NCBI GenBank assembly: GCA_019188255.1
Contig: JAETXT010000008.1
Coordinates: forward strand, 2,046,001-2,110,000
Length of the DNA: 64,000 bases
DNA from: Verticillium longisporum
Taxonomy: Eukaryota > Ascomycota > Sordariomycetes > Glomerellales > Plectosphaerellaceae
Direction of reading: 5' to 3'
In this document: in pieces, positions 1 through 64,000 of the stretch
Layout of the letters: every line of letters starts with the position of its first letter
Position numbering within the stretch: the stretch's first letter is position 1
Translations under genes and position numbers: made by a program
Notes under the pieces: model-generated
The model's input: only the letters and a program-made list of their open reading frames with translations
Told to the model about the DNA's origin: nothing
Databases searched by the model: none

Positions 1-516
1 CTACTTTCTCGCTTTGATTTGTTGTAAACAATTTGGACGCTTCACCTACGGTGATGGATGCACCGCGACCAGCCAGTCTGACCCCAGTTTCAAGTCACTC
101 ACTCAGGCCTCGTCGACGAGGCACGCGCAGCCTTATCCAACTCACTGATCCAGCACCACAACCGCCCGTCAAGTTACGAATTGTCCTCTCACTGTTTCTC
201 TCTCCCAGCCTTCCCTGCCATGCATGCCAGCATTACGCCATGATTGGGCCAATCTCTGCGTGCGCGAAGCTTCGGGGCTGAGCTGCATGGACGTCAGCCG
301 CTGTGCGCCAGGGGCATGTGGATTGATACAAAGCTGCAGCAAACAGACCATAAGTTCAGCTGCAGTTTGGGGGCCGAAATGCCTGTGCAATCGGAGGCAT
401 CCACTTGATCCGACTCCAGCTTTGACGACATTCCTTCCAAGACCCCTCATGCTTTTCACCACGTCTTGTCGTGGACTTGTTCTGATCTCTGTGACCTGAG
501 GAATACATCGCTCGTC
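1..516. other. Upstream region of the NLR-like gene
   Basis: No gene is seen. The stretch precedes the start codon of the NLR-like gene and presumably contains its promoter and 5' UTR. Short open frames on both strands show no recognisable protein features, and the long minus-strand frame runs antisense to exon 1 of the neighbour. Confidence 0.5.
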
Positions 517-3500
517 ATGGATCCACTGTCCATTGCTGCGAGCACCGCCGGACTGCTTACCCTCACAGCCCAAATCATCACGCGGGGCTATGCGTGTATG
601 ATGCGACTGAAGAGCAACGATGACGATGTCCGCGCAGCCGTCAACGACGTCTCCAGCTTCTCGGGGATCCTCATGGCAATCGAGTCGCAATCCAAAGAGC
701 GCGGCGACGACATTGCCTCGCCTATGAGTCACCTTATCATTAAGAATCAACCATTGTGGAGGAAGAAGGTTGACGAGTGCGAAGCGGTGCTGGTGGAGAT
801 GCTTGAAATCCTGGACACACTCACCAAGGCGAACAAGGCACAATTGCTTATCAAGGGCAACAGCCTGTGGGAGAAGCTTGAGAAATCTACCGCCCAGATC
901 GAGACGTCAAAGAGCTTCTTTATCCTATGTCTGCAACTGCAGAATAAGTGAGTGGGACGTTAGACAGATTAGAGATCACTCAGTCCACTGACCTCTGAAA
1001 GTGAGGATATCAGGTCCTCTCAGAAGATAAGCGGGAAGATCATGTCGTCACTAGATCGCCTACGGGATGAGCAAGATTGCGCAAGGCAGGAGGCCAAATT
1101 GAAGGAACGAAGTATGACCTGGCATACCTAGTGACCATCTGTCTGGTAACTAATTGTGATCAGAGGAACAACAGCATGGGATGATGGAATGGCTTGGCTT
1201 CCCTGGCGAAGCGATGCAAGATGACCTAATCAACACAGGACACCCAGACTCCTCTCAATGGCTTTTTGAGCGCGAGGAGTTCATCGACTGGCTCACAGCT
1301 GATGGGCAGTCAGGTTTATGGCTTCGAGGTCCACGTAAGATTCACTTCGCACCCCTCAGTTTACCCTTTCATGCAGTCAGTCAAATCACTAAAAAATGAA
1401 TTAGAGGGCTCTGGAAAGACCATCATTGTGTAAGGGTCCCATACCCCACTGTGTCTACTGTCATTCATTAGGGTGAGATAGTTCACGAGTCATCGACTTC
1501 ATCCAGACCCAGTGTCTAGACCAGGATGCGGTCCTGCTCTTTCACTTCTGCAGATTTACGGACGAGGCGACGAGATCACAAGACCAGCTTCTTGGGGCTC
1601 TCATCACACAGCTTCTTGATAACCTGCCAGAAGACTCGCCTCTTCCTGACACCCTCACCTCGATGATGAAACGATCCCGATTTTCGTCATATCCCCGCGT
1701 TTCAAGACTCAAACCGGTCTTCTTGGAGCTTTGCAAAGCTCATGCAACGGTCTACATTGTTGTTGATGGTTTGGACGAACTTGACAATCTCAGAGACATC
1801 CTAGGTATTTTTCGATCTCTCAACATGCTGCAAACCCCTTCGATCAAGCTTTTTGTCTCCAGCAGATCAAACACAGAGCTGAAGACTGCCTTCGCATCAT
1901 ACATCAATGTTGAGATCTTGCCCGAAGATGTTGAGTCTGACGTACAAATGTTTGTGCGTGATAACTTGGAGGAACTCCTCTCTGGTAACGAAGAGGAAAT
2001 AGACCCTGGTCTACTCGTTATGGAACTCGCCACGCGAGCTGGTGGCATGTAAGTCACGCCCGATCCGTCCTTATCGAAACCATACTTACTCAAGTTCACC
2101 ATCTAGGTTTCTCTGGGCTGTATGTCAGGTCCAATACCTGTCGCGTATTAGAACCACCATCACCCCCGATCTCATCGCCACACTACCACCAGCACTCGAG
2201 AGCATATTTGAGAACGTGCTTATGACGCTCGAAGACAAGGACCGGAAGATGACTCTCCGCATACTGCAACTCGTGATGTTTGCGTTTCGACCCTTAGACC
2301 TGTCCGAAATTGACGAAGCCATAGCGATTTCATCTTCCAGCAAAAGTCTAGCCGGACTGCTTCGCCTGCGACAGAAAGATGTCATCTTGGAACTGTGTGG
2401 TTGCATGCTCTCTCAGTCGCCTCGTACCAAGAAGATCCAGCTTGCACACAGTTCAGTTTACGAATTTCTCACTCGGAAGACGGCTGAGTCCAGTGCGATC
2501 CACAACTATTTCTTCCACTTCGACGACATGACTTCGCATAGAGAGCTCTTTGTGACTTGCGTTCGGTACCTCAGCATGAACGATTTCGACTCGGACACAT
2601 TTCGGGAGACATTTCGCCTCGCTCAGGATGGGGGCCATGCCGACTCAGATCTGCAGGCTTTTGCAAAGGCACCATTCCTCGATTACGCCGTCAGCCACCT
2701 CGTTTCTCACATGAAGAAAATTGAGCTTGCGAATGATTCCAATGACTGCGATTGTATGGGTTTAGCCGAGAAGTTCTTCTTTGAAGATAGCTCCAGATTT
2801 ACGTCTTGGCTCTTGGTTCGACAGTATCTTGATGGCACGTACAGAAACCCGCCTGGTAGCAACGCATATCACATTGCTGCCATTTACGGCATTGAACAGG
2901 TCTTTGGCTTGGGTCCTGATCACTACGGCCTCAAAGCACAAACCTTAGACGGCAGAAATGTGCTGCATCTCGCACTAGAGAATCAACAATGGGAGATCGT
3001 TGACGCAATTCTGCGTCTGGGACTGGGAGATCTCCTTAGCGAATTCGATAAGCAAGGACGCTCTCCTCTGCACGTTGCGGTTGAGCTCGGCAATACCTTC
3101 ATGGTTCAGCGCCTCATCGAGGGAGGAGCGGACCCCAACCTCGCCAGCTCTCTCAACCAGGGTCGAACTCCGATCTTCATGGCTGTAGAAAACAAGTGGG
3201 ATGAGCTCACCGAGTATCTCTCAGGCAAAGCCAATCTAGACATCTGTCTTGACGATGGACGCTCGCTCCACCACGTAGCCGCGCAGTCTGGAAGCCCCGA
3301 ATGGATCGCCGCGTTAGAAAGTAGTCATGGAGGCAGTACAACGACGACGAGCCCTGCCAACCGTGTCAGTAGCGTAAGACGCGATGATAATGGCTGGACA
3401 CCTCTCCATTACGCAGCAGATCTTGGGCATACGGCCATTATTCCTAAACTCATGGCCAGTGGATATGCGGCTAATGAGCTGGACAAGAATGGGTGGACTC

Positions 3501-5563
3501 CGTTGCACGCAGCAATTCGAAGGCGCTTCATCAAAAGCGCTACAGTGTTACTAGATCGTACGGCGCCAATGCCTCCCAGCGACGATTCTATCAGCAGACT
3601 CCAGACCAACATACCTGGCTCCTCCATGACAGTTTCTGAGCCATATGATTACTATCGCCTACAAGCGGACACAAGCTCCTTCACATTTTCCAACCCTCCA
3701 GCGTCGCAGCCTTCGGCGTCCGGAAAATATGGTGCCCATTTCAATCCAAGAAATGAACCTGCGCCTGTGGCCGCCAGTCAGCCACAACCAGCATACACTT
3801 ACAACAGCCTACGCTCTCAGCTCACCGCCCCAATCTCAGGTCTTCTGTCAGCAATTACTGGGAGAGCAGCGCAGCCACCCGGGGGCGATCCGGCGATGAG
3901 TCCACCGCGACTGAATAGATTACCGATATCACCAGAGCCAGCGGTCAGCCAGCAGCGAAAAACACCTCCTGGTGGCGGAGACGACAGGTTTCCTTCTGGC
4001 TCTTCGACCAGGGAAGCTTTGCGACATCGATCCTTGTCACCACTTTATGTGGCCGTTGCAGATGCATACACGGAAGGCGTCGAACTCCTCGTCAAGCATC
4101 GAGCCAAGCTTCCGGCTTGGGGCCTGACGGAGGAGGAAAAGGCCAAGTGTCTTAAGGTGGCGCTCGAAATATCCAATACTCCCATTGCATTACCTCTTCT
4201 AGAGCTCTTTGGGAAAGAGACAATTTGGGATGCCATACCACAGTTGATTGCAGCAGGAAACGACGAAATCATTGGCAAAGTCAAGGCCCGTATCCCGGAA
4301 GAAACGGCTTACAAAGTGCTGATTGGAAAGGGCCTTCACACCAAACAGATCGACATGGTTAGCTTCGTCCTGACGACGTGGCCGAAGCCCCTCGCGGATT
4401 TGGCTGTATTGGCAGTTGAACTTTGCGCTGCTAGTATGCCTAATCAGGAGACACCGACCTCTGAACTGCTTGGAATCATGGTCGAGAAGTACGTTGCTGA
4501 TTACATCCGTGACACCGATCAAGCCGCACAAGACAGGAAACAGTCGTCGCTTCTGACACAAGCTCTGGAGGGGAGACATTTGAGGGCCGCGACAGTACTC
4601 ATCGACAGGGGCGCCGATCTGCATGTTCGAAACAGAGAAGGCGAAACGCCGTTGCTCTCTCTGCCGCGTGTCATACCCGCATATGCGAGCGAAGCACACA
4701 ACACTCGATACCTTGACCTGGCCGACCGAATGGTGATTCAAGGCTGTGATGTCAGTATGACCGATCTGAAAGGGCAAAATCTCTGCCACAAAGCAGCCAC
4801 GCAGGGTAATGCCAAAATGATGGAATGGGCCCTGAAGAAAGGCGTAGCGCCCACCAGCCGCACTATTCATGCAAGGACACCTCTCGCCCTTGCAGTTGAG
4901 ACAGGTTCAGCGGACTGTGTACGGACGATCCTAGACTTCCTCGGGACCGACGACAGCGCAGGCGCAACAACCTTGTCCACGGGCCTAGGTCGTGTCGTCG
5001 ATCTCATGGACTATGGGAAAATGAGAACTTCGCCATTCCTCAGAGCCTCTGTTGACCGTCCCGAACGCAAGCTATCAATCCTGGCGCTACTCGTTCAAGC
5101 TGACGAAAGAGCATTCTCCGCGCTAGACCCGAGCCTTCAGCGTGACGTGGAAGGTCTCCGTGCTTCGCTCTACACAGAGGCCCTCTGCTGGACCATTGAC
5201 TGCCGTTTCCCACAAGGTTTCGAGCTCCTCCTGCCAAGGATCTCAACATTTGCCGCGCTTTGTCGGCGCAGCATTGACGGCGAAACAGTCCTGCACGGTG
5301 CGGTGCGCGCCAGTGACGACGACTTTCTGAAAGCGCTTTTGCAGAAGGTTGAGGCTTTGGGGGAGCAAGAGAAGATCACAGAAGTTGTCAACCTTCACGA
5401 TACGCAGAAAAGGACGCCGCTGTTGCTTGCCGTCGAAGCACGATCTCTGGAGAAAGTGGCTGCGTTGTTGCGCGCTGGCGCAAGATCGGACCAGGCCATG
5501 ATTGATTCGACGACGGATCCAGCTATTGCGACGATATTAAAGAGGTATTGCCTTGAGCTGTGA
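517..5563 (+). CDS. NLR-like STAND protein: fungal N-terminal domain, NACHT NTPase, ankyrin repeats
   Basis: Probably an intracellular sensor of the fungal NLR type (heterokaryon-incompatibility or innate-immunity class). Six exons (517-947, 1002-1111, 1164-1334, 1405-1429, 1482-2048, 2107-5563) join in phase to 1586 aa. The start opens with MDPLSIAASTAGLL, the usual beginning of the fungal STAND N-terminal domain (about residues 1-150). A Walker A motif, GPQGSGKT, lies near residue 240. Walker B, VYIVVDGLDELD, is near residue 336, followed by a LFVSSR sensor segment. A winged-helix-like stretch (PLDLSEIDEA) is near residue 500. Ankyrin repeats occupy about 716-912 (NGWTPLHYAADLGH and similar). 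A Pro/Ser-rich linker follows to about 1070, then degenerate ankyrin-like repeats run to the end. Exon 4 is only 25 nt and carries the P-loop. The domain calls come from motifs; the sensing role is inferred from the family. No frameshift or stop interrupts the model. Confidence 0.88.
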
Positions 5564-5773
5564 ATCTTAGGGCCAAGTCTTTAAACATGTAGCATTCACT
5601 ATCTGCTTGCATATCAGAAAGTGAGAGGTTGCGCAGAGGATGACTCTATTCGAACACAAGTTTGCAATTACCCCTGGAAGAAAGTCAAAGTTATCTTAAA
5701 TTGTCACACGGCGAGTAACCTTAGCCCACATGAGCAAAAGATGAAGTTGTCTTTCGAGATGCGTCAGGAATTG

Positions 5774-5846
5774 AGCCCAACGGGGGGCTCGAACCCCCAA
5801 CCTTGAGATTAAGAGTCTCACGCTCTACCGATTGAGCTAGCCGGGC
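5774..5846 (-). tRNA. tRNA-Lys (anticodon CTT)
   Basis: A 73 nt cloverleaf can be drawn on the minus strand. The acceptor stem is GCCCGGC pairing with GTTGGGC, using G-U wobbles. The D arm carries box A (TAGCTCAATCGG) and the T arm carries box B (GGTTCGAGCCC). The anticodon loop CTCTTAA contains CTT (plus-strand 5811-5813), which reads AAG lysine codons. No intron is present and the CCA end is not encoded, as expected for a nuclear eukaryotic tRNA. Confidence 0.95.
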
Positions 5847-6236
5847 AGGCAGGTTGCTTGTTGTTGAATGCCGGCTTCGCAGCGGGCCCCATGGTGTACG
5901 GATAGGGCGGCCGAGAAGAATCTGCATGAAATGAAAGAGAAAAAACTTCATGGTTGCTGTCGGGGCCTTGATGGCCCACTTCAATGTCCGGAATCACGAT
6001 GGCGAGACCTCGGAGTGGGGTTGCAGAAGGACCGGGGATAGTGGAGTCGGGACGCCTGCCAATGGACGAAGAATCGCCCGACGAATACGACGGGTGACGG
6101 ATAAGGGGGATCAAAGTAGGTTGTGAGAATATCAATTAAGAACAGTAGAATTCATAAGCATGTTCATGACCCAAACCAAATGCGGTATCCCTGGTATCTT
6201 CGCTAGGCCCGAAAAACGCCCCTCGCAATGCCACAT
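5847..6236. other. Gap between tRNA-Lys and the zinc-finger gene
   Basis: No gene is seen. The segment would include the upstream side of the tRNA and the 3' UTR of the zinc-finger gene, both on the minus strand. Confidence 0.4.
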
Positions 6237-7048
6237 TCATTCCTTCCCTTGGCTTCTCATAATTGCCTTGTGTCTTTGGGTGTGATATCTGACGTCCTTC
6301 GGGTGCAATGGATTATAGACGATATGGCACATCTTGCATTCCTCAAAGGCTGGCTTCGTTGATAGATTGATCGTTGTTTGTATGGGAGCGGACCTGGAAC
6401 GGGTCGGGTTGGTTTTTTGTCCCTCCTCAGCCTCGCTATACGGTAATTTGGTGTTGAGTGTTGTATCTGGTGATTGTTGTAGGGTGGAGCGGACAGCGCC
6501 TGTCTTCTTGCCAGGCATCTGGGACGCCTTGCCCTTGTACTGTACGGAGGATTGCCTGTTCTCTTCGCTTGCTTTCGGATCCTCCAAGTCTACTGTCCCG
6601 AGTGGCACGATGACTGGTGTTGGCGGTCGTAGGCGCAGCCGACGCGGTGTCCTCTTCGTCTCAGTGGGTGGTGGTGAGGATGGCGGAGTGGAAGACATGT
6701 GCGGTGGGTCTGATGAGCGGTCCGTCAAGCCGGCATCGCAGCTCGATAGGCATGGTTTGAAGTAGTTCAATATCGAGCCCTTCGCAAAGTTGCTTGTTTT
6801 AGATATTGAAGATTGGCGGCTGACTGTAGATGGCGGTGGAAGTTCAGGTTCGGCTGCCGTGATGCGTCTTCGTTTGTCGGTCGTGGCGGGGGCATCGCTG
6901 GTCTGTAAGGTTCGCTTCTTGCCGTAGGTACGCAATGATCTCCTGCAACAAAGGTTTAGCCATATAATTGCCAGAGCGAGTCCTTGATTCCTCACTTCTT
7001 GTTGTCATTCTGGGGGGCGACGAGGCTGGACACGTGAAGATTGTCCAT
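6237..7048 (-). CDS. ESCO-type C2H2 zinc-finger protein without acetyltransferase domain
   Basis: A nuclear protein by inference. Two exons (6996-7048 and 6237-6942; intron 6943-6995) give 252 aa starting MDNLHVSSLV. The N-terminal half is basic and low in complexity, rich in Pro, Ser and Thr. A short hydrophobic patch, ILNYFKP, lies near one third of the way in. The C-terminus ends in a single zinc finger, C-x2-C-x14-H-x3-H, within FEECKMCHIVYNPLHPKDV. That pattern matches the finger at the front of ESCO/Eco1 cohesin acetyltransferases (zf-C2H2_3). The acetyltransferase that normally follows is absent: the frame ends a few residues after the finger and no splice donor follows. It is therefore either a stand-alone finger protein or a separated half of Eco1. 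The upstream QTTINL resembles a weak PCNA-binding motif. Confidence 0.72.
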
Positions 7049-7776
7049 GACGGGAGAGATAGCGGGAGAGAAGGCGGCTGGGCCGCAATGCTTCGGGGTG
7101 TGTCGCGACGAGTATTGATGGTCCCGAATGATCGGTCTATATATGCGTTGTATGCCTAGATTTGCTGGGAAGTATCCAAGAAGGCGGAATCTGGAAATGA
7201 GTGCAGTGCTGATTAGTTCGTCAATCGTGCGTGAAGTGACATTATGGAAGTACGAGGCTGGTAAGGCGACCCTTGGAGGAATGACGGTGCCCCACCAGAA
7301 ATCGCGTGTTTACGCGCTCGGGCGCGTCGTGACGCGCGATCGCGAGGGCACGTGATGTAAGTGAAATCAGGACGGCACCGATGACGGATGTCTGTAAGAA
7401 TGTGGGACCGAGTGCCCCATTATGCAATTGGGGAGCTATTTTAATACCGGGATGAGAACCCACATATAGTTATTCATACCAACTGTTGGCAAGGCCTGGT
7501 ATCCCTCTTCATACAACACCCCTTTATGTCAGTATAGTTCCTCAGCCATTCAATGGGGTCAAAATCTCCACCAACCCCAGCTGGTGACACCACTGGCAAG
7601 TGACCCTCCACGGGCACAGGGCCGCGGTTGGCTACAGGTGTTGAGGCACTCGGTCCCACAAGGAAATCCTGGAGCCTTATCTTATCGGAACCATTCGAGC
7701 CCCTCGTGAAAGCGACAATCACAGTGACATTAGGGCGAACATTCATAACAGGTTGGATTGATTGATTCATTCTGGC
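7049..7776. other. Gap upstream of the zinc-finger gene and downstream of VMA12
   Basis: No supported gene. A 98-codon minus-strand frame (7474-7770) begins a few bases after the VMA12 stop but shows no recognisable features. The right part is probably the VMA12 3' UTR; the left part should hold the promoter of the zinc-finger gene. Confidence 0.4.
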
Positions 7777-8697
7777 TTAATTTTCGCCCTTCAGCCGTCT
7801 TCGTATACCCTCGTCAGCAGCATCTTGTTTTCTTTTCGTGTCCAGTGGAATGATCTCCGCTGTTGACGCGCCATCTGATGCCTTTTCTCCTGGTTCTGCC
7901 ACAACCTCCCAGGTTTGCACCACCTCCCTGATCTCCTTCACCTTCGCCTGCTGCTTCTTCGCCTCGCCCATGCGCCATATGTAGCCAGAATAGACGGCCA
8001 CTTCGGCGATGCCCACCGCGAGAGCACCGCCCATGGTGACGAAGAGTCGCGCAGGGGTACTCCACCATCGCGCAACGACCCAGATTGTGCCGGCGACACC
8101 GAGGATACTCACCATAAAGTTGAAGATGAGCATAACCTGGCGGTGAACCTCTTCGAATGTAACCTCGTTGTCGCCTTCGTTTGACTTGTCGATTGGTCGG
8201 TTGACTTCGGCGAACCCTTGCACGGTCGAGAGGGCGGTTGGGAACTGCTGCGAGAAGGCCTGCATTCGAGAGGGTTGCTTGAGCATGCGCTCGTACGTGC
8301 GTTGCTCGTCGTCTCGACGGAGGCGTGCCATGAGGGCCTTGTACTCTGGCGACTGGAAATGGTCAGCGATGGGCGGGCGAGGTGCTTGTGATAGGAATCT
8401 TACCGGTTCCGGTTTTGGTGGTGGGGGTGGGCTGTAGACTTGCGATCCTCGCAGAAGACCCTCCAGCGAGAAATCTTGATGGCTTCTATCCTTCAGCCCC
8501 TTCCACAGATGGAGGACCTGGGCATGTGTGATGGGGTTTCCAGGCTGAGGATCCTTCAGCGACGGCTCTGCATCGATGGCTGTTTGTGTCTGTTGGGCTT
8601 CGGCCGTCTGTTCTTCAGGTGTCGCTCGAAGACCGTCGTGGTTGTGCAGAAGTTTCAGGCCCTCCACGATGGAAGGCGTCATGATAAGGCGTACCAT
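7777..8697 (-). CDS. VMA12: V-ATPase assembly factor Vma12 (ER membrane)
   Basis: Vma12/Vph2 helps assemble the V0 sector of the vacuolar proton ATPase in the ER. Exons 8404-8697 and 7777-8352 give 289 aa. A proline-rich segment leads into SPEYKALMARLRRDDEQR, the signature of the family (PF11712). Two membrane spans follow: one around LIFNFMVSILGVAGTIWVV and one around LFVTMGGALAVGIAEVAVY. The charged cytosolic tail ends with a Lys/Arg cluster. The intron 8353-8403 is 51 nt with a GTAAGA donor, a GCTGAC branch and a TTTCCAG acceptor. It lies in phase 0 and contains no stop, so unspliced mRNA would still be read through with 17 extra residues (306 aa). I favour splicing because removing it joins the Pro-rich stretch directly to the family motif. 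Divergent from COQ1. Confidence 0.82.
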   Translation of the reverse strand: MVRLIMTPSIVEGLKLLHNHDGLRATPEEQTAEAQQTQTAIDAEPSLKDPQPGNPITHAQVLHLWKGLKDRSHQDFSLEGLLRGSQVYSPPPPPKPEPVRFLSQAPRPPIADHFQSPEYKALMARLRRDDEQRTYERMLKQPSRMQAFSQQFPTALSTVQGFAEVNRPIDKSNEGDNEVTFEEVHRQVMLIFNFMVSILGVAGTIWVVARWWSTPARLFVTMGGALAVGIAEVAVYSGYIWRMGEAKKQQAKVKEIREVVQTWEVVAEPGEKASDGASTAEIIPLDTKRKQDAADEGIRRRLKGEN

Positions 8698-9090
8698 GGT
8701 CGAGAAGGTCGATGTCGTGAGGTAGCTTCCTCAATCGAATTGTCGAGTCGCAGATCATGGGACATCGCGCCTTGAAAGCCAGTAGGCACCAGCGCTGCAC
8801 CAGGGAGCTACGGATGGCCCCAGCCATAGCTTCAACCAATCACAACACCAGAACGCTCCACCTACGCTGCGTGGGCGTTCCGTACCGAGCCGATGGAGGG
8901 CCAGAGAGAAAAAAGCGAATCGATTTCATCATCATCAGCAGATAACCATCGACGTCAACCTCGGCGACCACCGTCCATCGACACTTGCTGGCGCCTGTAT
9001 CCGTAAGACTCCGTAGTGAGCTCGCCAATTGACGTTCAAAGACCGACTTCAACACCACATAAAGGCTTTCAACAGGACCACTTTGGCGCC
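8698..9090. promoter_or_regulatory. Divergent promoter region of VMA12 and COQ1
   Basis: The 393 bp between the two divergent start codons must hold both promoters and 5' UTRs. Inverted CCAAT motifs are visible (for example ATTGG in the reverse sense near 8837). No clear TATA box is seen, as is common for housekeeping genes. Confidence 0.45.
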
Positions 9091-10514
9091 ATGCAGCTCC
9101 GGCCAGGAGCCTTGGTGCTGCGCAACACCCACCAGGCGTCACGATCTCTCCTCACCTCTACATGTGCTATTCGGTCGAGATGCAGCCCAGCCGTCGATCC
9201 GAGACTTCCGTCGCACTTTGCATTATACCACAACACCCCGAGGAGGTCATCAGCATGGGGCGCCGCTGTCCAGGTCGCCGGACACATGGCTTCCAACGCC
9301 ATCAACCGTGTCACAAAGGGTGACATGCACATCGACCCCTTGAGAACAGTAGCCAAGGAAATGAAGTTTTTGACCGGCAACATTCGGAACCTCCTCGGCT
9401 CAGGCCACCCTGCGTTGGAAAAGGTTGCGAAATACTACACACATGCCGAGGGCAAGCACATCCGGCCGCTGGTGGTGCTGTTGATGGCACGGGCGACAGC
9501 TCTCTGCCCCAAGGCAGAACGACGAGCTCCCACGCAGACCTATGCGGGCATCAACTCGCCCATCTCCCCTGACGGTATCCTTTCCGACGTGAACCCGACT
9601 TCACCCTTCACCGGCCCGCCGCTGGACCCTCAGCAATCCAACTCGGACATTCTGCCCTCGCAGCGCCGGCTTGCCGAGATTACGGAGCTCATCCACACGT
9701 CGTCCCTCCTGCACGACGACGTGATCGACCACTCCGTGTCACGCCGCGGGTCCCCCTCCGCCAATCTCGAGTTCAGCAATAAAATGGCCGTCTTGGCAGG
9801 CGACTTTCTCCTCGGCCGTGCGTCCGTCGCTCTCGCCCGCCTGCGAGACGCCGAGGTCATCGAGCTCCTGGCCACCGTCATCGCGAACCTCGTCGAGGGC
9901 GAGTTCATGCAGCTGAAGAACACGGCGCAGGACGAGCGCAACCCGGCGTGGTCGCAGGAGGCCGTTGACTACTACCTGCGCAAGACGTACCTCAAGACGG
10001 CGAGCTTGATCTCCAAGTCGTGCCGCGCGTCGGCTCTTCTCGGCAATGCCGATGCGGCGACTGTCGAGGCGGCCTACGCGTACGGCAAGAACCTGGGCCT
10101 GGCGTTCCAGCTCGTCGACGACATGCTCGACTACACGAGAAGCGAGAAGGATCTCGGCAAGCCGGCGGGCGCGGATCTGGAGCTCGGCCTCGCGACAGCG
10201 CCGCTGCTGTACGCATGGAAGGCGAATCCGGAGCTGGGCGCGCTGGTTGGGCGCAAGTTTGAGGGGGAGGGCGATGTTGCGAGGGTACGTCACTTTATTT
10301 TTTTTCTTTTGTGTAAAACCGCGATTGGAGTAGAAGCTAACACGGTCAATAGGCGCGCGAGCTGGTGCTGCAGAGCAACGGCATTGAGCAGACGCGCGCT
10401 CTCGCGCAAGAGTACTCGGAGAAGGCGATTGAGGCGATCAGCGGATTCCCCGACAGCGAGGCCAAGGACGGCCTCATCGAGATGGCCATGAAGGCGCTGC
10501 AACGGCAAAAGTAA
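9091..10514 (+). CDS. COQ1: Mitochondrial polyprenyl diphosphate synthase (ubiquinone side chain)
   Basis: Extends farnesyl or geranylgeranyl diphosphate with isopentenyl diphosphate to make the ubiquinone tail in mitochondria. Two exons (9091-10284, 10353-10514) give 451 aa. The first in-frame ATG was chosen; it gives a basic, Ser-rich presequence of about 55 residues, consistent with mitochondrial import. The first Asp-rich motif, LLHDDVID, is near residues 206-213. The second, LVDDMLDY, is near residues 341-348. GKHIRPLVVLL carries the substrate-binding basic residues. The long loop between GKHIRP and the first Asp motif is usual for fungal Coq1. The intron (GTACGT donor, AATAG acceptor) carries a T-rich tract after the donor. 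Chain length cannot be told from sequence alone. Confidence 0.92.
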
Positions 10515-10558
10515 CGTCGCGGACGGGAGAGGGGGACAAGGCCATGTTCGCGGGCGAT

Positions 10559-10561
<3 letters not shown>

Positions 10562-10591
<30 letters not shown>
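10562..10591 (+). repeat. (CAG)10 microsatellite in the COQ1 3' region
   Basis: Ten perfect CAG units begin 47 bases after the COQ1 stop codon, so the tract is most likely in the 3' UTR and not translated. Confidence 0.95.
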
Positions 10592-10594
<3 letters not shown>

Positions 10595-11884
10595 CTTTTT
10601 GTACAAAATATGTGAAGAAAAGGGGCGGCGGCAGAGGCGGAGGAGGATAACCGCCGTGCGACTACCATCTGTACAACACCGACATACACACAACACACCA
10701 CCAAGACGGTTTCGTTTTTTGGGCTACAGCAGAGGATATGAGGAGGGAGCGCGCGCGTACATTCTCGGCGCAAACGATAGACGGCGGCAGGGGTTACAGG
10801 GTAGGCAAAAGCGGTGTTGGATGGTGTGCTTTGCAGCTCAATACCATTTATGTTCTGGTCGAACCGTCTGTGGCTCGGCGTCGTTGGTCGTGATGTTCGC
10901 CTCGACGTGCAATGGACGATGCACACTGGAAGTAGGCAGAAAGGAGCGTGCACGGCTAGAACGATACACCGCCCTTCCCGAGGGCGTGCGTCGGCCATCG
11001 CCGGTGCTGCGGCGACATCCGGGCTCCGCTCTCAAGCGCGCCGGCCGAGGGAGCGGGTTTGGGGTTCCCATTACGTGACCAAGAAGGCGTGTGGACGTGC
11101 GCAGGGCCGGCGGCCGACAGGTGTTTGGTCGGGTACCCAGCGAGCGGGGCGGAAACGCACGCTGCGCGACGAGGAACGGGCCAAAGCTTGTCACAGCGAT
11201 GGGAGGGGACCCTGAAATCGGCTGAGATGGCATCTCCGCGGCTGCTGGCTCGTGACGATGACGGGAGAAGGGCAGGGTGACGACGTCTGGATGATGGCGT
11301 CCATCTCTGTGGAAAAATGTGATAGGAACGATTGTCAGAAAGGACCATCGAGGAACAAGATGAACAAGCCCAGGACCATGCTGTCCCTGTCGACGCTGAA
11401 CAGGTCCGATTCGCGCGGCCTAGGTTGTGACTCGATGGTGTTGCTCGACGATGACCACAGGAAAAGCCTCGATCCGTGGCCGCGGCGGTTCATGCATACG
11501 GGACCCCTGGCTGGCCCATCTCAGCAGATGGCTAGACACTCTGGGCAACGTCGGCGCAGAACCCTCTTTTCCGCTAGGCTGCCTCTGGTCTCACCAGGTT
11601 GCCTCTGGTCGCACCAGTTTTGCGCAAAGAAACTGATGCCGTGAAAACGAAGGCGACCAATGGACAGGCGCACAGATGCGACTTTACTCGATGATTATTC
11701 GATGGAAACACGCGGGCCAATGCTGAGGTAAGGCCCTTGGAGGAGGAATTTGACGAGGAAGGGCCGGCGTTGCGCTTGTCGAGGGATTGCGGTTTGTTGG
11801 GACGGCGTCTGATTGGTGCGCTGGGGCTATTGACCAATCGGGGGGGCATGATAAGGGATCTCGGCTTTTGGCATGGAAGGGCAG

Positions 11885-11963
11885 CATGATGGGCAGGCAC
11901 GGCGGACAGCATGGGCAGGCACGGCGGACAGCATGGGCAGGCACGGCGGACAGCATGGGCAGG
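11885..11963 (+). repeat. 22 bp minisatellite, about 3.5 copies
   Basis: The unit is about CATGGGCAGG followed by CACGGCGGACAG. The first copy has a three-base insertion, two copies are perfect, and a last partial copy stops at CATGGGCAGG. It lies in noncoding sequence. Confidence 0.9.
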
Positions 11964-12780
11964 TACGAACTAGTACGACGGGCAGGGAGGGACTTGCTTG
12001 GATTTGGGCAGGGGCCTAGGACTAGGCTGAGGGTATTCAGGGTCTCCCTCTCTGTCTCTCCCATCAGTCTACCTACCTCCACACCCCTCCGGCTCGTCTC
12101 ATGCATGTGCTTCTGCTTCGTGTTCGGGCGTCTGTCACTGCACCCCACCAGCGCCGAAGGCCAACACGCTATGGACGAGGCGAGGCGATGCCGTTGCGAT
12201 GATCTCGAGTAATGGCATGGCCAGCTCGCATGTCGCTTCCAGGACGCCCAGGCTGTCTGTCAAGCTGCCCAGGCTGTCTGGTCAGTTGCCTAGCCTCTGA
12301 CGGTGTACGGTATCGTTTTGGCCAGTCCGTCTCCCTCTGCCTCTCTTCTTTCCCCGTGTCCTCTGCCTCCTTCTCTCCCGAACCACCGAAGAAACACAAG
12401 ACACTAAAGAGACACAGAAGCAAGACAACGAGAACAACGCACTTTCTCGAAGCCGTTAGAGTCTCCGAGCAAGGGTTCCCCAGACACGCCCCCCTCCCCT
12501 CCGACTGCCAACCCGCAGACACGACGCAGCACCTTCGCATCGAGTTTTGATTCCGATCCCACCCTTATCTCACCCGATTCCTCACCCCTCCCCCACCATC
12601 TCGTCCCAGATAAGAGCTTCGCGATCTTGACAGCCCTTTCTCTCTCCCTCTCTTTGTTTTTTTTTATCCCCTTTGGCATCCTCTTGCTCTGTCCGTCACG
12701 CCATCCCCCAGGCAAGGAAAGGCGTTGCTTCAGCCACACGACACTCGTCTTGCAGAACGACAGAGACCACACCCCTGACA

Positions 12781-12832
12781 GACCCTCCTCAGAGACCCTC
12801 CTCAGAGACCCTCCTCAGAGACCCTTCTCACC
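12781..12832 (+). repeat. 13 bp tandem repeat abutting the allantoinase start codon
   Basis: Three exact copies of GACCCTCCTCAGA and a fourth diverged copy (GACCCTTCTCACC) fill the 52 bases immediately before the ATG. They would form a pyrimidine-rich 5' UTR end. Confidence 0.9.
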
Positions 12833-14526
12833 ATGACTGTCTCTGACTCGTCCTCCGCCGAGGTGCTCGTCGTCCTCGCCTCGACGCGCGCCGTCGTCAC
12901 TCTGCCCGACGACTCCCTGGTTCTCACGCCAGCGACCATTACTCTGTCGCCTTCCACCGGCAGGATTGTCGACATTGTCCACGATGTCCTCCCCGCCTCG
13001 TCATTTCCCGCCTCCACAACCTACATCAACCACGGCGACAAGGTCCTCCTGCCTGGTCTTGTCGACGCCCACGTCCACCTTAACGAGCCGGGTCGCACCG
13101 AGTGGGAGGGTTTCTGGACCGGCACACGCGCTGCTGCTTCGGGTGGCGTCACCACGGTCATCGACATGCCCCTGAACGCTATCCCCCCCACGACGCTCGC
13201 TGGCTTCAAGGAGAAGCTGGCGGCGAGCGAAGGCCAGTGCTGGGTTGATGTTGGCTTTTACGGCGGCGTCATCCCCGGAAACGCCGCTGACCTCCTGCCT
13301 CTTGTCGAAGCCGGTGTGCGCGGCTTCAAGGGCTTCCTCATCGAGTCTGGTGTATGTTGACCACAGGCCAGCCGAGAAGGCACGCAACTGACTGAATACA
13401 GGTCGACGAGTTCCCTGCCGTTTCGTCCGGCGATATTGCTCTCGCCATGGAGACCCTCAAGGGCACGCCTACGACGCTCATGTTCCACGCCGAAATGATC
13501 CCTCCCATTGCCGACTCGGTCGGTGACGCCGTCCAGCAGTCGCAGCCGCCGCTGGCCCCCGTCGGCGAGCTCACGGCCTACGACACGTTCCTTGCCTCCC
13601 GCCCACCCTCTTTCGAGACGTACGCCATTGACCAGATCTTGTCCCTCGCCCCCATCGCCCCCGACCTGCACCTGCACATTGTCCACCTGTCGGCGGCTCA
13701 GGCCATCCCCGCTCTCAAGAGCGCGCGCCAGGCCGGTGTCAAGATCACTGCTGAGACGTGCTTCCACTACCTCGGCCTCGCCGCCGAGTCGATCGAGGAC
13801 GGCGACACGCGCCACAAGTGCTGCCCACCGATTCGCGAGGACTCGAACCGCGACCTGCTGTGGGAGGAGCTACTGGCCGAGGACTCGTGCATCCGCACCG
13901 TTGTCTCGGACCACTCGCCCTGCACGCCCCAGCTCAAGCTACTGCCAGGCCATCTTGCGGCGCCTTCATCCTTCGAGGCTCCACCCATGTCCCTCTCTGA
14001 TTCCGGCGTCGACGTCAAGTCGGCCCTTGATGACGAGGAGGCCACTCTCCCCAAGCCCGTGACGGCCGCGCCCAGCCCTGGCGTCAGCACAGAGGACGTG
14101 TCGAGCGGCGACTTCTTCGCCGCCTGGGGCGGCATCAGCTCCGTCGGTCTCGGTCTGCCCATCCTCCACGCCGAGGCCGCGACGCGGGCGTCGCTTGGCA
14201 AGGGCGGCCTGACGCTCGTCGACGTCGCGCGACTGTGCAGTCAGGCGACGGCCGCGCAGGTCGGTCTCAGCCACCGCAAGGGCGGCCTGCGGGTCGGTCT
14301 CGACGCCGACGTGTGCGTCTTTGACGACCGCGAGGCGTGGACGCTGCGGAGCGGCGACATGCGCTGGCGCAACCGGTGCTCGCCGTGGGAGGGCAAGCAG
14401 TTTGGCGGCCGCGTCCGGGAGACGTGGGTGCGTGGGCAAAAAGTCTTTGAGTTTGGCGGCCGAAGCGGCGGTTTCGTAGAGGGCAAGCCTGTTGGCGAGG
14501 CCATTGTCGAGAGGAGGACCATGTAA
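12833..14526 (+). CDS. DAL1: Allantoinase
   Basis: Hydrolyses allantoin to allantoate in purine-nitrogen catabolism. Two exons (12833-13351, 13402-14526) give 547 aa. The amidohydrolase metal-binding HxH is in [13 protein letters not shown] (His near 79 and 81). [11 protein letters not shown] carries the Lys expected to be carbamylated, just before the intron. Further ligands are in MFHAEM, LHIVHLS and [11 protein letters not shown]. The C-terminal part ([27 protein letters not shown]) matches the allantoinase/dihydropyrimidinase fold. An acidic, Ser/Pro-rich insert of about 50 residues follows [11 protein letters not shown] and makes this copy longer than the roughly 460 aa yeast enzyme. The start is the first ATG after the tandem repeat and gives a complete N-terminal beta-sandwich. 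Converges with the beta-glucosidase. Confidence 0.92.
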
Positions 14527-14751
14527 GCGTCCCGAATGAAAGTTGATGTCAAGGCTGCCATTCAAGTCGAGGGCGAGGGGAGAGGGGGAGATCCATCTTG
14601 GGTGGGGTTAAGGCCGGCCTCCGCTCGAGGTGTGCCGTCATGGTGAGCGCAGTGCTCGATGATGAGGCAGACGAAACCACAAAGGTCAAATAAAATGCAT
14701 AATTTCAAAGCCAAGACAATTTTATTCATGAGTGAGACGATGTGTGCGATG

Positions 14752-17410
14752 TTATACGCCTGTCCAAGTAAATGACTCGGACACAGAAAAGGACGCCGTC
14801 TGTTGAATGTCGACACTCGACAAACCCACGAGCACACGATATTCGCCCTCTGGCGCTACCCAGCGTCCCTTTGCCTCGTCATAGACGCTGACGGCATACT
14901 TATCAAGCTGCACTGTTGTCTGCGCAGTGTGTCCTGCTTCGATCTCAACCTTGGAGAATGCCTGCAGCTCCTTCACGGGCCTCTGGCGGCCAGGGACAGC
15001 AGCCCCTTCTGGGAACGCCAGGTAGAACTGCACGACGACCTTGCCTCTCCTGGACCCAGCGTTCACAATCTCAGCGGACACACGAATCGAGTCATCGGCA
15101 CTCTTCAGGGCACCAGATCCCAGAATGGAAGAACCAGTCACGCGAAATGTCGTATACGACAGCCCGAAACCAAAAGGGAAGAGAGCCGCCGGATTCCCGG
15201 GGCGATCATGCCATCGATACCCGACATCCAGCCCCTCATCGTACCGCAGCAGACCGTCCTCCACGGCAGGGAAGTTCCCAAACGAAGACCCGTCCTCGAC
15301 GCGCCGCGGCCACGACAGCGGCAGCCTGCCACTGGGGTTGACGAGGCCCGCGAGCACCGCCGCCAGCGCATCCCCCGTCTCCTGCCCGGGGAACCACGCC
15401 TGCACGACGGCGGCGACGGCGGCGTCGTCGACGATGCGGCCGAGCGTGGTTGGCGCGCCGGAAAAGTTGACGACGACGGTGCGCCGCGGGTTCGCGCGCG
15501 CCACGGCCTCGACGAGGTCGTACTGCGCCGTCGTCAGCGCCAGCGTGTCGCGGTCGAACCCCTCCGACTCGATCTCGTTGGTCGTGCCGACGCAGACGAC
15601 GGCGTAGTCGGCGGCGGCGGCGGCCTCGGCGGCTTCGGCCTGGCGCGCGGCCAGGTCGATTTCCTCGTGGAACCGCACGGCGCTGCCTTGGAACATTTTG
15701 CCGAAGATCGGTGCTGCGTTGAGGATGGCGGGGTCGCAGGCCCAGGACTCGAGCGTGATGGCGTAGCGGCGGCCCTTTTCGAGCCGCTGGTTCACCCGCT
15801 TTTCGAGGTGCCGCTTGAAGAAGTAGAAGGATTCTGGGCGCAGTTTGGTCTCCTGTCGACGGTCGAACACGAGCTCGCCGTCAATGTAGAGCTTTGCGCG
15901 GCCGGTGCTGATGACGGAGAAGATGTGGTTGCCGGCCGAGGGCGCTACCAGGTCAAACGTGATACGTGTTGAGAAGTCCTCGTCAAGATATTCGGGCCAC
16001 TTTTCTTTGATCATGTACTCGGCTTGCGGGATAGTCTCTTCGTGCGCGAGATTCTTGCCGACGATGGGTCCGTTGAACCATTCCAGTCTCACTGGCCTCG
16101 ACGAGGCAGTCTGGCGGTCGTGAGGGAAGACGATGCTCGGGTCGGCGTGAGGGACCGCTCCGAACACAGGAACGCCTCGGGCCTCGAGGGTCGTGAAACC
16201 AAGGTTCCGGAAGCCCTGGACAGGTGTTATCGCGTGCAGTGCATCAACGCGCGCGCTGCCGCCGCCGCCGAGCACGACAGACCACGAGTGCTGGCCTATC
16301 AGGGCTACCGTGGACCCCTCTTTGATGGGCAAAACATCATCTTGATTCTTCAGCAGGGTGATGCCGTCTGCCCCGGCTTCTTTGATGAACCTGTCTCTGT
16401 CAACATCTTCAACCGCGCGCTCGGGTGGCTCTTCAGGGTTCTCGAAGCGCCCAAGACGGCGGGCCAAATCAAGCACCCTGATAGCACTTTTGTCGATGAT
16501 ATCTTCGGACAGCGAGCCGTCCCTCACAATCTTGGAAACAAATTCGTAGGTCCTCCATCTGGCAGGACCTGGCAGCTCAATGTCGACGCCAGCTTCAATG
16601 CCTGGGCCGACCGAGTACGTGCCCATCCAGTCCGAGATGACGAGGCCGTTGAAGCCCCATTCACCTCGAAGAACATCATTAACCAGTCGAGACGAGTCGG
16701 CAACATATGTGCCTTGAACTCGGTTGTAGCTGTGTCGTTGTCAGTCATGTTCAAGCAGGTTCTCGGCGGAAACCAACACACCTTGTCATGAAAGCCCATG
16801 GTTCGGAGAGCTTCTGGACTAGCTGGAACGGCTTCAAGTAGATTTCTCGCAAGGTCTGCTCATCTACCTCAACGCTCAACTTTGTTCGCTGGTTTTCGGC
16901 ATCGTTGGCGACAAAGTGCTTTGGTGTCGCACCCACTGTACCGTCAGCCTGGCACCCGCGAACGTATGCCGCCGCAAGGTGTCCCAGAAGCAGGGGGTCC
17001 TCGCTGTACGTCTCATAGTTGCGCCCACCGAGAGGTGAACGGATGACATTGAGCGTAGGGCCGAGAAGGACATGAGCAGACTTGGTATGAACTTCCTTGG
17101 CGACGGCGGCGCCCACTTTCTCGAGAACTGCAGTGTCGAACGTTGCTCCTAGACAAGTGCCACATGGAAAACATGCTGCCTTGATGCCGGAAACGTAACT
17201 CTCGCCGCGAGCGCCATATGGGCCATCCGTGAACTGACGAGGATCAGCACTTGTTCTCTGGCAAGCCGATCGTGTACATACCTTGATATGAGGCACAAAA
17301 ACACCATCCCTATCGATCGTAGCTGTGCGCCACCAGTCTACTCCACCCAATAGGGATATTTTTTCCTTGAGAGTGAGTTTCGCAACGATTGAAGCTGAGT
17401 CGACAGCCAT
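14752..17410 (-). CDS. GH3 beta-glucosidase with PA14 and fibronectin-III domains, intracellular
   Basis: Releases glucose from beta-glucosides or cello-oligosaccharides. Exons 17282-17410, 16782-17233 and 14752-16729 join in phase to 852 aa. No signal peptide is seen (MAVDSASIVAKLTLKEKIS), so it should act inside the cell. The GH3 barrel carries FTDGPYGARGE, TPKHFVANDAE and the nucleophile in LVISDWMGTYS (Asp near residue 226). The second GH3 domain follows, interrupted by a PA14 insert around residues 395-550. A fibronectin-III-like domain closes the protein. The first intron (17234-17281) is 48 nt, in phase and free of stops, so retention would add 16 residues. The second intron is 16730-16781. 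Shares a promoter region with the MFS transporter, which suggests uptake and hydrolysis of the same sugar. Confidence 0.92.
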
Positions 17411-18052
17411 TTTGGAGGATTTACTGGAGGTGTTCTTCTCACAGAGCAGCCTTTGTAACCAAACGTCCGAGGCTTTTGTATTTGACAGACATATCTTGAA
17501 CATAATCATGCGACTGATCCAAAACCACTTCCATGACAAGCTATTGATGATGACATTCACATCCGCCGAGATCGGTCTGAGAAGTCGCCGAAACCCCCTC
17601 GGTCGGGACTGTGTCTGATTGGCGTTGCGCCGACATTTCGGAGGCTCGTCGGCGCGGGCGATCTCCTATTGGCCGTCTGCCGATCGCCGGGCCAGTTTCC
17701 AATCCGCTCGGGCTGACGGAGAAGCCCCGGAGGTTGGCGAGTCGAGGTACCATTGATCTGGGGAATCACTCTGAAGTATACTTCATGAGGCTCTTGGACT
17801 ACAACGAGATGCCCGCAATTTCGCCATTGAACGGCATCACGACGCAACATTCGACATGATTTGCTTATCGTGAGATGCCTCAGTCAACAGCGACTTGAGA
17901 GGCCTATAAGATAGATCAGTAATCCGGTCGAGCTGCACAGAAGATCTTCCATCAACCCTCCCAAGTTGGATTGACTACTTCTCAGCTCTCGACCGATATA
18001 TCTGCCTGCCCTAGAAACGGCATTTCCAAGTCGAACGTCACACGCCAACATC
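17411..18052. promoter_or_regulatory. Divergent promoter of beta-glucosidase and sugar transporter
   Basis: These 642 bp separate two divergent genes of apparently linked function. The middle (about 17.57-17.70 kb) is G/C-rich with several CGG and CCG triplets typical of Zn2Cys6 binding sites, two inverted CCAAT boxes (ATTGG near 17618 and 17674) and a long palindrome. Co-regulation is an inference from the layout. Confidence 0.5.
17627..17655. promoter_or_regulatory. Perfect 8 bp inverted repeat in the divergent promoter
   Basis: GCGCCGAC and GTCGGCGC are exact reverse complements separated by 13 bases that contain another CGG. The symmetry suits a dimeric Zn2Cys6 regulator, such as the one encoded two genes away. 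No binding is shown by sequence alone. Confidence 0.35.
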
Positions 18053-19776
18053 ATGGCCCTCCAGCAAAATGGAAAGGAGAAGACTGCATCCGACGCTGAC
18101 GTTGCTGAGACTATTGAGACCATCGACCAGCAGCTCACGCGACTCGCCAAAGAGGCGCCACCCTTCTACAAGAGCCACAGTCTCTTCATCCTCTATATGC
18201 TCATCATTCCAGGATGTCTGATGCCTGCTGTCACTCTCGGCTTTGACGCCGCCATTATGAACGGTCTTCAGGCTGTGCCCGCGTGGGATGAATGTGAGTG
18301 GCGCCCAAAGAGATCAGAATGACAGACATGGGGCTGACCAGTGACCAGATTTTGACAGGCCTCGCGGCGCCATTCTTGGACTTCTCAATGCTGTCATCGG
18401 ACTTGGTTGTATTGTCGCAACGCCCTTCATCAGCTTCGTCGGTGACCGCTGGGGCCGCCGTTTCGGCATCTTCTTTGGCGCTGTCATCATGCTGGTTGGC
18501 GGTGTGATCCAGGGTGCTTCTATTAACAGTGAGTCTCGTCGCCAGCGCCTTGGATCTTTTCACTGACGAGAGCAGTCGCAATGTTCGTGGTATCACGCTT
18601 TATCATTGGCTTCGGGCTGGTTTTTGCCAACATGTATGCACCAATGTTGATTGGAGAGCTGGCTCATCCCAAGGACCGGCAGGTCATCACCTCGCTGTAC
18701 CAGACATCCTGGTATCTCGGTGCCATTCTAGCCGCATGGACGTGGGTTTTGCTTCAAGTAAAATGTCGATGATATGTATTTTCTGACTTCAATTCAGCAC
18801 ATTCGGAACGTTCACAATCCCAAACGACTGGGCCTGGCGTATCCCCTCCTGCCTTCAGGCGGCCCCCGCATCGATCCAAATCGCAGACGTCTGGTTTCTC
18901 CCCGAATCACCCCGTTTCTTGATCGCAAAGGGCAAGCCCGAGCAAGCCAAGGTCTTCCTCTTCAAGTACCATGGCAACAGTGACGACAAGTCGCAACTGG
19001 CCGACCTGGAGTATCGCGAGATGCGCGCCGTGATCGAGGCCGAAATGGCGAACAATACCGGCTGGCGTTCTCTGCTCAAGACCCCTGGTAACCGCCGCCG
19101 CATTCTCGTCCTTGTCCTTCTCGGCCTATTCTCACAATGGTCCGGCAACGGTCTCGTCTCGTACTATCTCGTGCGTGTGCTCGAAACAGCTGGCATCACC
19201 AACAAGCGCCATGTCAACATCATCAACGGCTGCCTCATGATCTTCAACTGGATCACTGCCGTTCTTTCCGCCTTTGCCACCGGCCGCGTCCGCCGACGCA
19301 CGCAGTTCATCACCTCGGTTGCGGGCATGCTTGCTGTCTTCAGCGCGCAGACGCTCTGCGCGGGGCTCTACAACGAGCGCGGCATCAAGTCAGCAGGGTA
19401 CGGCGTCCTGGCCATGTTGTTCCTATTCTATGTCTTCTTCAACTTTGCCTTTAATGCCCTGTTATATTCGTACCCGGTCGAGGTCCTGCCCTATCCCATC
19501 AGGGCTAAGGGCTTTTCGGTCCTCATGTTCTTCAACAAAGGGTCGAGTTTCGTCAACGGGTTCGTCAATCCTATTGGACTGCAGGCCCTAGGGTGGAAGT
19601 ATTACATCGTGTACGTTGTGTGGCTGGTCGTGGAGCTGGTGTGCGTGTACCTGTTCTTCCTCGAGACGTCTGGGCGCAGTCTCGAGGCCATTGCTGAGGT
19701 ATTCGATGGGCCCCTTCTCGTCGATGCGGAGAAGACGCGGTACGACAACGACCTGCAGGACGTTAAGAAGGACTAG
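18053..19776 (+). CDS. MFS sugar transporter (sugar porter family, lactose-permease-like)
   Basis: Imports a sugar across the plasma membrane, probably a mono- or disaccharide by proton symport. Four exons (18053-18293, 18349-18528, 18576-18741, 18798-19776) join in phase to 521 aa. Family marks are LGFDAAIMNGLQ in the first span, GDRWGRR in the loop between spans 2 and 3, LPESPRFLIAKGK after span 6, and YPVEVLPYPIRAKG near the end of the second half. Twelve hydrophobic spans can be placed. The acidic, Lys-containing N-terminus and the C-terminal tail are cytosolic. The third intron starts GTGGGT, a less common donor, but is fixed by the reading WTTFGTFTIPNDW. Partner of the adjacent intracellular beta-glucosidase by position. 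The exact substrate cannot be read from the sequence. Confidence 0.92.
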
Positions 19777-19945
19777 CTAGCTAGTTGGACGAGAGTTAGA
19801 CCAAAGCAGACGAAATGCAGAATTGGGGCGTGGCTGCAATGAATCCGTAATCCAGGTTGGCGTGATTCTAAGCTCCGATATCATCATCGACGAAATGGAG
19901 CCATATGTCGTATGCTGCAGCCTGCATGACTCGCGGCCAACTTCA

Positions 19946-20440
19946 ACCTCAACTAGGGTTAGGAATACCTAAATGGTCTCGTTTGGGTATTGTGGGGGAG
20001 TGGATATTTGGGCTTTCTGGGTTGCCCAGATAAAGCCCATAGGCTTAATTGGGTTAACCCAATAACCCACAGAATTTATATAGGTATTTAGGTCAACCCA
20101 ATTAAACCCATAGGTTCTCTCTAAGTAGAAGCCAGGGTCTATATATAGCCTATACCTAATTTCAGCCCTTAGGATATCGTATTAATAGGGCATTAAATAG
20201 GGTATAAAGCACTCTAATAGGTATATAATAATATTACTATATCGTATATCTTAGTAAGACCTAAAAATACCCAGGCCCCACTACCCATTTAGGTTTAGGT
20301 TTTTTTTATGTAGCCCATTTTAGCCTAAAACCCTATTTAGGTAGTGGAGTATTGGGTTTTTGGGGCTTTGGGTTCTTACGCTAAGTTTCTGGGTGCCCAA
20401 TGGGTCAGAATCTTTGGGTATTCCTAAGCCTAACCTCAAC
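19946..20440. mobile_element. hAT-like MITE, 479 bp, with 8 bp target duplication
   Basis: The element itself is 19954-20432. Its ends are inverted repeats of 20 bp matching at 18 positions: TAGGGTTAGGAATACC on the left and TAGGCTTAGGAATACC on the right, read inward. It is flanked by an exact 8 bp duplication, ACCTCAAC, at 19946-19953 and 20433-20440. An 8 bp duplication and a TAGG-type terminus are hallmarks of hAT transposons. The interior is strongly A/T-rich with GGGTTTA and CCCAATT low-complexity motifs in both orientations and no coding capacity, so it is non-autonomous. The A/T bias could also reflect RIP mutation. Confidence 0.82.
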
Positions 20441-20441
20441 C

Positions 20442-22097
20442 ATGCCTCGAAACGCCTGTACATCGTGCCGGTAGGTGCTCGACGATCGACTTCAACACGA
20501 TACAGGATTCTAACCCTGACTAGTCTGAGAAAAGTGAGATGCCTCTCTCAGCGCCCCGGCGACAAGTGTAAGAGATGCACGTCTCGCAACACGACATGCT
20601 CATACGTCCACGTACCGCAACACTACCCCTCTCCCTCGTCGGCATCGCCTCAGTCGTTCTACGCCCTTCAGCACGAGACGGTCGGGCTGGACATTGGCCG
20701 CGGCAGACCAGAGGAGATACTGCGCGAAGCTCAATTCGCACAGTCCCTCCTGCTTCTCTACTTTAGCAACTTTGGCGATGTTCACTTTCTCTTCGACGAA
20801 GAAGTGTTCCTACGCCGCTATGCCCTGAGCGAGGTCTCAGAAATGGTGCTTTTCGCCATGATGGCGCTGAGCATTCGATTCTCAGTGGCACCATTCCGCG
20901 AGGCGCTGTCACCGGCCCACCGGGGTGAGATCTTGTTCGAACACGCGAGGAGCCTTGTCCAGGAGGAGTTGGACCGGCCCTCTATGGCAGCGGCGCAGGC
21001 ATACGTGCTGCTAGCAATATATAAACTGGTGTACGGCGGGGCAAGGCAGGCGTTTCTCTATCTCGGTGGGTTTTAAAGTACTCTATCAGGTTAACTGGGC
21101 TGACGATAGGCCAGGCTTCGCCGCGAACATGGTCAAAGTCCTTCGCTTGCTGGACACGAGTGCAGAAATTGACCCTGTCCGTCCTGAGTGCAGCCGCCGA
21201 CTGGCATCTACCGTTGCCCTCATGGATCGGTTTGTGTCGGTCATATTACGCTTCACACCGCACCTGACAGAGAGAATACCCACAATGATGGCGGACGACG
21301 ACTTCTGGGCGCTTAAGAGAAGGGAGCCGATCGTGCTTTGTCGCAAGACTTCAGTCAGCCAAGAGATTGTCAATCTGTCCGAGCTGCTTGTCGTGGTGTC
21401 GAGACAGAACAATAACTTGGCCGAGCTCAGGTCCAGCTTTAGGAATCGGTGGGCCGATGAGCCACTTCAACAGTACACTACGACTAATCTCGAATATCAT
21501 CGACAAAAAGACAGCCTCCCGCAGTTTCCTGCACATGCACATGTTATACCATCATATCGGCCAATTGCTCTACTTTTCCAATCTCGGGCACGAATGCCAC
21601 GCCCACGCTCGGGCGACTGCGGATATTGTGGATTATGCCTGGAGGCAAGGGGATTTTGACATACATAACTACATGGCTGGACAGATTTTAACCCTCGCTT
21701 CCGTCGTTCTTAGCCACGCGCTCCTCGTCAAGCCTTCTGTTGAAGACGAAAGACGGAAGGTGTGTATCAGGCAGACTGTTGCACGCGTGAGGCATCACAC
21801 GCGAATGTTCAATTGGGTGGTGAGAATCCCCGGCTGTGGTCTCGTACGGACTATGTAAGATGATACTGACGGGTGCAGCATCAATTTCTGGACGAATGGG
21901 AGGCAAAGACCACGACCCTACAAGTCTTCGAGAAAGATAATCTGCTGGACGAGATCACATTTCTTGGCAGCCAATTCGAGAAGCTCGATTATCGCAATGC
22001 TGGTAGGTGCTCGGGCTGAACAACCAATGCCAAATGGTTGAAAAAGCTCACGCAACTAGGGTATCGTCATGGGCCTCCGGGCAATCATGTGATCTAA
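20442..22097 (+). CDS. Zn(II)2Cys6 fungal transcription factor
   Basis: A nuclear regulator. The modelled exons are 20442-20470, 20524-21065, 21115-21430, 21474-21819, 21879-22002 and 22060-22097, giving 464 aa. The binuclear cluster has Cys at 6, 9, 16, 25, 28 and 35 (CTSC, KVRC, CKRC, TTC) and is split by the first intron. A fungal-specific regulatory domain follows (LFAMMALSIRF, AQAYVLLAIYKLVYGGARQAFLYLG, FLHMHMLYHHIGQLL). The donor of intron 3 (GTCCAG) and the last small exon are less certain than the rest. The start codon lies one base after the target duplication of a MITE, so the native 5' UTR and promoter have been pushed 487 bp upstream. Its place beside the transporter/beta-glucosidase pair makes it a candidate local regulator; that is inference. 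Confidence 0.78.
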
Positions 22098-22824
22098 TGA
22101 TGTACATCAGCATCTCTCTTTAGGTCGGATGGAGCGATTTACTGGATATCTTCTGGCATTTTTAATGACAAGAGCGCTTTGAGTGCACAAGACAATGGTT
22201 CTTTTTTATTCAATGTGTTTAAGCCATCATAACTGACATCATCCCGAAGTGCCTGGTGGTATGTGTTACGGGTTATACCGTTAACGTTGTATAGGCCTAT
22301 GGCCTATACCTCTATGAATGCAGCCCAGTTGAATTAACGACGTTGATTCAATACGTATCCTTTTAGCTCAATTGGATAGCTGCCAACAAGGCACTTACGA
22401 CCGTGTGAGGGCTGCCACTAAGCCCCTTTGGGGCCAACCGTAACAGTATGTGTCCCGTCACAAACCCAGTCTCACATCGGCATCGAGATCGCTGGCTTGT
22501 CACCCGGCCTTAGCTCCTGGGCACCGAAATGGATGGTCGGCTGAGGCGACCGATTGAGAGGTTTTATCAAAAACCGGGGAAAGACTGGGGAAAGCCGTAG
22601 CAGATGCTCCGCGAACCATGCATGACAGGACACACAGGAGGATTGATGCGGCTCTGGTCTTGTAGGTAACGTCATTCATCAAGGCAGTAAGCCTCGGATC
22701 ATATTCATCTTGGTATCAACGCTCGCTAAGTCCTCCATTTCCCCTCCCGGTTCCCATTGTAGTTTTCAACATGCAAACGTCATCCGTCTAAGGTCTTGTA
22801 GCCGTACTCCGTCCAGATGCACCT
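22098..22824. other. Gap between two genes, containing a solo-LTR-like element
   Basis: Apart from the 182 bp LTR-like insertion at 22264-22445 nothing coding is seen. The right part would be the 3' UTR of proline dehydrogenase. Confidence 0.5.
22264..22445. mobile_element. Solo LTR-like element, 182 bp, with 5 bp target duplication
   Basis: The sequence starts TGTTACGG and ends CCGTAACA, a perfect 8 bp inverted pair with the TG...CA ends of LTR retrotransposons. The flanks are an exact GTATG duplication at 22259-22263 and 22446-22450. No internal retroelement genes are present, so it would be a solo LTR or small non-autonomous relative. It contains one tRNA box-A-like stretch (TTAGCTCAATTGG, near 22364) but no matching box B. 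Confidence 0.68.
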
Positions 22825-24285
22825 CTAACCAACGACCCGGCGCCACAGCTCCTTGCGCAGCGCATCCACCATCTGATGTGTCCTCTCAACAGCGCCCTTG
22901 TTCTCGATGGCCCGGCGGTGCAGGTAGCCCAGGCACTCGGAGACAGACCCCCAAGCCATGTACTTGAACGCCTTGGGCACCTCGGCGGCGCTCATGGTGC
23001 CCTCGCGCGTGCACTTCTCGTAGTTCTGCACGAGCTCGCAGCTCAGCTCGTCCGCCATGCCGACGAGCTGGCCGCACTCAAGGCGCGCCGTCGGCAGGCC
23101 GGCGCGCACCCTCTTCATCTGCGTCTTGAGGGCGAGCATGGTGCTCGGCCCGTTGTGCGTGGCCAGGAACAGCGCGGCGGCGGGGAACTTGGCGTCGGGG
23201 GCGCAGCCGTCGGGCATGCGCTGCGTCAGGAGCATATCGGCAATGTCGTCGAACATGGCGTCGGTCTCCTCCTTGGTGTCGTGGATCAGGGAGCGCGTCT
23301 CGTGCTCGATGTAGGCGCCGCGCACGAGCTTGATGCCGACAGCCCAGCCCTCGGCCGCAGCGAGCCGGATGTGACGGTCCGTGTTGGCCTTGGACGCCTT
23401 GAGGTAAGCCTGAATCGTGTTGAAGACGAGCGGTGCGGAGAGACCGGCGTTGTGCTTGCGCATCAGGGCGATGGTCCACTCGTCGACGCCTGGCTGGAGA
23501 ACCTGTTGCTCGGCGTCGATCCAAAGGTGCGAGCCCTCGGCGGCAGTGGCGTGGCAGATCTCGTCAAGGGCGGATTGAATGGCGGCGGGGATGGGCTTCT
23601 GGGCGCGGAGAGCGTCGACAGCGATGGGACCAGCACCAGTGAGTCTGCAATGGCGTTAGCAGTCTTTCTCGGCGACATAGCAACGGGAAGAGACTTACTT
23701 GAGAGCGAGAAAGTCTCCCTTTTCGAGCATTGGCAGGGTGGAGAGGGTGCCCTCCTTCCACTTGGTGATCATCTCATAGCACTCTGGCGCGTACTGCTTC
23801 TCGCCTTCTGCTTCGATTGCCTTGGCAGCATCGGCACTGAGGACAATCTCCTTGGCATGGTTCAGGATAATTCCCTGGTACCCAAATTTCTTGAACTCGG
23901 CGACTGATCGCGCGACCTCTTGGCGGTTCGTGCCAGCGCAGAACTGGTCGTAGATGGTCCATCGCAGGATCTTGTTGAGGATGGGATTTTTGTCGGGGTT
24001 GAGTAGTGGTGATTTGGACTTGACGATAAGGTTCATGATGGCTAGTGATGGGCGCATGATCCATTCCGAGGACATGCAGGATGTAAGGAGGAGAGAGCGG
24101 ATGAGAGTCGTCGTGGGCATGCGTGAAAGCGCTGGTGGTTCGGCGGCTGGTGGCGAGCTCATCAACGCGTGGTGGGACTCTGGTGTGTTGAGCATGTTGC
24201 TGATGAACCTCCTAGGCTCATTCTTCTTGAATGCCCTTGATAGGGGAGCGCCGAGGCGCCTTGGTGTAACATATAGCGAAGACAT
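22825..24285 (-). CDS. PUT1: Proline dehydrogenase (mitochondrial)
   Basis: FAD enzyme that oxidises proline to pyrroline-5-carboxylate, the first step of proline use as a nitrogen source. Exons 23699-24285 and 22825-23644 give 468 aa. The N-terminus (MSSLYVTPRRLGAPLSRAF) is basic and hydroxylated, fitting a mitochondrial presequence. Typical barrel motifs are LTGAGPIAVDAL, LWIDAEQQ, IKLVRGAYIEHE, LATHNGPS and the C-terminal YLHRRAIEN. The 54 nt intron has a GTAAGT donor, a GCTAAC branch and a TTGCAG acceptor. An upstream in-frame ATG exists at 24348, but the chosen start gives the better presequence and lies at a suitable distance from a TATA box. A GATA-type site (AGATAAG near 24419) lies upstream, consistent with nitrogen regulation by an AreA-like factor. 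Confidence 0.93.
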
Positions 24286-26404
24286 GTTGTGTGTGACAAG
24301 TTTGGTGTGGTTATGACGGGAGCATAGGGGTGGAGGGTGGGCGCCCAAGGGGTCTTCTATATAGCACGGGTGGAGGCATCATGGTCACGTCAAATTCGTT
24401 AGCCTCTTTGGAATTGAAAGATAAGACGGTCTCGGACTCGTTGTTTCGCTTGTGCTTGTCACACGAACAAATGGCGGCGGGTGGCCGTTACGATCGCACC
24501 GATGGGAGCCGATAGTAGAACAGAGCCACGCTCGGATCAGTGTCCCGACTTTGCAGCCCATCTGTAGTGGGATTGATAAGCTCCGATCGGAGCACCCTTC
24601 CGACCACACGTAACGCCGCGCTGAGACAGCGCTGCAGGGACCCTGCGTCGGGATCCGATGCGCGGCCGAAGACGAGGGAGGCTCAGAGTCAGAGAGTGCT
24701 GGATCTGCTCCGTTGCTTGGTCTTGTGACACCCACCACGTGGTACAAATGTCCCAATGCCGCCCTCAGAAGCCCCTGTTTGGCCCCAAGTTCTGCGCCTC
24801 AAGCTGCCTATCACCCCCTGGCATGCTATCTCTCAGTCGCCGTTTTCGGCTGGGGGCTGGGGACGTCTGGCTGAATGAGGGAGGCGACACTTGGAAGCGT
24901 CATGTCATCGGCATCCGCATGATTCTAGCTGCCTATCTGGCCAGGTCCCCGGTAATGCCATCCATGGAGAGACCGGGATTTGCGGACCTTCCCTTCCTGA
25001 GGCTGCTCTGGCATTCGGGATGATGCGCTTTGTCGCGGCAGGTTCTGGGGCAGAACCCAAAATTGGAGGCATCGTGACCTCCCACGAAGTGCCGAGCTGG
25101 GTGGAGGCATCGGGATCGGAATGCTAGGGCGTGTGTGCCTCCGACCTCTCCCCAGAGTTTACTTAATTATTTGTCTTTCCCCATTTTAGGAGACCCAGGG
25201 TCCTCAGTCCAAAGGCCGTGAGCTCCGATCGTAGGACATTCTCGCCCGGCCACCCTGTGGAGGTGGCAATCCTACGCGTTAGCTGTCAAGCACTTGGCTT
25301 GCGACGATAAGAGTGACGCCATGACGAGACCATGTTGGATGACGAAGAATGCGGCGTCAGCCCTGTTGTCGTCATTCGCGACTGTTGCAGAAACCCTATT
25401 GACCACGCTGGCTCGGGATGGCACCTCGTGTAGCTTCTTCCTACCACATTGAACGACTGTCCAAATGGCGAACACGGCTTTCATAGCCATCAGTTCAGAC
25501 ACCCAAGACGTACCAGAGATCGAACTTATCTTCACCCGCCAAGTCGAAGGAATCCTTAGCCCGAAACCTGGTAGCGTAGGGCTGCATGCAGGTTCAGAGC
25601 CCAGGTGGTAACGCCAAGGTGCTGCAATACCAAGCTTCTGCCTCTCTGATCAATTAAGTGACGAGTCCAGCTTCGCGCCTGCTTCATCGCTCTCCGCTTC
25701 ATGATCATGTATCCGACTCACGAATGTAGGCACGAAGCCTCGTTCCAGGTCTGCCAACATCTAGGCTCGTCAAAGTGGCCAATCGTGTGTTCGCTGATTA
25801 GCCTGACCTGTGACAGCTGTGCATGCTGTGGCCTGATTAGAGAAGCCTTATCATCACCGCTGTTCCATCACCCTGATTGACTGTCTCAGACCTGTTGAGG
25901 TGGTGAAGGGGACTGATAGATCGACCAGATACGTTATCTTTTAGGGTCCCTTATCCTCTGTGTCTCTGCTCGATCACTTCCCATCATATCTTCACACAGG
26001 GCCTAGACTGGGGGATTGGCGTCGTCTTACGAGCTTGGATGCCATGGAGGTCAACCACGGCCGCTCGAGCGCAGATCTGAGGTCGAAGTAGATCTCGCCT
26101 TATCTCCTGATGCTCGCTGCAAGCCTCACCCGTCTTGGGTGTTCAGCTCCCAGCTCGCAGTGTTCAGGGTCCCCCAACACCGTGGATATACCTGGCTTGC
26201 ACCAATAATAGGGGTCTAACACCCGCTGCAACGCTAATCCCAAACGAACCATCCTCTGCCGATCTTGTTCATCGAGTGTCCCGTGCTCGCTGAGTGAGGC
26301 ATCATGCCCAGATCAGACCCTGGATTCTTCTCCTCATCTCCTTCTTGCTTTCGTGCCTCCAACGAACGAAGCTGTATGGCTCCTCGCCGATATCTAACGT
26401 TGCA
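24286..26404. other. 2.1 kb gap between divergent genes
   Basis: Apart from the TATA box and GATA site near the left edge, no gene is supported on either strand. Short frames here lack splice-compatible extensions or recognisable motifs. It must contain the promoters of proline dehydrogenase and of the TAP-like hydrolase. Confidence 0.4.
24357..24364 (-). promoter_or_regulatory. TATA box of proline dehydrogenase
   Basis: The palindrome CTATATAG lies 72-79 bases upstream of the chosen start codon, a usual place for a TATA box with a short leader. Confidence 0.5.
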
Positions 26405-28598
26405 ATGAGCGATAAGTGCGCGCCTCTCCCGACGATGCGAAGCCCGCGCGAGAAGCCTGACCCAAAGCGATGGGGTAACCAGCGGGTCGGCGCCGTTCTG
26501 GCCATTGCGTCGGTTGCGGCCTTAGTGCTATTCTGTGGTCAGCGGAGTCCTTTCGGCTTGGTAGTGGCCCCTCTGGGTGGTACTGGTTCCCCTGTTTCCC
26601 CAGGCCCACGACCTTCTGGGTGGAGTTGGTCCGACGTGAGTGTGTGCCTCCACTGTTTGCTGTCCCCTGTGATTGATGCCGTGTTTAGATCGAGCCGAGC
26701 CGGACGCTCGAATGGCATGACTGCTTCGAAGATGGGCAGCATGACTGCGCCAGATTGGACGTGAGTATCCTGCTCTCCTTAATCGACGGCTAGCTATTAG
26801 GCTGCTGATCTGATGAAGGTGCCGATGGACTGGCAAGACCCTCGAAGTGAGCGGAGGGTTGTGTTGGCGATTGCTCGAATACGTGCCACGGATAAAACTG
26901 GTTACCGAGGGCCCGTCATCTTTAACCCCGGTGTAAGTTGGGAGCCCATCTGGTCGCTTCTCCATGGCTGACCGCGTAAGGGTCCTGGCGGTTCAGGAGT
27001 GTGGTCATTGCGAAACCACGGCAAGCTGCTTCAACAGATTGTTGGTGAGAATCATGTAAGTGGCCTCAAATGCATCGTGCCCTTCCATTATTTTCACACA
27101 TCCATGCTGAAATGCGCAGGATATCATCAGCTACGATCCTCGTGGTGGTCAGTCAAATCCCTGTTCCAATTTTTCTCAATTCCGAGGGACCTAACATTGT
27201 CAGTCGGCGCATCCACGCCCCGTCATCAGTGCTGGGAAACTCCCGAGCAAGAAAAGTCATGGAATCTCCGCGACCCCGGCGTCTTTGACTCTCATGCCGG
27301 CATCATCTCGGATCTCTATGTTCGTGCCACTGCCTACTCCCAGGCCTGCGAGCGCGCCATGAATGACTCAGAACTTCTGCGGCATTCCGGCTCCGTCTCT
27401 GCCGCCCGCGACCTGCTCGAGATTGTGAATCAGGGATCCCACGAGAACCTCAAATATTGGGGCTTCAGCTACGGAACCATCCTCGGCGGCATTTTCGCTG
27501 CCATGTACCCTGACCGCGTAGAGAGGCTGGTCAGCGACGGCAACGTCGACTACGAAGAGTGGTTCAACACGAAGCACCTCAACTTTGTGCACGACACGGA
27601 AAAGGTCGTCGAGGCCTTTTACGACTCCTGTCACCAGGCGGGGCCCGCCAAGTGTGCGTTCTACGAGAACACACCGCAGCGCATCAAGGAACGGCTCGAC
27701 CGTCTCTTCGCGGCCGTCAAGCGGCACCCCGTCATCATCTCGCCCAGCGACGAGGGTCCTGCCGTCCCGGAGCTGGTGACGTGGTCGGAGCTCAAGCGTC
27801 TCCTCTTCTCGGCGCTGTACCAGCCCCAGGCGCAGTTTGCCGACTTTGCACGCATCGCTGCGGCTCTCGAGAAGGGCGACGCACGACCATTCTATAAGCA
27901 CTATCAGCCGGAAAAGCCCTCTTCGGCGCCGATATGCGCTGGCGCGCCAGTCTCTCCTTTTGAGCCGCTGCCGGATGTCACGGAGGGGACGTCTGATACC
28001 TTTTCAGCGGTGAGATGCGCGGATCGCAACCTTCGTGGGCACAACGCCACGATGGACCAGATCCTAGAGGAAGCGAACGCGATGCTCGGAATAAGCCCGG
28101 CGACTGGGGCTGTCAATGCATTGCACTCTATGGTCTGCCTCGGGCGAACGGTCAAGCCAAAGTGGCGATTTCAAGGTAGTTTTTCCAGTTCGCCAGCATG
28201 AGTACATCTGGCAGAAGAACTAGGCTGATAAATCACCAGGTCCCTTTACGGGGAAAACGAAGCATCCCATTCTCTACATTGCCAACATGGCCGATAACAC
28301 GACGCCCCTCATCAGCGCGCGGAACAACTCGGCTGGGTTCCCGGGCTCCGTGGTGCTGGTGCAGAACTCGTACGGCGTAAGTATGGTCCTTGGTCGCAGT
28401 ATGAGCAGACATTGGTGCTGAGGATTCTAGCACACATCGCTTGCGGCGCCTTCGAACTGTACACGATCTCATATCAACACTTACTTTCAGGAGGGGACGC
28501 TACCGAGTCCGGGCACGGAATGTGACGAGCCGTTTCTGCCATTCGAGGAGGCGAAGTCGTCTTCCCCTTGGGTATACCAGCCTCCGCTGAGCGCCTGA
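26405..28598 (+). CDS. Membrane-anchored alpha/beta hydrolase, TAP-like peptidase family
   Basis: Resembles tripeptidyl-aminopeptidase-like and proline iminopeptidase-like serine hydrolases. Eight exons (26405-26635, 26689-26760, 26819-26932, 26981-27055, 27120-27147, 27204-28175, 28240-28376, 28431-28598) join in phase to 598 aa. A hydrophobic span near residues 27-44 follows a basic N-terminus, suggesting a type II membrane anchor. The oxyanion motif NPGGPGGSG is assembled across one intron. The nucleophile elbow is GFSYGT (Ser near 262). ANMADNTTP carries the probable acid (Asp near 515). His 544, in HTSLAAPSNC, opens the last exon. The C-terminal part matches the TAP-like domain. Cys pairs suggest an extracytoplasmic catalytic domain. 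The substrate is unknown, and the donor of intron 6 (GTAGTT) is weak but phase-consistent. Confidence 0.85.
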
Positions 28599-29391
28599 GG
28601 TGTGATCACCTGAAAGAAGGACTCTCTGATTTTTGTTGAGCAACGGTATGGACTTTGCAAGCTGCCCTTCGGCGGAACTTGGCGGGCGTGGTTCTGGTAC
28701 CCATGCCGCTCGGTTGCCAGGCAAGGGATTTGAACTAGGTACCCAGTGAGCGTTACTGTATGTGAAATATCTCATTAATGATCAAGCATGACTTACACGA
28801 TATTTTCACTATCGTTCAGCAACGAGGAATTGTGGTGCACCAGTGGAGACTACTGGTTGTTGGTTGGCAGAGACAACACGGCCGGATGTCGGTCCTCTTA
28901 GCGGGTAGCAGCTCCAGTTAGAGATCTTTTCCTTGCTCACTTAACGTGAAGCCTACCGCTTACAACAGTCACCCACGGCTCGACAGAACACAATTTCACG
29001 ACTGCTTAGGTCCCTCTCCTTCTTTGAATGAGGCAAGCGAATCAAGGACCACACACAAACGTTGCGAAACAAACACCCTCCCCGGAGTGTTTCCTCCAGC
29101 ATGGCCGATAACCGCTCGACCAGCCCAACATTTTCTGAAGACCAGAAATCTTGAAATCACTTCACTGGGTCGCTATACGTGCCATCAAGGAGGATGCCTC
29201 CAATACGATGTATGGCGACTCTTATCTATGGATCTCTCTTGAAAAACTGTCTGCGGTATCGATACATCGACCTCGCTGGGAGCGACAGACGACACCATCG
29301 TGAAGCACATGCTTGGAAACCACACCATTCTGGACCAGGCTTCAACGGGTGAAACGAACTCGCATTTTTCTATCTACGACTCTACTATCCA
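28599..29391. other. Gap between convergent hydrolase and biotin synthase
   Basis: No gene is seen; this would be the two 3' flanks. Confidence 0.4.
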
Positions 29392-30690
29392 TCACGCAGC
29401 CATACCAATATCGGCAGAGGGCTGCTTCGACTTTTGGAAGCTCTTCATGGGCTCGAGGCCCCAGCGGCCAAACATGGCGTTATCCTCATCCCAGCCGTTG
29501 CAATCGGTGGTCAGCATCTTCTCGCCGGTGAAGATGGCATTGGCGCCAGCCATGAAGCACATGGCCTGCTGCTCCTCAGACATGGTCTTGCGGCCAGCAG
29601 CGATGCGAATGACGGTAGCGGGCATGAGGATTCGGGCGGTAGAGATGGTCCTCAGCATGGCGGTGAACTTGACAGGCTCGCGGTCACCGAGAGGCGTGCC
29701 CTTGATGGGCACGAGGGCGTTGACGGGGAAGCTCTCGGGGTGGCTCGGCAGCGTCGAGACGGTGTGCAGCAGGCCGACGCGGTCCCCGGAGCTCTCGCCG
29801 TGGCCGAGGATGCCGCCCGAGCAGACGCAGATGCGGGCGTCGCGCACGTGGGGCAGCGTCTGATGGCGCTCGTCGTAGGTGCGTGTCGGGATGACGGAGG
29901 GGTAGAACTCTCGGCGCGTGTCCCCGTTGTGGTTGTAGGCCGTCAGGCCGGCCGTCTTGAGCTCGCGCGCCTGCTCGGCGTCGATCATGCCCAGCGTCAC
30001 GCACACCTCCATGCCCATGCCCTTGACGCCCTCGACCATCGACTTGATGTTGCGCAGGCTGTTCTTGCGACCGCGCATGTCACGCCACGCCGCGCCCATG
30101 CAGAAACGCGTGCTGCCGTTGGCCTTGGCCTTGGCCGCCGCGGCGAGGACAGATTCGACAGTCTCGACACGCTTGGCCTCGAGCTTGGTCTCCTTCTGGT
30201 ATCGTGTCGACTGCGCGCAGTCCGAGCAGTCCTCGCTGCAGCCGCCGACCTTGATGTTCATGAGGGTGCAGAGCTGCACCTCGGCAGGGTTGTGGAAGCG
30301 TCGATGGACAGAGCCCTGGGAACGGTCAGTCAGTCGGCGGTCGAATCAAAGCTGGTGCACTAGCAAACGTACCGCTTGGTAGGCGAGGTCCATGAGGGGC
30401 TGGTAGTAGATGGCCGAGATCTCCTCCCGCGTCCAGGTGTTCCTGGGTTCCGTCGCCGCCAGGGCGTCGCGGAAGATGCGCTGCGCATCATGTTTTGTCG
30501 TTGCAGTGGTGTTGTGACTCGTGGCGGCCGAGGAAGGGGGAGGGGTTTGCGGCAGAGGGATGTCCTCAACAACGGCGGCAGCAGCGTGCATTTGTCTGTG
30601 CCATGCTCTCGAGGCGTGTGCCCTTGGCGCCTGGACGGCCTGGAGACGCAGAGCGCCGAGGCTGCGTGAGATGCTGCTGCTGGTCCTCAT
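29392..30690 (-). CDS. BIO2: Biotin synthase
   Basis: Radical SAM enzyme that inserts sulfur into dethiobiotin, the last step of biotin synthesis, in mitochondria. Exons 30373-30690 and 29392-30315 give 413 aa. The N-terminal 60 residues are Arg/Ser/Ala-rich, suiting a presequence. The 4Fe-4S cysteines are in GGCSEDCSDCAQS (132, 136, 139). Other family blocks are RFCMGAAWR, MGMEVCVTLGM, ICVCSGGILG, VNALVPIKGTPLGD and AMCFMAGANAIFTGEKMLTT. Several normally invariant positions differ: NHNLDTS reads NHNGDTR (Gly near 237), DAGI reads DARI and GLGE reads GHGE. The ligand Asn and Asp in that loop remain. This could be a diverged or inactive copy. The start is the first ATG giving a presequence. 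Shares a 675 bp upstream region with the ornithine cyclodeaminase-like gene. Confidence 0.9.
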
Positions 30691-31365
30691 GATGAATTGA
30701 CCGTTGTCGATACGTCTACAGAGCTTTGGGCCAGAGTGTAAGGAAAGCAGACGAAATGGGCCGTTTCGGTATCGGCCCTCGAGTCTCAAAATGACTCCCC
30801 GCTCTACGAGCTGCTGCAGGTTCACAAGCCAAGCGGCTAATGGCGGGAGATGCCACAGACGAGGGGCAGACAGGGGGCGTGGACATTGACCCTTCAGCTG
30901 AGGCACAAGGCTACAAGGGTTGAGCTTCGTCTCTCGGGCATAAGACCCACGACATTGCCAATTGCCGGACTACCATTGGAACCTACCCCTCATCGCCTGT
31001 CGCTCTGGGGCTCCTCAACAGTTCGTTGGTGGACTGGTGGGTGAGCATGTTTATGTCGTTGATCCGCATGCTTAGCAGACGAGATCGTGCGACGCCCTGC
31101 ATGAGACCATTCCGAAAGCGCAGACGTGCCGAGAGTGCGCTGTTTTGACTTGCCCTCTGCGACCCTGTCTCGCCCCTCGCTGTCGCGGTGCACATCTCTT
31201 CCGTGCAATCAACCATCCTTATCGCGCTCTGCCACACCACAAAGCAGTGTCTGAGATAAAACCTTCATCTCAACGAGCTTCCAGATCAAGCCAACCGAAT
31301 CAGCCGAGCCGAAGGCCCGAATCACACCCTAACTTTGACCCTAACCCTTGGCCGAGGGCATCGAA
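30691..31365. promoter_or_regulatory. Divergent promoter region of BIO2 and the OCD-family gene
   Basis: 675 bp separate two divergent starts. No coding sequence is recognised. A CCTAACTTTGACCCTAACCC stretch lies just before the right-hand start. No clear TATA box is seen. Confidence 0.4.
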
Positions 31366-32478
31366 ATGTTCACAGTCCTTTCCGACGCCGCTGTCAAGGC
31401 CCTCTTCGACGCCTTTACCCCCGAGGATGTGTCCTACATGTCCGCCGTCCTCCGGGAGGCCTTCCGAGCCTACTCCCGCGACAATGAGGCCGAACACCAG
31501 CCCCACCGCGCCGCCGTCACTCGGCCCAACGGCCAAACGTCCCTCTTCATGCCCGCCACCACCCCCAATGGACTCTCCGTCAAGATTGTCGGCGTACCCC
31601 CTCCTAGACCTGCTGACGCCGGTGCCAGCGGACCCCCGTCGGCCCTGCGCTGCGTACTAACCATCTGTGACGCCGAGGGCCGTGGCGTCGGCGTCATTAA
31701 TGCCGAGGCCTTTACCGCCTTTCGTACGTCCCTCGGCTCGATCCTGCTGTACCAGCGCCGACGAAGAACGGCTCGCATCGTTGCCTTTGGCGCCGGCAAA
31801 CAGGCGCTCTGGCATCTGCGACTGGCGCTGCTGCTTCGTGGCGGTGACATTGAGAGCGTCACCGTCGTCAACCGATCGAAACGTCGCGCAGAAGAGATGA
31901 TCACGCAGTTGCAGGGGATGGGAGGGGGAAGCCAGGACGCGGATCACGTTCATTTCACCGTCATTGAAGCGGATCCTGAGGCGACGGCAGAAACGCCTGG
32001 ACTGAAGGACGCCGTCGTTGGTGCCGACGTCATATTTTGTACGACGCCGTCAAAGGTCGAGCTCTTCCCTGCCGAGTGGCTCACTTCCGAAGAGGGCCGA
32101 GCGAAGAAGCGCTACATTGCGGCCATTGGATCGTACAAGCTCGACATGAAGGAAATCCCGCCTGCGTTTCTGCGGGCCATGACTGAGACGGATCTGGGTG
32201 GGTTGCTCGTCGTCGACAGTCGCGAGGCTTGCTATCTTGAGGCAGGCGAAATTGTTGAGGCAGAGGTACCAGCTGAGAGGATCATGGAGATAGGTCAGAT
32301 TGTGCATGCCCAGAAAGCGGGCGACCAGCGTGCTATGGAGACGCTGTCACAGAAGCTGGAGGACGGACTGGTCGTGTACAAGAGTGTTGGCGTCGGCATT
32401 ATGGATCTCGCTCTGGGCAAGGCCCTGCTCGAGCTGGCTGGGAAGCACGACGTGGGAGTCCAGGTCCCAGACTTCTAG
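31366..32478 (+). CDS. Ornithine cyclodeaminase / mu-crystallin family protein
   Basis: NAD(P)-binding enzyme of the OCD/mu-crystallin family; members act as cyclodeaminases, ketimine reductases or amino-acid dehydrogenases. Single exon of 370 aa. The start is the first ATG. Family features are an N-terminal helical/barrel part (SLFMPATTPNGLSVKIVGV), INAEAFTAFRTSLGS, the Rossmann glycine motif FGAGKQALWHLRL near residues 145-157, VTVVNRSKRRAEEM for the adenosine ribose, and CTTPSKVELFPAEWL. A Gly/Pro-rich insert (PPPRPADAGASGPPS) interrupts the N-terminal domain. The reaction cannot be assigned from motifs. It converges with the Zn2Cys6 gene 166 bp downstream. Confidence 0.88.
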   Translation: MFTVLSDAAVKALFDAFTPEDVSYMSAVLREAFRAYSRDNEAEHQPHRAAVTRPNGQTSLFMPATTPNGLSVKIVGVPPPRPADAGASGPPSALRCVLTICDAEGRGVGVINAEAFTAFRTSLGSILLYQRRRRTARIVAFGAGKQALWHLRLALLLRGGDIESVTVVNRSKRRAEEMITQLQGMGGGSQDADHVHFTVIEADPEATAETPGLKDAVVGADVIFCTTPSKVELFPAEWLTSEEGRAKKRYIAAIGSYKLDMKEIPPAFLRAMTETDLGGLLVVDSREACYLEAGEIVEAEVPAERIMEIGQIVHAQKAGDQRAMETLSQKLEDGLVVYKSVGVGIMDLALGKALLELAGKHDVGVQVPDF

Positions 32479-32644
32479 GCCTTCACTGTAAGGGCTCCTT
32501 AAGATTTTTTCCTCATGAACGTACAAGTTTCACGGATCATGAGACATCGCAACGCCAAAAAAGAAAATGTCTGCTCGAGCAGCATCTCATTCTCTCCAGC
32601 GCATCAGACAGGCTGAGCAGATGAGCAATTTACTGCACACTACT

Positions 32645-35290
32645 CTACTCATCAACATGCCCATACGGGCTGAACATGCTCTCGGCGCCCAATTGCTCCG
32701 CCAGGTCTAGCATCTCCCGCGGTGACAACCCAATCATGCAGTCCGCCATGAACATGTCCCACCCGGCCTCATCCGCCTCGTCGTGCGTCTGCGCCGCCTC
32801 CTGCTCATCATGCTCCATCGCTGCCGCCATGGGCTCTTTAGTAAAATCCCCGACGTTTCCAGTCGGGCTCAATACGGCAGTGACCATCTCAAGCTGGCTC
32901 AGCTCGAGCTTCCTCAGCGGCGCGACTATGCTGCCCTTGGAGATCATCTTGTCGAGAACGCTGCGTATGTTCTCGGTCCAGTTGTTATCCTGGATGAGCG
33001 CCGGCGTGATGGCGCGAATGAGGTAGAGAATGAACGCCGAGGAGAAGGCATCCTCGAGCTGGAAGGGGAGGAACGCCTCGAGGAGGTCCTCATCGCCGAT
33101 GACGCGCAGCGTGTGCAGCACCGTCTGGGCCGAGTCGACGCAAGACTGCATCAGCGAGGCCACGGGCGGCGCGAGTGCTATGGCTTGCGAGTTGGGCGTG
33201 TCTTTTTGCTCAATGTGCATGTGCAGGGCGCACATTACGAGGGGTCGCGTCGTGAGGACGACGCACTATTCGTTGCGTCAGTATGCTTTTTTTTTCAACC
33301 AGCGCACAAGCGATGAATCAGACAGGGAGAGGGGGCATACATAGTGGTAGGAGAGGATGAGACGGAGGGCGATGCGTGAGGTTTTGCTAATGGTGCCCTG
33401 GAAGTGTGTGTTGAGGTGGTGATTCAGGTCTTTCGACAACTGAGCCAGGTCTCTCAGGATCGACTTCGTGTTCCTCACAAGCGAGCCGTCAAACTGCTTG
33501 CCGGCACCGTAGACCGCTACATTTCACGTTCTTAGCAAAGTTTCCAACAGGCAGATTGTTCATGGGGCCTCGACTCACTAGTCAAGATGCGCGCCATGAG
33601 CCGCGAAAGCCGCACTTGCAGCCCCATGTTAAGCATGTCAATGGACGAGAACATCTCGGACGGCGACCTGACGGTTATGTCCTCGTCGCGGATAGAGCTC
33701 GGCGCGCCGATCAGGGCCGAGAACTCCCTGTCGAGCTGATAGACGACCCAGAAGACGACGTTGCATTGCTGCGAGTAGGCCTCGCCGACGACGTCTTCGG
33801 GCATGTGCCGGTGCATGCCCTCAATGATGCAGATGCGCAGCGCCTGGCCGATCTAGTACAATGTCAGCCACGCTACGGGTGAACATTGTCAAAACTTCAT
33901 GGAGCAGAGACTCACGTGCTGAAACGCGGCAAGCCGCATGTCGACTGACTGCAAATACACAGCGGCGAGCGCCAGCGCCTGGATGCCCGAGATCTGATCA
34001 GAGTCGAGTCCCGACAGGTCCGGCAGCATGCCCATAGCCCTGACAGCGTACTGGTACCCGGCCGGGCCCTCAGGTGAGCTCTGGTTGACGATAAAAGCCT
34101 TGCCGTACGCTAGTACGAACAAGTACTGCGCAAACCAGCTCCTACACGCCGAAGCCTTGACGACGGGGTTCTCGTAAAACTCGTGCAGGTTCCTCAGGAA
34201 CGTCGGCTCGTCGATGATGTAGAAGACGAGGCCCAGGTAGAACTTGACAGTGTTGAAAAGAAACAGGGCGTAGTCGAGAGGCGGAAGGTTGGAGACATCG
34301 GGTGTCTCGTCGAGGGCGACAGGTCGCCAGCGAAGTCGCAAGGCCTTGCCGTCGAGATGCCAGGGGTCCGGCGCCAATGTGCCCTCGGGGATGCGCTTCC
34401 CGATGAGGGCGAGGACGCGGCGGCAGAGAGCCCAGGTGGATGAGGGGCCCATGTACCAATATCGACCCTCGACCTTGGCGAAAGTGTAGTCATTGTCAAC
34501 GAGGGGATTCTGCCAAAAGTTGTGGTTCACTGGATGAGTCGGCGACGAGGCGCGGGTGTGGTTGTCCTCATCTTCGTGCTCGGGACGCTGGTCGTCATTG
34601 TGCTGGTGTGGGTGCTGGTGGTATTGAGTTTGCTGGCGTGCGGGCTGCCGCCGCTCGTCAGCATGCCTTGTGAACCTGTCGAGCTGCCGCCGGGGACTTG
34701 GGGGGCGATAGCTTGAGGACGCTGCACATGTTAGACGGTGTTTGTTCTTCAATCATAAGACATCCTCAACATGTGCTCAGGATAAGGCAATGCTGGAACG
34801 TACCATGGCGTTGAGGTGGCACATAGTGGTCAGTGTAAGACGTCCGACTAGGACTCTCACTCAAATGAGTTGAGATAGTCCTTGCTGCAGGGCTGGTCGT
34901 AGGAACTTGGCTCGGAGTCGGCAATTGGCCGTTTCTACTTTGCAAGTCTCGGAGGTAGCTGTCAAGAGAACCATAGTAAGTTCCAGGATCCATGGCACCA
35001 AGACGGGCGAGACTGAGGGTCAAAAAGAGCAAGAGGCAAGAAACGCAGATGCATGCGTCTACCAAAAACTCACCTCTCCGACACGGACACCCGCTTGGCT
35101 TCAGGTGCAAACTGGCAGACCTTTTTCGTGCGGGTACATCGGGCGCAAGGTTCGGTGCCGGAGCACTTAACCTTCATCAATCGGCATCGCTGGCAGCTGC
35201 AAATAATGGCATCATCAGTTCTATTCGGTGATCCGTGGGGTTATGGATCAATCATCACGGTTTGCGACGGATGGCCAGGATCCATGTCAT
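32645..35290 (-). CDS. Zn(II)2Cys6 fungal transcription factor, seven exons
   Basis: Exons 35259-35290, 35074-35196, 34804-34958, 33916-34721, 33579-33852, 33341-33516 and 32645-33265 join in phase to 728 aa. The cluster Cys are at 12, 15, 22, 28, 31 and 38 (PCQRC, KVKC, PCARC, VCQF), followed by a short coiled-coil-like linker (SESYLRDLQSRNGQL). A His/Gln/Asp-rich low-complexity part precedes the fungal-specific regulatory domain (FWQNPLVDNDYTFAKVEGRY, LRICIIEGMHRHMPED, QLDREFSALIGAPSSIRDED). The acidic C-terminus (EHDEQEAAQTHDEADEAGWD) is a likely activation region. The first exon is short (MTWILAIRRK) and its donor, GTGATG, is unusual, but it restores phase and the basic residues before the first Cys. 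The target genes are unknown. Confidence 0.87.
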
Positions 35291-37782
35291 GGGCCCAAGC
35301 CTTGAAACCAGAATCTCCAACTCGAGGTAGGACTCAAAGGCAGGACATGGTACCAATGAGAGAATCGAACTCACGCCTGTAAAACCTTCTTAGTCACTTT
35401 ATGCTGCTCCTGATGCAGGATTGGCATTTTTGCTGGGCTCGGCTCGTGCCAGGCCTTGTTCCTTTTTTTTTCCCTCTGTCTTCGCTGCAGAGTCGGAGTT
35501 CGGGATGGGTGGCACGTTGTCGGAGGGCCGAATGGAGGAACCGCTTCCAGTGCAAAATGTGACAGGTCGGGGTGGGCTTCCGACTCTTTATTGTGGTCGG
35601 TGTCGGCCTACGAGGGGTCTCGTTCGGGAGGCATGGAACCAAATGACAGATCCATTTGTTCATGGCGACACCCCTTCTGAGTCTGACTCGGTCGCGCTCG
35701 GTCTACCCCGCATCCATCGTGATGTGTGCACAATGCGCTGGCTGCCGCGTGCGTCTTTCACTGGGGATGTTCGACCTGGTAACGCCTTTTCCCATTCCGA
35801 GCATCGGAGAGCTTATCTGTCGGAGGCTTGCGCCGAGTCTGTCGAGCTGGGCCACCCTATCTAAGGTAGGTCAAGGTAGGGGGGTCTGCTGCTCTAGCTC
35901 AATGAAGCAAGCCGGCAGTTCTTTTTTCTGCTTGACAGCTGACCCTTTGGCATGTCATAGAAATGCATCCATGACTGTTTTGTAGAACAATGCATGGTGG
36001 GCGTCGAGCACACCCCAACGAATTACCCCGGACGTTTTACTCCTCGACTTGGATCACCCGTTATCATTGAGGTGCTGTTAGGTGACAAACCGTAGATCAG
36101 ACTTCCCTGGAACCCCCACCCCCACCCAAATTTTCCATTCCTTCAGCTATTTCGGCGTAGTTCTGTTCTACTTATACGAATATCTGGTCTGCCAAGGTTC
36201 TAACATGCTGTCTTCGAGTTGACTCTCTCCAATGGTCCACTCCGTCCGCATTTCCCCCTTTTCTTGTCCAGAGTTGTGGTCCCCACATGGCCTGACCTTC
36301 CCGCCAGCAGCGTCGCTATTCGTGTACTCACGCGCTGAGGTCTCACCTGCTCAGGACCGTAGCCTAGAAAAGGAGGTCACAATCGAACTGATGAATAACC
36401 GGCACCACGGCAATGGAGTTGGCAGAATGGTCGTCAATTCAACATCGCCTGTTGCAATAACCTCCAACGAATGAGCACGAAGTCTAGATGTTTGGCGGCC
36501 AAGACGTGGCCAATGATGACAATCTGGGGGGCGTCCCTGATAGGACAACGTACGCCGAATCGCTGTGACACCACAAGATTAGCCCGACTGCTTCCGATAT
36601 CCAGACGTACATTCACTGAAGATTGGCAGCATTGCAATAGAATAAGTCTCCAAGGTTACAAGCGACACGGCCACCTTGATTTGCAACAACGCAAGGTACT
36701 GATTAGTCCGATGCAAGATGGCAGCTCACGATACTACCAGGGACGTATATTACATCTAAGCCATTAAATAAAGTGGAGGAAGTCTGTCCTGCGGGACTTG
36801 CAAGAAACGATGTCATTTGCTTTCGTTTTGTACCGGAAGACATGGCTGTGTTCATCTTCATGAGATGGAACATCGTGCCGACTCTTCTTCTCTTTTTGCC
36901 TTGCCCTGGACCTTCAAGTTTCGCGATAATCGAGACAATTCTTTTGAATGTGACAGGGAGGCCGATTTAAGCTATCCCGCAAAAGGTTCAGATCGGGGCC
37001 TAGCTATGCGAGTTTGCTGGGCCTGTGTAAAGCTAAGCACCCAGGTGAGCCCGGATGTGACAAATCCGCCGAAGCGAGCAGTTTGCCGCCAACTACAAAC
37101 TCCCTCCAGAGAACTATGAACTCTGTTACTGAAATCCAGCCTCTTCTATGGAAAGGTTTCCGCCAAGAACTGGGGGGCTTTCAATCTTGACCGACGGGAA
37201 GACTAGATACCTTACGTGAATAGCTACACGTAGGAAACACAATGTTGCGAGTCGAGCTGCATCACTCGTTCGAAGAAGAGTTTACCAGTTCAATCTTTCT
37301 TTCATATCAAAGGTGTACTGCTGTTTATGCGGCCAGGGAAGTAGGGCCTCATTTTTCTTCCCCATGACCCGAAACGTCAAGCTGTCTGTCCAACGCCTTC
37401 TCTCACGCATTCGCCTCTGATGGCTGTACCTAGCATGACCGACTATTTAGGCTGGTTCTCGAGACCAAATGATGGCAAAGTGGTCTTGGATATCTGCTGG
37501 GGATTTCTAGCCAACGGTGAAAACAATCAAAACGGGGTCCGGGTCTTGCATCGGTTCTATTTCCAAGCAGTATTACAGCCATTCCCACGTGATTCTATTT
37601 TCAGTTCCAAGCATCAGGTCAGAAGACGCTCGGCTAGCTGTAATTACTCTTTGAAAGCTTTTGCCCAACAATTGTACCATATTTCTCCTGACAGGACAGA
37701 CTGGTATCATGCTGGAGGTACACCACGTGATGCATAGGAATGAAGGTGAGGCCTTACATCTCGAGTCACCGCAATTGTCTGT
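35291..37782. other. 2.5 kb gene-poor gap
   Basis: No gene is supported. A degenerate tRNA 3'-half-like stretch on the minus strand near 35345-35385 has a box B (GTTCGATTC) but no box A. The left edge must hold the promoter of the Zn2Cys6 gene. Confidence 0.4.
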
Positions 37783-38600
37783 TTATGGTGCGTAGACAGA
37801 TACTCCGGGCCCGAGAGACGCCGGATATATAGCTTTTAATTGAGAGCGCATGAAATGCTGGCCTATGACGGTGGCGGGACTTGATATCCGGTCCTTATCT
37901 TCAAAGTCTCTCGGAATAAGCCGGGATGAATCATTGCAAATGTCGCAGAACTCGCGGATGGCATCTTCGAGAAACTAAGCCTGGACGGATTGCTTCCTCT
38001 AACAGGTATATACCTAGGCAAACTCAAACGGCTGACTGGTGTTAACGCCAAGTATCCAAGTTCAACCGTTCGGTTACTAAGAGCACAGCAAGGCTAGCAA
38101 CATCGCTTTCCGGGTAATATACAGTCCCACCTAGCGCATGGAACTGTGGTTGCATACGTGAGTCGTCCAAGGAAGAAGCCATGCGTGCGTAAATATTCAT
38201 CTCATCCTGAAAGGATCTCTGGGCGACATCAGCATATCCGTCTGTGTCAATGGGAGGCATGGGGATATCAGCCTCCTTGAGAGAGCTGATTTCCAAAGGT
38301 ATACGGTGGATCTGATTTCACATCTCAAGGGTCTACGGAAAGGATGTAAACCTGTGTAAAAGGCGGCTGGCGCTGGCTTGATCTTGCAACCGATGTTCCA
38401 CAAGTGCTGAATAGCACGCGTGTTCCTGAGCATTGCTATAGCTAACGGATAGCTGGTACTCACATAAGCTGTGATGTTTTCCCCTATGAACATGGGAATC
38501 AAGGATGAATTCGCATATGATGTTCTGAGTTAAGGGAATAGTTCGGCGTTGAGTACATTAAAGATGGGTGCTACTAACACTTTGCAACTGCCACAGGCAT
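37783..38600 (-). CDS. Unrecognised small protein, five exons
   Basis: I do not recognise this family. Exons 38581-38600, 38464-38524, 38352-38425, 38078-38285 and 37783-37974 join in phase to 184 aa beginning MPVAVAK. The support is that four splices in succession remove stops and keep one frame. The result is a plausible soluble protein: ACYSALVEHRLQDQASASRLL, EADIPMPPIDTDGYADVAQ, NIYARMASSL, QFHALGGTVYYPESDVASLA, then a C-terminal helix FLEDAIREFCDIC. Two donors (GTGTTA and GTTTAC) are weak, the intron 38426-38463 is only 38 nt, and the last intron is about 100 nt, so boundaries may be off. No signal peptide or membrane span. It could be a decayed gene instead. Confidence 0.4.
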
Positions 38601-39029
38601 TAACTCGCGATCAGACCACTTAAGAAAAAGATGGAGCCCAAACGCGTTTCTTTCGCTTGAGAATAATATATGAAGTCGTTCAGAGATGCAGTTTAAACTG
38701 ACTTTGTGGGTTGTACTTTAATACGGGGACGAGAGTCAGGTCTTTTGAAGCATATGGAACGACATAGAGCTGCCAACCCCCCCTTTTGTAGCTAGTTCTG
38801 ACAATACACAATCGCCAGCCGAGTATTTAATCTACAAGAAGTTTCATGTTTGTAGCTTCATCCTCGGCTTAAAGATGACTAATCAATTAGCGTTCCGTCT
38901 CCTAGAGTTGCAGGATGAATTAAGAGGGAAGGAGAGCGAAGAAACTTGTCTTTGTGAATGTATGTACAGAATCAAGCCTCCTCATAGCGGTGGCCCAAGT
39001 CTTGACCACACTGTCGCCCTGTCGGCTAT
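38601..39029. other. Gap between two unrecognised minus-strand genes
   Basis: No coding sequence is seen. It is rather A/T-rich and would contain the promoter of the left gene and the 3' UTR of the right one. Confidence 0.4.
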
Positions 39030-39918
39030 TCACCTCTGATCTCGAAACTCCAATCGTCGCTTAACCTCTCCAACAGCCTCCCTGAAGAGAAGCATGGCAT
39101 AAAGGTTGTGCAGAGGGGCCATGAAGTCAGGCATTGGGAGCTTGCCACCGTTCGGGTTGCAGCTGATGTGTGCGTATCTGACACGGGCTCTTTCAGGGCG
39201 TCCCTTGGTTCTGAGGATACTGAACTGATGGGTGCCGCTGAAGTTACCCTGACTTGAGCCGAACACGAAATCAACACTACTCTCCGACTCCACCGGATTG
39301 GTGGTCACATCCCCTGAGGGGTGGATTTGACTATCGCTTATCTGGAAGGCGCCGAAGAGAATTGTGGTCACGAGTGGCAGCTCGTCACCGGCTAGTTGGT
39401 TGACATGCCACACCGGCGATATGGAAGCATTTCTCTTGAGACCTGAGGCTTATCAGCAGTGTTGATGTGATGACCGCTCCAGGATCAGGTTGTCGGGGAG
39501 ACTAACTGGGATAGTTCAGAAGGTCGAGCTTGGCAATCTTTAGCACGGCCCGCTCAGGGGCAAAGACCTTTCCGCCAAAGAAGCCCCGGACGAAAGCCGC
39601 CAGAAGAACTTGATCGGTCAGACTTCTGGCATGTTCCGGGATCGACACGTCCATGTGACGGCAGTCATGTAGCGCTGGATGAGCACCCGGGTTGACATGC
39701 TGGGTGACGGTAACGGATTGTAGGAAGGACGCGGGATTAACATCGACTTCTGTGATATTCCGTCGCGGCGCGGCAGAGATTCTCGTGTAGACTTGTAAGA
39801 TATGTTTGGCTGTGATGATGGTAGACAAGGCTATTGCTGCCGCCGCAGCAAACTTTACTGGGGCGACCTGAGTGCCCATGGATAGAACTGGTGCTATTAC
39901 TGGTGGGGCGATGTTCAT
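39030..39918 (-). CDS. Unrecognised protein with one N-terminal membrane span
   Basis: I do not recognise the family. Exons 39507-39918 and 39030-39442 give 274 aa. The N-terminus, MNIAPPVIAPVLSMG, leads into a hydrophobic helix (VKFAAAAAIALSTIITAKHI), so the protein is probably anchored with the bulk on one side. The rest is soluble and mixed alpha/beta: LLAAFVRGFFGGKVFAPERAV, VDFVFGSSQGNFSGTHQFSI, RVRYAHISCNPNGGKLP, then a C-terminal helix LHNLYAMLLFREAVGEVKRRL. The repeated pattern of DFVFGSSQG...THQFS and a late phenylalanine/arginine-rich helix suggests a compact conserved domain. The intron donor is GTTAGT. Upstream in-frame codons lack an ATG, which fixes the start. Confidence 0.68.
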
Positions 39919-41324
39919 TCGTGGACCTGACAGTACGATGTATCTTGGGTTGGACTGCAATGATATTTATGCGGTGTTTACACCCTGTCATTTCTCGCTT
40001 CACGACGAATGCCGAGTTCTGTTACTTGAGCATAAGAGCAGGGCTCAGCCAGTTCATCGTTCCGGCTTTGCCCGCCGAATCAGCCACAGTCGCCGTAAGA
40101 AGACGCTTGGCAGTGCTTTTGCCAATGGCAATAGCCAACGCGGGCAGAAAAGAGTCATCGTCGTGTGTATTCGAGTTGGCGGGCACTGAGCGACAATTCG
40201 CAAGGGTCCGACAAATCCTCTTGTAGACCCCATGTTGGAGAGGTCAGGAGACTGAAAGGCACATACGCAAGTCGTTCATCGGACAGACTCGGGACCCACT
40301 TGCGGCTGATTGAGTACCTCATGACAGAGAGATCTGACAAGGAACCTGATTGTGCCCTACTGCTAGGGTATGATATCATAGGGCTCCTAGTGAGATCAGA
40401 CGACTGAATGGGGGAATCCTAAGGCTGAGGGCGCGCTCGATGCAGTGCAGCGGTCGGGCCGGTGGTGAGGAGGAGGGGCAGGGGGACTGGCCGAGGGTGC
40501 TTGAATCATGCCGATTGCCTGGGCGGGCAGTCGCCGTTTGAGAGGCCGTCGAGGTGCCGGAGCTAGGACGAATGGAAAAGGTCATTCGTGACACTAAACG
40601 GTCGTGATTGAGCGAGTATTCGCAGCGATTGCCGAGTAAGGTCTAGCCACCATGGCGTTGGGTACGTTGACAAAGGCATAGGGAGAGGGCTAAGACACTG
40701 GTGATGGCCTCAGGGAGCAGGAAAGCAACGGCGGGCCCGTAATTCTGGATTTCAGTCATACCTGGCGTCCGAGCGCGGTAGAAGCCGCCACCCTTCCTAC
40801 TGGGTCAAGAGCGATCGACCAAGCTCCTCCTCCGCCTGTCCTTTGCCCCACTCTCCTCGACCCAGTCCTGCCAGGCCAAGCAGACCAAGCACCAGGCGAA
40901 GAAGGACCCAAGGACCCAAAGACCCACACTGCCACTGACCAGGCAGGTTCGTTCGCTCGTGGCCCTGCACCTCCGCAGGCGTCCGTGTTCCGCAACTTCC
41001 ACCCTCTCGTCCAGCACCAGCACCAGCACCAGCACCAGCAGCTCCTCCACACCATCTTTCCCAGTGCGTTCCGCCCCGGACGGCTGGCTACCGGACGACC
41101 TGCATATCAACCCTGGATCTTCAACGACAACTCTGCGATCGGCACTTCTTTTCTCGTGTACCGTTCGCCGTCAATCACTTCTCATCTTTCTTCGGGCTTG
41201 GGCACCAACCAGCACTCGCAGGCTTGGGCTTCCGTGCCGGATGGAACGTTCAGTCACCAACCGCCTCATGTCATGACATTGGTCCCCACGCTGACCCCCT
41301 CTCCCGCCATTCCATCCATCCATC
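39919..41324. other. 1.4 kb divergent gap with CCAGCA microsatellite
   Basis: No gene is supported. The right third is C/T-rich and probably transcribed as the long 5' UTR of the following Zn2Cys6 gene; a hexanucleotide repeat lies in it. Confidence 0.4.
41012..41040 (+). repeat. CAGCAC hexanucleotide repeat, about five copies
   Basis: CAGCAC repeats in tandem about 290 bases before the Zn2Cys6 start codon, presumably in its promoter or 5' UTR. Confidence 0.9.
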
Positions 41325-43323
41325 ATGAGTTTGCCCGTCAAGCAAGAGTCTCCCGACTCTGGACGCTCTTTTGATCACGACAAGCCTGTCCTGAAACGCC
41401 GCCGTATCACCAAGGCCTGCGACTTCTGCCACCGGCGAGGTCGCAAATGCAAGCTGCCCTCCACCACGAGTCCGGACTCGGCCACCACGGTGACATGCCT
41501 GACATGCATCGAACATGGCGCCACTTGCACCTGGGACCGTGTTGCTGCTAAGCGAGGTGTCAAGTCCAAGGACCCTGAAGTCGCGAGGAAGGCTTCCAGC
41601 GTCGCCGACGAGACTTGGACGTACGATGTGGCGAGGCACGGAGAACGAGGGCTCATCGGGGCACTGCTGCGAGTCTTTTTTGATACCGTGTATCCCATGT
41701 GAGTTGTGGTTCGCATCTCTCAGTGTCAAACCTCCGGGCATGCTGACAAAGGGCCTCAAAGCTTTCCTTTCTTCGCTGAATCGGTTCTTGTCGATGAGTG
41801 GGAGCGGACGAGCCTCTCGTCGAGTCGCCCTGCCTTTGCGCGGCTCATGGCCATTTGCGCTCTCAGTTCGTGTCATGTTCGCGATGGGGCCGTCTTCAGT
41901 CTGCGCATCGCCCCTGCCGTCCCTGCGAAACACCAGCAGTCGTACCTCGAAGATGCGAGGAGGGCCATCCCGAGCGACATTGCAGCCGCCGACAGCTTCC
42001 AGTATCTGCAGACCCTCGGCACCCTGTCGTTGGCCGCCATCCAGCTCGGAGACGCTGCTCTTCTCCACGAGACCCTTGGCCTCTATCACACGGTCATGGC
42101 CCAGCACAACTTCCAGAACGAGTCACGCTGGCCCTCGAGCATTGACCCAGTCGAGGTCCACGTACGCCGGCAGTTCTTCTGGTCCATGTACCGCCTCGAG
42201 GTGCATTCAGCCCTCATAATCGGTCACTCCATCCGTTGTCCGGAAATGCAGGCGGCCGTCGCATATCCGGCTGTCTCGGACGCGCTTGTGGACCCCATCG
42301 CTGCCGCCGCCGCATCTAGGGGCGGCTTCCCTCAGGTGGATGGCTCATCGGGTGGAACTACATCACGGACCTCTACCGCGTGCTCGAGCATGTGATCGTG
42401 CGGTTTCGCTGGCGCAAGACTACGCCTGCCGACCGAGGCCATATTTACGCCGGATACGGCTTCACTCACATGCCACCCCCGATCGACGATATTCTGTCCG
42501 AGGTCTTGACGCAGAGAGACGGCCTGCCGACCTATCTTGCGAGGGCCCAACCGCCGTCGCCCAATATCGAATCGAATTTGTGCGGGTTTCAAGTGGCCAA
42601 CATTGCTTGCACTATTCAGGTACGAGAACTAGAATCTGCCCGAGCACGACTGTACTAACGACAACAGCTGGTGAGAATGACATCATTCTCCTGCCAAGAC
42701 GTCACATTTCGAGATGCCTGTCATACAGCTACCCAGTTGATTGAGGAGATGTCACTGACGCCCGTCGATTATCTTCGAGCCATTGGTTCCCCTATGGTAT
42801 GAATACGCACAACTTTGCCTCGGAGACTAGCTAACATGATTTGAAGTTGCAAGAGCTCGCCGGCGTGGGCCAGATGCTCACGAGCTTTATCGGCCGCCAA
42901 CTTCATCCTAACGAATACCGTCACCTCAGAGAAGTCATGTAAGAAATCCACCGGTCCCTTGTCAGCCGCCCTTCATCATGCTGACGATGGCACAGTCGGT
43001 CAATGGCCATCTTCCTCGAGAACCTAGGCCCCTCGCTACCTCTGGCTGTTGAGGCTGGCCAGAAGCTCCTGCAGCACATTGGCCGGATCGACGAGTACCT
43101 CGAGCGGACGCAACCGCAGGATACGTCCATTCTGAACGAGCCAGAGCTCACACACGCAGCGCATGAACCCCGAGCTGAGATTCCCATTCAGCATTTCGTC
43201 GTACCGCACAACTTCACCATTCCCATGGAGTATCTCGATCATATCCCCTGGCCCAGTCCTTTCGGCGCCCTGCCAACAGAGACGGAGTGGACCGGCAACT
43301 TCAGCGTGTACAGCGCCACCTAA
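41325..43323 (+). CDS. Zn(II)2Cys6 fungal transcription factor with one apparent frameshift
   Basis: Exons 41325-41698, 41762-42619, 42668-42796, 42847-42938 and 42996-43323. The cluster Cys are at 32, 35, 42, 58, 61 and 68, with an unusually long 15-residue middle loop. A regulatory domain follows (YPIFPFFAESVLVDEW, RRQFFWSMYRLEVHSALIIGH, WNYITDLYRVLEHVIVRFRW). Between about 42319 and 42340 the frame must change by one missing base to pass from PVSDALVDP to GGWLIGWNYITD. No plausible intron fits: the only in-phase GT-AG pair that spans it with a fair donor is 32 nt. Adding one base would give 593 aa. Everything downstream is well conserved, so a sequencing indel is likelier than a dead gene. 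Converges with the 2OG oxygenase. Confidence 0.8.
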
Positions 43324-43456
43324 GGAATGTCCCAGACGACCTTTTGTGGTCGCTATCAACTGCAGCATAGTGATCTGGCGAGAGGAACTTTTCAATCCCA
43401 GCCATCACACAACACGAGCTTGGATTTATGCCAGTCCAACCAGGACACCGACAGGA

Positions 43457-44743
43457 TCAGCTCTTGGCGTACGTCGCACGAATGCGACTTGTCAAGTGTT
43501 CGTGGCTCGTCACAGGTGCGGCGCTGGCGTACCCCTTGCGCTTGAGGACGTCAAGGAACCCTGCATCGACAACAGCGGGCTGTCCCTCGGAAGTCCCTCC
43601 GTTTACCCCTATCGGGGCCAACACAACATTGCGGTCAGGCTGGATGAAGACGGGGATGCTCAGTCTTGCCACGTTCTCCTTAGCGCTGCGCGGGAACGCC
43701 ACCCTGTGGACGGTTGACCGCAGCCGTCCTGCGGTCCAAAACTCCAGGGCGTCGCCGATATTGACGACGATCGCATTGGGTAGACACGGCACATCGATCC
43801 ATATCGGCCCAGCCGAGTCATCCTGGCGAAGAACCTGGAGACCGCCTTGATCCGAGGGTTGGCGGAATAACAGAGTTAGCGACCCATAGTCGGAATGTGC
43901 GCCCGCACGAATGTCACCGCTGTCGTCATTGACAGCATCTCGTATCGGCGACTCGCAGGGGACAGCGGGATAGTTGATTAGTCGCATGCGGCAGCTCTCG
44001 CCCGTGTGAGCCTTGGAAAGATAATCCTGGGGCACCTGGCGGAGAGAGTCATGAATGTCAGGGATTCAAGCATTGGAGGGGACAGGGGCCTGTCACTTAC
44101 CCCCAGTCCTATAGCCAGGGCTTTCAGGAGTTTCTTGGCCAGTGCATCACAGTCATGAAAGAAGTCGGCCAGCTGCTCGCGGTGGCGGTCGAGTCGTGGA
44201 GGCAGTGGCTGCTGTGACGTGCCGGGGTCTGCGAGATAGAATGATTCCTTGACATCACCGGGTCCTTTCCCCGAGAGCCTCCAATATCCAACAAATGTCA
44301 GTTTCGACAGTCTCGCTTGCATGCACGGGCGGAATCTGTCAACGCGAGGCTTACGTTTCTTCCCTCATGCCTGTATAGCCCTGCAGCAAGGGAAACGGGG
44401 GGCTGCTGTCAGCTAACTGTCACATTCAATTCCAGGGAAACCAAAACGAACCCTCCCCCGAGACGTAGTAGTGAAGTTACAAGATTCAGAATGATAGTGC
44501 ATGCAGAGGCAAACTCACAAGATCACCGCTCCCGTTCCCATAGGCCAGCTTCTCCTCCGCAGGTGCATCGAAGAAGTGCTTCGCCAGTCTGAAGACATGC
44601 GACGCAACGTCGTCACCGAGGTCGTGGCCTACCACGTAGAAGAAGCCCGGGTTTCTTCCCACGCGCATGAGCTCGGCGCCCAGGTCCTCTGCCGAAGCGA
44701 AGGACGCCAAGTCGACGATCGGTAGCGCAGCGCCCACGCCCAT
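43457..44743 (-). CDS. 2-oxoglutarate/Fe(II)-dependent oxygenase (isopenicillin N synthase-like)
   Basis: Non-haem iron oxygenase with a DIOX_N domain and a 2OG-FeII domain. Exons 44519-44743, 44355-44380, 44101-44278 and 43457-44035 join in phase to 335 aa. The iron ligands are His190, Asp192 (RAGAHSDYGSLTLLF) and His253 (STVHRV). Arg267 and Ser269 (ARLSIP) are the 2-oxoglutarate RxS pair. The second exon is a 26 nt microexon coding GYTGMREE, required to complete the usual GY-x-G motif. Length and motifs fit the group that includes thymine hydroxylase and many secondary-metabolism oxygenases. The substrate cannot be told. An NCS1 nucleobase-type permease and a Zn2Cys6 regulator flank it, so a role in pyrimidine use is one possibility. 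Confidence 0.9.
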
Positions 44744-47077
44744 GGTGACGGGCGTTGCTTTTCTCTGAAGGTTGGGAGAGGGCGTTTGGGTTCGTCCCGT
44801 GCGTCGGGGTGACGGGCGGGCGGTGGTGGTGGTGGTGCAGGCTGCTGGGGTGGTGTTAAAGCGATCGGCAGTGCTTTTGACTGATTGCGAGCGGAGGACG
44901 GCAGTTGGTGGTTTTTTTCCCTGTGTTGGGGGGGGTGTATGTGTGTGCGTCTGTGGTACTGTTTCTCTGCGATGGTCAAGCAAAACAGGTATTTGATGGG
45001 GAGGGGGGGTTTGTTATTCCCGGCATGGGATGCGTAAGGTACACCGAGACGGAGACGGGCTTGGATTAGACTGGGATTGGGGGGGAGGGTGCTGTTGGGA
45101 CACCGACGACGATCATACGGGGGGAGGGGAGGGGAGCAAGGGAATATGTTTCTTCTTGCGGAAGCGATGAAAAAGAGAAAATGCGCTCAACACCCCATGA
45201 GGGCAAACAGAGTGCGGTATGCTTCTTTTCTATGTCTACAATGATCGCGGCCTGGCCCGACGGGCGATTTCAGATCCCTTCCCTCTTCCGCCAGTCCGTC
45301 TGCGACCCCGCGCGCCGTGCCGCGATGAACGCCCCTCGTGGATGAGCTGTTTTGCAGTGTTTTTGCGTGTTTAAGCTGGTAAACGGCTGGTGAAGCGGTT
45401 GAATTCATGCCGCTCGAGGTGGGTGGAGGCCACGCATCCGTCGCGAGACAGGTAGACCCTCTGGGTAATCAACGGGGACGGGTGCCCGGGAGACAGATGG
45501 TGAACGTGAGCAGTGTGTCAACGCTTGAGCACGTCAAAGTCGAACTCGTGCAGGTGGGTGTGGTGGTCTCGCCTCGTTATCCTTGGCGGCCGACTGTGCC
45601 CAGCCTGTTTTCCTGTTTCTGACTGGGTCGGAGCAACCCCCGGCTCTGCTTCTCTGAAGACTAATAAAGAGAGGGGGATTGATTGTGGGATGGTGTACCC
45701 ACGTCATCACTGACTCGACGGAACCTTCTGATTTCTTTGAGCACAATAGTAGCGCTGGGCTCCGTTGGGTTGGCGGGTGTGATGGCGTCTGGCCCAAGCG
45801 AACCTTGCGCGTGGCGGTGGCCCCAATAGTGCTCATCCCTCAGAGCGAGGGATGCCCTTTGGGCCGGGGTTGGAGCGGGTGTTGATGGCGCTATCTAGCT
45901 GGTGGGTGTCATGAGCTGGGAGAGCGAATGGGTGGCCCTCGAGCCCGTGCTATAGGACCATTCCCGGGGGGGACATGATTCAAAGGCGCCGTGGCTGCCG
46001 GTAGATACGACAAGTCATGTCGTGGTAGCAGTTGAGGCCGCTTGGTCAAGGCGTGGGAAACGGGGTCTTGTCTCACCGGTCTTGCAGTAGCCTCTATAGC
46101 TCGAGCCTCTTTCGGCATCCGCTGCAGGTGATAGAGTGCTGAAAGAGACGAGCAGCTTGCGAGCCTTGTTGGCATTGGGAAATGATCGCCCCGTCTTCTT
46201 CTTTGATCATCAGGGCCACGCATCTCAAGCTCAAGATAAACATACAACTTGGCGTTGTCCCTCGGCCGCAAAAAGAACTGCCATGCCCTAGAGAATTCAG
46301 GAACAGGGTCCTCAAAGACAGCTGCAGACGCACGCCTCGCCGAGACTGAGACCTTTCGACTTGTTGTCCATCGATCTACTAGCAGCCGTCAGCAACGGTC
46401 TTCCTCAGGAGGAGACCGCCACCCATCTCGCCTACCTCACCTTGCGAATAAGATCACCAAGTCAACGGTCTGCCACGAGGAGACCGGGGGCCTAAGGAAC
46501 CTTATCCGTTGATTCCGAACCTACCAAAACCCCAGTCTGACCCCCAACCGAAGGGCTCTAGTGTTTTCGGTATCTGTCAAGAACACCACCTCGACCGGGG
46601 ACAGGTATCGCGATTGCCAACCGCTTCCCGCCCGTCCCCTAAAAACGCCCCAGCGACTTGCTACTGGTGTTCTCTGCTGTCCGGCGGAGCTTAATTGCTC
46701 TCACCGACTTGCCGAACCGCTGTCTGCCCAGTCCAAGCCCAGCCACGCCCTACCAGGCGTTCGAACCCCGGGGCCGGGATATGACTCCATCGCCAGGGGT
46801 CGCTATCCATATTTAATCAAGCGAGTGGCCCAGTACCAAGGTATCGGGATCGCCACCAATTGTCTCGTGGGAGTTCACTGTCAACGACCGCGACGCCTAT
46901 CACGCCAAACAACTGACGACCAAACCGACTACTCCGGTGTACAGAATTGGCTGTACGAGTGGAGAGGCCTTTGGTAAGCCGGTCGATCTCACCGAGCAAT
47001 CTTTTCCATTGCGTGATTGCTCTCGCCTCTACAATCTCCTCCGACGCTCTACAAGCCAAACGGCTTCCCCTGTCATC
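44744..47077. other. 2.3 kb divergent gap
   Basis: No gene is supported. The left part is rich in G runs and GGT repeats (near 44.82 kb) and forms the upstream region of the oxygenase. The right part should be promoter and leader of the NCS1 permease. Confidence 0.4.
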
Positions 47078-48776
47078 ATGAGTTCGGCCGTTCGACGGGC
47101 GTTTCGGCGCATCGAGCTTCCTCGCGAGACGGATGTTTCGACAACAGCCTACATGAACCACGATACCAGACCACTGCCACCTTCTCGCCGTACATATGGT
47201 CCTTGGCAGTTCGTAGGGCTCTGGGTCGTTACTGGATCCTTCAACATTGGCGGGTGGACCACCGGCTCTGCCCTGATCGCACTCGGACTCAACGTATGGC
47301 AAGCCATGCTTACGGTCATCATCGGCCACTGTCTTGTCGGCCTCATCTGCGTATTGACCGGCGCGCCGGGTGCGAAATGGCATATCGGTTTCTGCATCCT
47401 CCAAAAGTCGAGCTGGGGCATGTGGGGAGCCTTCATACCCATGGTGCAGCGCATCATGCTCTCCTTCATCTGGTACTCGACCCAAGTCTACTGGGGAGGA
47501 CAGTGTGTGCGGACCTTCATCTCATCCATCTGGCCCTCTTTCAACAGGCTTGCCAAGCCGCTCGCTGACGGCACTATGACGGTTGCCGACTTTACGGGCT
47601 TCATCATCTTCTCGCTGCTCTGTCTGCCTCTTATCTACATCCGCCCCGAGCGCTACCACATCCCATTTGCCATTGCCGCCCTTACAGTCATCCCTACCGT
47701 CGTGACCATTTTTATTTATTGCCTTGCGACCGTGGGCGACCTGGGCCCCATGGCCTCCGATATCACGGCAACCGCCGGTATCAAGCAGGCCAACGGCTCT
47801 CATCTCGGCTGGATGCTCTTGCTCGGTATCTGCACCAACATTTCCGGCATAGCCACCCATCTGTACAGCCAGTCCGACTATACGCGCTTCGCCCGCAAAC
47901 CCCGCGACCAGATCCTCGCTCAGCTCCTCTTCGTGCCGACCAACACCATCTTCGTCGCCTTTGCCGGCATAGTCTGCACCTCGTGCGCCGCTGAACTCTT
48001 CCCCCACACCCGCGGCACCCTCGTCTGGGAGCCCTACCGCTTCCTCGACGCCCTGCAGGTCCACCACGACAATTCGCCGCGCGCGCGCCGCCGTCGCCTT
48101 TGCCTCGTTGGCCTTCATCCTCGCGCAGTTTGGAATCGCCGTCGCGCAAAATGCCCTCTCCAACGGCATCGACCTGTCGGCCCTCGCGCCGCGCCTCTTC
48201 AACCTCCGCCGCGGCGGCTACCTCACCGCCGCCTGCGCCTTCATCCTGCAGCCGTGGCGCCTCATGAACGGCGCCAGCAAGTTTCTCACCGTCATGGGCG
48301 GCTACGGCGTCTTCCTCGGCTCCATGACCGGCGTCATGTTTGCCGACTACTACTTTGTGCGCGGCCGCCGCCTGCGGCTGACGCACCTGTACGAGCTCTC
48401 GCCGCAGAGCTCGTACTGGTACTGGCGCGGCGTCAACTTCCGGGCCGTTGTGGCCTGGGTGCTGGCGACGTGGCCGCTCATGCCGGGGTTCGTGTGGCGG
48501 GTTGAGGACCCGACGAGGGAGGAGACAGGGTGGTCGCATCTCTACTACATGGCGTGGCCGGCTGGGCTGTGCCTCGCCATGGCTTTCTACTGGAGTATGT
48601 GTAGGATCTGGCCCGTGGAGGGGGCTGGTCTCGTCGATGATGAGGATTACTTTGGCACGTTTGGCGAGGGGCACAAGACTGTTTTCCTGGGTAAGAGCGC
48701 GCCGACAGAGACGTCATATGAAGTCGAGAAGGGAGTTACGAATAGGCAGGATGGGGCTGTTCAGCAGGCTTTGTAA
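47078..48776 (+). CDS. NCS1-family permease (nucleobase/allantoin/vitamin type) with a frameshift
   Basis: Plasma-membrane symporter of the NCS1 family, which carries uracil, allantoin, cytosine, thiamine or related compounds. MSSAVRRAFRRIELPRETDV begins a cytosolic N-terminus. Family marks are YGPWQFVGLWVVTGSFNIGGW in span 1, GAPGAKWHIGFCILQKSSWGM, SQSDYTRFARKPRDQILAQL, and further spans to MAWPAGLCLAMAFYW. The frame is broken in the CG-repeat tract 48075-48090: one extra base separates LVWEPYRFLDALQ from RAAVAFASLAFILAQFGIA. Removing one base would give 565 aa matching the family throughout. A 67 nt in-phase intron could also bridge the break (donor GTCCAC, acceptor GCGCAG) but it would delete a conserved span, so I reject it. 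The substrate is uncertain. Confidence 0.85.
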
Positions 48777-48985
48777 AGAGAGCATCAAGTTGAGAATGAG
48801 GAGACGTGTAGCTCTACTACGGAGATACAAAGGAGTTATCCTATGTCTTATATGCACTGCCTAAAACACCTGCTTCGCCCTCCTCACAGTGTCGGTGTCA
48901 CAGCGCCTTAGCACAACCATGATTCATCTCGTCTGCTTAGTGTTTTGAAAACCAGCCGGACGCAGTGGCATACGCCGTTTCCAAT

Positions 48986-49174
48986 CTAAGTATGCCCTGA
49001 ATGGGTACAGGGCACATTGACGGTGCGCACTCCATTATCACAGCGACTGCACCTTATAGTCTGACCGTTCCCAAGATCGACCTGACCATCGGTGCAATCG
49101 CAGGATTCTGTAGTTCGGATGTATCCTGCGGGACCACCGAGGTAGCTTTTACACGAGCCACACTTGTCCGGCAT
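48986..49174 (-). CDS. Small Cys-rich (zinc-ribbon-like) protein, unrecognised
   Basis: 62 aa from the only in-frame ATG. Seven Cys are arranged as CGSC, CDC, CSRC and a lone PC, with Gly-rich turns between (YLGGPAGY, LGNGQT). Paired CxxC knuckles with intervening beta-type sequence suggest a small metal-binding ribbon or a DnaJ-type Cys-rich fold. No signal peptide, so it is probably not secreted. I know no named family. It converges with the NCS1 permease and has no intron. Size alone leaves room for a chance frame, but the Cys spacing argues for a real gene. Confidence 0.45.
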   Translation of the reverse strand: MPDKCGSCKSYLGGPAGYIRTTESCDCTDGQVDLGNGQTIRCSRCDNGVRTVNVPCTHSGHT

Positions 49175-50304
49175 TGCAGCTGTTGTTGAAGCAGGTTGAG
49201 TCTGATGGCGCTGATTAGGACGTTTTGCATGGCGCAAGTTTTGCTTCGGGGGTGCTCACGGGGAGTGTTAATATTGTGTTCGCGAGGCGATATTTGGTAA
49301 GAATGCTGACTCCTATATTCGATGAATCTTCACCGGGATTCTGGGGCTGGACCTTCACTTGAACTCTGGGAGGTTACCTATTTATGCTTCTAGCTCGCTC
49401 CCATTTTTTCCTCTGTTTATCTGCCACCCCCAGATCCTGATGATGCAGCAGGCCGAAAACAGTTGGTGGGTGATACAGCGGATGCGTTCTTGGGTGCACT
49501 TTTTCATAAGGCTCGCAGCCTCGTCGCCCCTCGCCCGGCTGGACTGACCTACCTGATGACAGGAGCGCCTTGTGATATGGATGCTGCGGTATCATTCGCT
49601 AATGCCAGGCAACACACACTGCTTCGGCTGTGCTGAACCGCAATAGTGCGTTCAATGGTGCAGAAGAAGGCTGACCACCAGTACTTGTGCAAGTGGAGGC
49701 ATCTGTTGTCCATAGACGGGTGAGGAACTGCTAGCCAATGCTCACCTGGCTTGGTATCATACATGGTCGTACAACAAGACTGGCCATGTGAAGAGCAAAC
49801 CCCAAATGTGGCAGCTCAGGCGGGCAATGATACTATTCGACCGCGCGTATGCCCGTTCTCCTGGAGCTTCAACGGGGGCGACCAATACCACATGACAAAC
49901 TCATCACAGGTCATTGGTCAGTACTCGCCCCAAATCGACACATCTCATCCCCTAGGTGGATTTCAGCTCAGCCAGCGACTGTGCTACTCATTGATGATTC
50001 AGGTGCGGGTGGTATATTATCTCCAGAGCCATTAAGACACATTTACGCGCTTACAACACTCACATGTTGAACGCTCTCGGACTGGTTCAATAGCAGTGTC
50101 TCATAGCTTGGCGTTGCGTTTTCGGGTATCTGCTGTGAACGAACAACCTCATCACGTCCAATGACACCATTATAACCGTTCAAATCAACCCTTGACAGGT
50201 CCTTTAATGAGGTTATGGTCTCGACTACTATGAGCTAGCTTAGGCCCTAGCACTGCTAAAAAATATCATCTTGGCCCTCGTGTGCCAAAAGGTAACAAAG
50301 GGTT
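49175..50304. other. 1.1 kb gap between two minus-strand genes
   Basis: No gene is seen on either strand. The left side would hold the promoter of the small Cys-rich gene. Confidence 0.4.
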
Positions 50305-50888
50305 TCATTCGAGGATCTCTCCGTTTACACCCTCTGAGCCATCCCGAGAGCCCAAATACATTATGTCGTGAGCAATTTGCGCCCATTTATCATTTTCTTT
50401 GGTCCACCAGTACTGCACCTTCACCAGCAGCCCCAACTTCTCGCCCCCCTTGCCGACCCCGCCATCAGTCCAGATGTCAACCCTCATTCCAACCCATTTT
50501 CGGTCCACAGCCATATCCATCATTGTTTCAGAATCCAGAAAACCTCGCACCGGATCCCCTGGAACATTGCCAAAGTTCAGCTCTCGTTGTGTTAGAGGAC
50601 GAATAGTATAGTATGCCTTAGCGCCTGGCGGGACATCAGCTTGCGATTGGAGAATCTGCTGAATGGCTGTTGGTGTCTTGTCATAGGGCCGCTCTCCTGA
50701 GGCTTCATACAAGAATTCGAGGATGGCCCGGCGATCAGAAGCTCCGTACAAAGGTGAGGGCGACATATTTGACGACAGTGGGGAGATATGAAGGCGGCAC
50801 GAGCCTCGATGTCTGGTGCATGCCGATAATCAGCGTATCGTCTCGATAGCACCGCTGCGAGCACCTCATCTGAGGAGGCGAACGCCAT
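50305..50888 (-). CDS. SnoaL-like (NTF2-fold) protein with a frameshift
   Basis: The N-terminus MAFASSDEVLAAVLSRRYADY and the segment ARAAFISPHCRQI match the start of fungal SnoaL-like polyketide-cyclase/isomerase-type proteins with an NTF2 fold. The rest, PLYGASDRRAILEFLYEASG to VQYWWTKENDKWAQIAHDIMY, continues in another frame. The change lies in a GGG run at 50758-50760 (CCC on the coding strand); one additional base would read QICRPSPLYGASD and give about 194 aa. No GT-AG intron fits. Members of this family are often enzymes or accessory proteins of secondary metabolism, but many are uncharacterised. Divergent from the dehydrogenase. Confidence 0.62.
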
Positions 50889-51482
50889 GGCCGGAGGTGT
50901 TCTTGTATTATTACGGGGAGTGCCGCGGCTAAAAGACGTGAGGAAACAAGGGAGTTTCACAGGGTCGTTTTGATTCCATGTTCTTTTATCATTGTCCAGA
51001 CAGTCTGACATGGCCAGTCTGACCGCATATGCAGGCTGTCTGCGATGCCACGTACCCAAGAGGACACATCTTTGCTTGGACAGTCAAGTACAGGCAGACA
51101 TGGAACTTTCAACATGGTTAGTCAGCTGTCGGAAACAAACTGCTGAGCAACTGAGCCTCTCTCATTGGCAACGGCCCGGCGACGTATTTTTGCCCTCATT
51201 CCATCTCATCACATTGTTGCCCGCTGGTCCACCTGCCAGCAGCTGCCAACCCCGCGATGAGGGTTTGACGTCACGGGAACATATGACCCCCACCCACCCC
51301 GCCCCCGGCCCCTCTAACTGGCGGCAATACGTGGGGGATGGTTCGCCGGCATCGCTTGATTTTGGACCGAGGGGAAAATGAACGAACCACGAAGAGAGAT
51401 TTCACCATCAACATCACCTCTCGTAGATCCCTCGACCGAAGTTCTTCTCCTAATCATCATCCAAGCCTCACAATCAGTCAAT
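50889..51482. promoter_or_regulatory. Divergent promoter of the SnoaL-like gene and the dehydrogenase
   Basis: 594 bp separate two divergent start codons. No coding sequence is recognised. The right half is C-rich with ACCCCCACCCACCCC near 51290, similar to leaders of expressed genes. Confidence 0.4.
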
Positions 51483-52426
51483 ATGAAGCTCCTCTACCCT
51501 ACCTCCCTCAAGCTCAACGTTGACAGCCTCAAGGGCTTCTCCGTCGACCTCCAGCCCTACGATGTCAAGCAGCTCATCCCAGAGAAACTCATCGACGCCG
51601 AGATCCTCGTCACCTGGACAAATACGGCTGAGAACCTCAAAGATGCCGCCGCACGCATGAAGAACCTTCGTTGGATTCAGTCCCTGGCGGCCGGCCCCAA
51701 CGATGTGCTCAACGCCGGTTTCGACTCGTCCAAGATTGCCATCACCACCGGCTCCGGCCTCCACGACTATACCGTCGCGGAGCACGCCCTGGGCCTCCTG
51801 CTCAACGCCGCTCGTCGTTTCTACGAGATGCGCGACTACCAGCTCCAGGGCAAGTGGCCCGGTCACCTCGGCGGCCCTCAGCCCGACCGCCCCGCCGACC
51901 GCTTCACCTCCCTGCGCGGCGCCAACGTTCTCATCTGGGGCTACGGCAACATTGCCAAGACCCTGACCCCCACCTAGTCGGCCTCGGCGCCAAAGTCCGC
52001 GGTGTCGCGCGCAACGCCGGCGTCCGCAACGGTATCGAGGTTTTCGCAGAGGACAGCCTGCCTACGCTCCTCAAGGAGACTGACGCGCTCGTCATGATCC
52101 TGCCGGGCTCCGATTCCACACGCCACGCCCTGAATGCCGAGCGTCTTGCTCTTCTACCCAAGCACGCCTGGGTTGTCAACGTCGGCCGCGGCACGTCCGT
52201 CGACGAGGAGGCGCTGTTCCAGGCGCTGACGAAGGAGGAGATTGGCGGTGCGGCGCTCGATGTCTTCGACACGGAGCCGCTGCCTGGTTCGAGCAAGCTC
52301 TGGAAGGCACCCAACCTGATTGTCTCGCCCCATGCTGCAGGTGGTAGGCCGCAGGATGCCGAGGCGCTGATTGCGGATAATCTGAGGCGGTTCTCTGCGG
52401 GCCAGCGTCTGAAGAGTTTGATGTAA
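51483..52426 (+). CDS. D-isomer-specific 2-hydroxyacid dehydrogenase with a frameshift
   Basis: NAD(P)-dependent reductase of 2-keto acids. Start MKLLYPTSLKLNVD. The catalytic domain has WIQSLAAGPNDVLN and GLHDYTVAEHALGLLL. The Rossmann motif is GYGNIAKTL. The break follows at a run of five C (51967-51971), where a stop appears. With one more C the reading continues HLVGLGAKVRGVARN, ALVMILPGSDSTRHALNA, WVVNVGRGTSVDEEAL and FDTEPLPGSSKLW to the catalytic His in SPHAAGGRP, 314 aa in all. The strong conservation on both sides favours a missing base in the assembly. The substrate is not predictable. Divergent from the SnoaL-like gene. Confidence 0.88.
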
Positions 52427-52957
52427 AGTAGAGACAGGTTAGAGACATAAGTAGAGCAAGGAATGATCGTGATCATGAGAAGATACTTGTGATGGTCAAG
52501 AGGCGTCAATGGCTTCATCTAGAATGTCAAATTCGGGGTCCTCAAGATATTCCGTGTGGGGTTCTGTGACACATATGTTCCAAAGCGTTCGAGCATGGAA
52601 ATTAAACATCCGTCGTTGAAGTGCGTTGTCATATTTGAACTGCATTGAACTTACCTTGTGGCCGGATGAGAGAACACATGAACCATATGTTCCATAGTTG
52701 TTGAAACCTCAGCATATCATTCGGCAATTTTAAAGTTGGTACTGGAAAGCAAATACATGATGAACGAATGACTTCATTTATATTTAATGAGAGTGAAGAT
52801 TATTACAAAGAGTATGCATATAGCTTGCTGTGAAGACCTTCTGCTATCTCCTAAGTCTGAGACATTCTGTTGGCGCAGGACATCATTGTCCTTGCGTCCC
52901 ATTACAACATTATTCGATTCCAACTCAGGAGAATGCCGGTCAGATTTATTCAACTCG
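52427..52957. other. Gap between dehydrogenase and repeat-peptide gene
   Basis: Convergent 3' flanks, relatively A/T-rich, with no gene seen. Confidence 0.45.
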
Positions 52958-53677
52958 TTATTTCTTGACATCGTTGCCAAGGGTGTCGACAATACCGGCC
53001 ACAGGAGGGGCAAGTCCGCCCAGACCGAGAGAAGTCAGAAGAAGGGCAACGTCGGGGGACAGATCGTTGAGAAGCTGTCGCTTCTTAACATCATTGCCGA
53101 GAGTGTCGACAATACCAGCGACAGGAGGTGCCAGTCCACCGAGACCAAGAGAGGTTAGAAGCAGGGCGACATCAGGTGAAAGGTCATTGAGAAGCTGTCG
53201 CTTCTTCACGTCGTTGCCAAGAGTATCGACAATGCCGGCGACAGGAGGGGCGAGGCCACCCAGGCCGAGAGAGGTCAAGAGGAGGGCGACATCTGGAGAC
53301 AAGTCGTTCAAAAGTTGCCGCTTCTTGACATCATTTCCAAGAGTATCGACGATGCCGGCGACAGGAGGGGCAAGCCCACCAAGACCCAGTGATGTGAGGA
53401 GGAGAGCGACATCGGGAGACAAGTCATTCAGCAACTGTCGCTTCTTGACGTTGTCGCCCAGAGTGTCGACGATAGCACCAACTGGAGGAGCAAGCCCGAC
53501 AAGTCCCAGGGACGCGAGAAGGCCAGCAACAGGAGGCGCGAGGCCCTTGAGCAGCTGGCGTGCCTCGACATCAGACTCAGAGACAGCCTCTGGAGCAGCC
53601 TCAGGCTGGGGCTCTGCAACAGGCGCAGCCATGACGCTGCCAGCGAGGACGAGTGTGATGGTGTTCGAGAAGCGCAT
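52958..53677 (-). CDS. Secreted kexin-processed repeat peptide precursor (five repeats)
   Basis: Single exon, 239 aa. Residues 1-19 form a signal peptide (MRFSNTITLVLAGSVMAAPV). An acidic propeptide follows to ESDVEAR at residue 40. Then come five 40-residue repeats, each starting QLL and ending VKKR; the last ends in KK at the stop. KKR sites fit Kex2 cleavage in the Golgi followed by Kex1 trimming, which would release 37-residue peptides with an N-terminal Gln. Repeats 2-5 are identical in protein. The mature unit has no Cys, Lys, Arg or aromatic residue, four Asp, and is rich in Leu, Gly, Val and Pro (GLGGLAPPVAGIVD). The architecture matches fungal KEP precursors and Ustilago repellents. 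The function is unknown. No UstYa-type (DUF3328) or tyrosinase neighbour is in the window, which argues against a dikaritin-type cyclic peptide. Confidence 0.85.
   Translation of the reverse strand: MRFSNTITLVLAGSVMAAPVAEPQPEAAPEAVSESDVEARQLLKGLAPPVAGLLASLGLVGLAPPVGAIVDTLGDNVKKRQLLNDLSPDVALLLTSLGLGGLAPPVAGIVDTLGNDVKKRQLLNDLSPDVALLLTSLGLGGLAPPVAGIVDTLGNDVKKRQLLNDLSPDVALLLTSLGLGGLAPPVAGIVDTLGNDVKKRQLLNDLSPDVALLLTSLGLGGLAPPVAGIVDTLGNDVKK
52961..53557 (-). repeat. 120 bp coding tandem repeat, five copies
   Basis: Five in-frame units of 120 bp inside the repeat-peptide gene (the last lacks its final codon). The two C-terminal units differ by eye at about 21 of 120 bases, all at third codon positions, while their proteins are identical. 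The first unit in translation differs in protein as well. Confidence 0.92.
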
Positions 53678-53820
53678 TATGAGGGTGTAAAGGAGAATGT
53701 GATATGGTGAGAAGAGATAGATGAAGAGTGAGATGTTGCTTGGACTAGGTGTTGTTGTAGATTGTGTTTGTTCTGATGAAGATGAGAACAAGACGGGAAA
53801 CTGGAAAGGATCTTGAGGAG

Positions 53821-53827
53821 CTTTATA
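53821..53827 (-). promoter_or_regulatory. TATA box of the repeat-peptide gene
   Basis: TATAAAG on the minus strand lies about 145 bases upstream of the start codon, leaving room for a leader of roughly 110 bases, common for highly expressed secreted fungal proteins. Confidence 0.5.
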
Positions 53828-56800
53828 CTTGTGATTGCCCTCGTTGTACGGACGTGTTCTCTAGCAAAGCTACGCTCGGTATCGCTTTGAGACCATATTG
53901 CATCATAGCCTGAGATCGAGTGAGGGGCTCGGAAGCTTGAGGCCCATGTACATGATTCGCAGTGATCCGGGTGTCGCGGTTGAAGTTGAACAGAGGATGA
54001 GACAGGAGCTTGACTCTGCAATTGTGGTCTCTGTCCAAGATCTACATGATCGACAACGACGGCGTCGTGTTGGTGCTTTCCGGTAGCTGTCCTCTGCTGG
54101 TACGTTTGTTTGTGAGTTTTGAAGGTGAGTTGTCGATCACGTATTGACACGGCCGAATGGTGATCATACTTAACAAAACAAGCTACGCTTGAGCCAAACT
54201 CAGTTTCGAATGTATCCACTGAAATAATTATGGACATGGAGACAGGCTGTGGACATTACGTTCCTCGGGTACAATCGCTTTGCTGTTCGGATTGGCCGTA
54301 GAAGACGTTGATAATGGCACCCGCGGCAACCTAGTAGCTCGTCGTGAGGCGCTCGGGGTGCACCTCTCTAAGTGCAAGATATTCGGGCCGTCGCCCTATG
54401 ACGATATGGAGAGCTCGTCCCTGTCCAACAGCTGAGCTAACAAAAGTATGTCTTTGCTACATTTTAAGGGGTCTGAATGCCATGTGGCGCTGGACGGACT
54501 GCCTGACGATGCTGACGCTGTAATTAAATGTCCCTCAATTGCCGAATCTTTGGCAGAGACACTACCAATCTGACCAAGACCCTAGCTCTAGCGTTGAAAC
54601 TAACTATGAGATGTCGAACTCCGGATTTACGGCATTCGCGTCGGGGTCCCTTGGAAGGAGGTTAATGCAAGCCACAAAGTCAAGTCCCCCTTTAGTAATC
54701 ACCGAGATTCAGAGATCAGAAAGGTGAGCCTATGAGGTAATGACGAATGAAAATTGCACATGCTACCTAAGTGTGATCGGTAGTGTAGATTTTAGCGTGT
54801 GGAAAACCGATCTGGCATCACGCCGTTAAGCGTTGGACTCTGTGTCGAGCATACCACGTCAGGTTTATGCATGTGTTCCCTGTTTCCATCCTCCGAGCAC
54901 TTGCATCCGTCAACAACCGCTGGAGATAGCTGCATGATTCGGTGGCTTCTGAGCCAACTAAACGGGATCGTGGCGGTGTGAACGAGTGGTAGCCCGGGGG
55001 CTTCAACTCCCAGGACTGGCAGTCTGAATCATGCCGACGGGGCTTTTCAATGCTTGCATGGAAGAGACGAATCATGAAAGTGGAAACATCTTTCTTGTGG
55101 CGTCCTCATCATGACGAATAAGCCTGAAGCTTGAGGGCCCTCAGACTGCTTTGCTCTGGCTTACGCACCAGAAAGAGGCGATAGTGACAATGATTCCGCG
55201 CAAGCCCACAGAACTGCTTCGATCAACCAACCGCCTACCTAGCGTCGTGTGATGCGGGGAATTCAGTGAAGATTCATGGACCATTCCAACGACACAAGCA
55301 CAATAACCTATCTACCTTAGGTATTGAGGTGAGACCTCGTTATCCTCCCTCGTGCGATCCTCGTGAAAGCCACGCAAACAGACCACGCAAACAGTCATTC
55401 CCATCATCACACTACGTCTCCATAGAGGTCAAGTATGGGGCAGCAATAACAGACTAAAGGCACGGAATTGGTGGAAACAAAAATCCAGGCGATGTTCGCG
55501 CAGACGGGAACGGAGTCGAACCCGGCGCAGTGCACAGACCAGCTCTCCACACGCTTGTTCATTTAGACTCCAGGTACAGCGATCCTCGCGCTTCCAAAGT
55601 CCGGCTCTACGGCTGCTCGGCGAGCCGCAGCCAAATTCGGCGCGGGGCAAACTCAAGAAGTTGAGCTAGTCTTCGAGTTCACCTCAAACAAGCATGGCTC
55701 CCTCAGCGCTCATCCCAAACCACATTAGCCTGAGGAATGAGACGCCGGGAAGCTCCTGAACGTCCCATGACACTGCAAGCTACAGCTCCAGCCACGGAGC
55801 TTCGAACGAGCTCTTTGTCGGAGTCGGACTGGCTCCCGACGAAGTTTCTCTGAGATGCATGGTGAAAACCAAACGCTCGGGGTCTTGTACGCCCTGAAGC
55901 GACGTCACATATGTCTTGGCCTTGAATGGAGCAAAGCTGAAGAGGGGATCTGCAGAACAGCCTCACACTTGACGTAGGAGGGATTTGTCTGGCATCTCGC
56001 AACAGTAGTCGCAGTGAGGCAGTCTGGCAACGTATGGCAGCATTCCCTAGCGATTGGTCATCCATGTGACACCCGCAAACAGAAGATCACCATTTCTCCG
56101 TTCATTCCGCTGCAGAAAGGTTGAATGCTGTGGCCGTCAGATGGGGTGGCGCCGTATTGCCAGTGTTCCCAGACGCTGGGTTCCTGATGTTGTAGTGCCG
56201 GTGTACTTTAGATACTGCCTGAACAAATAAGCTTGCAACGAGCTCACTGAAGAATTACTAAAAGGCGTCATGACACCCTTTGGAGATCTTCACTTATCTG
56301 AGATAGTGTGAGTATACAGTGGCTCAGCGAAATATTCTCGTGGTCGATGCGCCACTGGTTCTCAGGGTCTCTGGATTCTGCTGCCCTTTTCACCACGTTC
56401 TGATGAGCTTCAGCTCACTCACTACGTTCCCTTTCTTCGGCAGTCAACCTTGTACGTCGGTTCCCGGGAGGATTCTCTGCCGACTGTGATTTCTGACCAG
56501 AATGAGTGATCGATGTTCATGAGAACGGGGGATGTTACGTCCCGAGGCAACTCGATAAGGAAAACTCCACAAATTCCGCTCAATCACCATTACGATCGGT
56601 ATATCAATGGACTTTTCATTTCATGGATTGTTTCGTGTTCTGTTCCTGAATATGCCTCGTTTGAATATGAGCCTGACTTGCCTCTTTTTCCGAGGGCGAT
56701 TAACTACTTGACGTATATACACTAAAAGCTCAAGAAATCATGGTAATTGGACATATTGCTTCCTCTGCCAATCGATCCTGTCCAGATCCTCCGTACCATG

Positions 56801-57409
56801 TTAAGATGCCACGATATTGCAGCGGCGCCGACCCTCGCCTGAACAAAACTCTGACACGTCAAACTGAGCAAGGTCACATCCCAGGCACAGCCCTGATGCA
56901 CCCAAAGATCGCCCGCCGATCCTCAGATCCACCGCGGAACAGCATCAGATAATTGCCCTTCTCGGCCGACGGAAGCTCTCGAAAGAGGTCATGAAACCTC
57001 ACCAACCAAGAATACGACTGCTTGCCCCGAGAAAAACCTGATCATTAGGTCGGGCGCTCCAAGACTCCGTGATCCTATGCCGGCAAAGATCACCTGCGGC
57101 ACGGGTACACGAGATTGACGAACGCCATGCCGGCAAGGCACCGGGCGGGACGTTCGGGACATCTTCATCTATACGAATCTCTATCCGCCAATTGCGGCGC
57201 GCTGGGGGTGCCGGACGAGACTCCGGCATCATGGGAGGCAGGCCGTGGAACCAACATAGTGCGGGTTGATATTGCATGGAAGCTCGATGGCAGGCTCTAC
57301 AAGCGATGCAGTGCGCCGTGAACAGAATGATTTCGCAGTCATCACTCTCGTTGGCATATATGTTCCAAGGGAACACTGTCTTGAAAACAGTCATGGTCTC
57401 ACGACGGGG

Positions 57410-57418
57410 TATTTAAAG
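57410..57418 (+). promoter_or_regulatory. TATA-like box of the LPMO gene
   Basis: TATTTAAAG lies about 85-90 bases before the LPMO start codon. Confidence 0.45.
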
Positions 57419-57500
57419 TCAACGTCCCAGATCACAGCTCAGATTCAAAACAGCGCCTTGCCGTCATCCCAAGTCCCCCAAGTGCTACAGCATCGTCAAA

Positions 57501-58400
57501 ATGCCCACGATGTCTTCTCTCAGCCGATTCCTCATCCCTGCTTTGTTGGTCCATTCCCCCCTCGCTGCAGCCCACAGCCGCGTCGCCAACATCATCATCA
57601 ACGGCACATCCTATGAAGGGTTCAACGCTAAACAACCCACCAACCCACCCGTACTCGTAGCCTGGAACACGACCGTCTCCGACGACGGCTGGGTCAACTA
57701 CGAGTCCTACGCCCACCCCGACATCATCTGCCACCGCGACGCCGTGCCGGCGCGCGGCCACGCGCCCGTCGAAGCCGGCTCCACGCTCTCGGTCCAGTGG
57801 CAGGGCTACCCCGAGTCGCACAAGGGGCCCGTACTGACGTATCTCGCGCCATGCCACGGGTTCTGCGAGGATGTCGACAAGACGGCGCTCGAATTCTTCC
57901 TCATCGGAGCGCGGGGCCTCGTCGACCCGGACGGCGTGGCAGGGCCGTACCCTAGCGCGCCGGGCATCTGGGCGAGCGACGAGTTCATCAAGAATAATTC
58001 GTCGTGGGTCGTCAAGATTCCCGAGACGGTGAGGCCAGGCCACTACGTGCTCCGCCAGGAGCTCGTGGCGCTGCACTATGCGCGGATCGACGGGGTTGGG
58101 ACGCAGCATTATCCGCAGTGCGTCAACCTCGAGATCATCGGGGAGGGGGACGAGGTGCCGGAGGGGACGCCGGCCGTGGAGCTCTATGGGAAAACCGATC
58201 CGGGTCTGGTGTACGATGTTTCAAAGGAGCCGCTGTCTGCTTACTTGATTCCGGGGCCGACGTTGTGGAGCGGAGCGGAGGACGAGGTCCAGCAGACGAT
58301 GCCAGTCATTACGGGCACTGCAGAGGCGATCCCGGGTGGCGAAGATGTTGCGCCAGGCCCTATCGCCAGGGCTGAGCCGACTGATGCGTGTGTGCAGTGA
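57501..58400 (+). CDS. AA9 lytic polysaccharide monooxygenase
   Basis: Secreted copper enzyme that oxidatively cleaves cellulose or related glucans. Single exon of 299 aa (296 if the second ATG at 57510 is used). The signal peptide ends LAAA just before His25, which becomes the N-terminal His1 of the copper brace. His87 (ARGHAPV) is the second brace ligand. His192, Gln202 and Tyr204 (QHY) give the usual HxnQxY motif. Cys77 and Cys207 can form the conserved disulfide. PGHYVLRQELVALH is the typical strand pair. The C-terminus is a Pro/Gly/Glu-rich tail of about 70 residues with no cellulose-binding module. No intron, which is not rare for AA9. A TATA-like box lies upstream. Confidence 0.93.
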   Translation: MPTMSSLSRFLIPALLVHSPLAAAHSRVANIIINGTSYEGFNAKQPTNPPVLVAWNTTVSDDGWVNYESYAHPDIICHRDAVPARGHAPVEAGSTLSVQWQGYPESHKGPVLTYLAPCHGFCEDVDKTALEFFLIGARGLVDPDGVAGPYPSAPGIWASDEFIKNNSSWVVKIPETVRPGHYVLRQELVALHYARIDGVGTQHYPQCVNLEIIGEGDEVPEGTPAVELYGKTDPGLVYDVSKEPLSAYLIPGPTLWSGAEDEVQQTMPVITGTAEAIPGGEDVAPGPIARAEPTDACVQ

Positions 58401-59038
58401 CATGGGTGGCGTGCTCATGATTATCTGGCAAATTGATCTAGGCAGCCTTATCGATCATCTCACCAATTCAACATACCCCCTGAGTGTTGATTGTGGTGAT
58501 TGCAATGTGAAGAGGTGGCTGCACAGCAATTTACGCATCTCAGTTATGACCGTCGAAACATGACTTCAACGTGCAATTGCCTTCTTGAACCTTTGAAACT
58601 AGACCCCGCACTCCCACTTATCAGGATAGTATCTAGAATCGATTGTTATATCGCCGTTGTTAAGCCTAGCATTCTACCAGCAACAATATAATGAAAGCAT
58701 GGAAAGCCTCTGGATGCCCGCTGTGTAACGGCCGATCTTACCGCCATCAAGCTTAGCCCCCTGACCACAGCTCGACGTCACCACCCACCGAAACTCCACG
58801 ACAAGGGCGTGAACGACGAGGCAATCATGTACACCCTGTGAATGCCAAGTGTGACCGTTGCCTGCCCGCTTACTATTCAAAAGCGACGCTGCTTTGAAAT
58901 CGAAACAAACATCAAAGGGCGGGATTGACGAGCTCGTCATACCGCACCAATATCCACCGCGGGACTATATCTCAAACACCCTACTCCCGCTGACATGGTA
59001 CTGATACCTCATCTGCACAACCTCACAAGCACACCATC
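58401..59038. other. Gap between LPMO and epoxide hydrolase
   Basis: No gene is seen; 3' flank of the LPMO and promoter of the hydrolase. Confidence 0.4.
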
Positions 59039-60393
59039 ATGGATGCACCCATAGTTCCTTACAAGATCAATGTCCCGGACGCCAAGATCGAGGCCCTCAA
59101 AGCAAAGCTCGACCAGACCACATACCCAGACCCAGCGCCCGTCCTCGACTGGGAATACGGCGCCCCCCGCGCTGCCACAACGCGGCTGGCCAAATACTGG
59201 CGCGACGGTTTCGACTGGCGCGCCCAAGAGGCCGAGCTGAATAAAGTGCCGCATTTCAAGACGGACGTGGCTGTCGACGGCTTTGGCGACATTGGCGTGC
59301 ATTTTGTGCATCAGGAGAGTCAAGCCGAGGATGCGATCCCCCTGCTTTTCTGCCACGGCTGTGAGTTTCTGTCCACCAACCAACCATGCTCGTCGTCTGG
59401 ATTGAGAGGTGCCTTGAATCTGACTACCCCACAGGGCCCGGCAGCTTTATCGAGGTGGTCAAAATCCTGCCTCTGTTGACGAGCGCCGACGCCGATGTTC
59501 CTTTCCACGTTGTCGCGCCGTCGTTGCCGAACTTTGGATTCTCCGACGGCGTGGGCAAGCCGGGGTTCGGGCTCGCGCAGTACGCGGAAGCTATCCACAA
59601 AATCATGCTGAAGCTCGGCTACGACAGATACGGTCAGTTTCACCTTCGAGATGGTGGAATTATAGCAGCGAGGACAGTTACTAACAGCCCAGCAGTGACG
59701 CAAGGCGGCGATTGGGGGTTCGGCATCACGCGCATGGTGGGCAGGCAGTATCCCGAGCACTGTCTCGCGTCGCATCTCAACCACGTCTATTGCAAGCCGC
59801 CCGAGTTGCTGAAGAACCCGCTTCTCTACCTCCAGAGCAAGCTGCCGAGTTCGGCTTTGGACCTCGAGCGCAAGGCTAGGACGGACTGGTTCTTCGAAGA
59901 GGGCTCGGCGTATAACAGGATGCACTCTACGCGGCCGTCAACGTTGGGGTTCGCGCTGGCCGATTCGCCGGTCAGTCTCTTGGCATGGATCTACGAAAAA
60001 CTGGTCGAATGGACGGACGGGTACGACTGGAGCGACGATGAGGTGTTGACGTGGGTCGGATTGTACTGGTTTTCGACGGCAGGGCCGGACGCCAGCACGC
60101 GGATCTACAAGGAGGCACAGGGACGACAGGTGAAGAACAAGGAGGCGCATCTCGAATACATGCCGGGGGTTAAGCTGGGGATGAGCATGTTTCCCAAGGA
60201 CCTGATGCTGTTTCCGAGGTCGTGGCAGCGAACACTAGGGCCGGTCGTATTTGAACGGTGGCATGCCGAAGGCGGGCACTTTGCGGCATGGGAGAGGCCT
60301 GAGCTGCTCGTTGAAGATATTACGACCATGTTTGGCGAGGGGGGCGGAGCGAGTGACGTGGCGCGGAAGATCGTGAAGGAAAGGAGGACATAG
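59039..60393 (+). CDS. Epoxide hydrolase (EHN domain plus alpha/beta hydrolase)
   Basis: Opens epoxides to diols. Three exons (59039-59360, 59435-59632, 59696-60393) join in phase to 405 aa. The N-terminal EHN domain spans about residues 1-105 (YKINVPDAKIEALKAKLDQ, YWRDGFDWRAQEAELN). The oxyanion motif HGWPGSF is restored only after splicing intron 1, which supports the model. The nucleophile is the Asp in QGGDWG. The base is the His in GGHFAAWERPE near the C-terminus. Cap-domain tyrosines are seen in EEGSAYNRMHSTRP and WVGLYWF. No signal peptide, so it is probably cytosolic or microsomal. The natural substrate is unknown; relatives take part in detoxification or secondary metabolism. Confidence 0.92.
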
Positions 60394-62560
60394 AATCGAT
60401 GTTTAATCCGCGGCGCCCCGGTCCATACGAGGGCTGCGCATGACGGGCGTAGGGAGGGAGCTCCTTGTGCCGGCCAAACGAATGCAATGGACCATATCGA
60501 CCGTGCCCGTTGCAGAAGAGTCAGGCCCCGGCCCGGCAGTCAAGCACCAGATCTGCGATACAAGGCTGTGTGCATCTGGGTCCCGTGGAGATCATATGGC
60601 AGACCCTCCCAGAATACCCAATATACTGGATCCTATCTTTCTCGATGGAGCCGCACCGGGTCTTGCTGAAACGCAAACGACTCTCGTATCTTGTACATCG
60701 TCATGTGGCCTCACGGTCGAGTCAGAAGCCTATGCCAAGCCGCCAGGATGAAGCTGCATCACCGGCTCCCCTGGCCAAGCGCAAACAAGACCCAGCATGG
60801 CATGGATGATCAGCGATATCTGCACCACCGAAACAGGCAAGTTTGGAGGGCAAACAGCCGCCTAAGCATGCATAGCTAAACGCTGTGAATTTTGGGGCGT
60901 TCACAAGAGCAAACACATCCGTTCGCCTCTCTGTCTGACATGTGCCCACGCCAAGGGCCGCCTCTAAAGGGGGGTCCAGTGGTTCCGATCAAGCGGTGAC
61001 AAATCCGACAGCTTGGCGAGGCTAGATATGAGACGGGCTTTTTCACGAGTTTTGCCTGTGAGCGTCGTCTCGCAATCTTTGCTCCCCTCTCGTTATGCGC
61101 CGAGGACTTGGCTCAGGGCACACCAAGGCGTTGGCGTCATTTCGGGCGGCTCCTCAAGCAGGCGGCTTGGAAACTACGCAGAGCGGCGTGACACGGCGCG
61201 CCCGTCGTGCCGACGGACACGACGGGATGGCCTGTCAGGCTGGGCGGCGGCGCGGCGTTTGAGGTTGGTAGTGCATGACGAGGAGGGGTTTGTAGCCGAT
61301 GGATGGGTGAGCAGGCGGCGGTATTGCATGGAGTCTGTTGGTGAAGGATGATCGAAGCCGAGCAAGCCAGGGAGGGACAGAACAATGTGTTGGGGTTACA
61401 CAGTCCACAGGGGCGTACGTATGTCTTGGGTCGTTCCGTCCATGCAGCATTCCTTTTGGGTTGGCGCTGAAAAGTCATTCCTCCGACAATGCCCAGGGGA
61501 GCAAGGGGTCGGTCTCGGCAGCGACGCATGCGATGGTTGTCGTTTGCTAGCATGACCAGTGTGTAACGGCCGTGTAGCTTGGAGAGTGGAAGGACTGATC
61601 AGATGAGGCTTGGGCTGGACCCGGATCGACAGTCTCGGCACTCGGGATGGTAGTTGCAATGCCGAAAGATGCTTCAATGAGACGCTGAGGGCACGAGCAC
61701 AGACATCGGTAGCCAGTGGAAGAGCGTGGTGGGAATCGTCGAATGGTCCATCGAAAATGGAGTCCTGCACCAAGTCTTGAATGCAGAGTTGCTGATCTTT
61801 GGCAATGTAGATAGACGGATGGATGGATGATGGAATTGGATGGAGGCCAGGGCAGAGGAGGGCAGGTGGAGGAGAGGAGGAAGTGTGGAGAGAGCCGTGA
61901 AATTGGGTTGCCCTGGTGTGCTGGGTTTGCCTTGGCGGCCCTGTCGGCGCCCCTCTTGGCGAGGCCAGGGCATGGTTTGTCCCACAGGGCATCTTCCAGG
62001 GGACCACCGCCAAGCAACAAGCCCTGTAAACCTTCCTCCCACAGCGCCTCTGATCACTGTGCCCGGGCCACTAGGCGGTCATTGAGGTGCGCCCAGAGGC
62101 AGAGGAAGAACCCCCTCCTGACGGGCGTGGGAAGGTTTCTGGCGGGCTGTGCTGCCTGGGCATCTTGGGGCTTCCTCGGCTGCGTCATCCAGATGCTGGC
62201 CAAGTCGACTGCCCAGCACTTGAGTTGAACCGCCCAAGACCTCAAGAACCAAGCAACGCCGCTCGTGCTCGTCCTGGGCTTGTCGTCGGCGTTTTCTCTT
62301 TCTCCCCCCTTCCTCATCGTATTCATCATCTCGACCGTCCCGGAGCATCAACGCCGGATAGATGGATTCAACATATCCTTCGACCCGCCCGCCGTGTGCA
62401 TCAGAGCCTGGAGCACCACACCTCTGACCGACGTCCCTGACGATACGAAACGATACCTACCTTACCTAGGCATCCGAGATAGCGACTCACCAGACCTGCC
62501 ATCCGCCCTGTCCCGACGCAAAAAGCCCCCCCACCAGAGAATCGGGCGAATTGAGAGGCC
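60394..62560. other. 2.2 kb gap
   Basis: No gene is supported. The right 600 bases are C-rich and may be promoter and long leader of the MARVEL-like gene. Confidence 0.4.
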
Positions 62561-63350
62561 ATGCCGCGCCACACCCACATCCCTAATAACTATGGCCCCG
62601 GCGGCACCCACGCCCATCCGTACCATCACCCACCGCCCGCCTTCCAGTATCATCCGCCGCAACACTACTACGTGCCGCCCGAGGACCCGGCACAGAAGAA
62701 GAGGAGGAAATGTATTTACATGTTTTACGGACTGCGGCAGGCGGCGCTCATCGTGCCGCTCGTGCTCATCCTGCTCAACGTCAACATCTACGTCTCGCGC
62801 CGCGGGCGGTACTTGAACGGCTCGACAAGTCCCGCTGATCCCGTATACTATTCCATGTGGTTGACGGCTCCTCTGGTATGTTGCAATGCGAACGGCATTG
62901 GTGTCCAGACATGGAGTGTATCCATCAACTGCTGACATGCCCATGTAGTCGGGGGTCATCTTCTTGTGGGCCATCATGGCACTGATCCAGATGTGCGGCA
63001 GCCGATCACCGGACAGGCCGAGCGTACCCTATTCAGTCCAATTCGGCGTTGAGCTGCTGTTTGCTCTGGGGGCGCTTGTCTGCTTTATCCTCACGGTAGT
63101 CAACATGGCAGACAAGCAGAACAGCGGCACGTATGAATACCCGTACCTGCGATACGAGATTCCGCTGGCTGGTCTGCTCGGCTTCCTCATGTAAGTCGAA
63201 GCAGCCCACGTCGCTGTTGGGCGTCACTAATTCGACGTCAGGATTATTCAGGTCGGACTCGTCGCGCGGGCGTACTATGAGATCAGCATCGACAGGACAC
63301 AAAGAGACGGGCAAAGTCCCGCGCATCACGGGGCCATGACCCAGGTGTGA
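62561..63350 (+). CDS. Four-TM MARVEL-like membrane protein
   Basis: Exons 62561-62875, 62949-63190 and 63242-63350 join in phase to 221 aa. A His/Pro/Tyr-rich N-terminus of about 50 residues ends in a basic KKRRK. Four hydrophobic spans follow: LRQAALIVPLVLILLNVNIYV, SMWLTAPLSGVIFLWAIMAL, FGVELLFALGALVCFILTVV and IPLAGLLGFLMIIQVGLVAR. The four-span layout with short loops resembles the MARVEL/SUR7-like group of plasma-membrane organisers, but no diagnostic motif settles it. The cytosolic tail is short. Confidence 0.78.
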
Positions 63351-64000
63351 AGCACACGCCTGATTGTTGCATCGGGAGCAAACAGCGAAGCGTGGGGGTA
63401 CGCTCCCGGGACGTTGATGTATGACTATGTATGAATATGGGAGCTCGGTCACAGTGACTCTGAGCAAAGGACGTAGGGTTTGGATTTCTTTTTTTTTTTT
63501 TGGACAAGGGAAAGCGACATACAAGATACCCCCTGATGGATAGTAGCATCTCTCCTGATGATAGTCTATGGGTCGTCAATTGACGAACAAACTAGTCGAA
63601 TTTGACTGAGCAAGGCAATGCAACGTTCGATACTATCCGGAGTTGGTACGGTATCTGAATCGCCCATCGTCCGTGTTTCTAGAGAAGGTGGTAGGATCCG
63701 ATGACGCAGGGGTGGAAATGTCCCAGCGCCAGATGCACCAAAAAGAAAATGGTAGGGAAGCTGGCTTTCAGGTAAAAAGGTCATGGCCATCTGCATGACC
63801 CATGCGACCGATGGCAGCAGGAAGCCGGGGCAATGCAATAGGGATTTTGTTTCCTGAATGAGACCCTGGACCAGACCAGTGACAGAAGTAAAAGCAAGGG
63901 AGGCGAGACGCTTCATCAAATAGCAACCAAGTTTTTTAGGTACAAGGAGCAGGCAAGCAAGATGAGGGAAGTCGCGACTGACGCGCGAGCACGGACCCGA
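63351..64000. other. Right end of the window
   Basis: 3' flank of the four-TM gene. It contains a T run near 63489-63500. A 117-codon minus-strand frame (63566-63919) has no recognisable features and may be chance or part of a gene beyond the edge. Confidence 0.4.

Follow-up and report, generated by a model that had tools for sequence, protein, structure and literature searches.

A kexin-type precursor of Verticillium longisporum that would release four identical copies of an anionic, hydrophobic 37-residue peptide with relatives in other fungi

What peptide would a short, repetitive reading frame of Verticillium longisporum release, and what might that peptide do outside the cell? The frame lies in a 64,000-nucleotide stretch of one contig, here called the window, and an earlier note made from the letters alone had placed a kexin-processed precursor at 52958..53677 without naming a strand. 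One uninterrupted frame, running from ATG to stop for 239 residues and requiring no intron, occupies exactly this interval on the minus strand (Table 1). Its translation has the layout that the note had described, with a predicted signal peptide, an acidic propeptide and five 40-residue units, and the 40-residue period is confirmed by TRF (120 bp x 4.3 copies, 80% matches). The N-terminus follows an n-h-c pattern with an A-type cut site, judged by eye, and similar starts (MRFS...AMAAP) open the Aureobasidium relatives P0004, P0009 and P0010 described below. The separation of the units by KKR, also part of the early description, holds after units 1-4; a single Arg (..DVEAR/Q) precedes unit 1, and unit 5 ends in KK and the stop. 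Because of this single Arg, the first release would not proceed via a canonical dibasic site. The basic sites occupy residues 78-80, 118-120, 158-160, 198-200 and 238-239, and the only basic residues elsewhere in the precursor are Arg2 of the signal peptide, R40 and K44. Upstream, the TATAAA box and CA/CT-rich leader are as would be expected of the promoter of an expressed gene.

Table 1. Features of the precursor locus and of its surroundings, in window positions
Feature	Position	Strand	Remark
Precursor open frame	52958..53677	minus	239 aa plus stop; intron-free reading possible; homeolog on contig C2
Predicted signal peptide, residues 1-17 (..SVMA/AP), MRFSNTITLVLAGSVMA	53627..53677	minus	boundary by eye from sequence
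Acidic propeptide, residues 18-40, ending in a single Arg (DVEAR)	53558..53626	minus	sequence reading
Unit 1, divergent 37-mer QLLKGLAPPVAGLLASLGLVGLAPPVGAIVDTLGDNV	53447..53557	minus	then KKR at 53438-53446
Unit 2, 37-mer	53327..53437	minus	then KKR at 53318-53326
Unit 3, 37-mer	53207..53317	minus	then KKR at 53198-53206
Unit 4, 37-mer	53087..53197	minus	then KKR at 53078-53086
Unit 5, 37-mer	52967..53077	minus	then KK at 52961-52966, stop
TATAAA box some 150 bp before the ATG, then CA/CT-rich leader	53822..53827	minus	identical box in the homeologous promoter; putative function
Fungal transcription factor	41.7 kb		Pfam
Non-haem dioxygenase, N-terminal fragment	44486-45013	minus	about 8 kb from the precursor, other genes between
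Purine/cytosine permease	46.8-48.8 kb		Pfam
D-2-hydroxyacid dehydrogenase	51.4-52.4 kb		Pfam
AA9 (formerly GH61), ordinary secreted enzyme family	57417-58400	plus	Pfam, 192.8 bits
Alpha/beta hydrolase, weak	59.4 kb		Pfam, below cut-off

Units 2-5 are letter for letter the same peptide, QLLNDLSPDVALLLTSLGLGGLAPPVAGIVDTLGNDV. As first described for the peptide, these four units begin with Gln, contain four Asp and lack Cys as well as aromatic and basic residues; they have a GRAVY of 0.82, a pI of 4.05 and a net charge of -4. Unit 1 also lacks aromatic residues, as do all five, and carries one Lys and two Asp. It is a variant that differs from the others at 11 of 37 residues, and the proposed "up to five copies" thus becomes four identical 37-mers and one divergent relative. 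The propeptide opens with a run of XA/XP dipeptides (AP-VA-EP-QP-EA-AP-EA; 53585-53626, minus strand) that does not adjoin the cores. Such dipeptides are the pattern removed by STE13-type dipeptidyl aminopeptidases.

The locus is present twice in the 72,013,526-base, 16-contig assembly, on the contig of the window (C15) and on C2, and V. longisporum PD589 is described as an A1/D3 hybrid (PMC8406199). Diagnostic primers (PMC7278989) agree with this lineage for the genome of the window: the A1 forward primer has one perfect match, its partner lies where it would give the published product of 310 bp, and the D1 forward primer has no match. The ITS forward primer of a V. dahliae assay that amplifies A1/D3 as well (PMC3688845) has ten evenly spaced matches, and lineage A1/D3 is thus probable here. 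The two 3.7-kb homeologous loci share 91% DNA identity. On the 5' side identity is 91.5% over the nearest 400 bp and 89.3% over the following 1.1 kb; it is 80.9% in the 3' flank and 97.6% in the adjoining dehydrogenase region. The C2 copy (L002:1498-2217) keeps the open frame, and its three amino acid differences all fall within residues 1-40. Over the whole frame there are 39 nucleotide differences (dN 0.006, dS 0.196), with dN 0.034 and dS 0.067 in residues 1-40 and dN 0 and dS 0.22 in the units. None of the 32 nucleotide differences that fall within the five units of 37 codons changes a residue, an outcome with a chance of about 1e-17 if changes were independent and random. A six-frame search of the genome gave no paralog beyond the homeologous pair (10 candidates scored, 10 of 10 from the two loci).

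The units within one copy repeat this pattern. Of the 37 codon positions of units 2-5, 34 vary in the window copy and 33 in the C2 copy, without a single residue change; an artefact of recent tandem duplication was rejected on the 34 silently different codons. Silent divergence among these units (NG86) ranges from 0.5 to 2.3, with one pair per copy not computable, and is mostly at or near saturation and hence rough; the dN of up to 0.026 that the same method returns between identical peptides is a product of counting multi-step codon changes. Because silent divergence has come so close to saturation, the array seems to predate by far the divergence of the two parents, and the peptide has apparently stayed fixed since. 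Selection for silent difference, avoiding recombination, could contribute to the codon divergence of the units. Homeologous units mostly retain their positional identity, the exception being a patch in unit 4 of the C2 copy that is close to unit 3 and consistent with a short gene conversion.

The precursor proved to be no isolated oddity. Protein searches with the precursor and with profiles returned at least 28 relatives (P0002-P0029): seven from Aureobasidium (subglaciale, melanogenum, namibiae and sp. EXF-8845), one from Xylariales sp. PMI_506 and 20 from sources without an organism name. A single-protein search gave 2, a four-sequence profile 22 (E <=3.2e-7) and a nine-sequence profile 21, four of them new, the last scoring the 7995 candidates that shared most words. 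Many of these relatives are partial or poor gene models, and some of their chain ends are possibly not natural. Since no Verticillium entry occurs among the 28 relatives from the protein searches, the gene may be missing from the protein annotations covered.

For comparison of the units, a hand-made pattern taking 37 residues at a fixed offset drew 40 units from the first 25 proteins. Removal of two degenerate units of P0003 and the five of P0001 left 33, which comprise 32 distinct 37-mers, all of them from the first 24 relatives and none from the window. These align without gaps on near-invariant residues: L13 and L19 are present in 32 of 32, D5, L6, S7, L17, G18, T32 and G34 in 31 of 32, and P8 is also near-invariant. 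All 32 carry a charge of -2 to -6 and none has a Cys; aromatic residues occur in five and basic residues in six. Extending the set to all 28 relatives, with the P0003 repeats included, gave 43 unique units, again without Cys (0/43), of charge 0 to -7. T32 and G34 are both placed in 32 of these 43, and the charge is -2 or lower in 35 of 43. The anionic character described at the outset is thus a property of units 2-5 and of most relatives; the two weakly charged relatives are P0026 and P0027, with unit charges between 0 and -2, and one P0026 unit is 36 residues long. No unit was recognised by the pattern in P0023, P0024, P0025 and P0029. Between one and five units are recognised per relative and spacers differ, with the basic site and the 37-residue core mostly retained. 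In P0021 an apparent signal peptide, KR and one 37-mer make up the chain, which stops there. P0002 of A. melanogenum, a partial gene model, joins one 37-mer unit to a PF00255 domain, which we take to be glutathione peroxidase; the fusion is probably a gene-prediction error. A match of P0026 to RPAP1_N (31.1 against a cut-off of 25.3 bits) was set aside as chance, its best stretch covering 20 residues (150-169) and none passing alone. The spread of the family over Aureobasidium, Xylariales and sources without an organism name suggests a general fungal role. Strict conservation, together with relatives in such distant fungi, makes it very likely that the 37-mer matters to the fungus.

How would the peptide be released? 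The genome contains two kexin P-domain genes (P_proprotein on C1 and C9, 68.1 and 67 bits), which are presumably homeologs; in the kexin gene L013, Peptidase_S8 (99.9 bits) is divided between two frames, and the P-domain comes after it. Signal peptidase would remove approximately residues 1-17, kexin would cut after each KKR, and the carboxypeptidase Kex1 would trim the basic residues from the released units. Judged from the sequence, we regard this scheme as highly probable. Its products would be four identical 37-residue peptides, each with a calculated monoisotopic mass of 3640.00, and the divergent unit 1 (3518.05), which would be released alone or still joined to the propeptide; conversion of the first Gln to pyroglutamate would lower either mass by 17.03. 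The relatives support a mature C-terminus at residue 37, as Kex1 trimming would give in the repeats: residue 37 of the last unit is also the final residue of the chain in 10 of the 24 relatives with a recognised unit. If P0027, whose spacing is not of the kexin kind, is left out, the figure is 9 of 23; some of the records that stop there are labelled partial. The 37-residue boundary is backed by these chain ends and by the Gln that follows 18 of the 31 basic junctions recognised in the relatives by an ad hoc pattern. The frame, its KKR sites, the two kexin genes and the chain ends of the relatives all argue for the kexin-processed repeat architecture originally proposed.

The predicted shape of the released peptide is simple. 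An AF2 model of the 37-mer, built with 17 aligned sequences, places helices at residues 7-16 and 24-36, with a confidence that is low to middling (pLDDT 65); the model of the full precursor is uninformative (pLDDT 46). In the former, the helices would begin at the conserved S7-P8-D/E9 and A23-P24-P25. Amphipathicity is moderate in segment 23-37 (moment 0.41), and segment 6-20 is uniformly hydrophobic (0.16). Units 2-5 reach a mean hydropathy of 1.74 over 19 residues and unit 1 one of 1.89, and 15 windows of 19 residues beyond residue 40 have a mean of at least 1.6; a pipeline for KEX2-processed repeat proteins (KEPs) that excludes transmembrane segments could have discarded the precursor. Against solved structures, the one match (E 0.17) was taken as chance.

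In our favoured reading, the 37-mer would be a hydrophobic, anionic, Cys-free helix-turn-helix that, once outside the cell, would self-associate or bind surfaces of lipid or cell wall, as would be expected of a small anionic hydrophobic hairpin secreted in several copies. On hyphae or spores it would then form a coat or be surface-active, in a role like that of the Ustilago repellents. We put this surface or self-assembly role, which is argued by analogy, forward tentatively, as something that may well prove wrong, and the whole explanation, in which KEP processing leads to a hydrophobic helical peptide with an extracellular surface role, we likewise hold at somewhat short of even confidence. 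The helix-rich AF2 model gives no hint of amyloid-type strands, which speaks against such a coat, and the identity of every unit seems to exceed the demands of a coat; a receptor ligand would explain it just as well. One rival reading is a secreted signal, hormone-like or of a quorum type, sensed by the fungus itself and made in several copies as alpha-pheromones are. The identical cores of a multi-copy precursor would fit such a signal, as would the strong purifying selection, with a homeolog dN of 0 and copies invariant despite near-saturated silent sites, and the recurrent Gln after basic junctions, which could become pyroglutamate, a residue found on many confirmed Coprinopsis KEP peptides (PMC9769878). 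With 37 residues, however, the peptide exceeds the 9-24 given for alpha-type pheromones (PMC6339444), no XA/XP signature follows KKR, and the peptide is very hydrophobic; on balance we think a signal rather unlikely. We know of no receptor for the 37-mer.

A second use of a hydrophobic helix would be to insert into the membranes of competitors or hosts, as a KEP-released peptide of the candidalysin kind. The size class and precursor plan resemble those of Ece1, the predicted helices and the hydropathy maxima given above would suit insertion, and the units of two relatives carry little charge (0 to -2), but the charge of -4 in units 2-5 and of -2 or lower in most units of the relatives would be unfavourable at anionic membranes, and we consider a membrane-active peptide improbable. 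More improbable still is an effector delivered to plants in infection. V. longisporum is an allodiploid pathogen of crop plants, and 25 of the 56 KEPs with data are regulated, up or down, some of them in infection time courses (PMC6339444), yet relatives occur in Aureobasidium and in sources without an organism name, and selection between the homeologs is not diversifying but rather the reverse. A host-specific effector is disfavoured because the family is spread over fungi of different habits. Another account leaves the precursor whole: its tandem repeats would make up a secreted or membrane-associated protein, with the KKR sites as linkers. P0027, a secreted-looking protein of 303 aa, repeats the LSPEV..LGL..PVG motif in tandem but has just one dibasic site, so that in some fungi the module may function without being cut, and the 15 hydrophobic windows of the V. 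longisporum precursor would agree with a membrane-associated protein. Among the relatives, unit number and spacer vary while the basic site and 37-residue core mostly persist, and chains that end exactly at residue 37 recur, so that an uncut protein is a very doubtful account of this precursor.

The surroundings of the gene bear on whether a further modification would be expected. Pfam was applied to 20 of the 29 other frames of at least 170 aa between 41.3 and 63.6 kb, and among these 20 no tailoring partner or biosynthetic cluster was found, the dioxygenase fragment in Table 1 apart, in keeping with the remark in the earlier note that nothing nearby looks like a tailoring enzyme. UstYa (DUF3328) has at least 12 matches genome-wide, of which the sole one on the contig of the window lies at 3,249,305, 1.15 Mb from the precursor; Umemura and colleagues looked for such a gene within 15 genes of a precursor (PMC7329392). 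A dikaritin or other modified RiPP was rejected, as the core has no Tyr or other aromatic residue and no UstYa gene is nearby.

Returning to the surface reading and its broader setting, it is tempting to speculate that these proteins constitute an undescribed family of secreted 37-residue peptides across Dothideomycetes and Sordariomycetes, with precursors of one to five units, a capped helical hairpin and a general extracellular role, either as a structural coat peptide or as a general peptide hormone; we would call this proposal doubtful enough to be offered only provisionally. A unit length and some ten near-invariant residues that are kept across genera, and in this precursor residues that stay identical as codons approach saturation, suggest that the precise peptide sequence is needed. 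For this reason the 37-mer could be a good test case for unmodified, non-pheromone KEP peptides, having a defined mass and a non-Verticillium host in Aureobasidium.

How does this precursor compare with known systems? By its sequence, it reads as a KEP, with a predicted signal peptide, and it shares with those described (PMC6339444, PMC7329392) at least three near-identical repeats between KR/KK sites. Umemura and colleagues call for at least three tandem repeats of 8-100 aa between KR, KK, RK or RR (PMC7329392), and here there are five 37-residue units, four of them identical. The criteria of Le Marquer and colleagues are repeats making up at least 15% of the protein and no transmembrane segment (PMC6339444); repeats cover 62% of the precursor when the identical units are counted and 77% with all five. 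Across KEPs the repeats vary widely, and most types are limited to a single genus (PMC7329392). The 37-mer matches none of the conserved motifs printed in the text available of these two studies, which include DADAATXYV[A/V]D, YVW[G/A][G/S], SPPHKT, QKLKVD, XSDW, ustiloxin-like motifs and pheromones (PMC6339444, PMC7329392). The widely spread type G-7 includes Verticillium and mostly lacks DUF3328 (49/50) (PMC7329392); it is known to us by description and not by sequence logo, and its identity with the 37-mer family may hold or not. No Pfam family scores above its cut-off on the precursor (best DUF1659, 16.4 against 24.1 bits), and twelve sequence words from the unit and its relatives do not occur in the 5.39 million full texts covered, supplements and most subscription journals lying outside this scope. 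The available text of a study of the Aureobasidium secretome (PMC8329847), in which supernatants were concentrated over 50-kDa filters, holds nothing on the 37-mer family. The 37-residue peptide family is apparently undescribed.

Dikaritins (ustiloxin, phomopsin and asperipin) likewise come from repeat precursors with a signal peptide and kexin sites, but the core here differs from theirs in its composition and in its genomic company, and its separation from dikaritin cores in the earlier note agrees with both. That note had set the peptide apart from pheromones too. Ascomycete alpha-pheromone precursors hold several identical cores between kexin sites, as does this one, but the core of 37 residues contains no Trp or Cys and is adjoined by no STE13 signature, KKR being followed by QLL; for its length and the lack of that signature beside the core, an alpha-pheromone identity was rejected. 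An alpha-pheromone DNA motif had no match genome-wide, an uninformative control in which the real pheromone locus was not located.

Two precursors of hydrophobic peptides come closer in size. Ece1 of Candida albicans consists of several units, which cleavage at KR turns into peptides some 30-40 residues long; it features a hydrophobic helix, and its units differ among themselves. Candidalysin is a 31-residue peptide toxin; set against Ece1 by description, the units here carry a net charge of -4 and are identical. The KEP peptides released from Rep1 of U. maydis assemble into fibrils and render hyphae hydrophobic (PMC9769878, PMC3032640). The 37-mer, for its part, is anionic, predicted to be helical and identical in four copies; it is likened to the repellents by putative role and not by sequence. 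The Rep1 peptides have lengths of about 35-53 residues, and like the precursor studied here, that of the repellents yields several hydrophobic, Cys-free peptides of similar length.
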